Part shown: in pieces, positions 1 through 64,000 of the stretch
Layout: each line of letters opens with the position of its first letter
Numbering within the stretch: the stretch's first letter is position 1
NCBI RefSeq assembly: GCF_003667705.1
Contig: NZ_CP033019.1
Location: 4,588,001 to 4,652,000 of the forward strand
Source of the DNA: Janthinobacterium agaricidamnosum
GTDB taxonomy: Bacteria > Pseudomonadota > Gammaproteobacteria > Burkholderiales > Burkholderiaceae_D
DNA: 64,000 bases
Direction: 5' to 3'
Program-made: the position numbers and the translations under genes
Notes under the pieces: generated by a model
Databases searched by the model: none
Told to the model about the DNA's origin: nothing
Seen by the model: only the letters and a program-made list of their open reading frames with translations

Positions 1-305
1 ATGGCCCAGGCCATGGCGCGCAGCCACTGGTCGCGCTCGCTGGTGCCGATGGCATACGGCAAGTGACGGGCGCGCAGGCGCGGGTGGCCGAATTTCTCGA
101 TATACAAATCCGGGCCGCCCATCCAGCCCGTCAGGAAGAAATACAGCTTGTCGCGCGAGCCGTCCGTCGAGGGCGGATGCATGACGCGGATGCCGGCGAA
201 CTCGGCTTCGAGTTCCATCAAGTCATAAAAACGGTCGACCATTTCACGCAGCACGGGGGCGCCGCCGATGGTCTCGTACAGGGTGGGGGCAGTGGTATCA
301 GTCAT
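1..305 (-). CDS. Group II truncated haemoglobin (C-terminus outside window)
   Basis: Small haem protein that binds O2 or NO; exact role here unknown. The first 101 residues are visible. The RARHLPYAIG stretch carries the likely proximal haem ligand His81, and the GGAPVLREMVDRFYDLM helix and Trp94 fit the group II (trHbO) family of about 130-140 residues. The start chosen gives MTDTTAPTLY; an in-frame ATG 9 nt upstream (314) is equally possible because neither has a clear ribosome site. It is divergent from the MFS gene at 438. The gene runs off the left edge, so its end cannot be judged. Confidence 0.85.
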   Translation of the reverse strand, partial: MTDTTAPTLYETIGGAPVLREMVDRFYDLMELEAEFAGIRVMHPPSTDGSRDKLYFFLTGWMGGPDLYIEKFGHPRLRARHLPYAIGTSERDQWLRAMAWA

Positions 306-437
306 GGCCGCCATGATAGCGCAAGCATCGGCGCTCCATGCAGCGCCAGCGCTCCCTGCCGCAATAAATGGCAATATACTTGACTACTCAAGCTTTTATC
401 AACTACCATGCAATTTTAAAACAGGAACAAGACGAAT

Positions 438-1706
438 ATGCCAACCGCCACCGACACTGATTTGCTGCGCAATACCAACTTCCGCTGGCTGCTGGGCGGC
501 GGACTCATCTCCATGCTGGGCGACCAGTTCAGCATGCTGGCCCTGCCCTGGCTGGTGCTGAGCCTGACGGGAGATAGCCTCAGCCTCGGCATCGCCGTGG
601 CCCTGATGGGGGCGCCGCGCGCCGTGCTCATCTTGCTGGGCGGCACCATCGCCGACCGTTATTCGCCCCGGCGCGTGCTGCTGCTGAGCAAATATGCGAA
701 CGCCGCCATCCTGCTGGCACTGGCGGGACTGCTGGTGCTGGACCTGGCCAGCCTGGCGCTCGCGTATGCGGCCGCGCTGGCGCTGGGCGTCGCGTCCGCC
801 TTCGGCATTCCGGCCGGCACGGCCATCCTGCCGCAAGCCGTGCCTGCACCTACGTTACAGAAAGCCAATGGCTTGCAGATGGGTGTGCGCCAGTTGTCCT
901 TGCTGGCCGGTCCGTTACTGGCGGCGCTCGTGCTGGGTGCCCACGGTAACGGGCAGCACACCTCCATGGCGGCGCTGGCCGCCGCCTTCGCCATCGATGC
1001 GCTGACGTTTGTGTTTTCCGCGTGGACCTTGCGCCAAGTCAAGCTACGGCCCCTGGCTGCGGCTGCGGCGCCGCAAGGCATGTGGCGCGACATGGCGGCG
1101 GGCCTGGCCATGGTGTGGCGCGACTTGCCCCTGCGCAGCTGTTATGCCTACTGGGCCGTGGTGGCATTCTTCGTCATGGGTCCGCTGCAAGTCGCCTTGC
1201 CCGTGCTGGCCAGCGAACGCCTGCACGGCGCCGCGGCGCTGGGCATGCTGATGGGCGCGCACGGCGCCGGCACCTTGGCCGGCATGCTGGCGTCCAGCCT
1301 GGGCAGCGCCTGGCTGCGCCGCCATTTCGGCGCCACCCTGCTGGCCGCCGACGCCGTCGTGGCTTGCCTGTTGATGGCGCTGGGACAAATCGGCGCGGCC
1401 TGGCACGGCGCGGCCCTGCTGGCCGTCACGGGAGTGCTGGGCGGCTATGTGCAGGTGGCCATCTTTACGTGGATACAGCAGCGCGTGGCGCCCGCCATGC
1501 TGGGCCGGGCGATGGCTGTGTTCATGGGCATCTTCCTGGGACTGGCGCCCCTGTCGGCGGCGGCCACGGGTGCGCTGCTGCGCCACGTGAGCGTTGGCGA
1601 GCTGTTCTGCGTCGGCGGCGCTCTGCTGCTGGCCGCCGCCATCGCCGCCGCCCTGTTCACGGATATTGCCCACATCGCAAGCACCGATTACGTCACCCAA
1701 GCTTAA
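438..1706 (+). CDS. MFS transporter (MFS_3 / EntS-like exporter)
   Basis: Inner-membrane major facilitator of 422 residues with about 12 hydrophobic segments, the usual length. The LLGGGLISMLGDQFSMLALP opening and the loop GGTIADRYSPRRVLLLS (A-motif between helices 2 and 3) fit the MFS_3 group that includes enterobactin exporter EntS and macrolide exporters. The substrate cannot be read from sequence. It is followed after 12 nt by a small GIY-YIG-like gene and then by a MarR regulator, so drug or metabolite export under MarR control is a reasonable inference. The start follows an AGGAACAAG ribosome-site-like stretch. Confidence 0.8.
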   Translation: MPTATDTDLLRNTNFRWLLGGGLISMLGDQFSMLALPWLVLSLTGDSLSLGIAVALMGAPRAVLILLGGTIADRYSPRRVLLLSKYANAAILLALAGLLVLDLASLALAYAAALALGVASAFGIPAGTAILPQAVPAPTLQKANGLQMGVRQLSLLAGPLLAALVLGAHGNGQHTSMAALAAAFAIDALTFVFSAWTLRQVKLRPLAAAAAPQGMWRDMAAGLAMVWRDLPLRSCYAYWAVVAFFVMGPLQVALPVLASERLHGAAALGMLMGAHGAGTLAGMLASSLGSAWLRRHFGATLLAADAVVACLLMALGQIGAAWHGAALLAVTGVLGGYVQVAIFTWIQQRVAPAMLGRAMAVFMGIFLGLAPLSAAATGALLRHVSVGELFCVGGALLLAAAIAAALFTDIAHIASTDYVTQA

Positions 1707-1718
1707 GGAAATCACAAC

Positions 1719-2066
1719 ATGGATAAAACACAGCAAGCAGCCTTGAAAGCAGCTTACCGGCAACAAGCGCCCGCGCTGGGCATCATCGCGCTGCGCCACC
1801 TGCCCAGCGGATGCACCCTGCTCGAACGCAGCCGCAACGCGCCCGGCGCGCTGAACCGCCACCGCTTCGAACTGAACCTGGGCAAGCACCGCAACGCCCG
1901 CCTGCAGGCGGACTGGCGGCGCGACGGTGCGGCGGCTTTCCGCTTCGACATCATCGACACCGTCGATCAATCCGCCGATCCCGCCTTCGATGCGGACGCC
2001 GAACTGGACGCCCTGCTGGCGCTGCACCAGGCGCAGCTGCTGGAACAGGGACAAGCACGCTATTGA
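1719..2066 (+). CDS. Small GIY-YIG nuclease-like protein
   Basis: A 115-residue protein resembling the short proteobacterial proteins annotated as GIY-YIG nuclease family. The order of elements matches: an N-terminal KAAYRQQAPALGIIALRH strand, a GCTLLERSRN segment where the family has a glycine/serine-rich turn, then the conserved LGKHRNARLQADWRRDG and AAFRFDIIDTV blocks. The GIY and YIG tyrosines are not recognisable (GII and LLE), so nuclease activity is doubtful. It starts 12 nt after the MFS stop and is probably co-transcribed with it. Function unknown. Confidence 0.6.
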   Translation: MDKTQQAALKAAYRQQAPALGIIALRHLPSGCTLLERSRNAPGALNRHRFELNLGKHRNARLQADWRRDGAAAFRFDIIDTVDQSADPAFDADAELDALLALHQAQLLEQGQARY

Positions 2067-2123
2067 GCGGCCATGCTTTACACTTGCGCACTCACGCACT
2101 GCGCAGCAAATGAAAAGGATGTC

Positions 2124-2591
2124 ATGACCGAACACACTCTCCCGATGCCGGACGGCGGCGGCGCGCTGGACTTTTGCCTGCGCCTGGCGCGCGCCCAGGC
2201 GCTCATCGTGCGCCGCTTCGACAGCATCCTGGGCAATCTGCACGGCCTGAGCTTCAGCGATTACCAATTGCTGTACCACTTGCAGCGGGCGCCCGGCGGA
2301 CGCCTGCGCCGCATCGACCTGGCCGAGCGCCTGGCGCTGACGGCATCCGGCATCACGCGCTCGCTGATGCCGCTGGAAAAAATCGGCCTGGTGGCGCGCC
2401 AGGCCGATGCACGCGATGCGCGCGTCGGCTACGCCGCCATCACCGAGGCGGGACTGGCATTGCTGGCGCACGCGAATACGACGGCGCAGGCGCTGGGACA
2501 GGAATTGCTGGGCAATGCCAGCGCGGACCAGCTGGCGCCCCTGTCCATGCTGCTGGGCACGATCGCCGGCAACCAGCCCGCCAACGGCTGA
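2124..2591 (+). CDS. MarR-family transcriptional regulator
   Basis: DNA-binding winged-helix repressor or activator of 155 residues. The core LRRIDLAERLALTASGITRS is the helix-turn-helix, followed by LMPLEKIGLVARQADARDAR, the MarR wing with its conserved DxRDxR-like end. I start at ATG 2124 because AAAAGGAT lies just upstream; an in-frame ATG at 2073 would add 17 poorly conserved residues. It is convergent with jqsA, with only 6 nt between the stop codons. The likely target is the MFS exporter two genes upstream, but this is inference. Confidence 0.85.
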   Translation: MTEHTLPMPDGGGALDFCLRLARAQALIVRRFDSILGNLHGLSFSDYQLLYHLQRAPGGRLRRIDLAERLALTASGITRSLMPLEKIGLVARQADARDARVGYAAITEAGLALLAHANTTAQALGQELLGNASADQLAPLSMLLGTIAGNQPANG

Positions 2592-2597
2592 CGCGCG

Positions 2598-3842
2598 CTA
2601 CACCAGCGCCAGCTTGCGCAGGCGCCGCGTCGAGGGCCAGCGCGCCATGCCCGTCTCGTCGCGGATGGCGGCGCAGGCGGCCAGCACTCTTGCGCACTCG
2701 TCCTCGCGCAAACCCGCATTCAGGGTCAGGCGCACCAGCGAACGGTTCTTCGGCGTGGCTGGCGCACAGAAGACGGCGCCGTAGATGCCGTGCCGTTCCA
2801 GCGCCTTGCGCAGGATCAAGGTATCGGGTTCGCTGCCCGCTTCCAGCGCGATGATCTGCTCGGTGCCGTCGCTGACGTTGTAGCCGAGATCCGTCAACCC
2901 CTGGCGCAGCTGCACGCTGTGGCGGTGCAGCGCGGCGCGGCGGCCATCGGCGGCGCGGATGAAGTCGAGCGCCGCATCGAACCACGCCAGCTCGTGTTCG
3001 AGCAGGCAGGAACTGAAGATGGCTGGCCGCGAAGCGGACAAAAAATATCCCTTAAAACGGGCCGAACAGGTAATCAGCCCGGCCCGGCCCGCGAACGCCT
3101 TGGCCAGCGACGCCGTGCGGAAATGCACGCGCTCGGCCAGGCCCAGCTCCGCCACCAGCCCCGCGCCCTGCGGGCCGTGCGTGCCCAGCGAGTGCGACTC
3201 GTCGACGATCAGCATGCTGCCGCTGCGTTCGGCAATTTCCACCATGTCCAGCAGCGGCGCCACGCTGCCGTTGGTGCTGTACAGCGCATCGACGATGATG
3301 ATGCCGGGGCCATGCTTGTCGAGCTGGCGCTGCAGGTGGGCGCCATCGTTGTGCAGGAAGGCGACGGGCACGGCTTGCGCCGATTGCACGCCTTCCCACA
3401 ACGACGCATGCGCCTGCATGTCCAGATACACGGGAATGCCAGGTCCGGCCAGGCTTTGCAGCAAGCCCACGTTGGCGGCCCAGCCCGACTGCGCCAGCAC
3501 GCACGCCTCGCTGCCGAGAAAATCCGCCAGCTTGTGTTCCAGCCGGTGCTGGCGGCTGCCTTCCTGCAGGAACACGGACGACATCAGCATGGCGCCGCCG
3601 CCCTGCAAGACGCGCGCCTGGGCCGCCAGCAGCGCCGCCTCGCCGGCGATGTTCAGGTAATCATTACCTGCCAGCATGACCGCACCGGCCGGCACGGCTT
3701 GCCATTCATGCAGGTGTTCGCCGCCGAGCAGCTTCTCGATGCGCTCGACATAGTGCTCATCCATGCGCGCGCGCACGAAGGCGGGCATCCGTTGCTCGGC
3801 ATGGATGGCGCGGGACGACAGAGGGGAAAGGGCGTGTGACAT
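2598..3842 (-). CDS. jqsA: Alpha-hydroxyketone autoinducer synthase (CqsA/LqsA/JqsA family)
   Basis: PLP-dependent acyl-CoA transferase of the alpha-oxoamine synthase fold that makes an alpha-hydroxyketone signal (CAI-1 in Vibrio, LAI-1 in Legionella, JAI-1 in Janthinobacterium). It has 414 residues. The PLP site is visible as VDESHSLGTHG (Asp214, His217) and TASLAKAFAGRAG (Schiff-base Lys248). AGNDYLN near residue 60 and SSVFLQEGSRQHRLE near 90 are typical of CqsA rather than BioF or KBL, and no biotin or threonine-degradation genes are nearby. An AGGAG sits 5 nt before the ATG. The kinase and regulator genes that would sense the product lie divergently upstream. The product's chain length cannot be predicted. 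Confidence 0.93.
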   Translation of the reverse strand: MSHALSPLSSRAIHAEQRMPAFVRARMDEHYVERIEKLLGGEHLHEWQAVPAGAVMLAGNDYLNIAGEAALLAAQARVLQGGGAMLMSSVFLQEGSRQHRLEHKLADFLGSEACVLAQSGWAANVGLLQSLAGPGIPVYLDMQAHASLWEGVQSAQAVPVAFLHNDGAHLQRQLDKHGPGIIIVDALYSTNGSVAPLLDMVEIAERSGSMLIVDESHSLGTHGPQGAGLVAELGLAERVHFRTASLAKAFAGRAGLITCSARFKGYFLSASRPAIFSSCLLEHELAWFDAALDFIRAADGRRAALHRHSVQLRQGLTDLGYNVSDGTEQIIALEAGSEPDTLILRKALERHGIYGAVFCAPATPKNRSLVRLTLNAGLREDECARVLAACAAIRDETGMARWPSTRRLRKLALV

Positions 3843-3910
3843 AGGGACTCCTGATTGGTTGCGGTGGGAACTACCGCGTCCAACATGCGCGAGTCATCCG
3901 GCAAGAGTTT

Positions 3911-3950
3911 GATACAGCTCAACAGTTGTGCCGATATTGTGCTGATACAG
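3911..3950 (+). promoter_or_regulatory. Tandem 11-bp repeats in the jqsA-jqsS intergenic region
   Basis: Two adjacent copies TTGTGCCGATA (3926-3936) and TTGTGCTGATA (3937-3947) differ at one base. The block is also bracketed by GATACAG at 3911-3917 and 3944-3950, and it contains the palindrome CAACAGTTG (3922-3930, approx.). It lies between the divergent jqsA and jqsS starts and is poorer in GC than the genes, so it is the natural place for a shared control site. No regulator can be named. Confidence 0.45.
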
Positions 3951-4007
3951 AGGGAACCCGCCGATCATGTTGCATTGATAAGCCTCAACGAACACGCCCC
4001 CCTGATC

Positions 4008-5327
4008 ATGATGCATGCGCAGTCCCCTTCCGGAAAACGGTGGCAAGGCAAGCTGCTCCAGCCTTTCCTGCATTTCCACGACGCCATCGAACACACGCCC
4101 GTGCGGCGTGCGCAGGTGCGCACCCTGGCGCTCATCGGTGCACTGGGCATGCCCCTGTACTACGCGCTGTGGCATTACTTCTTTCCGCAAGAATACGAAT
4201 CGCCGCTGCTGCGCACGGTGGCGGCGCTGCTGTTCCTGCCCGCGCTGTGGCCCGGCCGCTTCAGCAATACCTGGTTCAGCGTCTACCTGTTCCTGGGGCT
4301 GACCTTCGAACTGCCGTTTTTCTTTACATATATGTTCCTGATGAACCACGCCTCGACGCTGTGGATGCATTCACTGCTGGTGGCGCTGGTCGTGCTGTTT
4401 CACTTCGATACGCGCATCGCCGTGCTGGCCTACCTGGGCGGCACCCTGCTGGCTTGCCTGGCGTTTGCCGTGGCCGGCGATCCCGCCTTCCTGCTCAGCC
4501 GCGACGTCTTGCAGCAATTGCCCGTGCACTGGTTCACGATTGCCGTGCTGTCCGTCGTCAAGGTGGGCCGCAACGTGGGCGCGCAGGAGAAACTGGCCGG
4601 GCTGGCGGCCGGCCTGGGCAGCGTGGCGCACGAATTGCGCACGCCCCTCGTCAGCGTCGAGGCAAACGTGCGCGGCCTGCAGCGCGGCCTGCAGCAAAAC
4701 CTGCAAGGGCAGCCGCCGGACGAGGCCAGCCGGGAAGCGCTGGCGCGCATCCAGTTCGAAGTGCGCCATATGCACCACATGATCGATCTGTTCCTGCTCA
4801 GCGCCAGCGCCGTCAACCGCAAGCTCGAAGCCAACGAGGCGGTGGCCATGCACGACAGCGTGACGGCCGTGCTGCGCCGCTACCCATTTACCAGCACGGC
4901 CCAGCGCGACATCGTCAAGGTCGACGTGCGCGCCGATTTCACGTTTCCCGGCCAGTCCGAGCTGTGCGTGGTCATCCTGCTGAACCTGCTGCGCAATGCC
5001 TTGAAAAGCATCCACCGCGCCGGCAAGGGAAGAGTGCGCATCATCATCGATGGCGCCCATCCCGTGCCGCGCCTGCTGTTCATCGATACGGGCTGCGGCA
5101 TCGCGGCCAGCCGCTTGCCGCTGATCTTCGACCGCTTCTATTCGTATCCCTCGCATAACGGCAGCGGCATCGGCCTGGCCCTGTGCCGGCAAATCATGCA
5201 AGCCTGGCAGGCGCGCATCCGCTGCGTCGCGCGCGAAGGCGCCTACGCCATCTTCGTGCTGGAATTTCCCCAGCCCCTGCCCGTGCCCACGCACAACCGT
5301 TTTCCATCCATCCACCGCGCGAGGTGA
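4008..5327 (+). CDS. jqsS: Sensor histidine kinase of the alpha-hydroxyketone quorum-sensing system (LqsS/JqsS-like)
   Basis: Membrane histidine kinase of about 439 residues, the presumed receptor for the JqsA product. About six hydrophobic segments occupy residues 38-185 with short loops and no large periplasmic domain, as in CqsS and LqsS. The phospho-acceptor is His208 in GSVAHELRTPLVSVEANVRG. The N box (LLNLLRNALKSI), G1 box (FIDTGCGI) and G2 box (NGSGIGLALC) are intact. I prefer ATG 4008 because the stretch before it looks like a promoter region, but in-frame starts at 3855 (TTG) and 3885 (ATG) exist, so the N-terminus is uncertain. The response regulator follows after 3 nt. Confidence 0.9.
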   Translation: MMHAQSPSGKRWQGKLLQPFLHFHDAIEHTPVRRAQVRTLALIGALGMPLYYALWHYFFPQEYESPLLRTVAALLFLPALWPGRFSNTWFSVYLFLGLTFELPFFFTYMFLMNHASTLWMHSLLVALVVLFHFDTRIAVLAYLGGTLLACLAFAVAGDPAFLLSRDVLQQLPVHWFTIAVLSVVKVGRNVGAQEKLAGLAAGLGSVAHELRTPLVSVEANVRGLQRGLQQNLQGQPPDEASREALARIQFEVRHMHHMIDLFLLSASAVNRKLEANEAVAMHDSVTAVLRRYPFTSTAQRDIVKVDVRADFTFPGQSELCVVILLNLLRNALKSIHRAGKGRVRIIIDGAHPVPRLLFIDTGCGIAASRLPLIFDRFYSYPSHNGSGIGLALCRQIMQAWQARIRCVAREGAYAIFVLEFPQPLPVPTHNRFPSIHRAR

Positions 5328-5330
5328 CGC

Positions 5331-6338
5331 ATGCAACTGCCCGTCTACACCCATCCGACCCTGACCGTATTGATCGACGACAGCGATTCCTTCCTGAAAA
5401 GCCTGGCGTTCCAGCTCGATCCCGGCCTGGCGCGCAAGACTTTCCACGACACGAGCAGCGCGCTGCACTGGCTGCGCCAGAGTACGCAGCCGGGCGAGAC
5501 GCCGCTGCACGTCAATTTCGACACGCAAAACCTGCCGCCCGACCAGTGCAACGTGGCGCTCGACATCGAACGCATCTGGCGCATCAGCGGCCAGGCGCAG
5601 CGCTTTGCCGTGCCGTCCGTGCTGGTGGTCGATTATTCGATGCCGCAGATGAATGGCCTGGAATTCTGCCAGGCCGTGCGCGACTTGCCGTGCAAGAAGA
5701 TTCTATTTACGGGCGCGGCCGATGAAAAGGTGGCCGTGACGGCCTTCAACCGGGGCTTGATCGACCGCTACATCAAGAAGAGCGACGACGATGCGCTCGA
5801 CATCCTGGAACAGGAAATCGTTGCCCTGCAGCGCGAATTCTTTCTGCAGCAATCGGAAACCGTGCGCGATCTGCTGATGCTGCACGACTACAGTTTCCTG
5901 CAAGACGAGGCGCTGGCCGCCGTCGTGCACGAGCTGTGCCAGCGCCACGGCTTCGTCGAGTTTTATATTTTCCCCAATCCCAGCGGCATCCTGTTCTTCA
6001 CGCGCGACGGCCACGCCAAGCTGATGATCATCGAGACGGAACGCAGCCTGCACACGCAGTATGAAATGGCGCGCGACAGCGACGCGCCCGATTCATTGCT
6101 GCAGGCCCTGCTGGAAATGCGCGTGATTCCCTACTTTTCCGATGCCAACAGCGACGGCATGTACGCGGCGCAGATAGGCGAGAACTGGTTTCGCTACTGC
6201 GCCGCGCCCACCATCTGCCTGGGCGGCGTGACGTATTTCTGGGCCCTGTTCGACGTGCCGACGCACCAGCTGGGGCAGCCGGTGATGTCCTACGCGCAAT
6301 TTCTGCGCGCAGGCGCGGGCGACGGCGTCATTGTTTAG
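5331..6338 (+). CDS. jqsR: Response regulator of the alpha-hydroxyketone quorum-sensing system (LqsR/JqsR-like)
   Basis: Cytoplasmic regulator of 335 residues. The receiver domain has the acidic pair Asp16-Asp17, phospho-acceptor Asp101 in VLVVDYSMPQMNGLEF, and Lys149/150 in DRYIKK. An insertion of roughly 60 residues separates the acidic pair from Asp101, a feature of LqsR-type receivers. The C-terminal half (residues about 160-335) has no recognisable helix-turn-helix, again like LqsR, so how it changes gene expression is not evident. It is in an operon with jqsS and overlaps the convergent permease gene by 4 nt at their stops. Confidence 0.9.
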   Translation: MQLPVYTHPTLTVLIDDSDSFLKSLAFQLDPGLARKTFHDTSSALHWLRQSTQPGETPLHVNFDTQNLPPDQCNVALDIERIWRISGQAQRFAVPSVLVVDYSMPQMNGLEFCQAVRDLPCKKILFTGAADEKVAVTAFNRGLIDRYIKKSDDDALDILEQEIVALQREFFLQQSETVRDLLMLHDYSFLQDEALAAVVHELCQRHGFVEFYIFPNPSGILFFTRDGHAKLMIIETERSLHTQYEMARDSDAPDSLLQALLEMRVIPYFSDANSDGMYAAQIGENWFRYCAAPTICLGGVTYFWALFDVPTHQLGQPVMSYAQFLRAGAGDGVIV

Positions 6339-8866
6339 CCTTCCCTTAAGGTCTGCAGCGGCGGATGTTTCAAGACATTGCGCAAACCCAGCCAGCCGCC
6401 GGCGATCGCGCACAGGGCGCCGGCCAGCAGGCCGAAGGCCCACACGCCCGGCGCGAAGCTCCAGGCGAACTTGAACTGGTACGTCGCCAGGGCCCAGCCC
6501 ATGGCCGCCGCGCCCGATGCGGCCAGCAGGCCGGCCAGCGCGCCGACGAGGGAAAACTCGATCAGCTGCGCCTGTGCCAGCTGGCGCCGCGTGGCGCCCA
6601 AGGCGCGCAGCAGTCCCGCTTCGCGCGTGCGCTCGTCCTGCGAGCCCATCAAGGCCGCATACAGCACCAGCAAGCCCGAGGCCAAGGTAAAGGCAAACAG
6701 GAATTCGACGGCCGTCACCACCTGGTCCAGCACGCCCTGGATTTGTTTCAGCACGCCGCCCACGTCGACCACCGTCAAATTCGGATAGTCGCGCAGCAGG
6801 GCGTTGCCCAAGTCCGCCTGCGCAGGCGGCAGGTGGAAGGCCGTGATCCACGTCTGCGGCGTGTCCGCCATGGCGGCCGGATTGATGATGACAAAGAAAT
6901 TGACGCGCATCGAGCCCCATTCCAGCTTGCGCAAGCTGGTAATGGCCGCTTCGACGCTCTGACCGGCAATGTCGAAGCGCAGCTTGTCGCCCAGCTTCAG
7001 CTTCAATGTCTTGGCGATGCCCTCCTCCACCGACGCTTCCGCCGGCGCGCCGGGCTTGTCGCTGAACCACTTGCCGGCCACGAGCTTGTTTTCTTCCTGC
7101 ATGGCGGCCATCGTCGACAGATTGAATTCGCGGTCGGCCAGGCCCTTGGCGCGGTCGTCCTCGTACGTGGCTTCCGTGATGGCGTTGCCGTTCACGGCCA
7201 CCAGGCGCCCGCGTATCATCGGATACAAAGGCGCATTGGCCACGCCCGCCTGCGCCAGGCGCGCGGCGATCGGGTCCTTCTGCTCGGGCAGGATATTGAT
7301 CATGAAACGGTTCGGCGCATCGGGCGGCGTGGCGTGGCGCCAGGCCACCATCAGGTCGCCGCGCACCACGGTCAGCAGCAGCAAGGCCATCAGGCCCAGG
7401 GCCAGCGACACCACCTGGATGACGGTGGCGCCCGGGCGGCGCTGCAATGACGTGACGGCAAAGCGCCAGCCCTGATGCTTGAAGGCGCCGCGCAGGCTTT
7501 TCAGCGACTTGATGCCCAGCCAGCCGGCCAGGGCGAACAGGGCGAAGCCTCCCAGAAAACCGGCCGCCGTCAGCAAGGCCAGTTTCACGTCGCCCGCCTG
7601 CCACAACAGCAGCACGACGAAGGCGGCAATGCCGAGGCCGTAGGTGGCCAGGGCCAGCGCCTGCGGTGGCTCCTGTTCGCGGCGGATCACCCGGTTATGC
7701 GGCACATTGCGCAACTGCAAAATCGGCGGCAGGGCAAAGCCCAGCAACAGCAGCATGCCGGTTGCCACGCCCTGCAGCGCGGGCAGCAGGGACACGGGCG
7801 GCAAGTCGCTCTGCACGAGCTTGCCCAACAGCTCCAGCAGCACCAGGTGGCCGCCGAAGCCCACCATCACGCCGATCACGCTGCCCACCAGGCCCACCAA
7901 TAAAAATTCGATCACGTACATGGCCGTGACCTGGTTTTGCGTCAGGCCCAGGCAGCGCAGCATGGCGCAGGCGTCGAGGTGCCGCAGCATGAATCGGCGC
8001 GCCGCCATGGCCACGGCGACGGCCGCCAGCATGGCCGACAGCAGGCCGACGAGGGACAGAAAACGGTCGGCGCGGTCCAGGGTCGATTGCATCTGCGGGC
8101 TGCCCGATTCCAGCGATTCGATGCGCACGCCTTTGATGGACTGCGCCTTGATCTGGCTCTCCAGCGAGGTTTGATATTGCGCAAGCTCGGCCGCCTTGGC
8201 GGGCGGCGCCGACAGCAGCAGCCGGTACGACACGCGCGAGCCGTTCTGCACCAGCGCCGTGGCGGCCAAGTCGCTCAAGGGCAGCATCACCCTCGGGGCG
8301 AAATTGAGGAACGATGCGCCGCGGTCCGGTTCGCTGGCGATCAGTTGCGTGACGGTAAAGGCCTTGTCGCCCAGGGTCAGGGTGTCGCCCAGCTTCGCGT
8401 TCAGGCTGGACAGGATAGCCGCATCGACCCACACGGTGCCGGGCGCAGGCACCTGGCTGGTCGCCTGGCCCACGGCATCCTGCGCTTCGCTGGCGTTGGT
8501 CGTGATTTTCAGCTTGCCGCGCTGCGGGTAGCCGGGCGAGACGGCCTTGATGGACGCCAGTTGCGACAGCGATCGCTCGCCCTCGCCCGCCTGCGCCATG
8601 CTGGGGAACGTCACCGTGTCGGCCAGGATAAAACCGCGCTTCTGCGCTTCGGCGCGCCAGGCCGCATTGACGGGCTGGTCGGCGCTGATGACGAGGTCGG
8701 CCCCCAGCAGCTGGTGCGCGTCGCGGTTCAGGCCCGCGCGCAGGCGGTCGACGAAGAAGCCGACGGCCGACAGGGCCGCCACGGCGACGATCAGCGCGAC
8801 GAGCAGGAAACGCAGTTGCCCGGCGCGCCAGTCGCGGCCGGTCATTTTCAGGGAGAGGCGGAACAT
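6335..8866 (-). CDS. FtsX-family ABC transporter permease (YbbP-like)
   Basis: Large inner-membrane permease of 843 residues. One N-terminal membrane helix (about residues 20-42) is followed by a long periplasmic MacB-type domain, then repeated FtsX cores with four-helix bundles near residues 260-430 and 480-510, and a final set near 715-835. This double-FtsX plan matches YbbP-type permeases, which pair with a LolD-like ATPase and are often encoded beside a TesA-like thioesterase. No ATPase gene is adjacent here, so the partner must be encoded elsewhere. Adenosine deaminase lies 36 nt upstream on the same strand. Confidence 0.85.
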   Translation of the reverse strand: MFRLSLKMTGRDWRAGQLRFLLVALIVAVAALSAVGFFVDRLRAGLNRDAHQLLGADLVISADQPVNAAWRAEAQKRGFILADTVTFPSMAQAGEGERSLSQLASIKAVSPGYPQRGKLKITTNASEAQDAVGQATSQVPAPGTVWVDAAILSSLNAKLGDTLTLGDKAFTVTQLIASEPDRGASFLNFAPRVMLPLSDLAATALVQNGSRVSYRLLLSAPPAKAAELAQYQTSLESQIKAQSIKGVRIESLESGSPQMQSTLDRADRFLSLVGLLSAMLAAVAVAMAARRFMLRHLDACAMLRCLGLTQNQVTAMYVIEFLLVGLVGSVIGVMVGFGGHLVLLELLGKLVQSDLPPVSLLPALQGVATGMLLLLGFALPPILQLRNVPHNRVIRREQEPPQALALATYGLGIAAFVVLLLWQAGDVKLALLTAAGFLGGFALFALAGWLGIKSLKSLRGAFKHQGWRFAVTSLQRRPGATVIQVVSLALGLMALLLLTVVRGDLMVAWRHATPPDAPNRFMINILPEQKDPIAARLAQAGVANAPLYPMIRGRLVAVNGNAITEATYEDDRAKGLADREFNLSTMAAMQEENKLVAGKWFSDKPGAPAEASVEEGIAKTLKLKLGDKLRFDIAGQSVEAAITSLRKLEWGSMRVNFFVIINPAAMADTPQTWITAFHLPPAQADLGNALLRDYPNLTVVDVGGVLKQIQGVLDQVVTAVEFLFAFTLASGLLVLYAALMGSQDERTREAGLLRALGATRRQLAQAQLIEFSLVGALAGLLAASGAAAMGWALATYQFKFAWSFAPGVWAFGLLAGALCAIAGGWLGLRNVLKHPPLQTLREG

Positions 8867-8902
8867 GGGCGGCGGGTCTTTATGCGAGTTGGTTGTGATG
8901 CG

Positions 8903-10504
<1,602 letters not shown>

Positions 10505-12427
10505 ATGACCATTTTTGATAACTATGCAGCACGCTACGAGCGCACCCGCGAAGAGGAAATGTCGCTCACCGAGTACCTGGCCCTGTGCAAGAAGGACAAG
10601 CTGACGTATGCCAGCGCGCCCGAACGCATGCTGGCCGCCATCGGCGAGCCGCAGCTGGTCGACACGCGCAACGACACGCGCCTGTCGCGCATCTTCGCCA
10701 ACAAGGTGATCAAGATCTATCCCGCCTTCCGCGAGTTCTACGGCACCGAGGAAGTCATTGAGCAAGTCGTCTCGTATTTCCGCCACGCGGCGCAAGGCCT
10801 GGAAGAACGCAAGCAGATCCTGTACTTGCTGGGGCCCGTCGGCGGCGGCAAGTCGTCGATCGCGGAAAAACTCAAGTCGCTGATGGAACACGTGCCCTTC
10901 TATTGCCTGAAAGGGTCGCCCGTCAACGAATCGCCGCTGGGCCTGTTCAACGAGGAAGAGGACGGCACCATCCTCGAAGAGGATTACGGCATCCCGCGCC
11001 GCTACCTGCGCAACATCCCCAGCCCGTGGGCCGTGAAACGCCTGCATGAATACAATGGCGATATCAACCAGTTCCGCGTCGTCAAGCGCTACCCGTCCGT
11101 GCTCAAGCAAATTGCCATCTCGAAAACGGAGCCGGGCGACGAAAACAACCAGGATATTTCCTCGCTGGTGGGCAAGGTCGACATCCGCAAGCTGGAAGAC
11201 TATGCGCAGGACGACCCCGATGCCTACAGCTATTCGGGCGGCCTGTGCCTGGCCAACCAGGGCTTGATGGAATTCGTGGAAATGTTCAAGGCGCCGATCA
11301 AGGTGCTGCATCCGCTGCTGACGGCCACGCAGGAAGGCAACTACAAGGGCACGGAAGGCTTTGGCGCGATACCGTTCGACGGCATCATCCTCGCCCACTC
11401 GAACGAGTCGGAATGGAAGACCTTTAAAAACAACCGCAACAACGAGGCGTTTCTTGACCGTATCTATATAGTCAAGGTGCCGTACTGCCTGCGCGTCTCC
11501 GACGAAATCAAGATCTACGACAAGCTGGTGGCCAATTCCTCGCTGGTGAAAGCCCCGTGCGCGCCCGGCACCCTGCGCATGATGGCGCAGTTCGCCATCC
11601 TGTCGCGCCTGAAAGACCCGGAAAACTCGAGCATTTTCTCGAAGATGCTCGTCTACGATGGCGAAAACCTCAAGGATACGGACCCGAAAGCCAAGTCCAT
11701 GCACGAATATGTCGATTACGCGGGCGTGGACGAGGGCATGAACGGGCTGTCGACGCGCTTTGCCTTCAAGATCCTGTCGAAAGTGTTCAACTTTGACAAT
11801 TCCGAAGTGGCCGCCAATCCCGTGCACTTATTATATGTACTGGAACAGCAGGTAGAGCGCGAGCAGTTCGCGCCGGAACTCGAGCAGCGCTACTTCTCCT
11901 ATATTAAAGAGCACCTGGCGCAGCGCTACGTGGAATTCATCGGCAAGGAGATCCAGACGGCGTACCTGGAAAGCTATTCGGAATACGGGCAGAATATTTT
12001 CGACCGCTATGTGACGTTCGCCGATTTCTGGATACAGGACCAGGAATACCGCGATCCGGACACGGGCGAAAGCTTCGACCGCGAATCGCTGAACAATGAG
12101 CTGGAAAAGATCGAGAAGCCGGCGGGTATTTCCAATCCGAAGGATTTCCGCAACGAAATCGTCAACTTCGGGCTGCGTGCGCGGGCCTCGAACGGCGGCA
12201 AGAATCCCGCCTGGACCAGTTATGAAAAGTTCCGCACGGTGATCGAAAAGAAAATGTTTTCGAATACGGAGGAATTGCTGCCCGTGATTTCCTTCAATGC
12301 CAAGGCCAGCGCCGACGATGCCAACAAGCACGCCGACTTCGTGGCCCGCATGGTGGAAAAAGGCTATACGGCCAAACAGGTACGCCTGTTATGCGAATGG
12401 TACTTGCGAGTACGCAAGTCATCCTAG
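10505..12427 (+). CDS. prkA: PrkA family serine protein kinase (YeaG)
   Basis: AAA+/kinase protein of 640 residues, the normal YeaG/PrkA length. The Walker A motif LLGPVGGGKSS is at residues 109-118, followed by the PrkA AAA region; the C-terminal part (about 420-640) is the kinase-like domain. In enterobacteria yeaG-yeaH are induced by nitrogen starvation and stationary phase. Here it leads a three-gene set with yeaH and spoVR, the usual conserved neighbourhood. The ATG follows AAAGGAC. A long leader and a good promoter lie upstream. Confidence 0.95.
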   Translation: MTIFDNYAARYERTREEEMSLTEYLALCKKDKLTYASAPERMLAAIGEPQLVDTRNDTRLSRIFANKVIKIYPAFREFYGTEEVIEQVVSYFRHAAQGLEERKQILYLLGPVGGGKSSIAEKLKSLMEHVPFYCLKGSPVNESPLGLFNEEEDGTILEEDYGIPRRYLRNIPSPWAVKRLHEYNGDINQFRVVKRYPSVLKQIAISKTEPGDENNQDISSLVGKVDIRKLEDYAQDDPDAYSYSGGLCLANQGLMEFVEMFKAPIKVLHPLLTATQEGNYKGTEGFGAIPFDGIILAHSNESEWKTFKNNRNNEAFLDRIYIVKVPYCLRVSDEIKIYDKLVANSSLVKAPCAPGTLRMMAQFAILSRLKDPENSSIFSKMLVYDGENLKDTDPKAKSMHEYVDYAGVDEGMNGLSTRFAFKILSKVFNFDNSEVAANPVHLLYVLEQQVEREQFAPELEQRYFSYIKEHLAQRYVEFIGKEIQTAYLESYSEYGQNIFDRYVTFADFWIQDQEYRDPDTGESFDRESLNNELEKIEKPAGISNPKDFRNEIVNFGLRARASNGGKNPAWTSYEKFRTVIEKKMFSNTEELLPVISFNAKASADDANKHADFVARMVEKGYTAKQVRLLCEWYLRVRKSS

Positions 12428-12499
12428 CGCGGACAGCGGAGGCGCGCTCCGGCCTGACGACCGGCGGGGCGCGCAAGACGAGAAGCAAGGAGGCACCCT

Positions 12500-13768
12500 T
12501 TGACATACCTTATCGACAGGCGCTTGCAAAGCAAGAATAAATCCGCCGTCAACCGCGAGCGTTTCCTGCGGCGTTACAAGGGCCAGATCAAGGATGCCGT
12601 GGGGCGCGCCATCAAGGGGCGCTCGATCACGGACGTCGAGAATGGCGAGAAGGTCAGCATCCCCGTCAAGGACGTGGGCGAACCGTCGTTTGGCCACGCG
12701 CATGGCGGCGTATGGGAAGTGGTCAATCCCGGCAATAAGGAATACCTGAAGGGCGACCAGATCGCCCGGCCGAAAGGCGGCGGTGGCGGCGGGCGGGGCA
12801 AGGCGGGCAATAGCGACGAGACGACGGAAGACGATTTCATCTTCGAATTGTCGCGCGAAGAATTCATGAATTATTTCTTCGAAGACTTGGAATTGCCGCA
12901 CATGGTGAAAACCCAGCTGACGGCCACCACGGAATTCAAGAACCAGCGCGCCGGCTACAATATGTCGGGCACCCCATCGAACATCCACGTGCTGCGCTCC
13001 CTGCGCGGCGCGCTGGGCCGGCGCATCGCCGTCGGCGGCGGCGCCCGCAAGCAGCTGGCGCAGGCCGAGGAAGACCTGGCCGTCCTGCTGCACGAAGGCG
13101 CGCCCGACAGCGACCCGCTCGTCACGGAACTGCGCCGCCTGATCCACCACCTGCACACGCGCCTGCTGGCGATTCCCTTCATCGACCCGTTCGACTTGCG
13201 CTACAGCAACCGCATCAAGGTGCCCAAGCCGATGACGCAGGCCGTCATGTTCTGCATCATGGACGTCTCCGGCTCCATGGACGAATCGCGCAAGGACACG
13301 GCCAAGCGCTTCTTCATCCTGTTATATCTGTTCCTCAAGCGCGTCTACGACAAGATCGAGGTGGTCTTCATCCGCCACCATACGGCGGCGGCGGAGGTCG
13401 ACGAGCATGAATTCTTCAATTCGCGCGAGTCCGGCGGCACCGTCGTGTCGTCCGCGCTGCACTTGCTCAACACCATCATCGACGAACGCTATGGCGCCGG
13501 GCAATGGAACAGCTATGTCGCGCAGGCGTCCGACGGCGACAACTGGGACAACGATTCCATGCTGTGCCGCCAGTTGCTGATCAATACCATCATGCCCAAG
13601 GTGCAGTACTACACCTATGTCGAGATCACCGACGGCCCGCAGCAAAACCTGTGGGAGCAATATGCGGGCGTGCTCGACCATCACGCCCATTTCGCCATGC
13701 AAAAGATCGTCACGCCGGCCGATATCTACCCGGTCTTCCGCGAACTGTTCAAGAAACAGGTGAAATGA
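12500..13768 (+). CDS. yeaH: YeaH/YhbH family protein (DUF444)
   Basis: Cytoplasmic protein of 422 residues always found with PrkA. The N-terminal part contains a glycine-rich segment (KGGGGGGRGKAGN, about residues 93-105). The C-terminal half is a von Willebrand A-like fold with a MIDAS-type motif DVSGSMDESRKD beginning at Asp255 and a second loop ESGGTVVSSAL. Its biochemical role is not established; a scaffold or adaptor for PrkA is a common suggestion. The start follows AAGGAGG. The stop overlaps the start of spoVR. Confidence 0.93.
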   Translation: MTYLIDRRLQSKNKSAVNRERFLRRYKGQIKDAVGRAIKGRSITDVENGEKVSIPVKDVGEPSFGHAHGGVWEVVNPGNKEYLKGDQIARPKGGGGGGRGKAGNSDETTEDDFIFELSREEFMNYFFEDLELPHMVKTQLTATTEFKNQRAGYNMSGTPSNIHVLRSLRGALGRRIAVGGGARKQLAQAEEDLAVLLHEGAPDSDPLVTELRRLIHHLHTRLLAIPFIDPFDLRYSNRIKVPKPMTQAVMFCIMDVSGSMDESRKDTAKRFFILLYLFLKRVYDKIEVVFIRHHTAAAEVDEHEFFNSRESGGTVVSSALHLLNTIIDERYGAGQWNSYVAQASDGDNWDNDSMLCRQLLINTIMPKVQYYTYVEITDGPQQNLWEQYAGVLDHHAHFAMQKIVTPADIYPVFRELFKKQVK

Positions 13769-15369
13769 TGAGTGCAGCCTTTGACCGCGCCAGCAATACT
13801 CCGGGCGAACCGTTCGTGCGCCTGCGCCACCCGAACGCCCTGCCCGAGCAGTCAGAATGGACGTTCGAGCTGATCGAGCAAATCCACGAGGAAATCCGCC
13901 GCGTAGCGAAACAGTTTGGCCTCGACACCTATCCGAACCAGCTGGAAATCATTACGGCCGAACAGATGATGGATGCCTACACCTCGGTCGGCATGCCCGT
14001 CTCCTACAACCATTGGTCTTTCGGCAAGCATTTTCTTTCTACCGAGAAAAGCTACAAGCGGGGCCAGATGGGCCTGGCCTACGAGATCGTCATCAACTCC
14101 AATCCGTGCATCGCCTATTTAATGGAGGAAAACAGCCTGACCATGCAGTCGCTGGTGATCGCGCATGCGGCCTACGGCCATAACTCCTTTTTTAAAGGCA
14201 ATTACCTGTTCCGCGCCTGGACGGATGCGGACGCCATCATCGACTATATGGTGTTTGCCAAGAATTACATCGCCGAATGCGAGCAGCGCCATGGCGTCGA
14301 TGCCGTGGAATTGCTGCTCGACTCGTGCCACGCCATCCAGAACTATGGCGTGGACCGCTACAAGCGCCCGGCGAAACTGTCGATGGCGAAGGAATATGCG
14401 CGCCAGAAAGAGCGCGAAGCCTATGTGCAGTCGCAGATCAACCAGCTGTGGCGCACCCTGCCCCGGCGCGACGAGGACGACGACGAGGACGACCAGCGCA
14501 AGGCCGCGCCCCGCTTTCCGCCCGAACCCGAGGAAAACCTGCTGTACTTTATCGAGAAGTACGCGCCGCTGCTGGAACCGTGGCAGCGCGAGATGGTGCG
14601 CATCGTGCGCAAGATTTCCCAGTATTTCTATCCGCAGCGGCAAACCCAGGTCATGAACGAAGGCTGGGCCACCTTCTGGCATTACACGATATTGAACCAG
14701 CTCTACGACGAAGGTGTGGTGGGCGATGGCTTCATGATGGAATTTTTGAAAAGCCATACCAACGTGGTCTACCAGCCGCCCATCGACAGCCCGTATTACA
14801 GCGGCATCAACCCGTATGCGCTGGGTTTTGCCATGATGAGCGACATCCGCCGCATCTGCGAGCACCCGACGGACGAAGACCGCGCCTGGTTCCCCGACAT
14901 GGCCGGCAGCGACTGGCGCAAGAGCCTGGACTTTGCCATGCGCAATTTCAAGGATGAAAGCTTCATCGCCCAGTATTTATCGCCGCGGCTGATCCGCGAA
15001 TTCCATTTCTTTGCCGTCCTCGACGACGACAAGAATGAAAAGCTGGCCATTTCCGCCATCCACGACGATGCCGGCTACCGCTACGTGCGCCAGCAGCTGG
15101 CCGAACAGTACAACCTGGGCAACCGCGAGCCGAACATCCAGGTGTGGTCCGTCAATACGCGCGACGACCGCGCATTGACCTTGCGCCACACGCAATTCCA
15201 GCGCCGCCCGCTGAACCAGCAGGCGGCCGAGGTGCTCAAGCACGTGGCGCGGCTGTGGGGCTTTGATGTCCACCTCGATACGGTCGACCCGCAGGGCGTC
15301 GTCCTGGGCACTCTGAATTGCCGGCGGGAAAAGCGCAACCGGCGCGACGACCCTGCCGTCCGGCCATGA
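13768..15369 (+). CDS. spoVR: SpoVR family protein (YcgB)
   Basis: Protein of 533 residues in the SpoVR/YcgB family, named after a Bacillus sporulation gene but widespread in non-sporing proteobacteria, where it acts in stress or stationary phase with PrkA and YeaH. Characteristic blocks are YNHWSFGKHFL (around residue 76), YEIVINSNPCIAYLMEENS, AHAAYGHNSFFKGNYLF and MNEGWATFWHYTI. Start and yeaH stop overlap as TGATG, implying translational coupling; an ATG 3 nt earlier is possible. An acidic DEDDDEDD run (about residues 235-242) is present. Confidence 0.93.
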   Translation: MSAAFDRASNTPGEPFVRLRHPNALPEQSEWTFELIEQIHEEIRRVAKQFGLDTYPNQLEIITAEQMMDAYTSVGMPVSYNHWSFGKHFLSTEKSYKRGQMGLAYEIVINSNPCIAYLMEENSLTMQSLVIAHAAYGHNSFFKGNYLFRAWTDADAIIDYMVFAKNYIAECEQRHGVDAVELLLDSCHAIQNYGVDRYKRPAKLSMAKEYARQKEREAYVQSQINQLWRTLPRRDEDDDEDDQRKAAPRFPPEPEENLLYFIEKYAPLLEPWQREMVRIVRKISQYFYPQRQTQVMNEGWATFWHYTILNQLYDEGVVGDGFMMEFLKSHTNVVYQPPIDSPYYSGINPYALGFAMMSDIRRICEHPTDEDRAWFPDMAGSDWRKSLDFAMRNFKDESFIAQYLSPRLIREFHFFAVLDDDKNEKLAISAIHDDAGYRYVRQQLAEQYNLGNREPNIQVWSVNTRDDRALTLRHTQFQRRPLNQQAAEVLKHVARLWGFDVHLDTVDPQGVVLGTLNCRREKRNRRDDPAVRP

Positions 15370-15377
15370 AATGATTT

Positions 15378-15393
15378 ATTGATAATAATCAAT
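15378..15393. promoter_or_regulatory. Palindrome ATTGAT-N4-ATCAAT, Fur-box-like
   Basis: Perfect 6-bp arms with centre AATA. The GATAATAATC core resembles part of the Fur consensus, and a TonB cluster lies downstream, but the distance to tonB is over 500 bases, so the link is weak. Confidence 0.25.
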
Positions 15394-15410
15394 GGCAAGA
15401 ATATAAGCGT

Positions 15411-15430
15411 TTCCTATGCCTACATAGGAA
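15411..15430. repeat. Perfect 8-bp inverted repeat TTCCTATG / CATAGGAA
   Basis: Arms at 15411-15418 and 15423-15430 around CCTA. It could be a regulator-binding site or an RNA hairpin in the spoVR 3' region. Confidence 0.5.
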
Positions 15431-15443
15431 TTCCGTATGGCCT

Positions 15444-15479
15444 GGCGGCGTCAAAAGGGCCGCCGGGACCGCCTTTTTT
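15444..15479 (+). terminator. Probable terminator downstream of spoVR
   Basis: GGCGGC (15444-15449) pairs with GCCGCC (15459-15464); a run of six T follows at 15474-15479 after a short GC spacer. TCAAAAGG and CCTTTTTTGA around it offer an alternative stem that could end transcription in either direction. Confidence 0.4.
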
Positions 15480-15813
15480 GACCTGGATAAAGTCCCTTCC
15501 GCACCCGTTTGGTGCGCGCGCGCCGCTAAGTGGTCTGGTTCCGAGCTAAAACATTTCCAAAAGGAAAGATTTTCCTCCAAATTTAGCGGTTTCCATATTG
15601 AATATCACGAAATATAATTCCGCCAGATGGGCACATCGGAGAACTTAGCAGTGGTAGCCCAAAACGGCTGTAAAAAACCGATAAGACCGCCTTTTTTTAT
15701 GTCCGAAAGCGTGCAAAGATGACATAAGCAAGTACGTTTTCAGGGCGCAAAAGCGCTAAAAATTTAACCGGTTTTAGGCGTTAAAAATCTGTGTAAAATA
15801 AAGAATTCGTATG

Positions 15814-15819
15814 TATAAT
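15814..15819 (+). promoter_or_regulatory. Candidate -10 box for tonB
   Basis: A perfect TATAAT about 90 nt before the tonB start, in an AT-rich stretch. No good -35 hexamer is seen at 16-18 nt, so an activator or extended contacts may be needed. Confidence 0.35.
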
Positions 15820-15908
15820 TCGGCGACGTCCCGGATACGGCTGGAGCTTTGTGTCGTCATTTTGGGGTTCAGTTGCAAGACAAGAGATGGTATTTGGAGA
15901 AAGCAGGC

Positions 15909-16565
15909 ATGAATTTTTCGAACGAGAAAAGTCCCAAGAACTACACAGGCATCACTATCGTTGTCCTGCTGCACGTTCTCGCGGCTTACGGGATCGTGAC
16001 GGGCTTGGGCAAGCGGTTGGTCACCAAAATGATGGAACCGGTTGAAACCAAGATTATCGAGGAAGTCAAACCGCCTCCACCGAAGGATCTTCCACCGCCA
16101 CCACCGCCGCCAGAAATGAAAGCGCCACCGCCGCCATTCATTCCGCCAGTCGAGGTGAACGTGCAGCAGCCGCCACCACAGCAGAACGTGATTGCAAATA
16201 CGACTGCCGTGAAGCCAGCCACGAATGTATTGGCACCGCCAGCACCGCCTGCACAGCCTGCGCCAACTCCTGGACCAGCCAAATCGGTGCGTACGCCGGC
16301 CGTGGTTGACTTCAGTGTCTGCGAAAAGCCGGCTTATCCAAAGTCGTCGCAGCGCAATGAGGAAACCGGTGTGGTGACACTGTCGTTCCTGATCGGTGTA
16401 GACGGCAAGGTCGCTGATTCGAAGATCGTGAAGTCCAGCGGCTTCAGAGACCTGGACAAAGCCGCAGTGCAAGGTATTAGCCGCTGTACATTTAAGCCGG
16501 CAACAGTTGACGGCAAGCCGGAACAAGGCTGGCAGCAAATGCAATACGTTTGGTCGCTGGATTAA
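15909..16565 (+). CDS. tonB: Energy transducer TonB
   Basis: Periplasm-spanning protein (218 residues) that transmits proton-motive force from ExbB/ExbD to outer-membrane receptors. A single N-terminal membrane helix lies at about residues 14-32. It is followed by a long proline-rich linker (about 50-125; runs of PPPPPP alternating with K and E, then PAPPAPPAQPAP), and by a C-terminal TonB fold (EKPAYPKSSQRNEETGVVTL to KPATVDGKPEQGWQQMQYVW). I use ATG 15909, with GGAG about 9 nt upstream, rather than an in-frame GTG at 15849. First gene of tonB-exbB-exbD1-exbD2. Confidence 0.95.
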   Translation: MNFSNEKSPKNYTGITIVVLLHVLAAYGIVTGLGKRLVTKMMEPVETKIIEEVKPPPPKDLPPPPPPPEMKAPPPPFIPPVEVNVQQPPPQQNVIANTTAVKPATNVLAPPAPPAQPAPTPGPAKSVRTPAVVDFSVCEKPAYPKSSQRNEETGVVTLSFLIGVDGKVADSKIVKSSGFRDLDKAAVQGISRCTFKPATVDGKPEQGWQQMQYVWSLD

Positions 16566-16651
16566 AACCCGAGGCAGTTATCCCCTGTCTCACACTATGA
16601 TTTCGTTGTCATTACGTTCAGCGATCTGTTATTTTTAATTTTGGAGGAAGC

Positions 16652-17584
16652 ATGTTTAAGAATACCCGTTTGTCCGCATTTTTTGCCGCGGTTCTGTTGT
16701 CCGTTACCGCTACTACCGCTCTGGTAGCAGCTCCGGCATTCGCTGACGCGCCAGCATCGGCTGCCGCTTCGGCTCCAGCGGCAGACGCTGCAGCAGCACC
16801 AGCACCAGCTGCTGACGCAGCCGCTCCAGCAGCAGACGCAGCAGCTCCAGCCGCTGACGCAGCAGCTCCAGCCAAAACCGAAGAAGTCCACAACCCGTTC
16901 GGCCTGCAAGCAGTGTGGGACGGCGGCTTCGTGCCACGCGCCACCCTGATCATCCTGGCCATCATGTCGATCGGCAGCTGGTACATCATCATCACCAAGC
17001 TGATGGATCAAATGAAGATCTTCAAGCAAGCGAAAGAAACCGCTGCCAAATTCTGGAAAGCTCCTTCGATCGCTGCTGGTTCGGCAACCCTGACCGAAGG
17101 CTCGCCATTCCGCTTCATCGCTGAATCGGGCACCAAGGCAACGGCTCACCATGACGGCGCCCTGCTGGAACAAATCGACCTGTCGACATGGGTGACGATG
17201 TCGATCCAGCGCGCTTCGGACAAAGTCCAGTCGCGTCTGCAAGATGGCCTGTCGTTCCTGGCAACCGTTGGTTCGACCGCACCGTTTATCGGTCTGTTCG
17301 GTACCGTTTGGGGTATTTATGGCGCGCTGACCAACATCGGCATGACCGGTAACGCGTCGATCGATAAAGTTGCAGGTCCAGTTGGTGAAGCACTGATCAT
17401 GACCGCTTTCGGTCTGCTGGTCGCCGTTCCTGCCGTTCTGGGTTACAACTGGCTGGTGCGTCGTAACAAAACCGCAATGGAAGACGTACGCTCGTTCAGC
17501 GCCGACGTTCACTCGGTACTGATCTCCGGCGCAATGTCGACCAGCGAAGCTGGCCGTGCTGCCGGCGCTAAAAAGATCGGATAA
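16652..17584 (+). CDS. exbB: ExbB: MotA/TolQ/ExbB proton channel with Ala-rich N-terminal extension
   Basis: Inner-membrane proton channel subunit, 310 residues, which is longer than most ExbB proteins. A signal-peptide-like segment (about 1-31, ending in AFA) is followed by an Ala/Pro/Asp-rich linker (32-75) encoded by short tandem repeats. The channel domain has a helix near residues 90-110, and the conserved core FLATVGSTAPFIGLFGTVWG (about 203-222) and EALIMTAFGLLVAVPAVLGY (about 249-268). GGAGGAAGC lies just before the ATG. It lies 86 nt after tonB and 5 nt before exbD1. Confidence 0.93.
   Translation: MFKNTRLSAFFAAVLLSVTATTALVAAPAFADAPASAAASAPAADAAAAPAPAADAAAPAADAAAPAADAAAPAKTEEVHNPFGLQAVWDGGFVPRATLIILAIMSIGSWYIIITKLMDQMKIFKQAKETAAKFWKAPSIAAGSATLTEGSPFRFIAESGTKATAHHDGALLEQIDLSTWVTMSIQRASDKVQSRLQDGLSFLATVGSTAPFIGLFGTVWGIYGALTNIGMTGNASIDKVAGPVGEALIMTAFGLLVAVPAVLGYNWLVRRNKTAMEDVRSFSADVHSVLISGAMSTSEAGRAAGAKKIG
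16811..16873 (+). repeat. Three 21-bp tandem repeats inside exbB
   Basis: Units at 16811-16831, 16832-16852 and 16853-16873 differ at only a few bases and each encode the heptad A-D-A-A-A-P-A in the linker after the signal peptide. A related, less regular unit precedes them. Confidence 0.8.
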
Positions 17585-17589
17585 GAATC

Positions 17590-18018
17590 ATGTCGATGTC
17601 CGTCGGCTCCGACAGCGGAGATGAAGATCAAGTAATGTCAGAAATCAACACGACGCCGCTCGTCGACATCATGTTGGTTTTGCTGATCATTTTCTTGATC
17701 ACCAGTCCGGTTGTCCTCAAATTGCAGAAAATCGATCTGCCGATCGAGGCCAACCAAGCCCTTCAAAGCAAGCCAGAAAACGTCAACATCGTTGTCAACA
17801 AGGATGGCGAGATTTATCTGGGCCAGAAGAAACTGAAAGATACGAGCGAACTGTTCGATTATCTGAAAGTTGAAGCAGTGAAAGTACCGCAGCCGGAAGT
17901 ACACGTTCGTGGCGACCAAGAAACACGCTACGAATCGATCGGCCGGGTTATTTACACGACCCAACGTGCCGGGATCCAGAAGGTCGGCTTCATCACCGAA
18001 CCACCTGACAAGGGCTGA
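17590..18018 (+). CDS. exbD: ExbD (first copy)
   Basis: 142-residue biopolymer transport protein. One membrane helix (about residues 22-42) follows the conserved EINTTPLVDIMLVLLIIFLI block, which contains the essential membrane aspartate (Asp24). The periplasmic domain follows, ending in DQETRYESIGRVIYTTQRAG, typical of ExbD. It starts 5 nt after exbB and forms the proton-conducting complex with it. It shares clear similarity with the second ExbD gene at 18124. Confidence 0.93.
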   Translation: MSMSVGSDSGDEDQVMSEINTTPLVDIMLVLLIIFLITSPVVLKLQKIDLPIEANQALQSKPENVNIVVNKDGEIYLGQKKLKDTSELFDYLKVEAVKVPQPEVHVRGDQETRYESIGRVIYTTQRAGIQKVGFITEPPDKG

Positions 18019-18071
18019 TAGCGACTGGCGGCGGCGTCCCGGCAACACGGGGACTCCACTGCCGGAAGCTG

Positions 18072-18094
18072 ACCGGGCGGCAGTTTCGCCCGGT
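18072..18094 (+). repeat. Hairpin between exbD1 and exbD2
   Basis: ACCGGGCG (18072-18079) and CGCCCGGT (18087-18094) form a perfect 8-bp stem. No T-run follows, so an mRNA processing or stability hairpin is more likely than a terminator. Confidence 0.5.
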
Positions 18095-18123
18095 GCTTCG
18101 TTGGACTTCTTAAAGGAAACACT

Positions 18124-18555
18124 ATGAGTATGAATGTCGGTTCGGGAAGCGCTCCAGGCGCGGATCCGGAACCAATGATGGAACTGAACATGACGCCCCT
18201 CATCGACGTGATGCTGGTGCTGATTATCATGTTGATCATCACGATTCCTAAGCAAAACCACTCGGTGAACTTGAACATGCCGGTCGGCACCCCGCCGCCA
18301 CCGACAACCGAACCAGTGGTCGTCACGATCGATGTCGATTTTGACGGTACGATCTTGTGGGACAATCAGGTCGTTCCTGACCGCGCTTCGCTGGAAGCCA
18401 AGCTGAGCAACGTTGCTGCGCAAGCAGACCAGCCGGAAGTGCATCTGCGTCCGAACAAGCTGGTGGAATACAAAGTCGTCGCCGGTGTGATGGCGTCGGC
18501 GCAGCGTCTGGGCGTGACCAAAATCGGTCTGGTCGGCAACGAGCAATTCCAGTAA
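18124..18555 (+). CDS. exbD: ExbD (second copy)
   Basis: 143-residue ExbD paralogue. It has the same layout: MELNMTPLIDVMLVLIIMLI with the membrane aspartate (about Asp29), one helix, then a periplasmic domain with PEVHLRPNKLVEYKVVAGVM. The acidic, Gly-rich N-terminus (GSGSAPGADPEPMM) differs from the first copy. Xanthomonas also has tonB-exbB-exbD1-exbD2, where the second ExbD has a distinct role; whether that applies here is unknown. It begins 105 nt after exbD1 with AAAGGAAAC upstream. Confidence 0.92.
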   Translation: MSMNVGSGSAPGADPEPMMELNMTPLIDVMLVLIIMLIITIPKQNHSVNLNMPVGTPPPPTTEPVVVTIDVDFDGTILWDNQVVPDRASLEAKLSNVAAQADQPEVHLRPNKLVEYKVVAGVMASAQRLGVTKIGLVGNEQFQ

Positions 18556-18583
18556 GCTGCAGCAATCAGGTTCTCTTTACATC

Positions 18584-18617
18584 CGAATAGGCAGGACTTC
18601 CTGCCTATTCGCTTTTT
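18584..18617 (+). terminator. Strong intrinsic terminator between exbD2 and the TPR gene
   Basis: CGAATAGGCAGG (18584-18595), loop ACTT, CCTGCCTATTCG (18600-18611), then C and five T to 18617: a perfect 12-bp stem. It ends only 16 nt before the next ATG. Confidence 0.85.
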
Positions 18618-18633
18618 ACTGAAAGACTTTCTT

Positions 18634-19845
18634 ATGTCCAAGTTTCGTCTCGCTCATCTCGGCCTCGTCATGGCCGCTATCGGTTTTACCGCAGCAACTC
18701 CCGTAATCGGCCTGGGCTCGCTGGCATACGCCGCGGACACCGTGCGTGCCGAAGTGGGCAAGCCACTGCAAGAAGCGCAAAAACTCGCTAGCAGCGGCAA
18801 AAACAAGGAAGCGCTGGCCAAGCTGCGCGAAGCTGACAGCGTCGGCGGCAAGACCGCCTTTGAAAGCTACCAGATCGAGCGCGTGCGCGCCTCGGCCGCT
18901 GCCGCCGCCGGCGACAACGGCACCGCCATCAAGGCTTTTGAAGCCGTCATCAATTCCGGCCGCCTGAGCGCCGCCGAAGCTCCCAAATTCACGCAAGCGC
19001 TGGCAGGCATGTACTACCGCGCCAAGGATTGGCCGAATACCATCACCTGGATCAAACGTTCGCTGAAAGACCGCGAAGATCCACAGATGCGCGAACTGCT
19101 GATCCAGACCTACTACGTCAGCGGCAACTACGCCGAAGCGGCGAAAGAACTGCAAGCGCGCGGCGGCAACTCGGAAGCGAGCCTGCAAATGCTGGCCAAC
19201 ATCCAGTTGAAGCAAAACGACAAGGCCGGCTATGTGTCGACCCTGGAAAAACTGGCGTCGAGCTATCCGAAAACCAGCTACTGGGCCGACCTGCTGAACC
19301 GCGTTTCCGGCAAGCCTGGCTTCTCGCAACGCCTGGGCCTGGACGTCCAGCGCCTGCGCCTGGCCAACGGCCTGTTCACCAAGCCTTCCGAATACATGGA
19401 AATCAGCCAGTTGGCCTTGCAAGCAGGCAATCCTGGCGAAGCGCTGAGCATCATCGAGCAGGGCTACAAAAAAGGCGTGCTGGGCACCGGCGCCGATGCC
19501 GCCCGTCACCAGCGCCTGAAAGACCTGGCCCTGAAGACCCAGGCTGACCTGAAGGCCAACGCCGCCAAGTCGGAAGCGGAATACGTCAAGAACAAGGACG
19601 CCGACAGCTTGAGCAAGCTGGGCTTCGCCCTGGTCTACGATGGCCAGGCAGAAAAAGGCCTGGGCCTGATGAATGACGCCGTGAAGATGGGTACCGCCAA
19701 GTATCCCGAAGAAGCCAAGCTGCACCTGGGCATCGCCTACATCCACGCCGGCAAGAAAGCCAACGCATCGACCGCGCTGAAAGCCGTCAAGGGCACGGAC
19801 GGCGCGGCTGACCTGGCCCGCTACTGGGCCTTGATGAATAAATAA
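18634..19845 (+). CDS. Exported tetratricopeptide-repeat protein
   Basis: 403-residue protein with an N-terminal signal peptide (about 1-34, ending in AYA) and a helical body of TPR-like repeats: KPLQEAQKLASSGKNKEALA, then AKDWPNTITWIKRSLKDRED and YVSGNYAEAAKELQARGGNS, with further repeats toward the end (AKLHLGIAYIHAGKKANAST). It is probably periplasmic. TPR proteins are found beside TonB systems in several proteobacteria, and its position suggests a partner of the ExbBD complex, but the role is inferred. A strong terminator precedes it, so it should be made at a lower level than ExbD. Confidence 0.8.
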   Translation: MSKFRLAHLGLVMAAIGFTAATPVIGLGSLAYAADTVRAEVGKPLQEAQKLASSGKNKEALAKLREADSVGGKTAFESYQIERVRASAAAAAGDNGTAIKAFEAVINSGRLSAAEAPKFTQALAGMYYRAKDWPNTITWIKRSLKDREDPQMRELLIQTYYVSGNYAEAAKELQARGGNSEASLQMLANIQLKQNDKAGYVSTLEKLASSYPKTSYWADLLNRVSGKPGFSQRLGLDVQRLRLANGLFTKPSEYMEISQLALQAGNPGEALSIIEQGYKKGVLGTGADAARHQRLKDLALKTQADLKANAAKSEAEYVKNKDADSLSKLGFALVYDGQAEKGLGLMNDAVKMGTAKYPEEAKLHLGIAYIHAGKKANASTALKAVKGTDGAADLARYWALMNK

Positions 19846-19894
19846 GATAATATCCCCAGGATATTGTCGGGCAGCTAGTCAATTGCCCATCACT

Positions 19895-19930
19895 AAAGCG
19901 TTGCCGGCACCCTTGCCGGCAACGCTTTTT
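19895..19930 (+). terminator. Intrinsic terminator after the TPR gene
   Basis: Perfect 14-bp stem AAAGCGTTGCCGGC (19895-19908) / GCCGGCAACGCTTT (19915-19928), loop ACCCTT, running into five T. It ends the tonB-exb cluster; the AAA on the left arm allows some action on the other strand. Confidence 0.9.
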
Positions 19931-19995
19931 ATCATTTCAGCAGGGAAATTACCCGTGCGGCCGCCCTGCCGGGTGTGCATCCCTGAAACAGTCCG

Positions 19996-20001
19996 TATAA
20001 T
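19996..20001 (+). promoter_or_regulatory. Candidate -10 box of ribF operon
   Basis: Perfect TATAAT 34 nt before the ribF ATG, just after the upstream terminator. No clear -35 hexamer is seen. Confidence 0.4.
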
Positions 20002-20034
20002 CCCCCTTTTGGCACAGTTTTTCATCAGATTCCT

Positions 20035-21006
20035 ATGAAGGTATTCCGCGGACTTCCCAATGCCCAGGCACGAGCGCCTTGCGCTCTGACCATCGGCAAT
20101 TTTGACGGTGTCCACATCGGCCATCAGGCCTTGCTGGCGCGCGTGCGCGAAGCTGCCACTGAACTCGGCATCGAAGCGGCCGTGATGACGTTCGAACCGC
20201 ACCCGCGCGAATTCTTCGCGCAACGCGCAGGCGACCTGACGAAGGCGCCGCAGCGCATCGCCAACCTGCGCGACAAGCTGCAGTCGCTGGATGACGCCGG
20301 CATCGACCGGGTCGTCGTCGAGCACTTCAGCGCCCAGTTCGCCGCCCTGACGCCGCAGGAATTCACGGAAAAAGTCCTCGTCGACGGCCTGCACGTGAAA
20401 TGGCTGATGGTCGGCGACGACTTTTGCTATGGTGCCCGGCGCGCCGGCGACGTCGCCATGCTGCAGGAAGCGGGCCGCGAATACGGTTTCCACGTAGAAA
20501 CTTTACCGACGGTGATGAATGGCAGCACGCGCATCTCCTCGTCGGCCGTGCGCCTGGCCCTGGCCGCCGGCGATTTCCCGCTGGCCACGCAGCTACTGGG
20601 CCATCCGTACGCCATATCCGGCCACGTCATCCACGGCCAGAAGCTGGGCCGCACCCTCGGTTTCCCCACCCTGAACCTGCGCGTGGCGCACCGCCCCGCC
20701 CTGTCCGGCATCTTCATCGTGCAAGTACACGGCCTGGGACCACTACCGCTGCCCGCCGTGGCCAGCCTCGGCGTGCGCCCCACCGTCGACGACAGCGGCC
20801 GCGTCTTGCTGGAAGTGCATCTGTTTGATTTCAATCAATCCTGCTACGGCAAGCTGGTACGCGTGGAATTCCTGCAAAAGCTGCGCGACGAAGAAAAGTA
20901 CGACGACTTGCCCACCCTGACGGCCGCCATCGAGCGCGACTCGAACCAGGCGCGCGCCTATTTTGAACAGCGCAGCGGCGCCATTACCGCCACCGACCGA
21001 ATTTGA
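20035..21006 (+). CDS. ribF: Bifunctional riboflavin kinase / FMN adenylyltransferase
   Basis: Makes FMN and then FAD from riboflavin; 323 residues, typical. The N-terminal nucleotidyltransferase domain starts with [16 protein letters not shown], holding the HxGH-type motif His27-His30, and includes [14 protein letters not shown]. The C-terminal riboflavin kinase domain has [11 protein letters not shown] (about 206-216) and [11 protein letters not shown]. It leads the classical ribF-ileS-lspA order seen in many proteobacteria. Confidence 0.96.
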
Positions 21007-21073
21007 CGCCGGCCAACTCCGTCGCCTGGCGGCTCCTGCCGCCGCAAACCATTCAATATCATTAAAGAAGACT

Positions 21074-23974
21074 ATGTCCGATCAAAACAAGCCAGCCACG
21101 CCCAAGCAAAACAAGAAGCCTGAAAGCAAATACCCGGTCAACATGACGGAAACCCCATTCCCGATGCGCGGCGACATGGCCAAGCGCGAGCCGCAATGGG
21201 TACAGCAATGGCAAGACAAGAAGATTTACGAGCGCGTGCGCAAGGCTGCCGCCGGGCGTCCGAAATTCATCCTGCATGACGGCCCGCCGTACGCGAATGG
21301 CGACATCCACCTGGGCCACGCCGTCAACAAGATCCTGAAGGACATGGTCGTCAAGTCGCGCTCGCTGGCCGGCTTCGACGCGCCGTATGTACCGGGCTGG
21401 GATTGCCACGGCATGCCGATCGAGATCCAGATCGAAAAACTGCACGGCAAGAACCTGCCGACGGCTGAAGTGCTGGAAAAGGCCCGCGCCTACGCCAACG
21501 TGCAGGTCGAGCGCCAGAAGAAGGACTTTATTCGCCTGGGCGTGCTGGGCGAATGGGACAACCCGTATCTGACCATGGCGCACGGCAATGAAGCCGACGA
21601 ACTGCGCGCGCTGGGCAAGCTGCTGGAAAAAGGCTATGTCTACCGCGGCCTGAAACCGGTCAACTGGTGTTTTGACTGCCAGTCGGCGCTGGCGGAAGCT
21701 GAAATCGAATACGAAAACAAACGCGACCCGGCCATCGATGTCGGCTTCAAGTTCGCCCAATTCGACAAGCTGGCCAAGGCTTTCAATCTGCCGACACTGC
21801 CGACCGAAAATGGCTTCGTCGTCATCTGGACGACGACCCCGTGGACCATCCCGTCGAACCAGGCACTGAACGTCCATCCTGAATTGACATACGCACTGGT
21901 CGAAACCTCGCGCGACGGCAAGCCCTTGCTGCTGATCCTGGCGCAAGACCTGGTCGAATCGAGCCTGGCGCGCTTCAAGCTCGAAGGCACGACGATCGCC
22001 ACCTGCGACGGAGCCGCGCTGGAAGGCATCAGCTTCCGCCATCCGCTGCACGCGTCGCACGCTTTCTACGACCGCCTGTCGCCGATGTACCTGGCCGATT
22101 ACGTGACCGCCGAAAGCGGCACGGGCGTGGTGCACTCGGCGCCCGCGTATGGCGTGGACGACTTCATCTCGTGCAAGGCGCACGGCATGAAGGACGACGA
22201 CATCATCAAGCCCGTCATGGGCGACGGCAATTACGTTTCGACGCTGCCCCTGTTCGGCGGCATGAGCATCTGGGACGCTTCGAAGCCGATCTGCGCCGCC
22301 CTGAAAGAAGCGGGCGCCCTGTTCGAAGTCAAGATGTTCGACCACAGCTACATGCATTGCTGGCGTCACAAAAAGCCTGTGATCTACCGCGCCACCTCGC
22401 AGTGGTTCGCCGGCATGGACGTGACGCCGAAGGACGGCGGCGCCACCCTGCGCGAGACGGCCTTGAAAGGCATCGCCGACACCGAGTTCTTCCCGGACTG
22501 GGGCCAGGCGCGCCTGCACGGCATGATCGCCAACCGTCCCGACTGGACCCTGTCGCGCCAGCGCCAGTGGGGCGTGCCGATGGCCTTCATCGTGCACAAG
22601 GAAACGGGCGACCTGCATCCGCGCACGCCGGAACTGCTGGAGCAAGTGGCCAAGCTGATCGAAAAGAACGGCATCGAGGCATGGCAGGCGCTGGACCTGA
22701 AAGACCTGATCGGCGACGAAGCGGCCATCTACGCCAAGAACAAGGATACCCTGGACGTGTGGTTCGATTCCGGCGCCACGCACCAGACGGTGCTGGGCGG
22801 CCCGCAAGGCCACGGTTCGCACTCGACGCAGCTGCAATTCCCGGCCGACCTGTACCTGGAAGGCTCGGACCAGCATCGCGGCTGGTTCCACTCGTCGCTG
22901 CTCGTGTCGTCGATGCTGAACGGCCGTCCGCCGTACAAGGCCCTGCTGACGCACGGCTTCACGGTCGACGGCGAAGGCAAGAAGATGTCGAAGTCGCTGG
23001 GCAACACGCTGGCGCCGCAAAAGATTTCGGACACCCTGGGCGCGGACATCCTGCGCCTGTGGATCGCTTCGACCGACTACACGGGCGAGCTGTCGATCTC
23101 CGATGAAATCCTCAAACGCGTGACGGAATCGTACCGCCGCATCCGCAACACCCTGCGCTTCCTGCTGGCGAACACATCGGACTTCAATCCGGCCACGGAC
23201 GCCGTGCCGGTGGCGGAGATGTTCGAAATCGACCGCTATGCGCTGGCCAACATGGCATCGCTGCAGCAGCAGATCGAGAACAACTATGCGCGCTACGAGT
23301 TCCACCCCGTCGTGTCGAAGCTGCAGACGTACTGCTCGGAAGACCTGGGCGGCTTCTACCTGGACATCCTGAAGGACCGTCTGTACACCTCCGGTTTAAC
23401 GTCGCACGCGCGCCGTTCGGCGCAGACGGCCCTGTGGCACATCACGCAAAGCCTGCTGCGCCTGATGGCCCCGGCCCTGTCGTTCACGGCCGAAGAAGCA
23501 TGGGCAGTCTTCGCCGGCGCGGATGCATATGCCGCCAGCGATGAAACCATCTTCACGCAAACCTGGTGGCAGCTGCCGGAAGTGTCGGACGCGGCCGACC
23601 TGCTGGAGAAATACACGGCCCTGCGCGCCGTGCGCACGGACGTCACCAAACAGCTGGAAGACTTGCGCACCTCGGGCGCCATCGGTTCCTCGCTGCAGGC
23701 AGAACTGACGATCAAGGCCGCGCCGATGAAGTACAAGCTGTTGACCACCCTGGGCGACGACTTGAAGTTCGTCTTCATCACCTCGCAGGCCACGGTGGCC
23801 GAAGTGCTTGAGGAAGCGGCCGAGGAAGTGGTCGTGGCAGCGTCGACGGCGCCGAAATGCGAGCGCTGCTGGCACTACCGCGCGGACGTGGGCACGGACG
23901 CCGCGCATGCTACCCTGTGCGGCCGCTGCGTCAGCAACCTGTTTGGCGCGGGCGAGAAACGCCGCTTCGCCTAA
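21074..23974 (+). CDS. ileS: Isoleucyl-tRNA synthetase
   Basis: Class I synthetase of 966 residues, normal for the bacterial type. The HIGH box is HLGH (His79-His82) in [18 protein letters not shown]; the KMSKS box is at about residues 636-641 (KKMSKSLGN). The editing domain includes [14 protein letters not shown]-terminal zinc knuckle is visible as KCERCWHY and CGRC. I use ATG 21074, preceded by AAAGAAG, instead of an earlier in-frame start that would overlap ribF. Confidence 0.97.
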
Positions 23975-24109
23975 CAACGTCGTCAAAATCTACTGCGCGT
24001 CGCGATTTGCGGCCTGCGATGCTCGCTGTACTAAAGTACAGCTGCGCGTCTCGGGCCAACGGGGGCGCCGAGCCTCGCTGCCGCTCGCTACGATTTTGCC
24101 CGTCGTTGT
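23975..24109. repeat. Imperfect palindromic element between ileS and lspA
   Basis: About 135 bases. The ends match in inverted orientation (ACAACG...CAAAATC on the left, GATTTTG...CGTTGT on the right). The centre is a perfect palindrome GCTGTACT-aa-AGTACAGC (24025-24042). The flanks between are partly complementary and GC-rich. It looks like a dispersed intergenic repeat, not a coding region. Confidence 0.6.
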
Positions 24110-24169
24110 ATGCTATGAGTCCAACCGCCGCCTGCTGCCAGGCGGCGGCTTTATCTTCCCTGGAAAAAT

Positions 24170-24679
24170 ATGGCCACTAAAAACCGTTTTTCATCGAAAT
24201 CGTCCTCCTCGGCGTCGCTCGTGCCCTGGCTGGGCATCGCCGCCATCGTCATCCTGTTCGACCAGATCACCAAGATCACGATCCTGAAGACCTTCCGCTA
24301 CGCGCAAGAGATGGTCATCACCTCGTATTTCAACCTGGTGCTCGCGTATAACAAGGGCGCCGCGTTCAGCTTCCTGTCCGACCAGGGCGGCTGGCAGCGC
24401 TATTTCTTCACCGGCATCGCCCTGGCGGCCGCCATCTACATCATCTATCTGCTGAAAAAGCACGCCGGCCAGCGCATGTTCTGCTGGGCCCTGGCGCTGA
24501 TCCTCGGCGGCGCGCTGGGCAACGCCATCGACCGCCTGGTGTACGGTCACGTGGTCGATTTCCTCGACTTCCACTGGAAAAGCTGGGGCCATTTCCCCGC
24601 TTTCAATATCGCCGACAGCGCCATCTGCATCGGCGCGGCCCTGTTCATCATCGATGAACTGCGCCGGGTAAACAAATAA
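24170..24679 (+). CDS. lspA: Lipoprotein signal peptidase (signal peptidase II)
   Basis: Inner-membrane aspartyl protease of 169 residues that removes signal peptides from prolipoproteins. Four membrane helices are visible. The catalytic aspartates are Asp121 in [11 protein letters not shown] and Asp149 in [11 protein letters not shown]; the conserved [13 protein letters not shown] block is at about 57-69. A Ser/Lys-rich N-terminal tail (residues 1-16) precedes the first helix. Third gene of ribF-ileS-lspA, separated from ileS by the palindromic element. Confidence 0.96.
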
Positions 24680-24696
24680 ACACGCGGGAGAACGGC

Positions 24697-25917
24697 ATGG
24701 AATTGTCCGGCAAAAAAATCGTCCTGGGACTTTCGGGCGGCGTCGCCTGCTACAAGGCGGCGGAACTGTGCCGCGCGCTGACGAAGGCCGGCGCCTCGGT
24801 GCAGGTGGTCATGACGGATGCCGCCAGCCACTTCATCACGGCCGTGACCATGCAGGCGCTGTCCGGCCACCCCGTGCACACGAGCCAGTGGGATGCGCGC
24901 ATAGACAACAACATGGCGCATATCGATTTGACGCGCCACGCGGACGCCATCCTGATCGCGCCGTGCTCGGCCGATTTTCTGCGTAAACTCGCCCATGGCG
25001 TGTGCGACGACCTGCTGTCGACCCTGTGCCTGGCCCGTCCCTCCCACCTGCCCTTGCTCGTGGCGCCGGCCATGAACGTGGAAATGTGGCAGAACCCCGC
25101 CACGCAGCGCAATGTGCAGCAGCTGCGCGACGACGGCATCACCCTGTTCGGCCCGGCCGCCGGCGAACAGGCGTGCGGCGAAGTTGGCCTGGGCCGCATG
25201 CTGGAGCCGGAACAGCTCTTGACGGAGCTGATCGCCGCCTTCCAGCCGAAAGTCCTGGCGGGCAAGCGCGTGCTGGTCACGGCCGGCCCCACGTTTGAAG
25301 CCATCGACCCCGTGCGCGGCATCACCAATCTGTCCTCGGGCAAGATGGGCTATGCGGTGGCGCGCGCGGCGCGCGAAGCGGGCGCCGAGGTGCTGCTCAT
25401 TTCCGGCCCGACGGCCCTGGACGCGCCATTCGGCGTGCGCCGCATCGACGTGCAAAGCGCGCAGCAGATGCATGATGCGGTACTGGCCCACGTCGACGGC
25501 CAGCATGTCTTCGTCGCCGTGGCCGCTGTGGCAGACTGGCGCGTGGCCAACGCCAGCGACCAGAAGATGAAAAAGCAGGCCGACGGCTCCGTGCCCGAAC
25601 TGCAGTTCGTGCAAAATCCCGACATCCTGGCCACCGTGGCGGCGCGCACCAACCTGGCCGGCTATCCGTACTGCGTGGGCTTTGCCGCCGAATCGGAAAA
25701 CCTCGTGGAATTCGGCTCGGTCAAGCGCGAGAAAAAAGGCATTCCCCTGCTGGTCGGCAATATCGGCCAGAACACGTTTGGCCAGGACGACAACACCATC
25801 ATCCTGTTCGACGAGGAAGGCCATACCGTGCTGCCGCGCGCCTCGAAACTGAACCTGGCGCGCCAGCTGATTTCGGAAATCTCGAAGCGGATCGCCAGGA
25901 ATTCACTGCTCAAATAA
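24697..25917 (+). CDS. coaBC: Bifunctional phosphopantothenoylcysteine decarboxylase / phosphopantothenate-cysteine ligase
   Basis: Two successive steps of coenzyme A synthesis in one 406-residue protein. The N-terminal CoaC flavoprotein domain has [29 protein letters not shown] and [14 protein letters not shown]; the C-terminal CoaB ligase domain has [20 protein letters not shown] (about residues 192-211) and SGKMGYA. It begins 17 nt after lspA and is followed by dut, an order common in proteobacteria. Confidence 0.96.
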
Positions 25918-25942
25918 TCACTTTCTAAACGACTTAGCTTCA

Positions 25943-26392
25943 ATGAAAAATATCGACATCAAGATCCTCGACGCCCGCATGCAAGAACTGCTGCCGGCCT
26001 ACGCCACGCCGGGCAGCGCGGGACTCGACCTGCGCGCCTGCATAACCGAGCCCATCACCATCGAAGCCGGCCAGACCGTGCTCATTCCCACCGGCCTGGC
26101 CATCCACATCGGCGACCCGTCGTATGCGGCCATGATTTTGCCGCGCAGCGGCATGGGCCACAAAAACGGCATCGTATTGGGGAATCTGGTAGGCTTGATC
26201 GACTCCGATTACCAGGGCCAGCTGATGGTATCGACCTGGAACCGGGGCCAGAGCGCATTCACGCTCAATCCCATGGAACGCCTGGCGCAGCTGATTATCG
26301 TGCCGGTGCTGCAAGTGGGCTTTAACGTCGTCGAGGAATTCGGCGACAGCGAACGCGGTGTTGGCGGTTTCGGCAGCACCGGCAAACATTAA
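25943..26392 (+). CDS. dut: dUTP diphosphatase
   Basis: Trimeric dUTPase of 149 residues that keeps uracil out of DNA and supplies dUMP. The five family motifs are visible: [44 protein letters not shown] and the C-terminal [10 protein letters not shown]. It lies 25 nt downstream of coaBC in the same operon. Confidence 0.97.
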
Positions 26393-26404
26393 GGATTGAC
26401 ACTT

Positions 26405-27508
26405 ATGCCAGGTTTCCGCCATCTGATCCCAGCCCCAACCTCGCTGCGCCGACTGGCCACTCCCCTCCTGTTGGCCGGCGCGGCCATTCTGGCCGGCTGC
26501 ACCACGCCGGCGACGAATGTCAGCGGCCCGTTCAACGTCGTGCCGGCGCCCGATGCGCCCGCACCGACGGCGCAGCAAAAGGCGGCGCAGGAAGAACTGG
26601 TGAAGATGGTGGCGCTGCAGGACCGCCTGTCGAAAGTGTCGGCGCCCCTGCTGATCAATAATGCGGACCTGTGCAAGACGTATGCGCGCAACCTGCTGGG
26701 CTTCACGGCGCAGAACAAGTATTCCTACCCCGGCATCTATGCCGACGCGGCGCAGGCGGCCCTCGGCTACGGCGAGCAGATGCAGGTGTCCGGCGTCTTG
26801 CCGGGCAGCGGCGCCGCGCGCGCCGGCTTGCGCAAGGGCGACGGCTTGCTGGCCGCCGAAGGCAAGCCGCTGCCGGCCGGCCCGAAAGCGGAAGGCCCGT
26901 TCGGCGCCATCGTCGGCCCGCTGGCCTCGAAAAGCGCGAGCCTGAACATGACCATCGCCCGCGACGGCCAGCAGCAAGACCTCAAAATTCCCGTCACGCG
27001 CGCCTGCGCCTTCCGCGTCGCCCTGGGCAATGCGGACAATATCAACGCGTATTCGGACGGTTCGCGCATCATGCTCACGCGCGGCATGGTCAATGCGGCG
27101 CAAAACGATGAAGGCATCGCCTTCGTCATCGCCCGCGAAATGGCGCACAACATCCTCGACCACGCGCGCAGCCAGCGCACGGCGGGTACGGCCGGCAGCA
27201 TCATCGACAGCCTGGGCGCCGTGCAGCCCGACGTGTCGATGCTGACGGGCGCCGCCGGCATCAAGGCCATGCCGCAGGAACTCGACGTGCAAGCCGACAC
27301 CCTGGCCATCTATCTGCTGGCGCGCGCCGGCTACAATGTCGACAACGCGGCCCGCTTCTGGCAGCGCCTGGCCACGCAAGTGCCGGCCACGGTCGCCAAC
27401 GGCTACACGGCCCTGCACCCGGGCACCAACTCGCGCATGGCGGCGATCAACCGCGCCGTCACTGACGTGCGCGCCAAGCAGGCGGCGAAGAAACCGCTCA
27501 AGCCTTAA
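26405..27508 (+). CDS. M48-family-like lipoprotein with PDZ segment and altered zinc site
   Basis: 367-residue predicted lipoprotein: signal peptide with lipobox ILAGC (Cys32), a PDZ-like part (about 130-200; GVLPGSGAARAGLRKGDGLL) and an M48 metallopeptidase domain. The family HExxH motif is R244-E-M-A-H248: the first zinc-binding His is Arg, encoded by CGC where CAC would give His. The third ligand, Glu in ExxAD, appears as Asp294 in DVQAD. Two of three ligands are therefore changed, so the protein may be inactive or bind metal differently. It starts 12 nt after dut; the ATG is preceded by AAGGATTGAC. Confidence 0.8.
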   Translation: MPGFRHLIPAPTSLRRLATPLLLAGAAILAGCTTPATNVSGPFNVVPAPDAPAPTAQQKAAQEELVKMVALQDRLSKVSAPLLINNADLCKTYARNLLGFTAQNKYSYPGIYADAAQAALGYGEQMQVSGVLPGSGAARAGLRKGDGLLAAEGKPLPAGPKAEGPFGAIVGPLASKSASLNMTIARDGQQQDLKIPVTRACAFRVALGNADNINAYSDGSRIMLTRGMVNAAQNDEGIAFVIAREMAHNILDHARSQRTAGTAGSIIDSLGAVQPDVSMLTGAAGIKAMPQELDVQADTLAIYLLARAGYNVDNAARFWQRLATQVPATVANGYTALHPGTNSRMAAINRAVTDVRAKQAAKKPLKP

Positions 27509-27516
27509 ACGCCAAA

Positions 27517-27548
27517 GGCGCCTGATGCAGCAGGTTTGCTCAGGCGCC
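27517..27548. terminator. Hairpin between the convergent M48-like gene and the small ORF
   Basis: Perfect 9-bp stem GGCGCCTGA (27517-27525) / TCAGGCGCC (27540-27548). No clear T-run follows on the plus strand; TTTGGCGTTT follows on the minus strand. The right arm includes the stop codon of the small ORF. Confidence 0.4.
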
Positions 27549-27680
27549 CGGGAAGTTCGGGAAGTAGGTGCCCATGACCCAGGTCAGAGCGCCGCAAAAT
27601 ACCACCGCCAGGAACAGGGCGATGAGCAGTTTGCCAAACTTGGGGATGCCGTCATCTTGCGTCTTTTGGTCGTTCGACAT
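27540..27680 (-). CDS. Small single-helix membrane protein, 46 residues
   Basis: The reading frame starts MSNDQKTQDDGIPKFGK, then one hydrophobic helix of about 20 residues (LLIALFLAVVFCGALTWVMG), and ends TYFPNFPGA. A GGAGAG ribosome site sits about 6 nt upstream of the ATG, which makes expression likely. I recognise no family. It is convergent with the M48-like gene and divergent from the xdhC-like gene, so it has its own transcription unit. The charged N-terminus and the helix suggest an N-in inner-membrane protein, perhaps a small subunit of a membrane complex; this is inference. Confidence 0.6.
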   Translation of the reverse strand: MSNDQKTQDDGIPKFGKLLIALFLAVVFCGALTWVMGTYFPNFPGA

Positions 27681-27778
27681 GAAAACTCTCCGCAGGCTGT
27701 TGGAGAGCGTAGTATAGCCACAATATTGAAGAATATTCCATACTTTGCCGCCTGCCTGCGGCTTTCCTTCCGCGCCTC

Positions 27779-28786
27779 ATGGACAGCATCGACCTTGAAG
27801 TTCTGAAAACCAGCGCCGCCTGGCTCGCCGCCGGGCACCGCTGCGAACTCGTCACCGTCATCAAGACCTGGGGCTCCAGCCCCCGTCCCGTGGGCGCCAC
27901 CCTGGCCATCTGCGACGACGGCACGGTGGTCGGCTCCGTCTCCGGCGGCTGCATCGAGGATGACTTGATCGACACCGTGCGCGTGCACGGCATCGTGCGC
28001 ACCTTGCCGGAAATCGTCAGCTACGGCATCAGCGCCGACGAGGCGCACCGCTTCGGCCTGCCCTGCGGCGGCACCATCGAACTGGCCATCGAGCCGCTGC
28101 ACGCGGACAGCAAGGTGGCCGAACTGCTGGCACGCCTGGAAGCGCATGAACTCGTCGAGCGCCGCCTCGACCTGCACAGCGGCGCCGTCACCCTGCAGCG
28201 CGCCACGCCGGGCGCCGTGCTGGCCCTGGAAGGCGCGGTGCTCACCACGCAGCACGGCCCGCGCTGGCGATTGCTGATCATCGGCGCCAGCCAGCTGTCG
28301 CGCTTCGTGGCGCAGATCGCCACGGCCATGGATTACCACGTCATCGTCTGCGACCCGCGCGAGGAATACCGGGGCGGCTGGAACGTACCGGGCGTGCCCC
28401 TGCTGCACGCCATGCCGGACGACCTGGTGCTGGAATTAAAACTCGACAGCCGCAGCGCCGTCGTCGCCCTCACGCACGACCCCAAGCTCGACGACCTGGC
28501 CCTGATGGAAGCATTGAAATCGCCGGCTTTTTATGTCGGCGCCATCGGCTCGCGCGCGAATAACGCCAAGCGCCGCGAACGGCTGCTGCAGTTCGACGTC
28601 AGCGCCGAGCAGCTGGCGCGCCTGCATGGCCCCATCGGCCTGTACATCGGCAGCAAGACGCCGGCCGAAATCGCCATTTCCATCCTGGCCGAACTGACGG
28701 CCGTGAAAAATGGCGTGCCCGACGCGCTGCAGATCCATCACGCGGCGGCCCTGAGTCCGCCCACCACCGATATCTGCGCCCGCTAA
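27779..28786 (+). CDS. xdhC: XdhC/CoxI family protein
   Basis: 335-residue member of the family that helps mature molybdenum enzymes such as xanthine dehydrogenase by handling the molybdenum cofactor. The N-terminal XdhC_CoxI block has ELVTVIKTWGSSPRPVGATL and GSVSGGCIEDDLID with the conserved Cys. The C-terminal Rossmann part has LLIIGASQLSRFVAQIATAM and FYVGAIGSRANN. No xdhA, xdhB or other molybdoenzyme gene is in the window, so its client is unknown. Confidence 0.88.
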   Translation: MDSIDLEVLKTSAAWLAAGHRCELVTVIKTWGSSPRPVGATLAICDDGTVVGSVSGGCIEDDLIDTVRVHGIVRTLPEIVSYGISADEAHRFGLPCGGTIELAIEPLHADSKVAELLARLEAHELVERRLDLHSGAVTLQRATPGAVLALEGAVLTTQHGPRWRLLIIGASQLSRFVAQIATAMDYHVIVCDPREEYRGGWNVPGVPLLHAMPDDLVLELKLDSRSAVVALTHDPKLDDLALMEALKSPAFYVGAIGSRANNAKRRERLLQFDVSAEQLARLHGPIGLYIGSKTPAEIAISILAELTAVKNGVPDALQIHHAAALSPPTTDICAR

Positions 28787-28852
28787 GGACCGCAGCAAGA
28801 AACGCGGTGCGCCGGCGGCGCGCCCCTGCTACCTTCACTGAATTTGGCCACC

Positions 28853-29770
28853 ATGACCCTGCTGCACTGGACCCTCCCCCTGCCCGCCGGCTACCGCCGC
28901 GACGACGTCATCGCCTTTCACAGCCGCGATACGGAAGCCGTGGCGGAACAGGTCACCGCGACGGGCCTGCGCAAGGGCATCCTGCTTGCCGGCGTGCCCG
29001 TCGTGCTGGACGTGGCGTTCGCGGACGCCGCGGCCGTCTGCCGCGCCGAGATCGACGGCAGCGCCAGTGACGCCCTGCACACGGCGCTGCATGGCGCCCT
29101 GCTCAACATCCTCGGCCTGCGCATCGACCCGCAACCCTTCGCGCAGCTGGCCGCCGCCGATCCGCTGCTGGCGCCGTTGATCCGGCTTAACCCGGGATTG
29201 CGCATCGTGCAATCGGCCAGCCCGTTCGAGGCGCTGACCTGGGCCATCATCGGCCAGCAGATCAACCTGCCGTTCGCCATTTCCCTGCGCCGCACCTTCA
29301 TTCTGCAGGCGGGGCGCCGGCATGGCAGCGGCTTGTGGTGCTACCCGGAGGCGCGCGACGTGGCGCGGCTGGACATCGAGGATTTGACCAGCCGCAAATT
29401 CTCGCGCGCCAAGGCGGAAACCGTGCTGCGCCTGGCGCATCTCGTCGATGACGGGGAATTGTCGCTGGAACTGCCGCCCTCCGGCGACGTGGCGGCCATT
29501 TCGCAGGCGCTGCTGGCCGTCAAGGGCATCGGCCCGTGGACCGTCAATTACGCGCTGCTGCGCGGCTACGGCTATGCCAACTGCTCGCTGCACGGCGACG
29601 TGGCGATCCGCGCCGCCCTGCAAAAGCTGCTCGGAGAGGAAACGAAACCGGACATGGCGCGCACGGAGCAGTGGCTGCGCCAGTACGCGCCGCACCGCAC
29701 CATGGCGGCCGCCCACCTGTGGGCCAGCCTGCATGCGCCGGCAAAAAATATGTCAAACGAGCGGGAATAA
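28853..29770 (+). CDS. DNA-3-methyladenine glycosylase II (AlkA-type)
   Basis: Base-excision repair glycosylase of the HhH-GPD superfamily, 305 residues. The helix-hairpin-helix VKGIGPWTVNYALL (about 223-236) is followed by the catalytic aspartate Asp249 in LHGDVAIRAAL. The middle block SPFEALTWAIIGQQINLPFA is the usual AlkA helix. The N-terminal part (1-110) resembles the AlkA N-domain. I use ATG 28853; an in-frame TTG 9 nt earlier is unlikely. There is no adjacent Ada gene. It lies 66 nt downstream of the xdhC-like gene. Confidence 0.88.
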   Translation: MTLLHWTLPLPAGYRRDDVIAFHSRDTEAVAEQVTATGLRKGILLAGVPVVLDVAFADAAAVCRAEIDGSASDALHTALHGALLNILGLRIDPQPFAQLAAADPLLAPLIRLNPGLRIVQSASPFEALTWAIIGQQINLPFAISLRRTFILQAGRRHGSGLWCYPEARDVARLDIEDLTSRKFSRAKAETVLRLAHLVDDGELSLELPPSGDVAAISQALLAVKGIGPWTVNYALLRGYGYANCSLHGDVAIRAALQKLLGEETKPDMARTEQWLRQYAPHRTMAAAHLWASLHAPAKNMSNERE

Positions 29771-29828
29771 ACGGCGGGCGGCACGCGTCTATCCCTTGCA
29801 AGCCCCCCAAAACCTCAAGGAGATCATC

Positions 29829-30200
29829 ATGCGCTTTACTACTTTTGCCGCCACCGCCCTTTTCACCGCCTTGTCCGCCCCCCTCGCCTTCGCCGCCGAC
29901 GTCATGCCCGCCAACGGCATGCTGGTCAACGCCAGCGGCATGACCGTGTATGTGTTCGACAAGGATGTCGCCGACAGCGGCAAGAGCGCCTGCAGCGGCG
30001 GCTGCCTGGTCGCGTGGCCCGCCGTCATCGCCACCAACGCGGCGCCCGCCGCCCCGTATGGCAGCATCAAGCGCGAAGACAACGGCGCCATGCAGCTGAC
30101 CTACAAGGGCAAGCCCCTGTACCTGTACAAGGAAGACAAGAAGCCGGGCGACGTGGCCGGCGACAATTTCAAGAACGTGTGGCACGTCGTCAAGCCCTAA
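29829..30200 (+). CDS. Secreted YxFxxD-motif protein (COG4315 / PF03640 type)
   Basis: 123-residue protein with a signal peptide cleaved about residue 21 (PLAFA-AD). Two copies of the family repeat are visible: GMTVYVFDKD (about 35-44) and GKPLYLYKED (about 91-100), with CSGGCLVAWP between them. Members are often lipoproteins, but no lipobox cysteine is present here. Function is unknown. It is directly upstream (21 nt) of an ECF sigma factor and its anti-sigma gene, so it may be part of that envelope-response unit. Confidence 0.8.
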   Translation: MRFTTFAATALFTALSAPLAFAADVMPANGMLVNASGMTVYVFDKDVADSGKSACSGGCLVAWPAVIATNAAPAAPYGSIKREDNGAMQLTYKGKPLYLYKEDKKPGDVAGDNFKNVWHVVKP

Positions 30201-30221
30201 GCAGCCCTGCCCGCCGCCACG

Positions 30222-30743
30222 ATGACCACGCAAGAGGATAGCCGTCAGCTGCAAGCGTGCCTGCCCGGCCTGCGCCGCTATGCGCGCGCGCTGGCGGGCG
30301 CCCTGCACGCGGACGACCTGGTGCAGGACACCGTGGAGCGGGCGTGGCGCAAGCTGGACCAGCGCGTCGGCGAGATGCGGCCCTGGCTCTTCTCCATCAT
30401 GCATAACCTGCACGTGGACCAGTTGCGCCGCCCCGGCCTGGCGCTGCAGGAGCTCGACGACGATACCGTGCTGCCCGCGCCTGAGCACGCGCCCGGGCAA
30501 GCCATCGCCATCGGCGAGATGGATGCGGCGCTGGCCCGTTTGCCGCTGGGGCAGCGCGAAGTGATCCTGCTCGTCGCGCTCGAACAGATGCCGTACGAGC
30601 AGGTGGCGGCCACCCTGGACCTTCCCGTCGGCACCGTGATGTCGCGTTTGTCGCGCGGGCGCGACAAGCTGCGCACCCTGCTCGACGGCCGCCCTGCCGG
30701 CAGCCAGGGCAGCGGCCCACCCACCCTGAAAGTCGTGAAATGA
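30222..30743 (+). CDS. ECF-type RNA polymerase sigma factor
   Basis: 173-residue sigma70-family factor. Region 2 is seen as ALHADDLVQDTVERAWRKLD and RPWLFSIMHNLHVDQLRR (about 25-67). Region 4 is LPLGQREVILLVALEQMPYE followed by QVAATLDLPVGTVMSRLSRG (about 107-147), a clear helix-turn-helix. Its stop overlaps the start of the anti-sigma gene by 4 nt (ATGA), implying coupled translation. The regulon cannot be predicted; the upstream YxFxxD gene is a candidate target. Confidence 0.9.
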   Translation: MTTQEDSRQLQACLPGLRRYARALAGALHADDLVQDTVERAWRKLDQRVGEMRPWLFSIMHNLHVDQLRRPGLALQELDDDTVLPAPEHAPGQAIAIGEMDAALARLPLGQREVILLVALEQMPYEQVAATLDLPVGTVMSRLSRGRDKLRTLLDGRPAGSQGSGPPTLKVVK

Positions 30744-31537
30744 CAACGCAAGCCATCAGCGAAGCGCAATTGCACGCCCTGGCCGACGGCGTCCTGCCCG
30801 AAGACCAGCGCGCGGCCGTCGACGCCCACCTGCACGCGCATCCCGGGGATGCCGCCAAGGTCGATGCGTGGCGCGAGCAGAACCGGCAATTGCGCGCCCT
30901 GTTCGATCCCGTGCTGGACGAAGCCGTGCCGCCTGCCCTGCTGCAGGCGGCGGCCCCGCCGGCGGCGAACGGCGCCTGGCGCCGCCCCGCCATGCAGGCG
31001 GCAGCTGCCGTCGTGCTGGTGCTCGCGGGCGGCGCGGGCGGCTGGCTGATGCGCGGCGATGGCGGCGATGCCGCCGACATGCGGAGCGCCAGCGCCAGCC
31101 CGATCTCCCTGGCGCGCAGCGCCGCCATCGCCCATGCCGTCTACACGCCGGAAGTACGCCACCCCGTCGAGGTGGGCGCGGAACAGGAGGCGCACCTGGT
31201 GCAATGGCTGTCGAAACGCCTGGGCAGCAAATTGCAGCCGCCTGCGCTGTCGCCGCTCGGCTATCACCTGATCGGCGGGCGTTTGCTGCCCGGCGATGGC
31301 GACGGCCCCGTGGCGCAATTCATGTATGAAGATGGCAAAGGTCAGCGCCTGACCCTGTACGTGGCAAAAGAACGGGCCGGCAAGCAGGAAACGGCCTTCC
31401 GCTACACGCAGGAAAAGGACTTGAGCGTGTTTTACTGGATCGACGGCCAGCTCGGTTATGCCCTCTCGGCGAGCCTGCCCAAACAGGAACTGGGCAAGAT
31501 CGCCGACGCCGTGTACGCGCAGCTGGAAAGTCACTAA
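30740..31537 (+). CDS. Anti-sigma factor, membrane-bound
   Basis: 265-residue partner of the preceding ECF factor. The N-terminal cytoplasmic part (SEAQLHALADGVLPEDQRAA) resembles the anti-sigma fold but lacks the HxxxCxxC zinc motif. A membrane helix covers about residues 88-105 (MQAAAAVVLVLAGGAGGWLM). The periplasmic C-terminal part (about 120-265) is probably the sensory region. It ends in a 4-nt convergent overlap with the MFS gene. Confidence 0.85.
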   Translation: MTTQAISEAQLHALADGVLPEDQRAAVDAHLHAHPGDAAKVDAWREQNRQLRALFDPVLDEAVPPALLQAAAPPAANGAWRRPAMQAAAAVVLVLAGGAGGWLMRGDGGDAADMRSASASPISLARSAAIAHAVYTPEVRHPVEVGAEQEAHLVQWLSKRLGSKLQPPALSPLGYHLIGGRLLPGDGDGPVAQFMYEDGKGQRLTLYVAKERAGKQETAFRYTQEKDLSVFYWIDGQLGYALSASLPKQELGKIADAVYAQLESH

Positions 31538-32766
31538 ACAGACTCTTCCATTTTCCGGAATTCTGCAATCCATTTCACGCCGCACCATTGCAGCAGCAAC
31601 GCTGCGGCGGCGACCAGGGCGGCGCAGGCCGCCAGCAGCCACACGGGCCAGTCCAGCAGGAGCAGTACCCCGCCTGCGGCGGCGCCGATGGCACTGCCCA
31701 GGTACAGCGCCGATTCGTTGAGAGCGATGGCCAGGTTGCCGTCGCCCTGCCGCGCGCGCACGGCCAGCAGCCGCTGGTTCTGCGGCACTTGCAGGGCCCA
31801 GCCGGCCGCGCCCCACAGCACGATGGGCGCCAGCATCAGCCACGCCGACCAGCCGGCCGCCAGCGGCAGCGCGCACAAGGCCAGCGCCAGCAACAGCAGG
31901 ATGAGCCAAGTCAGTCTCGGCGCCGCCACCTTGTCCGCCCATGGCCCGACCAATACGCTGCCCGCGATGCCGCCCACGCCCCACGCCCACAGGAAGGGCG
32001 TGGCGGATATCGCGGCGCCGTGCGCGGACCACGCCAGCAGCGGCGCAATGAACGTGTACATGCCCAGGCTGGCGATGGCCGCCAGCAGCGACACGAGCAA
32101 AATGGCCAGCACCTGCCCATCGGCCAGCAAGGCCAGCTTGCGGCGCAGCGAGGTCGCCGGTACTTCCGGCAGCGCGGGCAGCTTCCACAGCAAGCCCGCC
32201 AGCGCCAGCGCACCGAGGAAAGCCACCAGCCACAGGGCCGCCGTCCAGCCCAGCTGCTGCGCCAGCAGCAAGCTCAATGGCACGCCCAGCACCGTGCCGC
32301 CCGCCATGCCGCCCATGATCAAGGCTATGGCCTTGCCCCGCTGCCGCGGCGCCGACACGCCAGCCGCCGCCGCGATGCCCAGCGCCAGATACACGCCGGC
32401 GCCGATACCGGCCACGGCCCGCCATGCCAGCAGACTGGAAAATCCTGGCGCCAGCGCGCTGGCCCCGTTCGCCAGCACGAACACGCCCAGGGCGGTCAAC
32501 AGTCCTGAGCGCTGCGCGCGCGCCGGCAGCAAGGCCACGGCCAGCGGCGAGCCGAGACCATAGGCCAGCGTAAACGCCGTTACCAGCTGCGCGGCCATCG
32601 CCACGGACACGGAAAAGGCGCCGGCGATCATCGGCATCAGGCCCGCCGTCACATACGACGCCATGCCCAGCGCGAACGCGCCCACGGCGATCAGGTAGAC
32701 GGTGGCGGGCAGCGCGGCGGCGGCAGGCGCGGCGGCACGGGAGGAAGAATAGTCAGACATGGACAC
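31534..32766 (-). CDS. MFS transporter (sugar/drug efflux type)
   Basis: 410-residue major facilitator with about 12 helices. The sequence ALGMASYVTAGLMPMIAGAF near residue 32 and the overall plan resemble the arabinose-efflux group (AraJ/YdhP type). The substrate is unknown. It is divergent from the XRE/MmyB regulator at 32871, with an inverted repeat between them, so regulator and exporter probably form one unit. Confidence 0.82.
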   Translation of the reverse strand: MSMSDYSSSRAAAPAAAALPATVYLIAVGAFALGMASYVTAGLMPMIAGAFSVSVAMAAQLVTAFTLAYGLGSPLAVALLPARAQRSGLLTALGVFVLANGASALAPGFSSLLAWRAVAGIGAGVYLALGIAAAAGVSAPRQRGKAIALIMGGMAGGTVLGVPLSLLLAQQLGWTAALWLVAFLGALALAGLLWKLPALPEVPATSLRRKLALLADGQVLAILLVSLLAAIASLGMYTFIAPLLAWSAHGAAISATPFLWAWGVGGIAGSVLVGPWADKVAAPRLTWLILLLLALALCALPLAAGWSAWLMLAPIVLWGAAGWALQVPQNQRLLAVRARQGDGNLAIALNESALYLGSAIGAAAGGVLLLLDWPVWLLAACAALVAAAALLLQWCGVKWIAEFRKMEESV

Positions 32767-32802
32767 GCTTTCTGGAAGAAAGCAGGCATTCTGGAATACA
32801 AT

Positions 32803-32829
32803 ATAAACAATTACAATTTAACTGTTTAT
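32803..32829. promoter_or_regulatory. Inverted repeat between the MFS and XRE/MmyB genes
   Basis: ATAAACA (32803-32809) and TGTTTAT (32823-32829) are exact inverted copies 13 nt apart; extended half-sites match at 11 of 13 positions. The AT-rich setting between divergent genes makes it a good operator candidate. Confidence 0.5.
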
Positions 32830-32870
32830 GCTATTACTGATAGCAACAGCCTCACCGGAAAGACCGCACC

Positions 32871-33671
32871 ATGCGCACCTTGCAACGCACCCGCCACGAA
32901 CTGGCCGCCTACCTGCAGGCGCGCCGCGCGCGGCTGTCGCCCGAGGACGTGGGTTTGCCCGGCGGCGGGCGGCGCAGGACGCCGGGCTTGCGCCGCGAAG
33001 AAGTGGCGGCACTGGCCGGCGTGGGACTGACCTGGTACACCTGGCTGGAGCAGGGGCGCGACATCGGCGTCTCGAGCGCCTTTCTCGACAAGCTGGCCGA
33101 AGTGCTGAAACTCGATGCGGCGGAACGGCGCCACCTGTTCCTGCTGGCGCATGCGCGCCCGCCCGCCGAGGAAGGCAAGACGTTTTGCGTGGTGCCGCCG
33201 CCCGTGCGCCGCCTGATGCACGAGCTGGCGCATCCGGCCTATGTGCTCAACCTGCGCTGGGACGTGCTGGCGTTCAATGCGGGCGCGGACGCCCTGTTCG
33301 GCTTCGGCACGCATGTGCCGGCGCGCCGCAATCTGCTGTGGCTGTTGTTTACCGACCCGCTGCTGCGCTCCCGTTTCGCCGGCTGGGAAGAGCAGGCGCC
33401 GCTGATGCTGTCGAGCTTTCGCCGCGACTATGCACGCGCCACGCAGGAAGCGGACATCCACGCGCTGGTGGAGGAACTGGAAAAGGTCTCGCCCGAGTTC
33501 AAGCAGTGGTGGCGCCGCCACGACGTGCATGCGCCGTGCGCCGGCGTGCGCCAGCTGGACGTCTGCGGCGAGCAGCTCGCGTATGAACACACTTCGCTGA
33601 CCATCGATGCTGACCGCCACTTGCGGCTGGTCGTGTATGCGCGCCAGCTGGCAGACGACATCGCGCCGTAG
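32871..33671 (+). CDS. XRE-family regulator with MmyB-like ligand domain
   Basis: 266-residue regulator. The N-terminal helix-turn-helix (about 28-60) includes RRTPGLRREEVAALAGVGLT and WYTWLEQGRDIGVS, a pattern specific to this family. The C-terminal MmyB-like domain (about 100-260) has LNLRWDVLAFNAGADALFG and ends LRLVVYARQL; in relatives this domain binds a fatty-acid-like ligand. It likely controls the divergent MFS exporter. The ligand here is unknown. Confidence 0.88.
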   Translation: MRTLQRTRHELAAYLQARRARLSPEDVGLPGGGRRRTPGLRREEVAALAGVGLTWYTWLEQGRDIGVSSAFLDKLAEVLKLDAAERRHLFLLAHARPPAEEGKTFCVVPPPVRRLMHELAHPAYVLNLRWDVLAFNAGADALFGFGTHVPARRNLLWLLFTDPLLRSRFAGWEEQAPLMLSSFRRDYARATQEADIHALVEELEKVSPEFKQWWRRHDVHAPCAGVRQLDVCGEQLAYEHTSLTIDADRHLRLVVYARQLADDIAP

Positions 33672-33675
33672 AACG

Positions 33676-33710
33676 AAAAAACCGCTGGCCCTCTTGCGAG
33701 GAACCAGCGG
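33676..33710 (-). terminator. Terminator of the promoter-distal initiator tRNA gene
   Basis: On the minus strand CCGCTGG (33710-33704) pairs with CCAGCGG (33688-33682), with an inner CCTC/GAGG stem, and runs into six T. Confidence 0.8.
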
Positions 33711-33718
33711 CTTCGAAT

Positions 33719-33795
33719 TGGTTGCGGGGACAGGATTTGAACCTGTGACCTTCGGGTTATGAGCCCGACGAGCTGCCAGACTGCTCCACCCCGCA
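33719..33795 (-). tRNA. Initiator tRNA-fMet (CAU), copy 1
   Basis: 77-nt gene with encoded CCA. The anticodon loop is CTCATAA with CAT at the centre. The anticodon stem has three consecutive G:C pairs and the D stem has A11:U24, both initiator hallmarks. The T arm is ACAGG-TTCAAAT-CCTGT. Position 1 is T opposite A72, so a weak U-A pair replaces the C1xA72 mismatch of E. coli. It is identical in sequence to the copy at 33939. Confidence 0.97.
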
Positions 33796-33800
33796 CTCGA

Positions 33801-33830
33801 ATTATATACCAGATTGTTGCGCGGCGTAAA
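33801..33830 (-). promoter_or_regulatory. Promoter of initiator tRNA copy 1
   Basis: On the minus strand, -35 TTTACG (33830-33825), 18-nt spacer and -10 TATAAT (33806-33801). Only 5 nt separate the -10 box from the tRNA 5' end. Confidence 0.55.
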
Positions 33831-33893
33831 GGGCATGATTTGACAATGTCATGCCTGCCCCAGATGCCGGAGTGTGCCGTTGGCCAGCAATGG

Positions 33894-33931
33894 AAAAAGC
33901 CGCTGATTCTCTTGCAAGAATCAGCGGCTTT
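33894..33931 (-). terminator. Terminator of the promoter-proximal initiator tRNA gene
   Basis: Perfect 15-bp stem: AAAGCCGCTGATTCT and AGAATCAGCGGCTTT as read on the plus strand at 33896-33910 and 33917-33931. It ends in five T on the minus strand. Confidence 0.88.
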
Positions 33932-33938
33932 CATATAT

Positions 33939-34015
33939 TGGTTGCGGGGACAGGATTTGAACCTGTGACCTTCGGGTTATGAGCCCGACGAGCTGCCAGA
34001 CTGCTCCACCCCGCA
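33939..34015 (-). tRNA. Initiator tRNA-fMet (CAU), copy 2
   Basis: Second 77-nt copy, 220 nt from the first and identical over the gene, including the encoded CCA, CAT anticodon, three G:C pairs in the anticodon stem and T1-A72. The short CTCGAATTATA upstream flank is shared with copy 1, while promoters and terminators have otherwise diverged, so the duplication is old or was homogenised by gene conversion. Confidence 0.97.
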
Positions 34016-34020
34016 CTCGA

Positions 34021-34050
34021 ATTATAAGGGCAAGCGGGTGACTTAGGCAA
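34021..34050 (-). promoter_or_regulatory. Promoter of initiator tRNA copy 2
   Basis: On the minus strand, -35 TTGCCT (34050-34045), 18-nt spacer and -10 TATAAT (34026-34021), again 5 nt from the tRNA 5' end. Confidence 0.55.
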
Positions 34051-34224
34051 TAGCTATCTCAACTTCGGCTGTAATAGAGCTATTAAATTAAAATGCGTTA
34101 AAAAAGGTCGGCCAACTAGCAGCTGGCATTGTGTCCGCCCGTCACGCCACACAGCGCGCAATCGGTGTACAGTAAGCGTTACACTATCGTCTTGTCCGAT
34201 GCCATCCCTACTCCAAGCCTGCCC

Positions 34225-34803
34225 ATGAAATTCTGCTCCGAATGCGCCCACCCTGTCAGCCTGTCCATTCCGGAAGGCGACAACCGTCCGCGCTATGTCT
34301 GCGCCAACTGCGACGCCATCCATTACCAGAACCCGAAAATGGTGGTCGGCTCGATTCCCGTCTGGGAAGAGGATGGCCAGCTGCAGGTCTTGCTGTGCAA
34401 GCGGGCCATCGAGCCGCGCCTGGGCTACTGGACCCTGCCGGCCGGCTTCATGGAAAACGACGAAACGACGTCCGACGCGGCCGAGCGCGAAACGGTGGAG
34501 GAAGCGGGCGCGAATATCGAGCTGGGTCCCCTGTTTTCGCTGCTCAACGTGCAGCGCGTGCACCAGGTGCACCTGTTCTACCTGGCGCGCCTGCGCGACC
34601 TCGATTTCGCGCCCGGCATCGAAAGCCTGGACGTGCAGCTGTTTACGGAAGCGCAAATTCCGTGGGATGACTTGGCCTTCCCCACCATCCGCGCCACCCT
34701 GGAACTGTTCTTTGCCGACCGCGTGAAGATCCGCGAAGGCGGCAGCTATGGTGTGCATACGGGCGACATCACGCGCCCGATGGCGCGCGCGGATGCCGAG
34801 TAA
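34225..34803 (+). CDS. Nudix hydrolase with N-terminal zinc ribbon
   Basis: 192-residue nucleotide-derivative hydrolase. A zinc ribbon is formed by Cys4-Cys7 and Cys26-Cys29 (FCSECAHP, YVCANCD). The Nudix box spans about residues 74-96: GFMENDETTSDAAERETVEE followed by AG. The zinc ribbon plus Nudix order resembles NudC-like or ADP-ribose hydrolases; the substrate is not clear. ATG 34225 is used; the earlier in-frame start lies in a promoter-like stretch. It leads Nudix-aat-bpt. Confidence 0.9.
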   Translation: MKFCSECAHPVSLSIPEGDNRPRYVCANCDAIHYQNPKMVVGSIPVWEEDGQLQVLLCKRAIEPRLGYWTLPAGFMENDETTSDAAERETVEEAGANIELGPLFSLLNVQRVHQVHLFYLARLRDLDFAPGIESLDVQLFTEAQIPWDDLAFPTIRATLELFFADRVKIREGGSYGVHTGDITRPMARADAE

Positions 34804-34833
34804 GCCCCCATCACCCGCCATTTTTGACGCCGC

Positions 34834-35550
34834 ATGATTCCCTGGCTCGACATCCACACACCGTTCCCCGACGTCTCGCGCGCCCTCACCGACGAGGCGC
34901 CCGGCCTGCTGGCGGCCGGCGCCGATCTGTCGCCCGCGCGCCTGCTCGACGCCTACCGGCGCGGCATCTTCCCCTGGTTTTCCGAGGGCCAGCCCATTCT
35001 GTGGTGGAGCACGGACCCGCGCATGGTGCTGATGACGGACGACTTCAAGGTCTCCGACAGCCTGGCCAAGGCGATCCGCAAGGTCGAGCGCAGCGCCGCC
35101 ACGGACGGGCGCTGGCAGCTGCGCTTCGACGGCGATTTCGACGCCGTCATGCGCGCCTGCGCGGCGCCGCGCAAGGATGGCCCGGGCACCTGGATTTCCG
35201 ACGAGATCATCGCCGGCTACACGGGCTTGCACAAGCTGGGCTACGCCCACTCGTCCGAGCTGTGGCTGGACGGCGAACTGGTGGGCGGCGCGTATGGCGT
35301 GTCGATCGGACGCATGTTCTATGGCGAATCGATGTTCGCCCGCGTCTCGGATGGATCGAAGATCGCGCTGGCCCACCTCGTGCGCTTTTTGCAGGCCCGC
35401 GGCGTGACCATGATTGACTGCCAGCAAGAAACGAAACACCTGGCCTCGCTGGGCGCGGCGCCCATTTCGCGCGCCCGCTTCCTGGCCCATGTGAGGAGCG
35501 CCATTGAAGCAGCGCAAATCACCGATTGGCATGCTGCGCCACCGGCGTAA
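34834..35550 (+). CDS. aat: Leucyl/phenylalanyl-tRNA-protein transferase
   Basis: 238-residue enzyme of the N-degron pathway that adds Leu or Phe to N-terminal Arg or Lys for ClpS-ClpAP degradation. Family blocks are visible: [20 protein letters not shown] near residue 47, [26 protein letters not shown] and [19 protein letters not shown]. It starts 30 nt after the Nudix gene and is followed by bpt, the classic pair. Confidence 0.96.
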
Positions 35551-35622
35551 AAAAGCTATGATAGCTCCAGGCACACCGCCAGGCACATTTCCATTGCTGC
35601 GGACAGACCAGACAGGATCAGC

Positions 35623-36345
35623 ATGACGCACCTGAACGAACTACCGTTTGCCACCCTGCAGTTCTACACGACGGCACCGTATCCGTGCAGCTACCTGGAC
35701 GACCGCCAGGCCCGCTCGCAGGTGGCCACGCCTTCGCACCTGATCAACAGCGACGTGTATTCGGAACTGGTGCGCAACGGCTTTCGCCGCAGCGGTATTT
35801 TCACCTACCGCCCGTATTGCGATGGCTGCCAGGCCTGCATCCCCGTGCGCGTGGTGACGCAATCGTTCACGCCCAACCGCAACCAGCGCCGCGCCTGGAA
35901 CCGCCACGCCAACCTGCAGGCGGGCGTGGCCACTTTGTCCTTCCTCGACGAGCACTACGAACTGTATCTGCGCTACCAGAGCACGCGCCACGCGGGCGGC
36001 GGCATGGACCAGGACAGCCGCGACCAGTACGCGCAATTCCTGCTCCAAAGCCGGGTCAACACGCGCCTGGTGGAGTTCCGCGAGCCTGACGGCACCCTGC
36101 GCATGGTCAGCATCATCGACGTGCTGGCCGATGGCCTGTCGTCCGTCTACACGTTTTTCGATCCCGACGTGCCCGGCGCCTCGTACGGCACCTACAACGT
36201 GCTGTGGCAAATCGCCCAGGCGCGCGAACTGAACCTGCCTTACATCTACCTGGGCTACTGGATAGAACAAAGCCCGAAGATGGCGTATAAAATCAACTTC
36301 AAGCCGCTGGAAGCGCGGATCAAGGGACAGTGGGTGATCATGTAA
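35623..36345 (+). CDS. bpt: Aspartate/glutamate leucyltransferase (Bpt)
   Basis: 240-residue transferase that adds Leu to N-terminal Asp or Glu, completing the N-degron pathway with Aat. The N-terminal ATE-like block has [20 protein letters not shown] and the Cys pair region [15 protein letters not shown]. The C-terminal acetyltransferase-like part has [20 protein letters not shown] and [17 protein letters not shown]. Its last 40 bases are copied again at 36534-36571 by a tandem duplication. Confidence 0.94.
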
Positions 36346-36346
36346 G

Positions 36347-36431
36347 GTAGGTCGGATTAGCGCGCAAGTGCGTAATCCGACGCTGCAAAGCCAACAATGG
36401 TGTCGGATTACGCTGCGCTAATCCGACCTAC
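36347..36431. repeat. REP-like palindrome (copy A)
   Basis: Outer arms GTAGGTCGGATTAGCGC (36347-36363) and its exact inverse (36415-36431); inner arms GCGTAATCCGAC and GTCGGATTACGC. This GTCGGATTAGCG-type sequence is a widespread repetitive extragenic palindrome in proteobacteria. Confidence 0.85.
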
Positions 36432-36474
36432 CGGCGAACAATCGCGAGGGTCTGACCCATGCACTTCAGGCTTC

Positions 36475-36533
36475 TTACTTGCTTTTATCCGGAAACGCCG
36501 GACGTGGGCCGCACGGGCGGGTTCTTCGCCAGC
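36475..36533 (-). pseudogene. Remnant of the 3' end of the S41 protease gene
   Basis: Matches 36697 to about 36755, including the stop codon, with several substitutions. It is the left-over end from the tandem duplication and cannot be expressed as a protein on its own. Confidence 0.75.
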
Positions 36534-36761
36534 GCTGGAAGCGCGTCAAGGGACAGCGGGCGATCATGTAAGGTAGGTCGGATTAGCGCGCAAGCGCGTA
36601 ATCCGACGCTGCAAAGCCAACAATGGTGTCGGATTACGCTGCGCTAATCCGACCTACCGGCGAACAATCGCGAGGGTCTGACCCCTGCACTTCAGCTTAC
36701 TTGCTCTTGTCCGGAAACGCCGGACGCGCAGGCCGCACGGGCGGCTTTTTCGCCAGTTCGG
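36534..36761. repeat. Tandem duplication, copy B
   Basis: Second unit: a bpt 3' remnant (36534-36571, with a 2-base deletion), the REP-like palindrome, and the functional 3' end of the S41 protease gene from 36697. The right boundary is approximate because similarity fades around 36755-36761. Confidence 0.8.
36573..36657. repeat. REP-like palindrome (copy B)
   Basis: Same structure as copy A, offset by 226 bases; one base differs in the centre-left part (CAAGCGCG against CAAGTGCG). Confidence 0.85.
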
Positions 36762-39700
36762 CCTGGATCACCTCGATCGCCTTTTCCAGCTGCGGATCGC
36801 GGCCGGCGATGACGTCGGCCGGCGTTTGCTCGACTTCGATATCGGGCGGCACGCCTTCGTTTTCCACGCCCCAGCCATTTTCGCGCGTCCAGAACGCCAG
36901 GTTCGGCGCCGTGATCGTGCCGCCATCCATCAGCACGGGGAAGCCGAGGATGCCCACCAGGCCGCCCCACGTTGCCTTGCCGATCAGCGGACCCATGTTA
37001 TTTTTGCGGAACATCCACGGCAGCAGATCGCCGCCCGAGCCGGCCGTCTCGTCGATCAGCATGGCGCGCGGTCCCTGGATCGAGGCGGACGGCGTCTTCA
37101 TGTCGGCGCCGTAGCGCATGGTCCACCAGGCGATTTCCTTCTTCTGCAGGATCTCGATGTAGTAATCGGCCACGCTGCCGCCACCGTTAAAGCGCTCGTC
37201 GACGATGATGGCCTGCCTGTCCGCCTGCGGGAAGAAATAGCGCTTGAAGTAGGTGTGGCCCAGCCCCGCCGTATTGGGCACGTACACGTACGCCACCTTG
37301 CCGTTGGTGGCCGCATTGACCTTGCGCATATTGCCCTCGATCCAGTCGCGGTTGCGCAAGGCATCCTCGGCCGGCACGGGCACCACGGTGATCGTGCGCG
37401 CGCCCTTGCCGTCGGCTGACGGCCCCACGGTCAGGTCGATGGCCTTGCCTGCCGTGTTCTCGAAGGCGCTGTACAGGTTGGTCGGCGGCAACAAAGGGCG
37501 GCTGTCGACGGCCAGCAGGTATTCGCCCGCCTTGACGTTCAGGCCCGGCTCCGTCAGCGGCGCGCGCAGGGCCGGATTCCAGTTCAAGCCGCCATACACC
37601 TTCTTGAAGCGGTAATGGCCGTCGCTCACTTCATAGTCGGCGCCCAGCAAGCCCCCCGGCACCTTCTTCGCCTCGATAAAGTCGTCGCCGCCGCCACCAC
37701 GGTGGTGGCCCACGGCCAGTTCGCTGCACATCCACTGGATCAGGCGGTTCAGGTCCGCGCGGCTCGACAGCTCGGGCAGGAACACGGCGTACTTGTCGCG
37801 CATGGCCTTCCAGTCCACGCCATGCATGCCCGGGTCATAGAAGTAATCGCGGTTGATGCGCCACACTTCATTGAAAATCTGCGTCCACTCGGCGCGCGGA
37901 TCGGCTTTCACTTCGATGGCTTCGACCTTGATCTTGCCTTCGCCCGGCGCCAGCAGCTTGCCCGTGGCGGAGCCCATGGCCCAGTTGTCCTTGTGGCGGT
38001 ACAGCAGCTTCTTGCCGTCGGCCGACACTTCGAAGTCGTCCGCTTCCGCCACCACGGTTTCCGCCTTGCGCTCCTTCAAATCGAAGCGCTGCACGGCCTT
38101 CTTGCCGTCGCTTTCGCGCAACAGGAAGATCTGCCCCGCGGCGCCGGCCGTCAGGCTGGAGAACTGCGCGGCCGGCAGCGGCAGGTCGACGATGCGCGTG
38201 GCGATGCCGTCGAAATCGATGCTGATCGGCGCCACGGGCGCCACCGCCACTTTCGGGTCGTCGCGGCCCGTCTTCGGATCGGTCTTCGCTTCGCTCTTCG
38301 CGTCGTTTTTCGACTCGGCTTCGGCCTTCGCCGACTCCTTCCGGCTCTCCGCGCCGGCGGCCTTTTCCTCGTCGCTTTCCTTGATCAAGGGCGACGGCAA
38401 GTCGCGCCGCAGCACGGCCATCCACACGGTGCGCGTCACCAGGTTGTCTTCGTTCTGCTGCGAGAACCAGTTGTTGCTGGGGCCTGCGTTGGTCGACGCG
38501 AAGAAGTACAGGTATTTGCCGCTCTTGTCGAACACGGGCTGGGCCACGTCGGACAGGCCATCGGTCACGGGCATGGACTTGTTCTGCTCAACGGAATAGA
38601 TGTAGGCGCTGCGCGTGTAGGTGGGCGAATTGAGCGTGTAGGCCAGCCAGCGCGAATCGGGCGCCCACGCGGCGCGCATGCTCTTGTCCACGCCATACAT
38701 CGGCTCCGTGGCGATTTTTTGCAGCTTGCCGTTGCCGACGTCGATCACGTACATGCTCCAGCCATTGTCGGCAAACGCGATTTTCCTGCTGTCGGGCGAC
38801 CAGACGGCGTTGTCATAGAAGCCGCTGCCATTGAGCTTGAACTTGCGCACGGCGCCCTTGCCGTCCTGCGCCCGCACGTGCAGCTCGTATTCGCCCGACT
38901 CGTCCGAGAAATACGCGACCGAGCGGCCATCGGGCGACCAGATCGGCGTGCGCTCGTGGGCGCCGGCCGTCTGCGTCAGGTTGCGCACGTCGCCCTTGTC
39001 GGCGGGGATAGTGACGATCTCGCCCCGGTACTCGAAGGCGATGCGCGCGCCCGACGGCGAAATCGACGCGTCGCGGATGTATTTCGCGTTCTTCACCCAG
39101 CGGGGCCGCGCCTGCCCCAGGTCGCTGGCCACGCCGATGGTGAGCTTGTGCGCCTGGCCGCTGGCGATGTCGAAAGAGTGCAGATACCCGGCCTGCTCGT
39201 AGACGATGGTGCCGTTCGCGGCCGACGCGTTGAGCACGGGGAAATCCGCGTGCCGCGTCAGCTGGCGCACGGCTTTCGTCTTGACGTCATACGCAAACAG
39301 GTTGAATTCGCCGTTGCGGTCCGAGCGGAAGTACACGCTGTCGCCTATCCATATCGGGTCGACGTCGTTCGAGCGCGTGGTCGGCTGGGGGATTTTTTCG
39401 ATCGACTTGTCGCTGGACGAAAACAGCCACAGCCAGGAATTGGTGCCGCCCCGGTAGCGCTTCCACTGCTTGAAGGCCGGCATCAGGGGGTTGTAGGCGA
39501 TGCGCTTGCCATCGGGCGAATACGTGGCACGCGAGGCATTCGGGATTTCCAGCTGCGTTTCCACGCCGCCCGCCACGGGCACCGTAAACAGCTTCTGGAA
39601 GCGGTTGTTGAAGGCGGCGCGGGGCGAGGTGAACATCACGGCCTGGCCATCGGGCGTGAACGATTGCGCCAGATCAACACCGGGGTGGAAAGTCAGGCGC

Positions 39701-40020
39701 CGCGGCACGCCGCCCGCCGCCGCGATCACATACACGTCGACATTGCCGTCGATGTTCGCGCTGTACGCGATCAGGCTGCCGTCGGGCGAAAAGACGGGAT
39801 TCGATTTGTCGCCCAGGTCCGACGTCAAGCGCCGCGCGCCGCCGCCGTCCAAGTTGGACAGCCACAGGTCGCCCGCGTAGATGAAGGCGATGTGGCGGCT
39901 GGAGACGGCCGGTTCGCTCAGCATGCGGGTGTCTTGCGTATTGGGCAGGGCCAGGGCCGGGTGGCTTAGCAGCAGTGCGCTGGCGGCCGCGATGGCGGTC
40001 AGGATGCGTGTCTTTTTCAA
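36697..40020 (-). CDS. Tricorn-like S41 family protease, exported
   Basis: 1107-residue protease with a signal peptide (about 1-24, ending in ALA). WD40/TolB-like beta-propeller repeats follow (blocks such as NPVFSPDGSLIAYSANIDGN, TYSPDGKRIAYN and TPIWSPDGRSVAYFSDESGE up to about residue 540). A low-complexity linker rich in K, E, A and D covers about 548-595. A PDZ-like part (about 835-900) and the S41 core come last. The nucleophile is Ser995 in DETAGSGGDLL; HHRGGGGDD near 770 and ENEGVPPDIEV near the end fit tricorn-type His and Glu. It lies on the opposite strand between bpt and pyrD. Confidence 0.9.
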   Translation of the reverse strand: MKKTRILTAIAAASALLLSHPALALPNTQDTRMLSEPAVSSRHIAFIYAGDLWLSNLDGGGARRLTSDLGDKSNPVFSPDGSLIAYSANIDGNVDVYVIAAAGGVPRRLTFHPGVDLAQSFTPDGQAVMFTSPRAAFNNRFQKLFTVPVAGGVETQLEIPNASRATYSPDGKRIAYNPLMPAFKQWKRYRGGTNSWLWLFSSSDKSIEKIPQPTTRSNDVDPIWIGDSVYFRSDRNGEFNLFAYDVKTKAVRQLTRHADFPVLNASAANGTIVYEQAGYLHSFDIASGQAHKLTIGVASDLGQARPRWVKNAKYIRDASISPSGARIAFEYRGEIVTIPADKGDVRNLTQTAGAHERTPIWSPDGRSVAYFSDESGEYELHVRAQDGKGAVRKFKLNGSGFYDNAVWSPDSRKIAFADNGWSMYVIDVGNGKLQKIATEPMYGVDKSMRAAWAPDSRWLAYTLNSPTYTRSAYIYSVEQNKSMPVTDGLSDVAQPVFDKSGKYLYFFASTNAGPSNNWFSQQNEDNLVTRTVWMAVLRRDLPSPLIKESDEEKAAGAESRKESAKAEAESKNDAKSEAKTDPKTGRDDPKVAVAPVAPISIDFDGIATRIVDLPLPAAQFSSLTAGAAGQIFLLRESDGKKAVQRFDLKERKAETVVAEADDFEVSADGKKLLYRHKDNWAMGSATGKLLAPGEGKIKVEAIEVKADPRAEWTQIFNEVWRINRDYFYDPGMHGVDWKAMRDKYAVFLPELSSRADLNRLIQWMCSELAVGHHRGGGGDDFIEAKKVPGGLLGADYEVSDGHYRFKKVYGGLNWNPALRAPLTEPGLNVKAGEYLLAVDSRPLLPPTNLYSAFENTAGKAIDLTVGPSADGKGARTITVVPVPAEDALRNRDWIEGNMRKVNAATNGKVAYVYVPNTAGLGHTYFKRYFFPQADRQAIIVDERFNGGGSVADYYIEILQKKEIAWWTMRYGADMKTPSASIQGPRAMLIDETAGSGGDLLPWMFRKNNMGPLIGKATWGGLVGILGFPVLMDGGTITAPNLAFWTRENGWGVENEGVPPDIEVEQTPADVIAGRDPQLEKAIEVIQAELAKKPPVRPARPAFPDKSK

Positions 40021-40223
40021 TCGATGTCTCGCTTATGAAGTAAAGGGAACAGGGAAGAAACAGGAAAGTCCAGGGCCCGATGCAGATTATCAAGGGATCA
40101 ATATTGCATCAGACCAACAAGAACTATACACCCGGCCGCCGCGCGGAACACGGTAAAATACGGCACTTATTTCGCGCGCCGCCAGCCCTTCCCGGCGGCC
40201 CGCACACCTACTCAAAGCGCCCC

Positions 40224-41273
40224 ATGTCTGAAAAATTCCTGTACTCCCTCGCCCGCCCGCTGCTGTTTTCGATGGATGCCGAAGCGGCCCACCATTTCAC
40301 CCTGCCCGCCCTGAAACGCGCCAGCGCGCTGGGCCTGACGAAGCTGGCCGGCAAACCGGCCGCTGATCCGCGCACGGTGATGGGCATCACCTTCCCGAAC
40401 CCCGTCGGTCTGGCCGCCGGCCTGGACAAGGATGGCGCCTACATCGACGCACTGGCCGACCTGGGTTTCGGCTCGATCGAAGTGGGCACCGTCACGCCGC
40501 GCGCGCAGGCGGGCAATCCGAAACCGCGCATGTTCCGCCTGCCGCAGGCGCAGGGCATCATCAACCGCATGGGTTTCAATAATGGCGGCGTGGACGCCTT
40601 TGTGGCCAATGTGCAGGCGTCGAAGTTTTACCAGAACCGCGCCGGCGTGCTGGGCCTGAACATCGGCAAGAACGCCGACACGCCCATCGAGCGCGCGGCC
40701 GACGACTATCTGCTGTGCCTGGAAAAAGTCTACCCCTACGCCAGCTATGTGACGGTGAATATCTCGTCGCCGAACACCAAGAATTTGCGCCAGCTGCAGG
40801 GTGCGTCGGAACTCGACGCCCTGCTGTCGCAACTGAAGGATGCCCAGGCGCGCCTGGCGGACAAGCACAAGCGCTACGTGCCGCTGGCCCTGAAGATCGC
40901 GCCGGACATGGATGGCGAACAGGTGAAAAGCATCGCCGAGTCGCTCACGCGCCACCAGATCGACGGCGTCATCGCCACCAATACGACCCTGTCGCGCAGT
41001 GCCGTTGAAGGCATGCAGCACGGCGCCGAAGCGGGCGGCCTGTCGGGCGCGCCCGTGTTCGAGCTGTCGAACAATGTGATCCGTTTGCTGAAGGCGGAAC
41101 TGGGCGACGCCCTGCCCATCATCGGCGTGGGCGGCATCATGCAGGGCAAGGATGCTTTGGCCAAGTTCGAATCGGGCGCGCAGCTGGTGCAGCTGTACAG
41201 CGGCCTGATCTACGCCGGTCCCGCCCTGATCAAGGATTGCGCGCGCGCGCTGCGCGGCAAACAGGCGAAATGA
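40224..41273 (+). CDS. pyrD: Dihydroorotate dehydrogenase (quinone), class 2
   Basis: Membrane-associated flavoenzyme of pyrimidine synthesis, 349 residues. The N-terminal amphipathic helix ([20 protein letters not shown]) marks the quinone-dependent class. FMN and substrate blocks are [43 protein letters not shown] and [17 protein letters not shown] with the catalytic Ser. ATG 40224 is chosen over an in-frame start 144 nt earlier, which would lie in the promoter region. Its stop overlaps the next gene by 4 nt. Confidence 0.96.
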
Positions 41274-42319
41274 TCGCCAAGGTCAAGCTGGGCGCCAGCA
41301 GCCTGGAAGTGAGCACAATCTGCCTGGGCACGATGACCTTCGGCGAGCAGAACAGCGAAGCCGAAGCCCACAGCCAGCTCGATTACGCGCTCGAACGGGG
41401 CATCAACTTCGTCGACACGGCGGAGATGTATCCGGTGATGGCCAGTGCGCAAACGCAGGGCAGCACGGAACGCTACATCGGCAGCTGGCTGAAGAAAAGC
41501 GGCAGGCGCAGTCAGATCGTCCTGGCCAGCAAGGTGGCCGGGCCGAACTCGCGCATGCACTGGATACGCAAGGGCAAGACGGATCACGACGCGGTCAACA
41601 TCCGCGCTGCCGTCGAAGACAGCCTGCGCCGGCTGCAGACGGAGCATATTGACCTGTATCAATTGCACTGGCCCAGCCGCAACCTGCCCATCTTCGGCGC
41701 CAGCGTGTACAACCCGCGCAAGGAACACGCGTCGGTCGCCATCGAAGAGACACTGGCCGTGCTGGGCAAGCTGGTCGAGGAAGGCAAGATCGGCCACATC
41801 GGCGTGTCGAATGAATCGTCGTGGGGCGTGTGCGAATACATCAAGCAGGCCGAGCTGAAAGGCTTGCCGCGCATCGTTTCGATCCAGAACCTGTACAACC
41901 TGACGGCGCGCCATTTCGAGACGAGCCTGCTCGACGAAACCTGCCACCGCGAGAACGTCAGCTTGCTGGCCTACAGCCCGCTGGCGTTCGGCCAGCTGAC
42001 AGCGAAGTACCTCGACAATCCACAAGCCAGGGGCCGCCTGACGCGCTTCCCGGCCGGCTGGAGTCCCCGCTACGTGCGCCCCGCCACCATCGAGGCGGCC
42101 CGGCAATATGCGGCGCTGGCCCGCGCGCACGGCCTGACGCCGGCGCAGCTGGCACTCGCGTGGTGCTACTCGCGCTGGTTCGTCGCGTCGACCATCATCG
42201 GCGCCACCAGCGTGGCGCAGTTGCAGCAAAATATCGATGCGCATCACCTCACCTTGTCGCCGGAACTGGTGGCGGCCGTCGACGCCATCCACGCCAGTCT
42301 GCCCAATCCGGGACAGTAA
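41270..42319 (+). CDS. Aldo/keto reductase (Tas-like)
   Basis: 349-residue NADPH-dependent oxidoreductase of the TIM-barrel AKR superfamily. The catalytic tetrad is visible as Asp49 and Tyr54 ([11 protein letters not shown]), Lys88 (VLASKVAG) and His133 (LYQLHWPSR). The sequence [17 protein letters not shown] opening ([20 protein letters not shown]) is typical of E. coli Tas. It is translationally coupled to pyrD through an ATGA overlap. Substrate unknown. Confidence 0.9.
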
Positions 42320-42613
42320 GGCCCGCCGTCTGGCGGCGCATGCCGTCGCCAGGCTCCCCACGCTCATCGCAGATAGTCGTATTTATACAACAGCCGGCAA
42401 TTTACTGCTGTGCAGCATTGCGGCCTTGCCGTGCCCGGTCGTATGCTGGAAACGAGGCCATATGCGCTACGCGCACCATGTTGACGTCTTTCAGATATTT
42501 ATTGCATATCGATAGACAGAACGATTCGTAAGCACGCCGCGTGCCCACTGTTAATCTGATTGCATCACCGGACCGCCATGGTCCGCGCAACCACAACCGA
42601 AGAGATATCGTCG

Positions 42614-45037
42614 ATGAGTTCAAGCAACGCCCGCTCCCAACTTCCCGCCCTCCCCGTAAAAACCGTGATCGCCGCCAGCCTGGTCGCCTGCTTCAGCCTG
42701 CCAATGCAGGCGCAGGCGCAGCAAGAGCTGCCGGCCGAAGGCGAATTGCAATCGGTGGTGGTCACCGGCACCTTCGCCAAGAACCGCCGCACCATCGATT
42801 CCGAATCGCCGATCGACATCCTGACCTCGCGCGACCTGCAAAGCACGGGTTCGGGCGAGCTGGCCACCGTGCTGGCGCGCCTGCTGCCATCGCTGAACTT
42901 TGCCCGCGCCACGGGCGCCGACGCCAGCGACGCCGTGCGTCCGGCGCAATTGCGCGGCCTGTCGCCCGACCAGACCCTGGTACTGGTGAACGGCAAGCGC
43001 CGCTATACCTCGGCCGTCGTCAACGTCAACGGCTCGCTGGGCCGCGGCTCTGCGCCTGTCGACCTGAACGCCATTCCCCTGGCCGCCATCGACCACGTGG
43101 AAGTGCTGCGCGATGGCGCGGCGGCCCAGTACGGCTCCGACGCGATTGCCGGCGTGATCAACATCATCCTGAAAAAAGGCGCGGCCGGCGGCGATATCGA
43201 AGTGGGTTATGGGCAGACGCAGGAACGCGACGGCAAGCAAAAATCCATCAAGGGTTCGGCCGGCTTCGCCCTGGGCGAGGACGGCTGGGTGCGCGTCTCG
43301 GCCGAAGTGGCGGAACGCGACCCGACCAACCGCGCCGGTGCCGATTTCCGCAACCCGCTGGAACCGCGCTACGGCAAGGTCAACCAGCGCTATGGCGACC
43401 CGGAAAGCAAGCCGGCAACGATTTTCCTCAACAGCGAATACCACATCAGCGACAACCTCGACTGGTATGCCTTCGGCAACTACGGCAAGCGCGACACGTC
43501 GGCCGCCGCCACCTGGCGCACGGCGCTGATCACGGACCCGAATAATTCGAAGCAGTTTGTCCAGCGCACGCCGCTCTTCCCGGAAGGCTTTTTGCCATTG
43601 CAAAACAGCACCCTGACGGACCAGTCCCTGGTGACGGGCTTGCGCGGCGAAGCGGCCGGCTGGCGCTGGGATGCCAGCCTCAATTACGGCAGCAACAAGT
43701 TCGAGCTGGACCTGGACAATACGGTCAACCAGTCGTTGGGCGCCAACAGCCCCACGCATTTCTATGCGGGCTCGCTGAAAAACGAACAGACCGTATTCAA
43801 CCTCGATGCGGCGCGCGAATTTCCTGTCTCTTTCTTTACGGGTCCGCTGACGGTGGCCGTGGGCGCCGAAGCGCGCCATGAAAAATACAGCATCGGCGCC
43901 GGCGATGAAGCATCGTACACGGGCGGTGGTTCGCAAGGCTTTGCCGGCTTCCGTCCTGTCAACGCGGGCAGCCACTCGCGCCACAACGAGTCGGTCTATG
44001 TGAACCTGGAAGCGGAAGCGACGAAGAAACTGTCGGGCGGCGTGGCCCTGCGCCATGAGCGCTACAGCGATTTCGGCAGCACCACCTCGGCCAAGGGTTC
44101 GGCCCGTTATGCGTTCACGGACGCGCTGTCCCTGCGCGGCACCGTGTCGAGCGGCTTCCGCGCGCCGTCGCTGGCGCAGCAGTACTACACCATCACCACC
44201 ACCAATTTCCAGGTCGTCAACGGCGTCAACACGCCGATCGAGACGGGCACCTTCGCCGTCAACACGCCGCAGGCGCGCGCTCTGGGCGCACAGGATCTGA
44301 AACCGGAAAAGGCACGCAACTACAGCCTGGGCCTGCAGTTCCAGCCAACCCGCAACTTCACCACGACGGTGGACGCCTACCGCATCGACATCGACAACCG
44401 CATCCTGTTCTCGGCCAATCTGGTCCTCAACAATGCATTGAAAAACGTCCTGGCCGCACAAGGCACGCCTGTGGGCTCGGGACGCTATTTCACCAACGCC
44501 GTCGATACGCGCACGGAAGGCGTCGACATCGTCAGCACCTACCGCATCGACCTGCAGGACAAGGACCGCCTCGACCTCACCGTGGCGTACAACCACAACA
44601 AGAGCACGGTACAGAAAATCGCCGGCAATCCGGACATCCTGACGGCCAACAACCTGAAACTGATCGACCGCCAGAGCATCGACCGCATCACGGTGGCCTC
44701 GCCGAAGGACAAGTTCAGCCTGGCCGCCGACTACGGCTTCGGCATCTGGAATGCGCACGGCGTCGTGACCCGCTACGGCAGCTTCACCGTGCCGCAGAAC
44801 GACGTCAAGCTGGACCAGACGTATGACCCGCAATGGGTGCTGGACGTGTCCGGTTCCGTGAAACTGGGCAAGAACTGGCGCCTGGTGGCCGGCATCGACA
44901 ACGTCACCAACCGCTATCCGGCGCAAGTGACGAGCGCGGGCAACCTGAACGTCAACGGTACCCAGCCCTACAGCATCTTCGCGCCGAACGGTTTCAACGG
45001 CCGCTATTACTACGCCAAGGCTGGCTATAGCTGGTAA
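42614..45037 (+). CDS. TonB-dependent outer-membrane receptor
   Basis: 807-residue receptor. A signal peptide (about 1-35, ending in AQAQ) is followed by a TonB-box-like segment (LQSVVVTGTFAKNRR), the plug domain (about 50-180; APVDLNAIPLAAIDHVEVLR, DGAAAQYGSDAIAGVINIIL) and a 22-strand barrel ending YYYAKAGYSW with the terminal aromatic residue. The ligand is unknown; no siderophore or sugar genes flank it. It presumably uses the TonB-ExbBD machinery of this window. ATG 42614 chosen. Confidence 0.9.
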   Translation: MSSSNARSQLPALPVKTVIAASLVACFSLPMQAQAQQELPAEGELQSVVVTGTFAKNRRTIDSESPIDILTSRDLQSTGSGELATVLARLLPSLNFARATGADASDAVRPAQLRGLSPDQTLVLVNGKRRYTSAVVNVNGSLGRGSAPVDLNAIPLAAIDHVEVLRDGAAAQYGSDAIAGVINIILKKGAAGGDIEVGYGQTQERDGKQKSIKGSAGFALGEDGWVRVSAEVAERDPTNRAGADFRNPLEPRYGKVNQRYGDPESKPATIFLNSEYHISDNLDWYAFGNYGKRDTSAAATWRTALITDPNNSKQFVQRTPLFPEGFLPLQNSTLTDQSLVTGLRGEAAGWRWDASLNYGSNKFELDLDNTVNQSLGANSPTHFYAGSLKNEQTVFNLDAAREFPVSFFTGPLTVAVGAEARHEKYSIGAGDEASYTGGGSQGFAGFRPVNAGSHSRHNESVYVNLEAEATKKLSGGVALRHERYSDFGSTTSAKGSARYAFTDALSLRGTVSSGFRAPSLAQQYYTITTTNFQVVNGVNTPIETGTFAVNTPQARALGAQDLKPEKARNYSLGLQFQPTRNFTTTVDAYRIDIDNRILFSANLVLNNALKNVLAAQGTPVGSGRYFTNAVDTRTEGVDIVSTYRIDLQDKDRLDLTVAYNHNKSTVQKIAGNPDILTANNLKLIDRQSIDRITVASPKDKFSLAADYGFGIWNAHGVVTRYGSFTVPQNDVKLDQTYDPQWVLDVSGSVKLGKNWRLVAGIDNVTNRYPAQVTSAGNLNVNGTQPYSIFAPNGFNGRYYYAKAGYSW

Positions 45038-45054
45038 ATACCGCTCCGCCATGC

Positions 45055-45090
45055 AAAAAGCCCGCGCATCTTCCGATGCGCGGGCTTTTT
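45055..45090. terminator. Bidirectional terminator between the receptor and PEP-CTERM genes
   Basis: Perfect 16-bp stem AAAAAGCCCGCGCATC (45055-45070) / GATGCGCGGGCTTTTT (45075-45090), loop TTCC. T-runs on both strands serve both convergent genes. Confidence 0.93.
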
Positions 45091-45121
45091 TTCATGTCTT
45101 GCGCCCGCAGGCGCTGCAGGC

Positions 45122-45679
45122 TCAGGCGCGGCGGCGGCGCGCGGCAAAACCGACCAGGCCCAGGCCCAGCATCAACATGCCGTAGGTCGCTGGCTCAGGC
45201 ACGGCCGAGACGGAACTGTAGGCGCGGAAATTGCTCAGGCCGCGCGGCAGGTTGTTGATGGTGATAAGCGTATTGGCGGCCAGCGGCGCGTCCCAGTGGA
45301 ACAGCAGTTCGCCACGGCCATAGTGCACGGCCAGGTAGTCAAAGCTGGACTTGACGGTGAACGAACCGGACTTACCGCTTTCCAGGTCGCCCTGGGCGGC
45401 AAAGACCAGGGAACCGGTGCCGCTGGATGGCAGACCAAACTTGCTGCTGACCAAGCTCTGGATGGCGGCCGCGCTTTGCGGGCCAGACGGGTTGGCGCCG
45501 TCAAACACCCAGACCGAGTCCGCTGCCACGCTGCCGTAGGTGACGGTCTTGCCGCCCACCAGGAAGCCGCTCATGGCGGGATCGGTGATTTCCACCCAGT
45601 TCGCCGCCTGGGCCAATGGCGCCAGGCAAGCCGAGACAGCAAGGCAGAGACCCAGCACAGCATGTTTAGTCGTGTTCAT
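45122..45679 (-). CDS. PEP-CTERM sorting domain protein
   Basis: 185-residue exported protein with a signal peptide (about 1-25, ending AQA). The body has no recognised domain. The C-terminus is a clear PEP-CTERM tag: VPEPATYG, a hydrophobic helix (MLMLGLGLVGFAA) and RRRR. Such proteins are cut and sorted by exosortase/EpsH to the cell surface; no exosortase gene is in the window. An AGGGGAAAT ribosome site precedes the ATG. Confidence 0.88.
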   Translation of the reverse strand: MNTTKHAVLGLCLAVSACLAPLAQAANWVEITDPAMSGFLVGGKTVTYGSVAADSVWVFDGANPSGPQSAAAIQSLVSSKFGLPSSGTGSLVFAAQGDLESGKSGSFTVKSSFDYLAVHYGRGELLFHWDAPLAANTLITINNLPRGLSNFRAYSSVSAVPEPATYGMLMLGLGLVGFAARRRRA

Positions 45680-46017
45680 AATTTCCCCTATTGATAAATT
45701 TCAAAAAACACAATATTGATTATATTTTTGTTATATTTTTTTGCGATTGAGCAAAAGATATCATTCAGGAAATCAAAATGCAATAAAAGAAACAAATTTT
45801 ACCATTGGCATTTTTAATCGATCTCACCAGTTTCTTGCCGAGTCCGGCTATCAAGGGGCTTGCCACCCTCCTTGCCATGACCAGGCGCTGGTCTGGGAAG
45901 CAGGATTGTTGTAGATCGGCACATGCCAAGCGGCAATGGCAAGCCTGCAGGTATGCGTGGTCATCCTGACACGCAATCGGCTACCATGGGGTTTACTCTT
46001 CTTGATGACGGATAACC
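45680..46017. other. AT-rich intergenic region with PEP-CTERM promoter
   Basis: About 340 bases without a gene. The first 140 are very AT-rich. On the minus strand a TATAAT occurs at 45724-45719, about 40 nt before the PEP-CTERM ATG, with no good -35 box. Nothing further is recognised up to the DUF2314 gene. Confidence 0.5.
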
Positions 46018-46629
46018 ATGCCCAGCTGGCACCTGGCCGACGCCGCCGAACTGGCGGCGCGCCATCCCTACACCTTCTATAAATCGCCGCCCGAAGCCAT
46101 CGCCCAGGTGCGCCCCGGCGAGGTGGTCAAGCTGATCTTCGCCTTCCACAGCGACGATCCGCAGGCGCCGGGCGCCGAGCGCATGTGGGTGCTGGTCGAC
46201 ACGGTCGAGTCGCATGGGCACTTTACGGGCAAGCTCGACAACATGCCCGGCTACATCGCCGATTTGCGCGCCAAAGACCCCATCGCCTTCGCGGCGCGCC
46301 ATATCATCAATACCCAGCACGACGATGACGATAACCTCGTCAACCGCTACGCGGGCCTGTGCTTCGTCACGAAACGCGTGCTGGAAGACGGCGCGCCCGT
46401 CGGCTACCTGTACCGCGAAGCGCCGGACAACGACGACGACAGCGGCTGGCGCTTCACGGCCAACGACGAGAGCGACGACTACATCAACGACAGCGCCAAC
46501 GTGGCCCTCGTGTCGCTGGGCGCCGTGCTCAGCGTGGACGACCGTTTTATTGCGCTGCTGGACGCCCCTGCCGGCGCGGCCTATGCCTTCGACCGCAACA
46601 CGCAACAATTCATGGCGGTGGACGAATGA
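46018..46629 (+). CDS. DUF2314 plus DUF2185 (immunity-like) domain protein
   Basis: 203-residue cytoplasmic protein. The N-terminal half (about 20-100) fits DUF2314: VRPGEVVKLIFAF, ERMWVLVDTVESHGHFTGKL and DLRAKDPIAFAARHI. The C-terminal half fits DUF2185, found in polymorphic-toxin immunity proteins: CFVTKRVLEDGAPVGYLYRE, DDSGWRFTANDESDDY and AYAFDR. No toxin gene is adjacent, so an immunity role is not supported by context. It overlaps the next gene by 4 nt. Confidence 0.75.
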   Translation: MPSWHLADAAELAARHPYTFYKSPPEAIAQVRPGEVVKLIFAFHSDDPQAPGAERMWVLVDTVESHGHFTGKLDNMPGYIADLRAKDPIAFAARHIINTQHDDDDNLVNRYAGLCFVTKRVLEDGAPVGYLYREAPDNDDDSGWRFTANDESDDYINDSANVALVSLGAVLSVDDRFIALLDAPAGAAYAFDRNTQQFMAVDE

Positions 46630-46979
46630 CAACAGATGAACTGAAGGAATTTTGCGCGGCCCTGCCCGGCGCGCAAGCCGTGCTGCACGGTGCGCCGTCG
46701 AACATCCTCGTGTATGAAGTGAGCGGCAAGAAGTTTGCCTATTTTAAGACCAGTGCACCGGAACAGTGGCGTTTCAGCCTGCGCGCCAGCGCCGGGCGTT
46801 TCATTGAACTGACGGACATGCCGGGCGTCAAACCGGCCCGCTACATGGGCCGCTTTCACTGGGTAACCATCGTCGATGTGGCGCGCTTCCCCACCGATTA
46901 CCTGGCGGAACTGGTGCAGGATAGCTACGCGCGCGCCGTGGCCAGCCTGACGCGCGCGCAAAAGGCGGCCATCGCCTAG
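46626..46979 (+). CDS. MmcQ/YjbR family protein
   Basis: 117-residue protein of the YjbR double-wing fold, sometimes called DNA-binding but without proven function. Typical blocks are FCAALPGAQAVLHGAPSNIL, KKFAYFKTSAPEQWRFSL and GRFHWVTIVDVARFPTDYLA, ending with ELVQDSYARAVASLT. It starts inside the stop of the DUF2314 gene (ATGA) and ends in a 4-nt convergent overlap with cysB. Confidence 0.85.
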   Translation: MTTDELKEFCAALPGAQAVLHGAPSNILVYEVSGKKFAYFKTSAPEQWRFSLRASAGRFIELTDMPGVKPARYMGRFHWVTIVDVARFPTDYLAELVQDSYARAVASLTRAQKAAIA

Positions 46980-47908
46980 AGGGCTTCCTCGCCCGCCATG
47001 GCGCGGTCGATGTCTTCGCGCGTCAGGTCCGGCGCCAGCTGCAGGATGAACTCGTAGGCGTAGGCACGCAGGTAGGCGCCTCGGCGCACGGCCAGGCGCG
47101 TCGTGTTGGTGGCGAACAGATGCGACGCTTCCACCGCCCGCAACCCTTTGTCGCGGCCATGGTCGAAGGCCATCGAGGCGACGATGCCCACGCCCAGGCC
47201 CAGCGCCACGTATTGCTTGATGACATCCGAATCCATGGCCGTCAAAATGATGTCGGTCGTCACGCCCGCCTTGGCGAACGCATCGTCGATATGGCCGCGT
47301 CCCGTGAACCCCTTGTCGTAGGTAATCAACGGATATTTCGCCAGGTCTTCCAGGCGGATCGGCGAGTGCTCGAGCAGCGGGTGGCCGTCCGGCACGACGA
47401 TCAGATGGCTCCAGCGGTAGCACGGGAACGACACGAGGTCGGGGAACTGGCTCAAGCCCTCCGTGGCGATGCCGATATCGGTCTTGCCCGACAGCACCCA
47501 TTCCGCGATATGCTCGGGCGCGCTTTGCTGCAGCGCGATGCGCACATCGGGGAAGGCGGCGCGAAAGCCCTGCACCACTTTCGGCAACGCATAGCGCGCC
47601 TGCGTGTGCGTGGCCGCCACCGATAACGTTCCGCTGGTCTGGCCGCTGTATTCGAGGCTGGCCTGCTGCAGGTTTTCCGCCTCGATCAGGAGGCGGTCGA
47701 CGATCTTCAAAATGCCCTTGCCCGGCTCCGTCAAGCCCGTCAAGCGCTTGCCGTTGCGCTCGAAAATCACCACGCCCAGCTCATCTTCCAGTTCGCGGAT
47801 CTGCCGGCTCACGCCCGGCTGCGACGTGAACAGCGCATTCGCCACTTCCGTCAGGTTATAGCCGCGGCGGGCCGCTTCGCGGATCGAACGCAGTTGTTGA
47901 AAGTTCAT
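46976..47908 (-). CDS. cysB: LysR-type sulfur regulator CysB
   Basis: 310-residue regulator that activates sulfate uptake and cysteine genes with N-acetylserine or O-acetylserine as signal. The helix-turn-helix is NLTEVANALFTSQPGVSRQI (about 18-37), with the CysB signature MNFQQLRSIREAARRGYNLT at the start. The ligand-binding part has ATHTQARYALPKVVQGFR and KTDIGIATEGL. It follows cysA by 13 nt, so it is probably made with the transporter it controls. Cbl is a close alternative. Confidence 0.92.
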   Translation of the reverse strand: MNFQQLRSIREAARRGYNLTEVANALFTSQPGVSRQIRELEDELGVVIFERNGKRLTGLTEPGKGILKIVDRLLIEAENLQQASLEYSGQTSGTLSVAATHTQARYALPKVVQGFRAAFPDVRIALQQSAPEHIAEWVLSGKTDIGIATEGLSQFPDLVSFPCYRWSHLIVVPDGHPLLEHSPIRLEDLAKYPLITYDKGFTGRGHIDDAFAKAGVTTDIILTAMDSDVIKQYVALGLGVGIVASMAFDHGRDKGLRAVEASHLFATNTTRLAVRRGAYLRAYAYEFILQLAPDLTREDIDRAMAGEEAL

Positions 47909-47921
47909 ATATTTTCAGCCT

Positions 47922-48992
47922 TTAGGTTCTTGTTGGTTCAACGAACACGTGGAGGCGTTTCGGGCGGACTACCAAGGTTTCGCCTTCCTTCAGCTGCAAA
48001 TGAGTAAAACGCTCGTTCGACATCACCGCTTCAATCAGCTCGCTGTTATCGACGCGCTGCAAGTCCAGCTGGGCCAGCGGGCCGATCGCATGGGCGCGGC
48101 TCAACTTCACCACGATGCCTTCGGCGCCCTGCGTGTAACGGTCGATTTCCAGGTCGTGCGGACGCACATAGGCCGTGCCCTTGCTGTCACTCACGCCCGC
48201 ATAATCGGGCACCTCGAAGCTGGCGTCGCCCGTCGCCATCACGCCGTCATGCACGCGGCCGTGGAACAGGTTGACGTTGCCGAGGAAGCCGTAGACAAAC
48301 GGCGAGGCCGGGTGGTTATAGACTTGCTCTGGGGAACCGAGTTGCTCGACGGTCCCCTTGTTCATCAGCACGACCTGGTCGGCCACTTCCAGCGCCTCTT
48401 CCTGGTCATGCGTCACAAAAATGCTGGTCACGTGCAAGTCGTCGTGCAGGCGGCGCAGCCAGCGGCGCAATTCCTTGCGCACCTTGGCGTCGAGCGCGCC
48501 GAACGGCTCGTCGAGCAGCAGCACGCGCGGTTCGACAGCGAGGGCGCGCGCCAGGGCAATGCGCTGGCGTTGCCCACCCGACAATTGCGGCGGATAGCGG
48601 TCGGCCAGCCAGTCCAGCTGCACCAGCTCCAGCAAATCTTTCACTTTACGGCGGATCTGGTCTTCCGACGGGCGCTCGCTGCGCGATTTCACGCGTAAAC
48701 CGAACGCCACGTTTTCGAACACCGTCATGTGCTTGAACAGCGCGTAATGCTGGAACACGAAGCCGACCTGCCGCTCGCGCACGTGGCGGTTCGACGCGTC
48801 TTCCGCATCGAGCAGCACCTGGCCGCTATCCGGATGTTCCAGGCCGGCAATGATGCGCAGCAAGGTGGTCTTGCCGCAACCCGACGGGCCCAGCAGGGCC
48901 GTCAATTCGCCGGCGGGAAAGTCCAGCGAGATATTGTCGAGGGCGACGAAATCGCCGAAGCGCTTGTGGATGTTTTTAACTGCGATGGTCAT
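47922..48992 (-). CDS. cysA: Sulfate/thiosulfate ABC transporter ATP-binding protein
   Basis: 356-residue ATPase of the sulfate importer. Walker A is [11 protein letters not shown] (about 33-43), the signature [15 protein letters not shown] (about 136-150) and Walker [14 protein letters not shown]. The C-terminal TOBE-type extension (about 240-356) is typical of CysA. It is encoded 1 nt after cysW. Confidence 0.96.
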
Positions 48993-48993
48993 A

Positions 48994-49920
48994 TCAGTGC
49001 TCCGTAGAACGTAAGGCGGAATCGTCGGCGTCGCTCTCGTTCAAACGCCACTCAATAAAGGCTTTCAGGGCCAGGGTCACCAGGGCCAGCAGGGCCAGCA
49101 GCGAGGCGACGGCAAACGCGGCGGCGAAGTTGTACTCGTTGTACAGAATCTCCACCTGCAGCGGCATGGTGTTCGTTTCGCCGCGGATATGGCCGGAGAC
49201 CACGGACACGGCGCCGAACTCGCCCATGGCGCGGGCGTTACACAGGATCACGCCATACAGCAGGCCCCACTTGATATTCGGCAAGGTGACTCTGCGGAAA
49301 GTGTTCCAGCCCGAGGCGCCCAGCACGATGGCGGCCTCTTCCTCTTCGCTGCCCTGCGACTGCATCAGCGGGATCAGTTCGCGCGCCACGAACGGGAAGG
49401 TGATGAAGATGGTGGCCAGCACGATGCCGGGCACGGCAAACAAAATCTTGATGTCGTGCGCCTGCAGCCACGGGCCGAACCAGCCCTGGGCGCCGAACAT
49501 CAGCACATAGATCAGGCCGGAAATCACGGGCGAGACGGAAAACGGCAAGTCGATCAGGGTCAGCAAAATGCTCTTGCCGCGGAAGTCGAACTTGGCGATG
49601 CACCAGGAAGCGGCCACGCCGAATACCAGGTTCAGCGGCACGGCGATGGCGGCCGTGATCAGGGTCAACTTGATGGCGGAAATGGCGTCCGGATCGATGA
49701 TGGCGGCGATATACGCTTCCCAGCCCTTCTTGAACGCTTCCGCAAACACGGCCACCAGGGGCACGATCAGGAAAGCCGTCAGGAACAGCAAGGCGATGCT
49801 GATCAATACCGTGCGCACCCACAAGGGTTCCAGCACGACGGGACCGACATTCGGTTCGAAGCGGCGCGCTGTCGGCCGCGCAGTGTCCACGCCAGCGGCG
49901 GCAGTCGTATTCGTACTCAT
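48994..49920 (-). CDS. cysW: Sulfate ABC transporter permease CysW
   Basis: 308-residue inner-membrane subunit with six helices. The permease loop [20 protein letters not shown] carries the EAA-type contact with CysA. I start at ATG 49920, which overlaps the cysT stop as ATGA and has GAAGAAA upstream; an earlier in-frame start would add nine residues overlapping cysT. Confidence 0.94.
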
Positions 49921-50780
49921 GATTTCTTCGCCTTTCCGCGCGTCCATGCTTGCAGCAGGTTAATCGTCAACAACAGCAGGAAAGACACCACCAGCATCAC
50001 CACGGCGATGGCCGTGGCGCCTGCGTAATCGTATTGCTCCAGCTTGGTAATAATGAACAGCGGCGTGATTTCCGACACCATCGGCATGTTGCCGGCGATA
50101 AAGATCACGGAACCGTACTCGCCCGTGGCTCGGGCAAAGGCCAAGGCAAAGCCCGTCAGCAACGATGGCAGAATCGTGGGGAAGATAACGCGGATGAATG
50201 TTTGCAGGGAATTGGCGCCCAGGCTGGCGGCCGCTTCTTCGAGTTCCTTTTCCGCGTCTTCCAGCACCGGTTGCACGGTACGCACGACGAAGGGCAAGCC
50301 GATGAAGGTCAGCGCCACCACCACGCCCAGCGGCGTGAACGCCACCTTGATGCCCAGCACGCCTTCGATGAACTGGCCGAACCAGCCGTTCGACGAATAC
50401 AGGGCCGTCAGGGTGATGCCGGCCACGGCCGTCGGCAAGGCGAAGGGCAAGTCGACCAGGGCGTCGATGATGCGCTTGCCGGGGAATTTATAGCGCACCA
50501 GCACCCAGGCCAGGATGCCGCCAAACACCACGTTCAGCAGGGCGGCGATCAGCGAGGCGCCAAACGTCAAGCGGTACGACGCCATCACGCGCTCGGACGT
50601 GACGGCGCTGAAGAAGGCGTCCCATGTCATGGTGAAGGTTTTCAGGAACACCGAGGACAAGGGAATGAGGACGATCAAGGCCAGGTAAAAGAGCGTGAAG
50701 CCCAGTGACAGCTTAAACCCCGGCATGACCCGAAACGGCGCTCCGCGCGCCTTGGGCGGCGCTAGTGTTGCTTCAGACAT
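49917..50780 (-). CDS. cysT: Sulfate ABC transporter permease CysT
   Basis: 287-residue inner-membrane subunit paired with CysW. Six helices are visible; the EAA loop is [20 protein letters not shown] (about 171-190). AAGGGG lies before the ATG. It is the first gene of cysT-cysW-cysA-cysB; the periplasmic binding protein is encoded separately at 52344. Confidence 0.94.
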
Positions 50781-50911
50781 GGAAACCCCTTCTTATTACA
50801 TTTTTGAGTTATAGGGCGCAATAATCACATGCAATCGTTATAAAAAGAACTAACCATTTCTCATTTGCTTAGATGGATTTTGCATACTTGCCGGCAGAAT
50901 CCATAGGCGAA

Positions 50912-50940
50912 AAAAAACGCACCGGACAGGTGCGTTTTTT
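50912..50940. terminator. Bidirectional terminator upstream of cysT
   Basis: Perfect 12-bp stem AAAAAACGCACC (50912-50923) / GGTGCGTTTTTT (50929-50940), loop GGACA. On the minus strand it ends the sbp-hydrolase-peroxiredoxin transcript before the cysT promoter. Confidence 0.88.
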
Positions 50941-50950
50941 GTGGAAACAA

Positions 50951-51050
50951 GAGTGCCGAATAAAACGTTCAGGGCTAGGCGCGTTGCCGAAGACAGTACG
51001 AATGTACGGCGAGGCAATGCAACAACGCCATGGACGTTTTTTCGGTGCTC
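50951..51050. repeat. Imperfect palindromic element after the peroxiredoxin gene
   Basis: Ends GAGTGCCGAA (50951) and TTCGGTGCTC (51050) are near-inverse, continuing with TAAAACGT and ACGTTTTT. The centre CAGTACGAATGTACGG is a loose palindrome with GTAC on both sides. It directly abuts the peroxiredoxin stop codon and resembles the ileS-lspA element in size and in its GTAC-type core. Confidence 0.55.
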
Positions 51051-51689
51051 TTACTTGTTGGGCTGCGGCGTGAGGCGCAGATATGGCTTGGCGGCCGTAA
51101 AGCCCTTCGGATATTTCTGCTTGATCACGTCCGGGTCTTGCACGGTCAGTGGAATGATGACGTCGTCGCCATCGTTCCAGTTGCCGGGCGTGGCTACCGT
51201 GTAGCCGTCCGTCAATTGCAGGGCATCGATGACGCGCAGGATTTCATTGAAGTTGCGGCCCGTGCTGAGCGGATACGTGAGGATCAGCCGTACTTTCTTG
51301 TTCGGGTCGATGATGAAGACGGAGCGCACGGTGGCCGTGACGGACTGTTCCGGGTGAATCATGTCGTACAGCACCGACACTTTCTTGTCGACGTCGGCGA
51401 TGATGGGGAAGCCCACCACCGTGTTTTGCGTCTCTTCGATATCCTTGATCCAGCTCTTGTGCGACTCGGCCGCGTCCACGGACAGGGCGATGGCTTTCAC
51501 GTTGCGCTTGTCGAATTCCGGCTTGAGCTTGGCCGTCAGGCCCAGTTCCGTCGTGCACACGGGGGTAAAGTCGGCCGGGTGGGAAAACAGCACCACCCAG
51601 GAATTGCCCGCCCACTCGTGGAATTTGAGCGGACCGATCGAGCTGTCTTGTTCAAAATCAGGGGCGACATCGCCCAGGCGTAAAGTCAT
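51051..51689 (-). CDS. 1-Cys peroxiredoxin (Prx6 type)
   Basis: 212-residue peroxidase that reduces H2O2 and organic peroxides. The peroxidatic Cys45 is in HPADFTPVCTTELG; no other cysteine exists in the protein, so it is a 1-Cys enzyme needing an external thiol. The long C-terminal part (about 150-212; VATPGNWNDGDDVIIPLTVQ) is typical of Prx6. AAGGAGAT precedes ATG 51689. It sits downstream of sbp and a small hydrolase, which ties it to sulfur status. Confidence 0.95.
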   Translation of the reverse strand: MTLRLGDVAPDFEQDSSIGPLKFHEWAGNSWVVLFSHPADFTPVCTTELGLTAKLKPEFDKRNVKAIALSVDAAESHKSWIKDIEETQNTVVGFPIIADVDKKVSVLYDMIHPEQSVTATVRSVFIIDPNKKVRLILTYPLSTGRNFNEILRVIDALQLTDGYTVATPGNWNDGDDVIIPLTVQDPDVIKQKYPKGFTAAKPYLRLTPQPNK

Positions 51690-51732
51690 CGTGATCTCCT
51701 TCAGAAGTTGTGTGGCGAAGATGTTCGTCGTA

Positions 51733-52299
51733 TCAGGCTGCCTGACGGTGGCGCTTGTCGCTTTGTGCCAGATCAAACAGTGTTTGCAGCTGCGCTTGGC
51801 CGTAGACCCAGTCGCCAAGGCGCGATTCGGCGTTGATATGGCCCAACGCACCGCCATCAATATACTTGCAATTCCAGCGCCGCGCCCACTGCGCCGCGTG
51901 TTCGGCCGTCATCCACGGGTCCGTCTGGCTGGCGATCAGGATGCCGGGGCAAGGCAGCCGCTTTTGCGGCAATGCCTTCGCCACGCCAAACTTGTCGGGG
52001 TCGGCCGGCCCCACCAGCAGCACGCCGGCCACGCCCTGCGGGTCGCGCGCCAGGCTGTGCGCCGTCGTCAGGCAGCCGAAGCTGTGGGCGACGATCAGGG
52101 TGGGGCGCGCATCCTGCCACCGCACCTGGTCCAGGCGCGCAGACCAGGTCGCCAGGTCGGGTTCATTCCAGTCGTCCTGCTCGACCCGCTCGAATTGCGG
52201 ATACAGGCGCTGCCAGCGGCTCTGCCAGTGCTCAGGACCGCTGTTATGCAATCCCGGCACGATCAGTACCCGGTAATCGGAAAAGCTGCGCAGCGCCAT
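51733..52299 (-). CDS. Alpha/beta hydrolase, RBBP9/YdeN family
   Basis: 188-residue serine hydrolase. The catalytic triad is Ser73 in VAHSFGC, Asp127 in SQTDPWM and His154 in GHINAES, all in family positions. The N-terminal VLIVPGLHNSGPEHWQSRWQ is diagnostic. Substrate unknown. It lies 44 nt after sbp and 43 nt before the peroxiredoxin gene, likely in one transcript. Confidence 0.88.
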   Translation of the reverse strand: MALRSFSDYRVLIVPGLHNSGPEHWQSRWQRLYPQFERVEQDDWNEPDLATWSARLDQVRWQDARPTLIVAHSFGCLTTAHSLARDPQGVAGVLLVGPADPDKFGVAKALPQKRLPCPGILIASQTDPWMTAEHAAQWARRWNCKYIDGGALGHINAESRLGDWVYGQAQLQTLFDLAQSDKRHRQAA

Positions 52300-52343
52300 G
52301 ATGGATCCTTTTAGTAACGGTCTGGCAATCGTGCCATCCGGTA

Positions 52344-53348
52344 TTACTTAGGCTGGTAGATCTGGTCGAAGATGCCGCCGTCGGCAAAGTGCGCCTTCTG
52401 TGCCGCCGTCCAGCCGCCGGCCACCTGCTCGATAGTGAACAGGTTGACCTTGGCGAACTGCGACGCGTATTTCTTTGCCGCCTTGTCCGTTGCCGGACGG
52501 TAGTAATTCTTGGCGATGATGTCTTGCGCCTCGTCCGTGTACAGGTAGTTCAGGTAAGCCTCGGCCACTTTGCGCGTGCCATGCTTGTCGGCAAACTTGT
52601 CGACGACGGCCACGGGCGGCTCGGCCAGGATGCTGACGGACGGCGTGATAATGTCGAACTTGGTCGGGCCCAGTTCCTTGACGGCGAGATACGCCTCGTT
52701 TTCCCAGGCGATCAGCACGTCGCCGATACCGCGTTCGACGAAGGTGGTGGTGGCGCCGCGCGCGCCGGAATCGAGCACGGGCACGTTTTTATACAGTTTG
52801 CCGAGGAAATCCTTGGCCTTCGCTTCGCTGCCGCCCGGCTGGCGCGAGGCATAGCCCCAGGCTGCCAAGTGGTTCCAGCGAGCGCCGCCCGAGGTTTTCG
52901 GATTCGGCGTGATGACGGACACGCCCGGCTTGATCAGGTCGTTCCAATCCTTGATGCCTTTCGGGTTGCCCTTGCGCACCAGGAAGACGATGGTCGAGGT
53001 GTAAGGCGAGCTGTTGTGCGCCAGGCGCTTTTGCCAGTCGGCGGCCAGCAGCTTGTGCTCGGCCAGCGCGTCGATGTCATAGGCCAGGGCCAACGTCACC
53101 ACGTCCGCTTCCAGGCCGTCGATGACGGCGCGCGCCTGCTTGCCGGAGCCGCCGTGCGATTGCTTGATCTTGACGTTGTCGCCCGTCTTGCCTTTCCACT
53201 CCTTGGCAAATGCCGTATTCACATCCTGGTACAGCTCGCGCGTCGGGTCGTACGACACGTTGAGCAGGGTGATATCGGCAGCCTGCGCCGTTTGCAGAAT
53301 GGCAAACGCGCTGATGGCGGCGGCAATGATGATTTTTTTCGACAGCAT
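52344..53348 (-). CDS. sbp: Periplasmic sulfate-binding protein
   Basis: 334-residue substrate-binding protein with a signal peptide (about 1-23, ending AQA). Family blocks are [59 protein letters not shown] and [19 protein letters not shown]. It would deliver sulfate to CysTWA encoded downstream. Sbp and CysP are similar and cannot be separated with certainty. Confidence 0.95.
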
Positions 53349-53424
53349 CTAAGATCCCCGTATGGTTGAACTTTCAGAGCCACCAGATTACGGCGCCGCA
53401 GCCGCAAAGAGAACGAAGCGTTTC

Positions 53425-53459
53425 GCCGTTTGATATGCGATTTTCGCATATGGACGGCG
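53425..53459. promoter_or_regulatory. Nested inverted repeat upstream of sbp
   Basis: Inner arms ATATGCGA (53433-53440) and TCGCATAT (53444-53451), outer arms CGCCGT (53425-53430) and ACGGCG (53454-53459). It lies about 75 nt before the sbp start with no T-run, so an operator is more likely than a terminator for dgkA. Confidence 0.45.
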
Positions 53460-53478
53460 CGCAACGGGGATTTAGTGC

Positions 53479-53862
53479 TTAATAGAAGCGGTTGAACAGC
53501 ACCACGGACCATGTGGCAAAGGCCAGGATGCAAGTCAGCAGCACGGCGGCGCTGCCGAAGTCCTTGGCGTTTTTCGACAGCGGATGGCGCTCGAGCGAAA
53601 TGCGGTCGACCACGGCTTCGATTGCCGAATTGATCAGTTCGACGATCAGCACCAGCAGCAGCACGCCGATCAGCACCAGCTTTTCAAAGGCGGAGATGCG
53701 CAGCAGCAAGGCGATCACGGTGCCGACGACGAACAGGCCCAGCTCCTGGCGGAACGCGTGTTCATGGCGCCAGGCCGCCTTCAAGCCGTCGAGCGAGTAG
53801 AAAAAGGCGGAAAAAATCCGTTTCAAGCCGCTTTTGCTCTTGAATTCATTTACAGGTTGCAT
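53479..53862 (-). CDS. dgkA: Diacylglycerol kinase
   Basis: 127-residue inner-membrane enzyme that recycles diacylglycerol to phosphatidic acid. Three helices are visible, with the family blocks RHEHAFRQEL, ELINSAIEAVVDRISLERH and KNAKDFGSAAVLL. The start at 53862 (MQPVNEFKSK) has GGA 6 nt upstream; in-frame starts at 53886 and 53913 are possible. It is divergent from the IclR gene. Confidence 0.93.
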   Translation of the reverse strand: MQPVNEFKSKSGLKRIFSAFFYSLDGLKAAWRHEHAFRQELGLFVVGTVIALLLRISAFEKLVLIGVLLLVLIVELINSAIEAVVDRISLERHPLSKNAKDFGSAAVLLTCILAFATWSVVLFNRFY

Positions 53863-54015
53863 AGTTTTCCATGGTTCAAAGTCCATCCAGCCGCCAATTA
53901 TGACGGCCAACATGAGAATTGTGACAATTTATTCGCTGAATATCTCGGAACATTTCACTATTTTTTCACATCATGGTATAAAGATGCATGAATACTGCAT
54001 TGCACCAAATCCATC

Positions 54016-54795
54016 ATGAAAATTGAACCGGTCGCAGCCCCAAAGACGACGATCCAGGTGATCGAACGCATGGTCGCGCTGCTTGATGCCTTGGCCAAAT
54101 ATTCGGACCCGGTCAGCCTGAAGGAATTGTCGAAAGTGTCCGGCCTGCACCCCTCGACGGCGCACCGCATCCTCAACGACATGGTACTGACGCGCTTTGT
54201 CGACCGCATCGAACCGGGCACCTACCGCCTGGGCATGCGCCTGCTGGAACTGGGCAATGTGGTGAAAAGCCGCCTCAGCGTGCGCGAAGCGGCGCTGGAC
54301 TTCATGCGCCAGCTGCACAAGAAAACCCAGCAAACCATCAACCTGTCCGTGCGCCAGGGCGACGAGATCGTCTACATCGACCGCGCCTTTTCCGAACGCT
54401 CGGGCATGCAGGTGGTGCGCGCCATCGGCGGCCGCGGTCCGCTGCACCTGACGTCGACGGGCAAGCTGTTCCTGTCCGTCGATGAACCGAAAGCCATCCG
54501 CGCGTATGCCACGCGCACGGGGCTGGCCGGGCACAACAAGAATTCCATCACGGATCTGCAAAAGCTCGAGCGTGAGCTGAGCCTGGTGCGTGAACGCGGC
54601 TATGCGCGCGACAATGAAGAGCTGGAACTGGGCGTGCGCTGCATGGCCGCCGGCATCCGCGACGATTCGGGCAAGCTGATCGCCGGCCTGTCGATCTCCG
54701 CCCCCGCCGACCGCCTGCAGGATGAGTGGCTGGTGGACCTGGTGGAAACGGCGAATCAGATTTCCGTCACACTGGGTTTTATTCCACAGGACTAA
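54016..54795 (+). CDS. IclR-family transcriptional regulator
   Basis: 259-residue regulator with an N-terminal winged helix (about 18-70: QVIERMVALLDALAKYSDPV, LKELSKVSGLHPSTAHRIL) and a C-terminal ligand domain (about 85-255) with LHLTSTGKLFLS and GVRCMAAGIRDDSG. The target is unknown; the neighbours dgkA and pbpG give no clear hint. A hairpin-rich repeat follows the stop. Confidence 0.92.
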   Translation: MKIEPVAAPKTTIQVIERMVALLDALAKYSDPVSLKELSKVSGLHPSTAHRILNDMVLTRFVDRIEPGTYRLGMRLLELGNVVKSRLSVREAALDFMRQLHKKTQQTINLSVRQGDEIVYIDRAFSERSGMQVVRAIGGRGPLHLTSTGKLFLSVDEPKAIRAYATRTGLAGHNKNSITDLQKLERELSLVRERGYARDNEELELGVRCMAAGIRDDSGKLIAGLSISAPADRLQDEWLVDLVETANQISVTLGFIPQD

Positions 54796-54797
54796 AG

Positions 54798-54865
54798 CTG
54801 GGGTCAGTCTTACAAGATCGGAATTTCCTCCGTTGAGGAAATTCCCCCGGCGGGTCTGACCCCAG
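54798..54865. repeat. Nested hairpin element after the IclR gene
   Basis: Outer arms CTGGGGTCAG (54798-54807) and CTGACCCCAG (54856-54865); inner arms GGAATTTCCTC (54820-54830) and GAGGAAATTCC (54835-54845) with a CGTT loop. GGGTCTGACCC is also found near the REP copies at about 36450 and 36675. It could act as a terminator between convergent genes or be a dispersed repeat. Confidence 0.6.
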
Positions 54866-54899
54866 TCGACGCCGCCATGGACATTCGCATTAAACTTAA

Positions 54900-55973
54900 T
54901 TAACCGCCGGGCAGACTCATGTTGGCGGGTTTGAGTGCCTCCAGCCACTTGCGCATGCGTCCCGCATCGGCCGTACGCGACTGTTTCCCCTTGGAATCGA
55001 GGAAGACCATGATCACGGCCCGTCCTTCGATGACGGCCTGCATCATCAGACAACGTCCCGCCTCATTGATGAAGCCCGTCTTTTGCAAGCCGATTTCCCA
55101 GCCCGGGTTGGCCACCAGATGATTCGTATTGCCAAACTGCATAGGCTGGCCGCTGGCTTCGACGATGGCTTTCGGGTCCGTCGAGTACTCGCGCAGCAGC
55201 GGATGGCGGAAGGCGGCCATGGCCAGCTTGCCCAGGTCGCGCGCGCTGGCCACGTTCATTTTCGACAAGCCGCTGGAATCGACGTAATGCGTATCCATCA
55301 TGCCCAGCTGGCGCGCCTTGCTGTTCATGGCGTCGACAAAGGCCGGCAAGCCGCCCGGATAATTGCGTCCCAGGGCCGAGGCGGCACGGTTTTCCGAGCT
55401 CATCAGGGCGATGTGCAGCATATTCGCGCGCGTCAATTGCGAACCCACTTTCAGGCGCGAGCTGCTGAACTTGGCACGGTCGACGTCCTCGTCCGTAATC
55501 GTCAGCACTTCATCCATGTCCTGGTGCGCTTCGACCACCACCAGGCCCGTCATCATCTTGGTGATGGAGGCGATGGGCAGGGCGACATTCGAATTCTTTT
55601 CAAACAGCACTTCCGAATTGTTCTGGTCCAGCACCAGCGCCACGCTCGACTTGAGATCGAGCGGATCGCGCGTGAGGTTCAGGCCCGCCAGGTCGCCCAT
55701 GGTCGGCATCGGGGCGGCCATGGGCACGGCCACGCTGCTGACTTTTTGATAGATGACCTTGCGTTTGCCGCGCACCATGACGACCCGGCGCACGCTCTTT
55801 TCGCGTGGCGCGGCCGTCGCGCCCTTGCGCAGCACGATCTTGATTTTCTTGGTGTTGTGTTTCTTGGAGGCTGAGGATTTGCCGTTCGCTTCCCTGGCGT
55901 GCACGGCCGCAGCCGGCGCCAATGCAAACAGCAGGGAAGCCAGGATACCCAGCGCAAGTTTAAACTTAGCCAT
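54900..55973 (-). CDS. pbpG: D-alanyl-D-alanine endopeptidase (PBP7 type)
   Basis: 357-residue low-molecular-weight penicillin-binding protein with a signal peptide (about 1-26). The active-site motifs are Ser136-I-T-Lys139, Ser193-E-Asn195 and Lys298-T-Gly300. A basic Lys/Arg-rich segment (about 31-75) separates the signal peptide from the catalytic domain. It cleaves peptidoglycan cross-links in the periplasm. A carboxypeptidase function cannot be ruled out. Confidence 0.92.
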   Translation of the reverse strand: MAKFKLALGILASLLFALAPAAAVHAREANGKSSASKKHNTKKIKIVLRKGATAAPREKSVRRVVMVRGKRKVIYQKVSSVAVPMAAPMPTMGDLAGLNLTRDPLDLKSSVALVLDQNNSEVLFEKNSNVALPIASITKMMTGLVVVEAHQDMDEVLTITDEDVDRAKFSSSRLKVGSQLTRANMLHIALMSSENRAASALGRNYPGGLPAFVDAMNSKARQLGMMDTHYVDSSGLSKMNVASARDLGKLAMAAFRHPLLREYSTDPKAIVEASGQPMQFGNTNHLVANPGWEIGLQKTGFINEAGRCLMMQAVIEGRAVIMVFLDSKGKQSRTADAGRMRKWLEALKPANMSLPGG

Positions 55974-56150
55974 TCGATAATTCCCCGTGAAGCTGTTGCC
56001 TTATTGCAGTGTAGCGAAATGCAGAGTATTCGCAAGCCTATTTAACAGTTAGGACAGTATTTATTGCAGCACTGAAATACAAATCGTTGGCGATCAGCAA
56101 ACAAGCTCATCTTTGAGCGGCTGTTTGCCGGCGTCCATCGCCAGCAATGT

Positions 56151-56869
56151 CTATTTGTCCATGAATTTAACAAAACCGGCCAGCGGCTCGCGTTCCGTGC
56201 TCAGGCGGTTCTCGATCTTGTCCGGGTCGGCATGGCCGAGGGCCATGCCGCATACCACCATTTCGCTGGCCGGTATGCCCAGCTCGTCGCGGATGATGTC
56301 ATGGTAATGGATGAAGGCCGCTTGCGGGCACGTGTCGAGTCCCCGCGCACGTGCCGCCAGCATGATATTTTGCAAGAACATGCCGTAATCGAGCCAGGAA
56401 CCCTGTTCCAGCACCCGCTCGATGGTAAAGATCAGGCCCACGGGCGCATCGAAAAACTGGAAATTGCGTCCATGCTGGGCCGCCATGCCGGCCGTGTCGC
56501 CCCGCTCCAGCCCCAGCAGCTGATACAGGTCCAGGCCGATCTTGCGGCGGCGCTCGATGAACGGCGCCGTCCACTGGCGCGGGTAATAGGTATACGACGC
56601 CGTGCGCGCGGGCGCATCGGGTGCCTTGGGCTCGGCATACGCGGCCAGGATGCGGCGCGACAGGCGCAGGCGCGCCTCGCCCGACAGCACGTAGACTTTC
56701 CACGGCTGCATATTGGCCCCGAGGGCGCGCGCGCCGCCACTTCCAGGATGCGCGCGATATCGTCCTGCGCCACCGGCGTGGGTAAGAAGGCGCGGATCGA
56801 ACGGCGCGACAGGATGACGCTATCGACGGCTTGCTGCGCCGCCTGTGTTTCAGATACTGGCTTGCTCAC
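56151..56869 (-). pseudogene. Nitroreductase gene with frameshift
   Basis: Flavin nitroreductase broken into two frames. The N-terminal part (MSKPVSETQAAQQAVDSVIL, SRRSIRAFLPTPV, ARILEVAARAPSG) starts at 56869; the rest (MQPWKVYVLSGEAR onward to the stop at 56151) continues in another frame. Normal family text would read ARAPSGANMQPW. One base is missing at the run of four C at 56717-56720 (GGGG in the gene). It is either a true inactivation or a sequencing error in the homopolymer. The remaining sequence is intact. Confidence 0.85.
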
Positions 56870-56883
56870 TGCGCTGCTCCCTG

Positions 56884-57810
56884 CTATTTCTTGACTACAA
56901 ACACCACACCGAGCACGGCCACCAGCATGCCGGCGATGCCCAGCATATTAAAGGCTTCGCCAAACATCAGCCAGGCCATCACGGCGGTCGTGGGCGGCGT
57001 CAGGTACAGCAAACCCGTCACTTTCGTCGCGTCGCTGCGGCGGATCAGGGCGAACAGCAGGAAGATGGCGCCGATCGACAGCACGAGTACCGACCACAGC
57101 AAGGCGCCAATAAAATTCGCCGTCCATTGGACGTTGCTGAAATGCAAGTCCAAGCCTTCGTAATACAAGGCGAATGGCAAGACCACGACGATGGAAGCGG
57201 CAAACTGCACCACCGTGCCGGTGCGCAAGTCGAACTGCGGACAGTGGCGTTTTTGATACATGGTGCCGGCCGTCATCGACAGCAGGGCGAACACGCACAG
57301 CAGCACGCTTTCCACCGTCAGGCCCACGAGGTTGATCTTCGCGTAGACGACCAGGGCCACGCCCAGCAAGCCAAAGAACAGGCCCAGCCACTGACGCGGG
57401 CGCACGGATTCGCCGATCAGCGGCGCGGCGCAGGCCGTCAGCACAGGCTGCATGCCCACGATCAGTGCGGACAGGCCGGCCGGCATGCCCAGCTTGATGG
57501 CGCACCAGACGCCAGCCAGGTAGCCGGCCTGCATCAGGATGCCGGCCACGGCGATCTGGCGGAACTGCCCCACGGGCCACGGCGCGCGCAACAGCAGCAC
57601 CAGCGGCAACAGGATCACCAGCACGCCCAGGAAGCGCAGCAGCAAAAAGGTCAGCGGCGGTGCGTACGGCAAGCCGAACTTGGCCACGATAAAACCTGTG
57701 CTCCATAACAACACGAAGAAACCAGGCAAGGCCATCGGTGCCAGGGTCGTCAGGAAAGGGGTTTTGGAGGCTTTGCCGCTGGCGCCAGCCGCGGCGGGAA
57801 GATTGGACAT
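56884..57810 (-). CDS. EamA/DMT family transporter
   Basis: 308-residue inner-membrane exporter with ten helices in two EamA halves: the first with FFVLLWSTGFIVAKFGLPYA and the second with FNMLGIAGMLVAVLGVVFVV at the end. Such proteins export amino acids or metabolites; the substrate is unknown. ATG 57810 is used; an earlier in-frame start would add 19 residues that overlap the phasin control region. It is divergent from the phasin gene. Confidence 0.88.
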   Translation of the reverse strand: MSNLPAAAGASGKASKTPFLTTLAPMALPGFFVLLWSTGFIVAKFGLPYAPPLTFLLLRFLGVLVILLPLVLLLRAPWPVGQFRQIAVAGILMQAGYLAGVWCAIKLGMPAGLSALIVGMQPVLTACAAPLIGESVRPRQWLGLFFGLLGVALVVYAKINLVGLTVESVLLCVFALLSMTAGTMYQKRHCPQFDLRTGTVVQFAASIVVVLPFALYYEGLDLHFSNVQWTANFIGALLWSVLVLSIGAIFLLFALIRRSDATKVTGLLYLTPPTTAVMAWLMFGEAFNMLGIAGMLVAVLGVVFVVKK

Positions 57811-57995
57811 GGTATCAACTCGGGAAACAGGATCGGCACCGGAGAGCTGCGCCAGTGCGGGAGGCAAAGTCTAGCATGCTGCGCCGCGATCGTCCCCGCA
57901 GCCACTGGAAATGATAGTTTAGACATAAACCATTGACACGTAGAAATCAAATATTTCTCTTTAGAAACAATGACTTTTGATGCAAATCTATTCAA

Positions 57996-58011
57996 TTGTT
58001 GCATCGCACAA
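57996..58011 (+). promoter_or_regulatory. PhaR-like operator 1
   Basis: TTGTTGCATCGCACAA, 7 nt upstream of the -35 box. It matches the second copy at 14 of 16 positions and has the TGC-rich, TTGT...ACAA form of sites bound by the polyhydroxyalkanoate repressor PhaR in other proteobacteria. Confidence 0.55.
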
Positions 58012-58018
58012 GAAACGC

Positions 58019-58046
58019 TTGACTTCGTTTTTTTTCGCCGTAGAAT
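58019..58046 (+). promoter_or_regulatory. Phasin promoter
   Basis: -35 TTGACT (58019-58024), 16-nt spacer with a T-tract, -10 TAGAAT (58041-58046). Confidence 0.65.
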
Positions 58047-58051
58047 AGGGT

Positions 58052-58067
58052 TTGTTGCGTTGCACAA
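58052..58067 (+). promoter_or_regulatory. PhaR-like operator 2
   Basis: TTGTTGCGTTGCACAA, beginning 5 nt after the -10 box, so a bound protein would cover the transcription start. Confidence 0.55.
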
Positions 58068-58161
58068 TTCTTGTTCAGCTTGAAAAATTTAGATTCACCT
58101 GCTTTCCCAAACGGTACACGCAGCATCAAATTAACCAGATTTCGATTTTTTGGAGATTTAT

Positions 58162-58728
58162 ATGTTTTCAATTCCTGAGCAATTTTCGTCCGCTACCAAA
58201 GCCAACCTGGAAGCCCAATTCGCCCTGTTCTCGTCGCTGACGGGCAAAGCCTTCGAAGGCATCGAAAAGATCGTCGAACTGAACCTGACCGCTGCCAAAG
58301 CGACTCTGGAAGAATCGACCGCCGCCGCCAAGCAATTGCTGTCGGCAAAAGATCCACAAGAATTCTTCTCGCTGAGCGCTGCTCAAGCCCAGCCTAGCGC
58401 CGAAAAAGCCATCGCTTACGGCCGTCACCTGGCTGCCATCACGTCGGGCACGCAAGCCGAGTTCAGCAAAGCTGCTGAAACGCAAATCGCTGAAACCAAC
58501 CGTAAAGTCCTGTCCCTGGTGGAAGAAGTCACCAAGAACGCGCCAGCCGGTTCGGAAAACGCCGTTGCCATCCTGAAAAGCGCCATCGGCAACGCCAATG
58601 CAGGCTACGAGCAGTTCTCGAAAACCAGCAAGCAAGCCGTCGAAGCCATCGAAGCGAACCTGACCTCGGCCGTGAACCAGTTCACGCAAGCGGCTGAAAA
58701 AGTCGTTCCGCGCGCTGCCGCCAAGTAA
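58162..58728 (+). CDS. phaP: Phasin family protein
   Basis: 188-residue granule-associated protein of polyhydroxyalkanoate storage. Phasin signatures are [20 protein letters not shown] at the start, [20 protein letters not shown], and repeated alanine-rich helices to [12 protein letters not shown]. No membrane helix or signal peptide. GGAG lies 7 nt before the ATG. The gene is GC-moderate and Lys/Ala-rich, consistent with high expression. No phaC is in the window. Confidence 0.92.
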
Positions 58729-58830
58729 TTCCTGCGCGACCGCCACGGCGGTCCGCTAAGTAATCCTCGGGGTTACTTTAGTACCAGCTCCTCCAGGCAT
58801 CCATCCCGCACTTCCCTGACGGATGCCATT

Positions 58831-58858
58831 ATGCCCCAGCCCTGCTGGGGCATTTTTT
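58831..58858 (+). terminator. Terminator after the phasin gene
   Basis: Perfect 10-bp stem ATGCCCCAGC (58831-58840) / GCTGGGGCAT (58844-58853) followed by a T-run to 58858. A weaker hairpin around 58757-58778 lies nearer the gene. Confidence 0.88.
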
Positions 58859-58880
58859 ATGCGCTTTTACTTTCCCGCCC

Positions 58881-59600
58881 TTACTCCCCCAGATACGCCG
58901 CCTTCACGCGCGGATCGTCGAGCATGGCCGCCGCGTTGCCGCCCATGGTGACCAGGCCGGAATCCATCACATAGCCGCGGTGCGCCGCCTGCAGGGCCAA
59001 ACGGGCATTCTGTTCGACCAGCAAGATCGTGATGCCTTCGGACGACACCTTGCGGATCACCTCGAAGATTTTCTCGACCATGATGGGCGACAAGCCCATC
59101 GATGGCTCGTCGAGCAGCAGCAGCTTCGGATGGCTCATCAGGGCGCGCGCCATGGCCAGCATCTGCTGCTCGCCGCCCGACAGGGTGCCCGCCATCTGCG
59201 CCGCCCGCTCCTTGAGGCGTGGAAACACGTCGAACCACTTGGCAATGTCATCTTCGACACCAACCTTGTCCGTGCGCGTGTAGGCGCCCATCATGAGGTT
59301 TTCGCGGATCGACATGCGCGTAAACACGCCCCGCCCTTCCGGCACCATGGCCAGCTTCCGCTCCACCAGGTGAAACGATTTCGTGCCCTTGAGCGATTCG
59401 CCCAGGTAACTGATCGTGCCTTCGACTTTGCATGCAGGCAAGGTGCCCGTGATGGCTTTCAAGGTCGTCGTCTTGCCGGCGCCGTTCGCGCCGATCAAGG
59501 CGATCAGCTCGCCCTGGTTGACTTCCAGGTCGATGCCTTTCACGGCCTTTATGCCGCCGTAAGCCACGTGCAGGCCCGCCACCTTCAATATATTGCTCAT
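58881..59600 (-). CDS. livF: Branched-chain amino-acid ABC transporter ATP-binding protein LivF
   Basis: 239-residue ATPase. Walker A is IGANGAGKTTT (about 34-44), signature LSGGEQQMLAMARAL, Walker B LLLLDEPSMGLSP. The start at 59600 overlaps the livG stop as ATGA. Last gene of livH-livM-livG-livF; no livK binding-protein gene is included. Confidence 0.94.
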   Translation of the reverse strand: MSNILKVAGLHVAYGGIKAVKGIDLEVNQGELIALIGANGAGKTTTLKAITGTLPACKVEGTISYLGESLKGTKSFHLVERKLAMVPEGRGVFTRMSIRENLMMGAYTRTDKVGVEDDIAKWFDVFPRLKERAAQMAGTLSGGEQQMLAMARALMSHPKLLLLDEPSMGLSPIMVEKIFEVIRKVSSEGITILLVEQNARLALQAAHRGYVMDSGLVTMGGNAAAMLDDPRVKAAYLGE

Positions 59601-60370
59601 GCGTGCGATCCCCCCAGATAAGCCTCGATGACGGCCGGGTTTTGTTGTATTTCGGCCGGCAAGCCTTCCGCGATGCGCTTGCCATACTCGAGCACCGTGA
59701 TGCGGTCGCACAGTCCCATCATCAGTTTCACGTCGTGCTCGATCAACAGCACGGTCTTTCCTTCAGCCTTGATTTTCACCAGCAACTCGCGCAGGGCCAG
59801 CTTTTCCGTGGCATTCATGCCGGCCGCCGGCTCGTCGAGTGCCAGCAGTTGCGGGTCGGTGGCCAGCGCGCGGGCGATTTCCAGGCGCCGTTGGTCGCCG
59901 TACGACAAGAAGCGCGCCGTGCGGCTGGCGAACTGGGCGATGCCGACGAAATCGAGCAGCTCCATCGCCCGCTTGCGGATCGATGCTTCTTCCTCGCGCG
60001 CCGCCTTGTGGCGGAAGATGGCGCCGAACACGCCCTGGTGCGAGCGCACGTGGCGCCCCACCATGACGTTTTCCAGCGCCGTCATGTCGCCAAACAGGCG
60101 GATGTTCTGAAACGTGCGCGCGATGCCCGCCTTGGCCACCTTGTGCGGCGCGGACGGCGAATACGGCTTGCCGGCCAGCTCGAAAGTGCCCGTGTCGGGC
60201 TGGTACAGGCCCGTGATCACGTTGAAGAAGGTCGTCTTGCCGGCACCGTTCGGGCCGATCAAGCCATAGATCTGCCCTTGTCGGATGGTAATGCCCACAT
60301 CGGTGAGCGCCTGCAAGCCGCCGAAACGTTTATTTACGCCAGCGATATTGAGAATGATCTGTTCGCTCAT
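59597..60370 (-). CDS. livG: Branched-chain amino-acid ABC transporter ATP-binding protein LivG
   Basis: 257-residue ATPase of the same importer. Walker A is IGPNGAGKTTF, signature LSYGDQRRLEIARAL, Walker B LLALDEPAAGMN. The extended C-terminus (LPAEIQQNPAVIEAYLGG) is typical of LivG. It lies 12 nt after livM. Confidence 0.94.
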   Translation of the reverse strand: MSEQIILNIAGVNKRFGGLQALTDVGITIRQGQIYGLIGPNGAGKTTFFNVITGLYQPDTGTFELAGKPYSPSAPHKVAKAGIARTFQNIRLFGDMTALENVMVGRHVRSHQGVFGAIFRHKAAREEEASIRKRAMELLDFVGIAQFASRTARFLSYGDQRRLEIARALATDPQLLALDEPAAGMNATEKLALRELLVKIKAEGKTVLLIEHDVKLMMGLCDRITVLEYGKRIAEGLPAEIQQNPAVIEAYLGGSHA

Positions 60371-60382
60371 GCTATCCCTCCC

Positions 60383-61600
60383 TTACGCGGACACGACGCC
60401 GGTGGATTTGTTGGGCTGGTCGACATCGTGGTCGGGCCGGTCTTCGTGCTTCGGCGATGGCCACAAGCCGGCGGGACGTATAAGCATAATAAGTACCATG
60501 GCCAGACCGTACAGCAACTGGCGCAAGACTTCAGCGTCGATGATGATCTCGCCAAACAGCGCCTTCTGCGCCGGCTCGACGACATGGCGCAACACTTCGG
60601 GTATCGAAGCAAGGATCACGCCGCCGAGGATCACGCCAGGGATATGGCCGATGCCGCCCAGCACGACCATGGCCAGCACGGCGATCGATTCCGTCAAGGA
60701 GAACGATTCCGGCGCGACAAAGCCCTGGAACGAGGCGAACATGGCGCCCGCCACGCCGCCGAACGAGGCGCCCATGGAAAAGGCCAGCAATTTGACGTTG
60801 CGCGTATTGATGCCCATGGCCTTGGCGGCGATCTCGTCTTCGCGGATGGCCACCCAGGCGCGGCCCAGGCGCGAATGCTGGAGGCGCTTGGTGACGAACA
60901 CGACAGCGATGCACAGGAAGAGAAACAAAAAGTAATAGGCGTTCACGGACGGCATGGAAAAACCGGCCACCGTCACGGTGCTGTTGCTGCCCGCCTCGCC
61001 CGCCAGGTTGACGCCGAAGATGCGGATGGGGTCAACCATGTTGATGCCTTGCACGCCATTCGTGAAATTGATGGGCTCATTCAAGTTGCCCATGAAAATA
61101 CGGATGATCTCGCCAAAGCCCAGGGTCACGATAGCCAGATAGTCGCCGCGCAACTTGAGCGTTGGCGCGCCCAGCAGGGCGCCGAACAGACCGGCCACGG
61201 CAGCGGCCAGGGGCACGATGATCCAGATCGACAGGTGGACGCCGTTTTCGCGGATTTCCGGCCCCATCAGTTGCACCAGGGTTTCACCCAGCACGGGATA
61301 CTGATTTACCACCGATTCGAGCAGGATGGCGAACTGGGGCGACGCCAGCAAGGCCGTCAGGTAGGCGCCCACGGCGTAGAAGGCGATGTAGCCGAGGTCG
61401 AGCAGGCCGGCAAAGCCGACGACGATGTTCAAGCCCAGGGCCAGCATGATGTACAGCAAGGCCATGTCGACGATGCGCACCCACGAATTGCCGAACTGGG
61501 CGGCAAAAAACGGGAACACCATCAGCAGCGCGGCCAGGCCCAGCATGCCGGCGTAGGCTTTGGTCGGATTTTTCTTAGCGTCAAAATCGAGTAGTGCCAT
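60383..61600 (-). CDS. livM: Branched-chain amino-acid ABC transporter permease LivM
   Basis: 405-residue inner-membrane permease with about ten helices. Conserved segments are NIVVGFAGLLDLGYIAFYAV, LRGDYLAIVTLGFGEIIRI and VAIREDEIAAKAMGINTRNV. The start at 61600 (MALLDFDAKK) has AAGGAG upstream at proper distance, unlike the TTG 9 nt earlier. Confidence 0.93.
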   Translation of the reverse strand: MALLDFDAKKNPTKAYAGMLGLAALLMVFPFFAAQFGNSWVRIVDMALLYIMLALGLNIVVGFAGLLDLGYIAFYAVGAYLTALLASPQFAILLESVVNQYPVLGETLVQLMGPEIRENGVHLSIWIIVPLAAAVAGLFGALLGAPTLKLRGDYLAIVTLGFGEIIRIFMGNLNEPINFTNGVQGINMVDPIRIFGVNLAGEAGSNSTVTVAGFSMPSVNAYYFLFLFLCIAVVFVTKRLQHSRLGRAWVAIREDEIAAKAMGINTRNVKLLAFSMGASFGGVAGAMFASFQGFVAPESFSLTESIAVLAMVVLGGIGHIPGVILGGVILASIPEVLRHVVEPAQKALFGEIIIDAEVLRQLLYGLAMVLIMLIRPAGLWPSPKHEDRPDHDVDQPNKSTGVVSA

Positions 61601-61631
61601 GATGGTCAACTCCTTGTTTTTATGGATGACG

Positions 61632-62561
61632 TCAGGCGCGGTCGGCCACGCGTTCGCCCATGATGCCGGACGGGCGCAGGGTCAGCACGATGATCAGCAC
61701 GATGAAGGCAAAGATATCCTGGTAATTGCTACCGAGGAAACCAGCGGTGAGATAGGCGATATACCCGGCACCAAGGCTCTCGATGAGGCCCAGCAGGATG
61801 CCGCCCAGCATGGCGCCATAGATATTGCCGATGCCGCCCAGCACGGCCGCGCAAAATGCCTTCAGCCCGGGAAGCGCTCCCATCGAAAACTTTACCGAGG
61901 CATAGTTGGCGCCCCACATCACGCCCGCCACGGCGGCCAGCGCGGCGCCAATGGCGAACGTGGCGACGATGACCTTGTCGGAATCGACACCCATGAGGCC
62001 CGCCACGCGAGGATTCTCCGCCGTGGCCCGCATGGCGCGGCCCATCTTGGTTTTCTCAATAAGTAAGACCAGGGATCCCATGGAAATGGCGGCCAGGGCC
62101 AGCAGCAATACTTGCGTTTGGGAAATAACAGCGCCACCGATGTGCAGCGGGTCGGTCGACAGCAACTGGGGAAATGGCAGCGGATTGCGCGTCCAGATCA
62201 TCATGGCGAAGGTTTGCAGCAGGATGGAGACGCCGATGGCGGTAATCAGGGGAGCGAGGCGGGGGGCGTTGCGCAGGCGGCGGTAGGCGACCCGCTCGAT
62301 GAAGATGTTGACCAGAATACAAATGGGGATGGCGCCGAGGATGGCGGTGGCCAGTTTCAAATAGCCGGGCCAGTCCGGCACATAAATGCCCAGCAGCTTG
62401 AGAATGGTCAAGCCCACCATGGCGCCGATCATGAGCACGTCGCCGTGGGCGAAGTTGATCAGGTTCAACACGCCATACACCATGGTGTAACCGAGGGCGA
62501 CTAAGGCATACATGCTGCCCAACACCAAGCCGTTGATGATCTGCTGGATGAATGTATCCAT
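61632..62561 (-). CDS. livH: Branched-chain amino-acid ABC transporter permease LivH
   Basis: 309-residue permease, first gene of the operon. Diagnostic blocks are QQIINGLVLGSMYALVALGY, GVLNLINFAHGDVLMIGAMV and AVLGGIGNIYGAMLGGILLG. ATG 62561 is used; the 24-residue longer form would start in leader sequence. The operon imports Leu, Ile and Val or related compounds; the specific substrate depends on a binding protein not encoded here. Confidence 0.93.
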   Translation of the reverse strand: MDTFIQQIINGLVLGSMYALVALGYTMVYGVLNLINFAHGDVLMIGAMVGLTILKLLGIYVPDWPGYLKLATAILGAIPICILVNIFIERVAYRRLRNAPRLAPLITAIGVSILLQTFAMMIWTRNPLPFPQLLSTDPLHIGGAVISQTQVLLLALAAISMGSLVLLIEKTKMGRAMRATAENPRVAGLMGVDSDKVIVATFAIGAALAAVAGVMWGANYASVKFSMGALPGLKAFCAAVLGGIGNIYGAMLGGILLGLIESLGAGYIAYLTAGFLGSNYQDIFAFIVLIIVLTLRPSGIMGERVADRA

Positions 62562-62798
62562 GATTGCCCTATCAAATATGCATTTTTCGGGAACAACTTC
62601 CACCAGAACATGTCGCTGATACAAAAACGGCACCGGAGGAAGAAATCCTGCAGTGCCATCCCTGGACCGTTCTCACCAGCATGGTGCACGCACTCAAAAC
62701 GCGCGTGACCTTGCTTAGTCATAACGACAACATATTCAAGCTTGAGGCAATCATAACGATCTTTTGCAAAAACTAAACTTGGAATAAATCGAGCATTT

Positions 62799-62813
62799 CC
62801 GAATTAAATTCGG
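62799..62813. repeat. Perfect palindrome CCGAATT-A-AATTCGG
   Basis: 7-bp arms around one A, between ispH and the liv operon. TTTT follows on the plus strand but nothing is transcribed from that side, so an operator or ispH 3' hairpin is more likely than a terminator. Confidence 0.4.
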
Positions 62814-62855
62814 TTTTGAGGTGCATCCTCATCGATACTCAATCGTCCCGCAGGC

Positions 62856-63803
62856 TCAGGCGACGTCGCGCTTGATGCCATCGAGGCCTTTCGGCATCGG
62901 GAACGTGACGGCTTCCTGCACGCCATCGAGGGGGCGCACGCTCTTCACGCCGCACTCCTTCAAGCGGTCGATGACGGCTTGCACCAGCACCTCGGGCGCC
63001 GAGGCGCCAGCCGTCACACCCACGCGCAGCTTGCCTTCCAGCCAGGCGGGGTCGATCTGCGAGGCATTGTCGACCATGTAGGCAGGCGTGCCCATCTTCT
63101 CGGCCACTTCGCGCAAGCGGTTCGAATTCGAGCTGTTCGGGCTGCCCACAACGATCACCACTTCCACTTGCGGCGCCATGAATTTCACGGCTTCCTGGCG
63201 GTTCGTGGTGGCGTAGCAAATGTCGCCTTTTTTCGGCTCGGCGATATTCGGATATTTCGCTTTCAAAGCCGCAATAATGTCGCTGGTGTCGTCAACTGAC
63301 AACGTTGTTTGCGAAACATAGGCCAGGCTCTCCGGATTGGCGACCTGCAATTTCGCCACATCTTCGAGCGTTTCCACCAGATGCATGCCCATATCGGCCT
63401 GGCCCATCGTGCCTTCCACCTCGGGATGGCCGTCGTGGCCGATCATGATGATCTCGCGGCCTTCGCGGCGCATCTTGCCCACTTCCATGTGCACCTTGGT
63501 GACGAGCGGGCAAGTGGCATCAAAAATGCTCAGGCCGCGCGCTTCCGCCTCGGCGCGTACGGCTTTCGACACGCCATGCGCGGAAAACACGAGCGTATTG
63601 CCAGCAGGCACGTCGTCGAGGTCATCGATGAAGATGGCGCCCTTGTTGCGCAAGTCGGCCACCACATAGGCGTTGTGGACGATTTCATGGCGCACGTAGA
63701 TCGGTGCGCCAAATTGCTGCAAGGCGCGCTCGACGATTTCGATCGCCCGGTCGACGCCAGCGCAGAAACCGCGCGGCTGGGCCAGTAACAGTTCTTTATC
63801 CAT
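62856..63803 (-). CDS. ispH: 4-hydroxy-3-methylbut-2-enyl diphosphate reductase
   Basis: 315-residue iron-sulfur enzyme that makes IPP and DMAPP in the last step of the MEP pathway. The three cluster cysteines are Cys14 ([10 protein letters not shown]), Cys98 (DATCPLV) and Cys196 ([11 protein letters not shown]). [11 protein letters not shown] is the substrate loop. It lies 9 nt downstream of an FKBP isomerase gene, as fkpB-ispH in E. coli. Confidence 0.97.
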
Positions 63804-63812
63804 CGCTATTCC

Positions 63813-64000
63813 TTACAGGACCGAAATGAGCTTGACTTCAAAACGCAACGGCTGGCCGGCCAGCGGATGGTTGAAATCGAACAGGGCGGAGTCCTCACGC
63901 ATTTCGCGCAGCACGCCGGCAAAGCGGCCGCCGCCCGGCGCGGCGAAGTCGACCAGGTCGCCGATCTTGTAGTCGGCGCCCGGCACGGAGTTTTCGTCCA
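63813..64000 (-). CDS. fkpB: FKBP-type peptidyl-prolyl isomerase (N-terminus outside window)
   Basis: Only the last 62 codons are visible: DYKIGDLVDFAAPGGGRFAG, then LFDFNHPLAGQPLRFEVKLI and SVL at the end. The FDFNHPLAGQ motif is typical of SlyD/FkpB-type isomerases. It has the same neighbour (ispH) as E. coli fkpB, which supports that name over slyD. Confidence 0.9.
   Translation of the reverse strand, partial: DENSVPGADYKIGDLVDFAAPGGGRFAGVLREMREDSALFDFNHPLAGQPLRFEVKLISVL

Follow-up and report, generated by a model that had tools for sequence, protein, structure and literature searches.

FNR-like boxes in the control DNA of a Janthinobacterium quorum-sensing locus suggest a tie between cell-to-cell signalling and breathing conditions

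We confirmed that positions 2598-6338 of the window, the whole 64,000-nucleotide stretch of Janthinobacterium agaricidamnosum DNA analysed here, hold JQS, the quorum-sensing locus of the alpha-hydroxyketone type known from this genus. According to the available parts of two papers, this locus was already published for the genus in 2013 and 2016 (PMC3566124, PMC5080296), so the genes are known and the locus itself is no discovery; what looks new is the presence of CRP/FNR-like boxes in its 165-bp divergent promoter. In sequence, strict spacing and apparent promoter position, the published JAI-1 motif resembles the operators of the CRP/FNR family (FNR/ANR/DNR) and would be bound as one of them. 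We consider it probable that the boxes between jqsA and jqsS and the box before vioA are operators of this family, through which JAI-1 output would be gated.

The synthase gene jqsA (2598..3842, minus strand; 414 aa) is separated by the intergenic region 3843..4007 from jqsS (4008..5327, plus strand; 439 aa), encoding a sensor histidine kinase, which is followed by jqsR (5331..6338, plus strand; 335 aa), encoding an LqsR-type response regulator. All three reading frames were open at these coordinates, as the sequence-only reading had them, and the families, key residues, layout and name it had given to the jqsA | jqsS-jqsR locus all held. Chance would not account for this arrangement: a JqsR homologue was present in 35 of 37 genomes of the genus, and the three genes stood in identical divergent order at all 34 fetched genus loci, the window not counted. 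The jqsA-jqsS intergenic length was 113-226 bp among 69 jqsA-bearing loci including the window, with jqsS starts extrapolated from the alignment.

In the profile search, JqsA reached 542.5 bits against a cut-off of 428 on NF005526, the model for alpha-hydroxyketone autoinducer synthases, while its matches to bioF (230.2 bits; cut-off 426.45) and to the glycine C-acetyltransferase model PRK06939 (177.7 bits; cut-off 460) fell below threshold. The closest solved structure was CqsA (3hqt, E 4.5e-100), about 60 orders of magnitude ahead of the next structure family, serine palmitoyltransferase (E 6.7e-39). The predicted PLP lysine, Lys248, sits at the position assigned to it earlier, in the motif SLAKAF; the PLP-lysine pattern was found in 67/69 jqsA-bearing loci, and the remaining two (L130 and L132) read SLAKAL. 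By homology JqsA is a CqsA/LqsA-type signal synthase, and its product probably belongs to the alpha-hydroxyketones. That JqsA is instead an enzyme of the biotin or threonine pathway (BioF/KBL), which would mean that the locus is not a quorum-sensing one, has a negligible probability: the PLP superfamily is common to both and the bioF and kbl models do match below threshold, but JqsA passes the cut-off on the hydroxyketone synthase model alone, CqsA is its best structure, and LqsS/LqsR-type genes adjoin jqsA. We therefore rejected this identity on the profile scores and the structure match. It is also opposed by the published jqsA deletion, which, in the part of the report available, cut violacein by 83%, with partial complementation by cqsA and lqsA (PMC3566124). 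The same 2013 text describes the structure of JAI-1 as not determined and the cqsA mutants of V. cholerae and V. harveyi as not complemented by jqsA (PMC3566124); the earlier statement that homologues are established to make and sense CAI-1, LAI-1 and JAI-1 was consequently too firm in its JAI-1 part.

A simple hydropathy scan of JqsS placed six hydrophobic segments ahead of the H-box, and Pfam HisKA and HATPase_c both scored over cut-off, in line with the six-helix kinase described from the letters. The LqsS/CqsS-type assignment rests on these six segments followed by HisKA and HATPase and on the position of the gene beside the synthase, the membrane domain itself having no family-model assignment. 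The HE-x-RTP box was found in 80/80 loci examined. The aligned jqsS stretch contains a stop in 20/80 loci, each close to the end and past the kinase motifs, which we took as the normal gene end. The numbering of His208 is valid only with a start at ATG 4008; the frame is open up to TTG 3855, and if jqsS started upstream of ATG 4008, the boxes would fall in the coding region.

JqsR matched LqsR (6sy9) with E 1.9e-49 over residues 3-325, its full-length model matched the LqsR fold, and the phospho-acceptor Asp101 was present at the expected position. A GGDEF-like output domain has been reported for LqsR. Modelled separately, the JqsR output half (mean pLDDT 74.5) resembled LqsR as its sole convincing match, the other matches being weak, and neither a helix-turn-helix nor a GGDEF domain was recognised for it among the fold-search matches listed, though either may still be present. 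This half is well conserved across loci (L092, L114 and L122 omitted from the alignment; L140, where a draft genome has jqsR interrupted by a stop and a frame change, omitted from the tree). In line with the absence of a DNA-binding motif noted earlier, neither sequence nor model searches gave a convincing DNA-binding match, and the output of JqsR stays unexplained from sequence; without a findable DNA-binding domain, JqsR would have to act via another protein or a small molecule.

Two boxes of the form TTGA-N6-TCAA stand in the divergent promoter. Box 1, TTGATACAGCTCAA (3909..3922), is the published JAI-1 motif and an imperfect FNR box, its position 10 being C where the consensus has A; box 2, TTGATAAGCCTCAA (3975..3988), lies 66 bp from it and likewise has C at position 10. 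TTGAN6/7TCAA occurs 8 times in the window versus 1.2 expected. Across related, non-independent loci, on which all our locus counts were made, the box was found in 79/80, always with N6 and never with N7. The 34 genus loci L031-L064 were excluded from the 80-locus counts, many being from the same genomes as counted ones; 33 of them carry the box, the exception being L058, the counterpart of L084. Among distinct jqs boxes, 24/57 are perfect TTGATN4ATCAA and 53/57 have T5 or A10. In 69 aligned intergenic regions, the half-sites of box 1 account for 8 of the 9 columns conserved at 99-100%, and a second box stands at exactly 66 bp in 39/80 loci. The divergent layout had been read as allowing shared control of signal making and sensing, and this double box between the two genes backs it. 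A LuxR/HapR-type operator is TTGAT-N6-ATCAA, with N8 between TTGA and TCAA; as this spacing occurs in 0/80 loci, we rejected such an operator.

Some smaller features accompany the boxes. The 66-bp spacing corresponds to no whole number of helical turns. Column 3964 is likewise 100% conserved, and columns 3965, 3967 and 3968 are at 90-94% in the same alignment of 69 intergenic regions, which indicates that a further element may adjoin box 2. TCAA-N8-TTGA, used as a spacing control, was found in 28/80 loci; in 25 it starts inside the right half of a box, giving a third half-site.

The box was also enriched across the genome. TTGA-N6-TCAA occurs 305 times versus 28 in a reversed control, the N7 spacing 20 versus 14, and the perfect TTGATN4ATCAA 66 versus 0. 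The classical FNR target ccoN has a perfect box 83 bp before its match in the same genome, and an FNR scoring over the curated cut-off (L148, gene at genome position 5910709) is encoded there. A perfect FNR box likewise lies 243 bp from the vioA ATG, where, as far as the 2016 text is available, the JAI-1 motif was published in addition to its site upstream of jqsA (PMC5080296). Removal of 49 bp including this motif reduced vioA promoter activity by 75-90%, more than the two-fold effect of jqsA loss described in the same partial source, so the motif does more than transmit JAI-1 (PMC5080296). The known FNR/ANR/DNR box TTGAT-N4-ATCAA resembles the jqs box in sequence, N6 spacing, apparent -41.5 position and the ccoN pattern (PMC5398030, in part); the perfect form is confined to fewer than half of the distinct jqs boxes.

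A hexamer CATGTT (3882..3887, minus strand), weak in consensus, is the -10-like element of the presumed leftward jqsA promoter and puts box 1 at about -40.5. Box 1 stands at -40.5/-41.5 of such a weak element (A2 and T6) in 59/68 loci, versus at most 16/68 at pairs of control spacings of 10-28 and 31-55 nt, the 29/30-nt spacing having been noticed and counted on the same loci. A leftward A2/T6 hexamer also lies 24 nt from box 2 in 22/40 loci, which is unexplained. On the other side, GATATT (3933..3938, plus strand) would be the -10-like hexamer of the presumed jqsS promoter, with TTGATA at 3909, the left half of box 1, as its -35; this sigma-70-like promoter was found once versus 0.1 expected. 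GATA behind box 1 is partly conserved, a TTGA half-site starts 8 nt past a box in 25/80 loci, where GATA follows box 1, and a fixed jqsS -10 gave a moderate signal only. The jqsS promoter and the partly conserved GATA would also be expected if the palindrome were two back-to-back sigma-70 -35 elements of divergent promoters and no operator, but we regard this as highly improbable. Half-sites in 21 loci after thinning favour TTGAT (47/64) over TTGAC (9/64), the opposite of a -35, and the minus-strand A2/T6 hexamer expected 16, 17 or 18 nt from the right half occurs in only 3, 3 and 0 of 68 loci (13 at 15 nt). Moreover, the strict N6, the second box at 66 bp and the vioA box would be left unexplained. 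Box 1 would thus take the class II activator position for jqsA while also covering the possible jqsS -35, so that a single CRP/FNR-family dimer could act on both genes.

Since JqsR gave no convincing DNA-binding match, the box is most likely read by a protein of the CRP/FNR family. No other regulator is encoded at the locus than JqsR, whose output half is conserved, yet direct binding of the box by this half is very unlikely; the one DNA-binding protein that a profile search listed for residues 162-261, a stretch running from the linker into the output half, was MarR-type 3f3x, with a non-significant E of 0.2. A dedicated quorum-sensing factor outside CRP/FNR, activated by JqsR and with a merely convergent FNR-like site, would agree with the finding of the motif via promoters altered in jqsA mutants (PMC5080296, in the part available), with the many intergenic boxes deviating at position 5 or 10, and with the confinement of the box before jqsA/jqsS to one family among the loci examined. 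We nevertheless consider such a factor unlikely, because genome-wide enrichment is seen for N6 and hardly for N7, CRP/FNR agrees with the preference for T5/A10, with the -41.5 position and with the ccoN pattern, and 11 loci from genomes without a jqsA match still have the box ahead of jqsS. Within the CRP/FNR family, FNR itself is an awkward activator, as violacein is made with oxygen, where the classical [4Fe-4S] FNR is inactive. Better candidates may be a second protein with an FNR-type helix (L149) or a DNR/FtrB-like protein (L184), judging from helices read by eye. Among the open-licence papers listed by our searches, judged by title and abstract start, we found neither binding, expression or knockout data on a CRP/FNR protein of the genus nor a statement that the JAI-1 motif is a CRP/FNR operator, and the main text of the 2016 paper (PMC5080296) contains none of the terms FNR, ANR, CRP, oxygen, anaerob- or transcription factor.

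Under the CRP/FNR reading, JqsA would produce the signal and JqsS would sense it in the membrane and, by analogy with its family, pass phosphate to Asp101 of JqsR, whose effect would run through a partner protein or a small molecule. A CRP/FNR-family regulator would bind the TTGA-N6-TCAA boxes at the divergent and vioA promoters; sitting on box 1, the dimer would increase synthesis of the signal and could at the same time restrain expression of the sensor. JAI-1 output would then be gated by the input of that regulator, with oxygen, redox or nitric oxide as the likeliest inputs. How an LqsR-family regulator that lacks a recognised DNA-binding domain exerts its effect on promoters has yet to be explained, and further study was called for in the accessible part of one report (PMC10653808). 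Should the motif be an operator of the CRP/FNR family, only a few genes of the genome would be left as candidates for the missing transcription factor, the violacein and antifungal behaviour of Janthinobacterium would be linked to oxygen or nitric oxide, and the larger effect of the motif than of the signal in the published reporter data (PMC5080296, in part) would be explained.

In other bacterial families, the box was present in 0/16 jqsA loci when the 300 bp ahead of either jqsA or jqsS were examined (L065 and L066 counted here; L218 without the jqsA side, L210 and L215 without the jqsS side, L207 over 237 bp only). Hydroxyketone signalling thus does not generally involve the box, and we rejected it as a general property of such loci. 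One divergent locus of Janthinobacterium's own family, L204, also lacks it, and no box was seen near the 3 plasmid LqsR homologues examined of 19 records listed. L207, L208 and L217 have a box site elsewhere, and L066 has a two-mismatch site before jqsS. Within the family, one Pseudoduganella-centred clade lacks jqsA and keeps the kinase, the regulator and the box, and there a truncated haemoglobin gene adjoins the same box. Pseudoduganella violaceinigra has jqsS and is without jqsA. We rejected an ancestral origin of the box in truncated-haemoglobin control, with 0/66 jqsA-bearing loci having the box within 400 bp upstream of such a gene. A wider proposal stands at about even chances: the JAI-1 motif would be an FNR/ANR/DNR box, and the JAI-1 regulon of Oxalobacteraceae a CRP/FNR regulon fed by LqsR-type signalling and hence gated by oxygen or nitric oxide, with one lineage that lost the synthase and only listens, with a truncated haemoglobin gene at the box.

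Compared with known systems, Legionella pneumophila Lqs (LqsA, LqsR, LqsS) has the gene order lqsA-lqsR-hdeD-lqsS, unlike jqsA | jqsS-jqsR. Vibrio cholerae Cqs (CqsA, CqsS) provides the solved structure closest to JqsA, and CqsS bears its own receiver domain. Its cqsA/cqsS cluster has no LqsR homologue, according to the available part of the 2013 paper (PMC3566124). The LqsR-family regulator PhcX of Ralstonia solanacearum is, in the part of its report available, uncoupled from lqsA and lqsS and located beside phc genes, unlike jqsR (PMC10653808). The JQS systems of Janthinobacterium sp. HH01 and HH102, as far as described in the accessible text, have the same three genes, organisation and motif (PMC3566124, PMC5080296); the genes are no different here, and only the CRP/FNR reading of the motif looks new.

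The three open reading frames of the JQS locus (window 2598-6338) that the sequence-only reading had proposed were all found where it had placed them. JqsA (2598-3842, minus strand) was assigned by the NCBIfam model for alpha-hydroxyketone autoinducer synthases (542.5 bits, cut-off 428), while it fell below the cut-offs for bioF (230.2, cut-off 426.45) and glycine C-acetyltransferase (177.7, cut-off 460), confirming the proposed CqsA-type synthase rather than a BioF/KBL enzyme. Among solved structures, V. cholerae CqsA was closest (E 4.5e-100), followed by the serine palmitoyltransferase family (E 6.7e-39). The six-helix kinase with His208 also held up: JqsS, started and numbered from ATG 4008, contains six hydrophobic segments, His208, and HisKA and HATPase domains above the Pfam cut-offs. 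JqsR carries Asp101 and aligned with Legionella LqsR (6sy9) across residues 3-325 (E 1.9e-49), in agreement with the LqsR-type regulator expected there, and its sole Pfam match was the receiver domain. The locus itself is of a known kind and ordinary for the genus, because JqsR was matched at E 1e-45 or better in 35 of 37 genus genomes, the window's own counted, and JQS was first described in 2013 in Janthinobacterium sp. HH01 (PMC3566124), with a 2016 RNA-seq study covering HH01 and HH102 (PMC5080296). Among these 37, a match at E 1e-45 was absent from G014 (82% complete) and G022 (98% complete). The nearest named loci belong to Janthinobacterium, with 97% JqsR identity.

The 165 bp gap between jqsA and jqsS holds two copies of TTGA-N6-TCAA, published as the JAI-1 motif, at 3909-3922 (box 1) and 3975-3988 (box 2). 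We counted boxes in 80 distinct loci (79 named loci and the window; 69 with jqsA and 11 without), and at least one copy lay ahead of jqsS in 79 of them; in the single exception, L084, the equivalent site carries a box with one mismatch in its core. Gap lengths from 0 to 16 other than N6 occurred in 0-3 of the 80 loci each, N7 in none. A second box exactly 66 bp away was present in 39/80 loci, and across 1.01 million bases of the named loci 124 of 130 sites fell within 250 bp ahead of jqsS. The spacing control TCAA-N8-TTGA was also common (28/80 loci), beginning inside the right half of a box in 25 loci. When 69 intergenic regions were aligned, nine columns were 99-100% conserved. Eight of them are the half-site positions of box 1; the ninth, 3964, belongs to a second conserved element directly ahead of box 2 (3963-3968, GATCAT in this strain), in which 3964 is 100% conserved in the 69 loci and columns 3965, 3967 and 3968 are 90-94% conserved.

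The FNR site is TTGAT-N4-ATCAA, the ANR box is similar and the DNR site is indistinguishable from it (PMC5398030); the JAI-1 motif shares this form. The main text of PMC5080296 contains none of the words FNR, ANR, CRP, oxygen, anaerob- or transcription factor. We propose, as a new and testable prediction from sequence, that the JAI-1 motif serves as the operator of a CRP/FNR-family regulator. Perfect FNR boxes make up 24 of 57 distinct box sequences, and T5 or A10 is present in 53; after thinning by JqsR identity to 21 loci, T5 or A10 was found in 31/32 boxes, and the 64 half-sites included 47 TTGAT and 9 TTGAC. Across the whole genome, the N6 motif occurred 305 times versus 28 for the backwards-read pattern, compared with 20 versus 14 for N7 and 66 versus 0 for TTGATN4ATCAA. 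Elsewhere in the window, TTGATAAATTTCAA (45691-45704) lies 11 bp upstream of an ORF (45122-45679, minus strand) that is PEP-CTERM-like by eye, the perfect FNR box TTGATAATAATCAA (15379-15392) lies directly past an ORF ending at 15369 and ahead of a gene at 15849 that is TonB-like by eye, and a TTGA-N6-TCAA pair 57 bp apart occupies 62398-62411 and 62455-62468.

A perfect box lies 83 bp ahead of the ccoN profile match. In this genome a perfect FNR box precedes the ATG of vioA (NF053546, 675.7 bits, cut-off 600) by 243 bp, the place of the published JAI-1 motif, and a box at 243-247 bp was present in 11 of 13 vioA loci (11/12 within the genus), ten of them perfect. Only 12 of the 37 genus genomes had a vioA match at E 1e-60, versus 35 with JqsR, thus JQS is far wider than violacein. 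At the vioA promoter, a 49-bp deletion including the motif was reported to lower promoter activity by 75-90%, compared with an approximately two-fold drop on loss of jqsA (PMC5080296); a general regulator reading the box would explain this gap.

Leftward, the box 1 hexamer was followed by a -10-like hexamer (A2 and T6) at a spacing of 29 or 30 nt in 59 of 68 loci (29/37 after thinning); this spacing was spotted on the same loci in which it was later counted, so the count is a description rather than an independent test. Other pairs of neighbouring spacings between 10 and 55 nt, excluding 29 and 30, reached at most 16 loci (10 thinned); beyond 55 nt, past the presumed start site, -10-like counts rose to 28 (16 thinned). 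By that hexamer, jqsA would have box 1 centred at -40.5 or -41.5, where CRP/FNR proteins bind as class II activators. On the rightward side, a possible jqsS -35 shares sequence with the left half of box 1, and we infer that a protein bound there would tend toward repression at jqsS. However, a third TTGA half-site starts 8 nt past a box in 25/80 loci, and behind box 1 that spot is GATA, the matching -10, which weakens the -35/-10 reading for jqsS.

For candidate readers of the box, HTH_Crp_2 gave 14 matches in the genome, nine over the cut-off. One is FNR (268 bits, cut-off 228), with iron-sulphur-type cysteines by eye; another gene, L149, has by eye an FNR-type recognition helix without FNR's cysteine set, and L184 (the same gene as L155), which we take to be DNR/FtrB-like, scored below every cut-off. 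Oxygen-dependent violacein synthesis counts against FNR as a simple activator. In Serratia, Fnr was reported as a negative regulator of prodigiosin in aerobic culture (PMC8485047).

The box was absent from the upstream stretches compared in 16 jqsA loci that belong to other families within the order; there jqsA is mostly convergent to jqsS-jqsR, and two loci have a same-strand tandem of jqsA and a kinase gene. Within the family, L203 has two boxes and L204 none. A Massilia violaceinigra plasmid (L199, 4495-6633) encodes an LqsR-type regulator (43% identity) adjoining a DUF4902 protein, with no annotated synthase or kinase and no box in that stretch, and in one draft Janthinobacterium genome (L140/L064) a frame change splits jqsR. 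Eleven named loci of Pseudoduganella, Duganella and Massilia eburnea (L119, L121-L129, L144; at roughly 4600-7000 in these loci) carry jqsS-jqsR without jqsA, and no jqsA match at E 1e-40 was found in these 11 genomes, several of them drafts, both control genomes being positive. In the JqsR tree they group as a single clade, with support of 97/97, amid jqsA-bearing loci, which suggests one loss of jqsA. Box and kinase motifs are retained in 11/11, and the clade possibly operates a listening-only system. Its truncated haemoglobin gene (4285-4749 in L129) is divergent to jqsS and has the box in common with it, starting 26-43 bp from the box start; both genes tested matched PF01152. A truncated haemoglobin gene also flanks the locus in the window (1 to ~300, minus strand).
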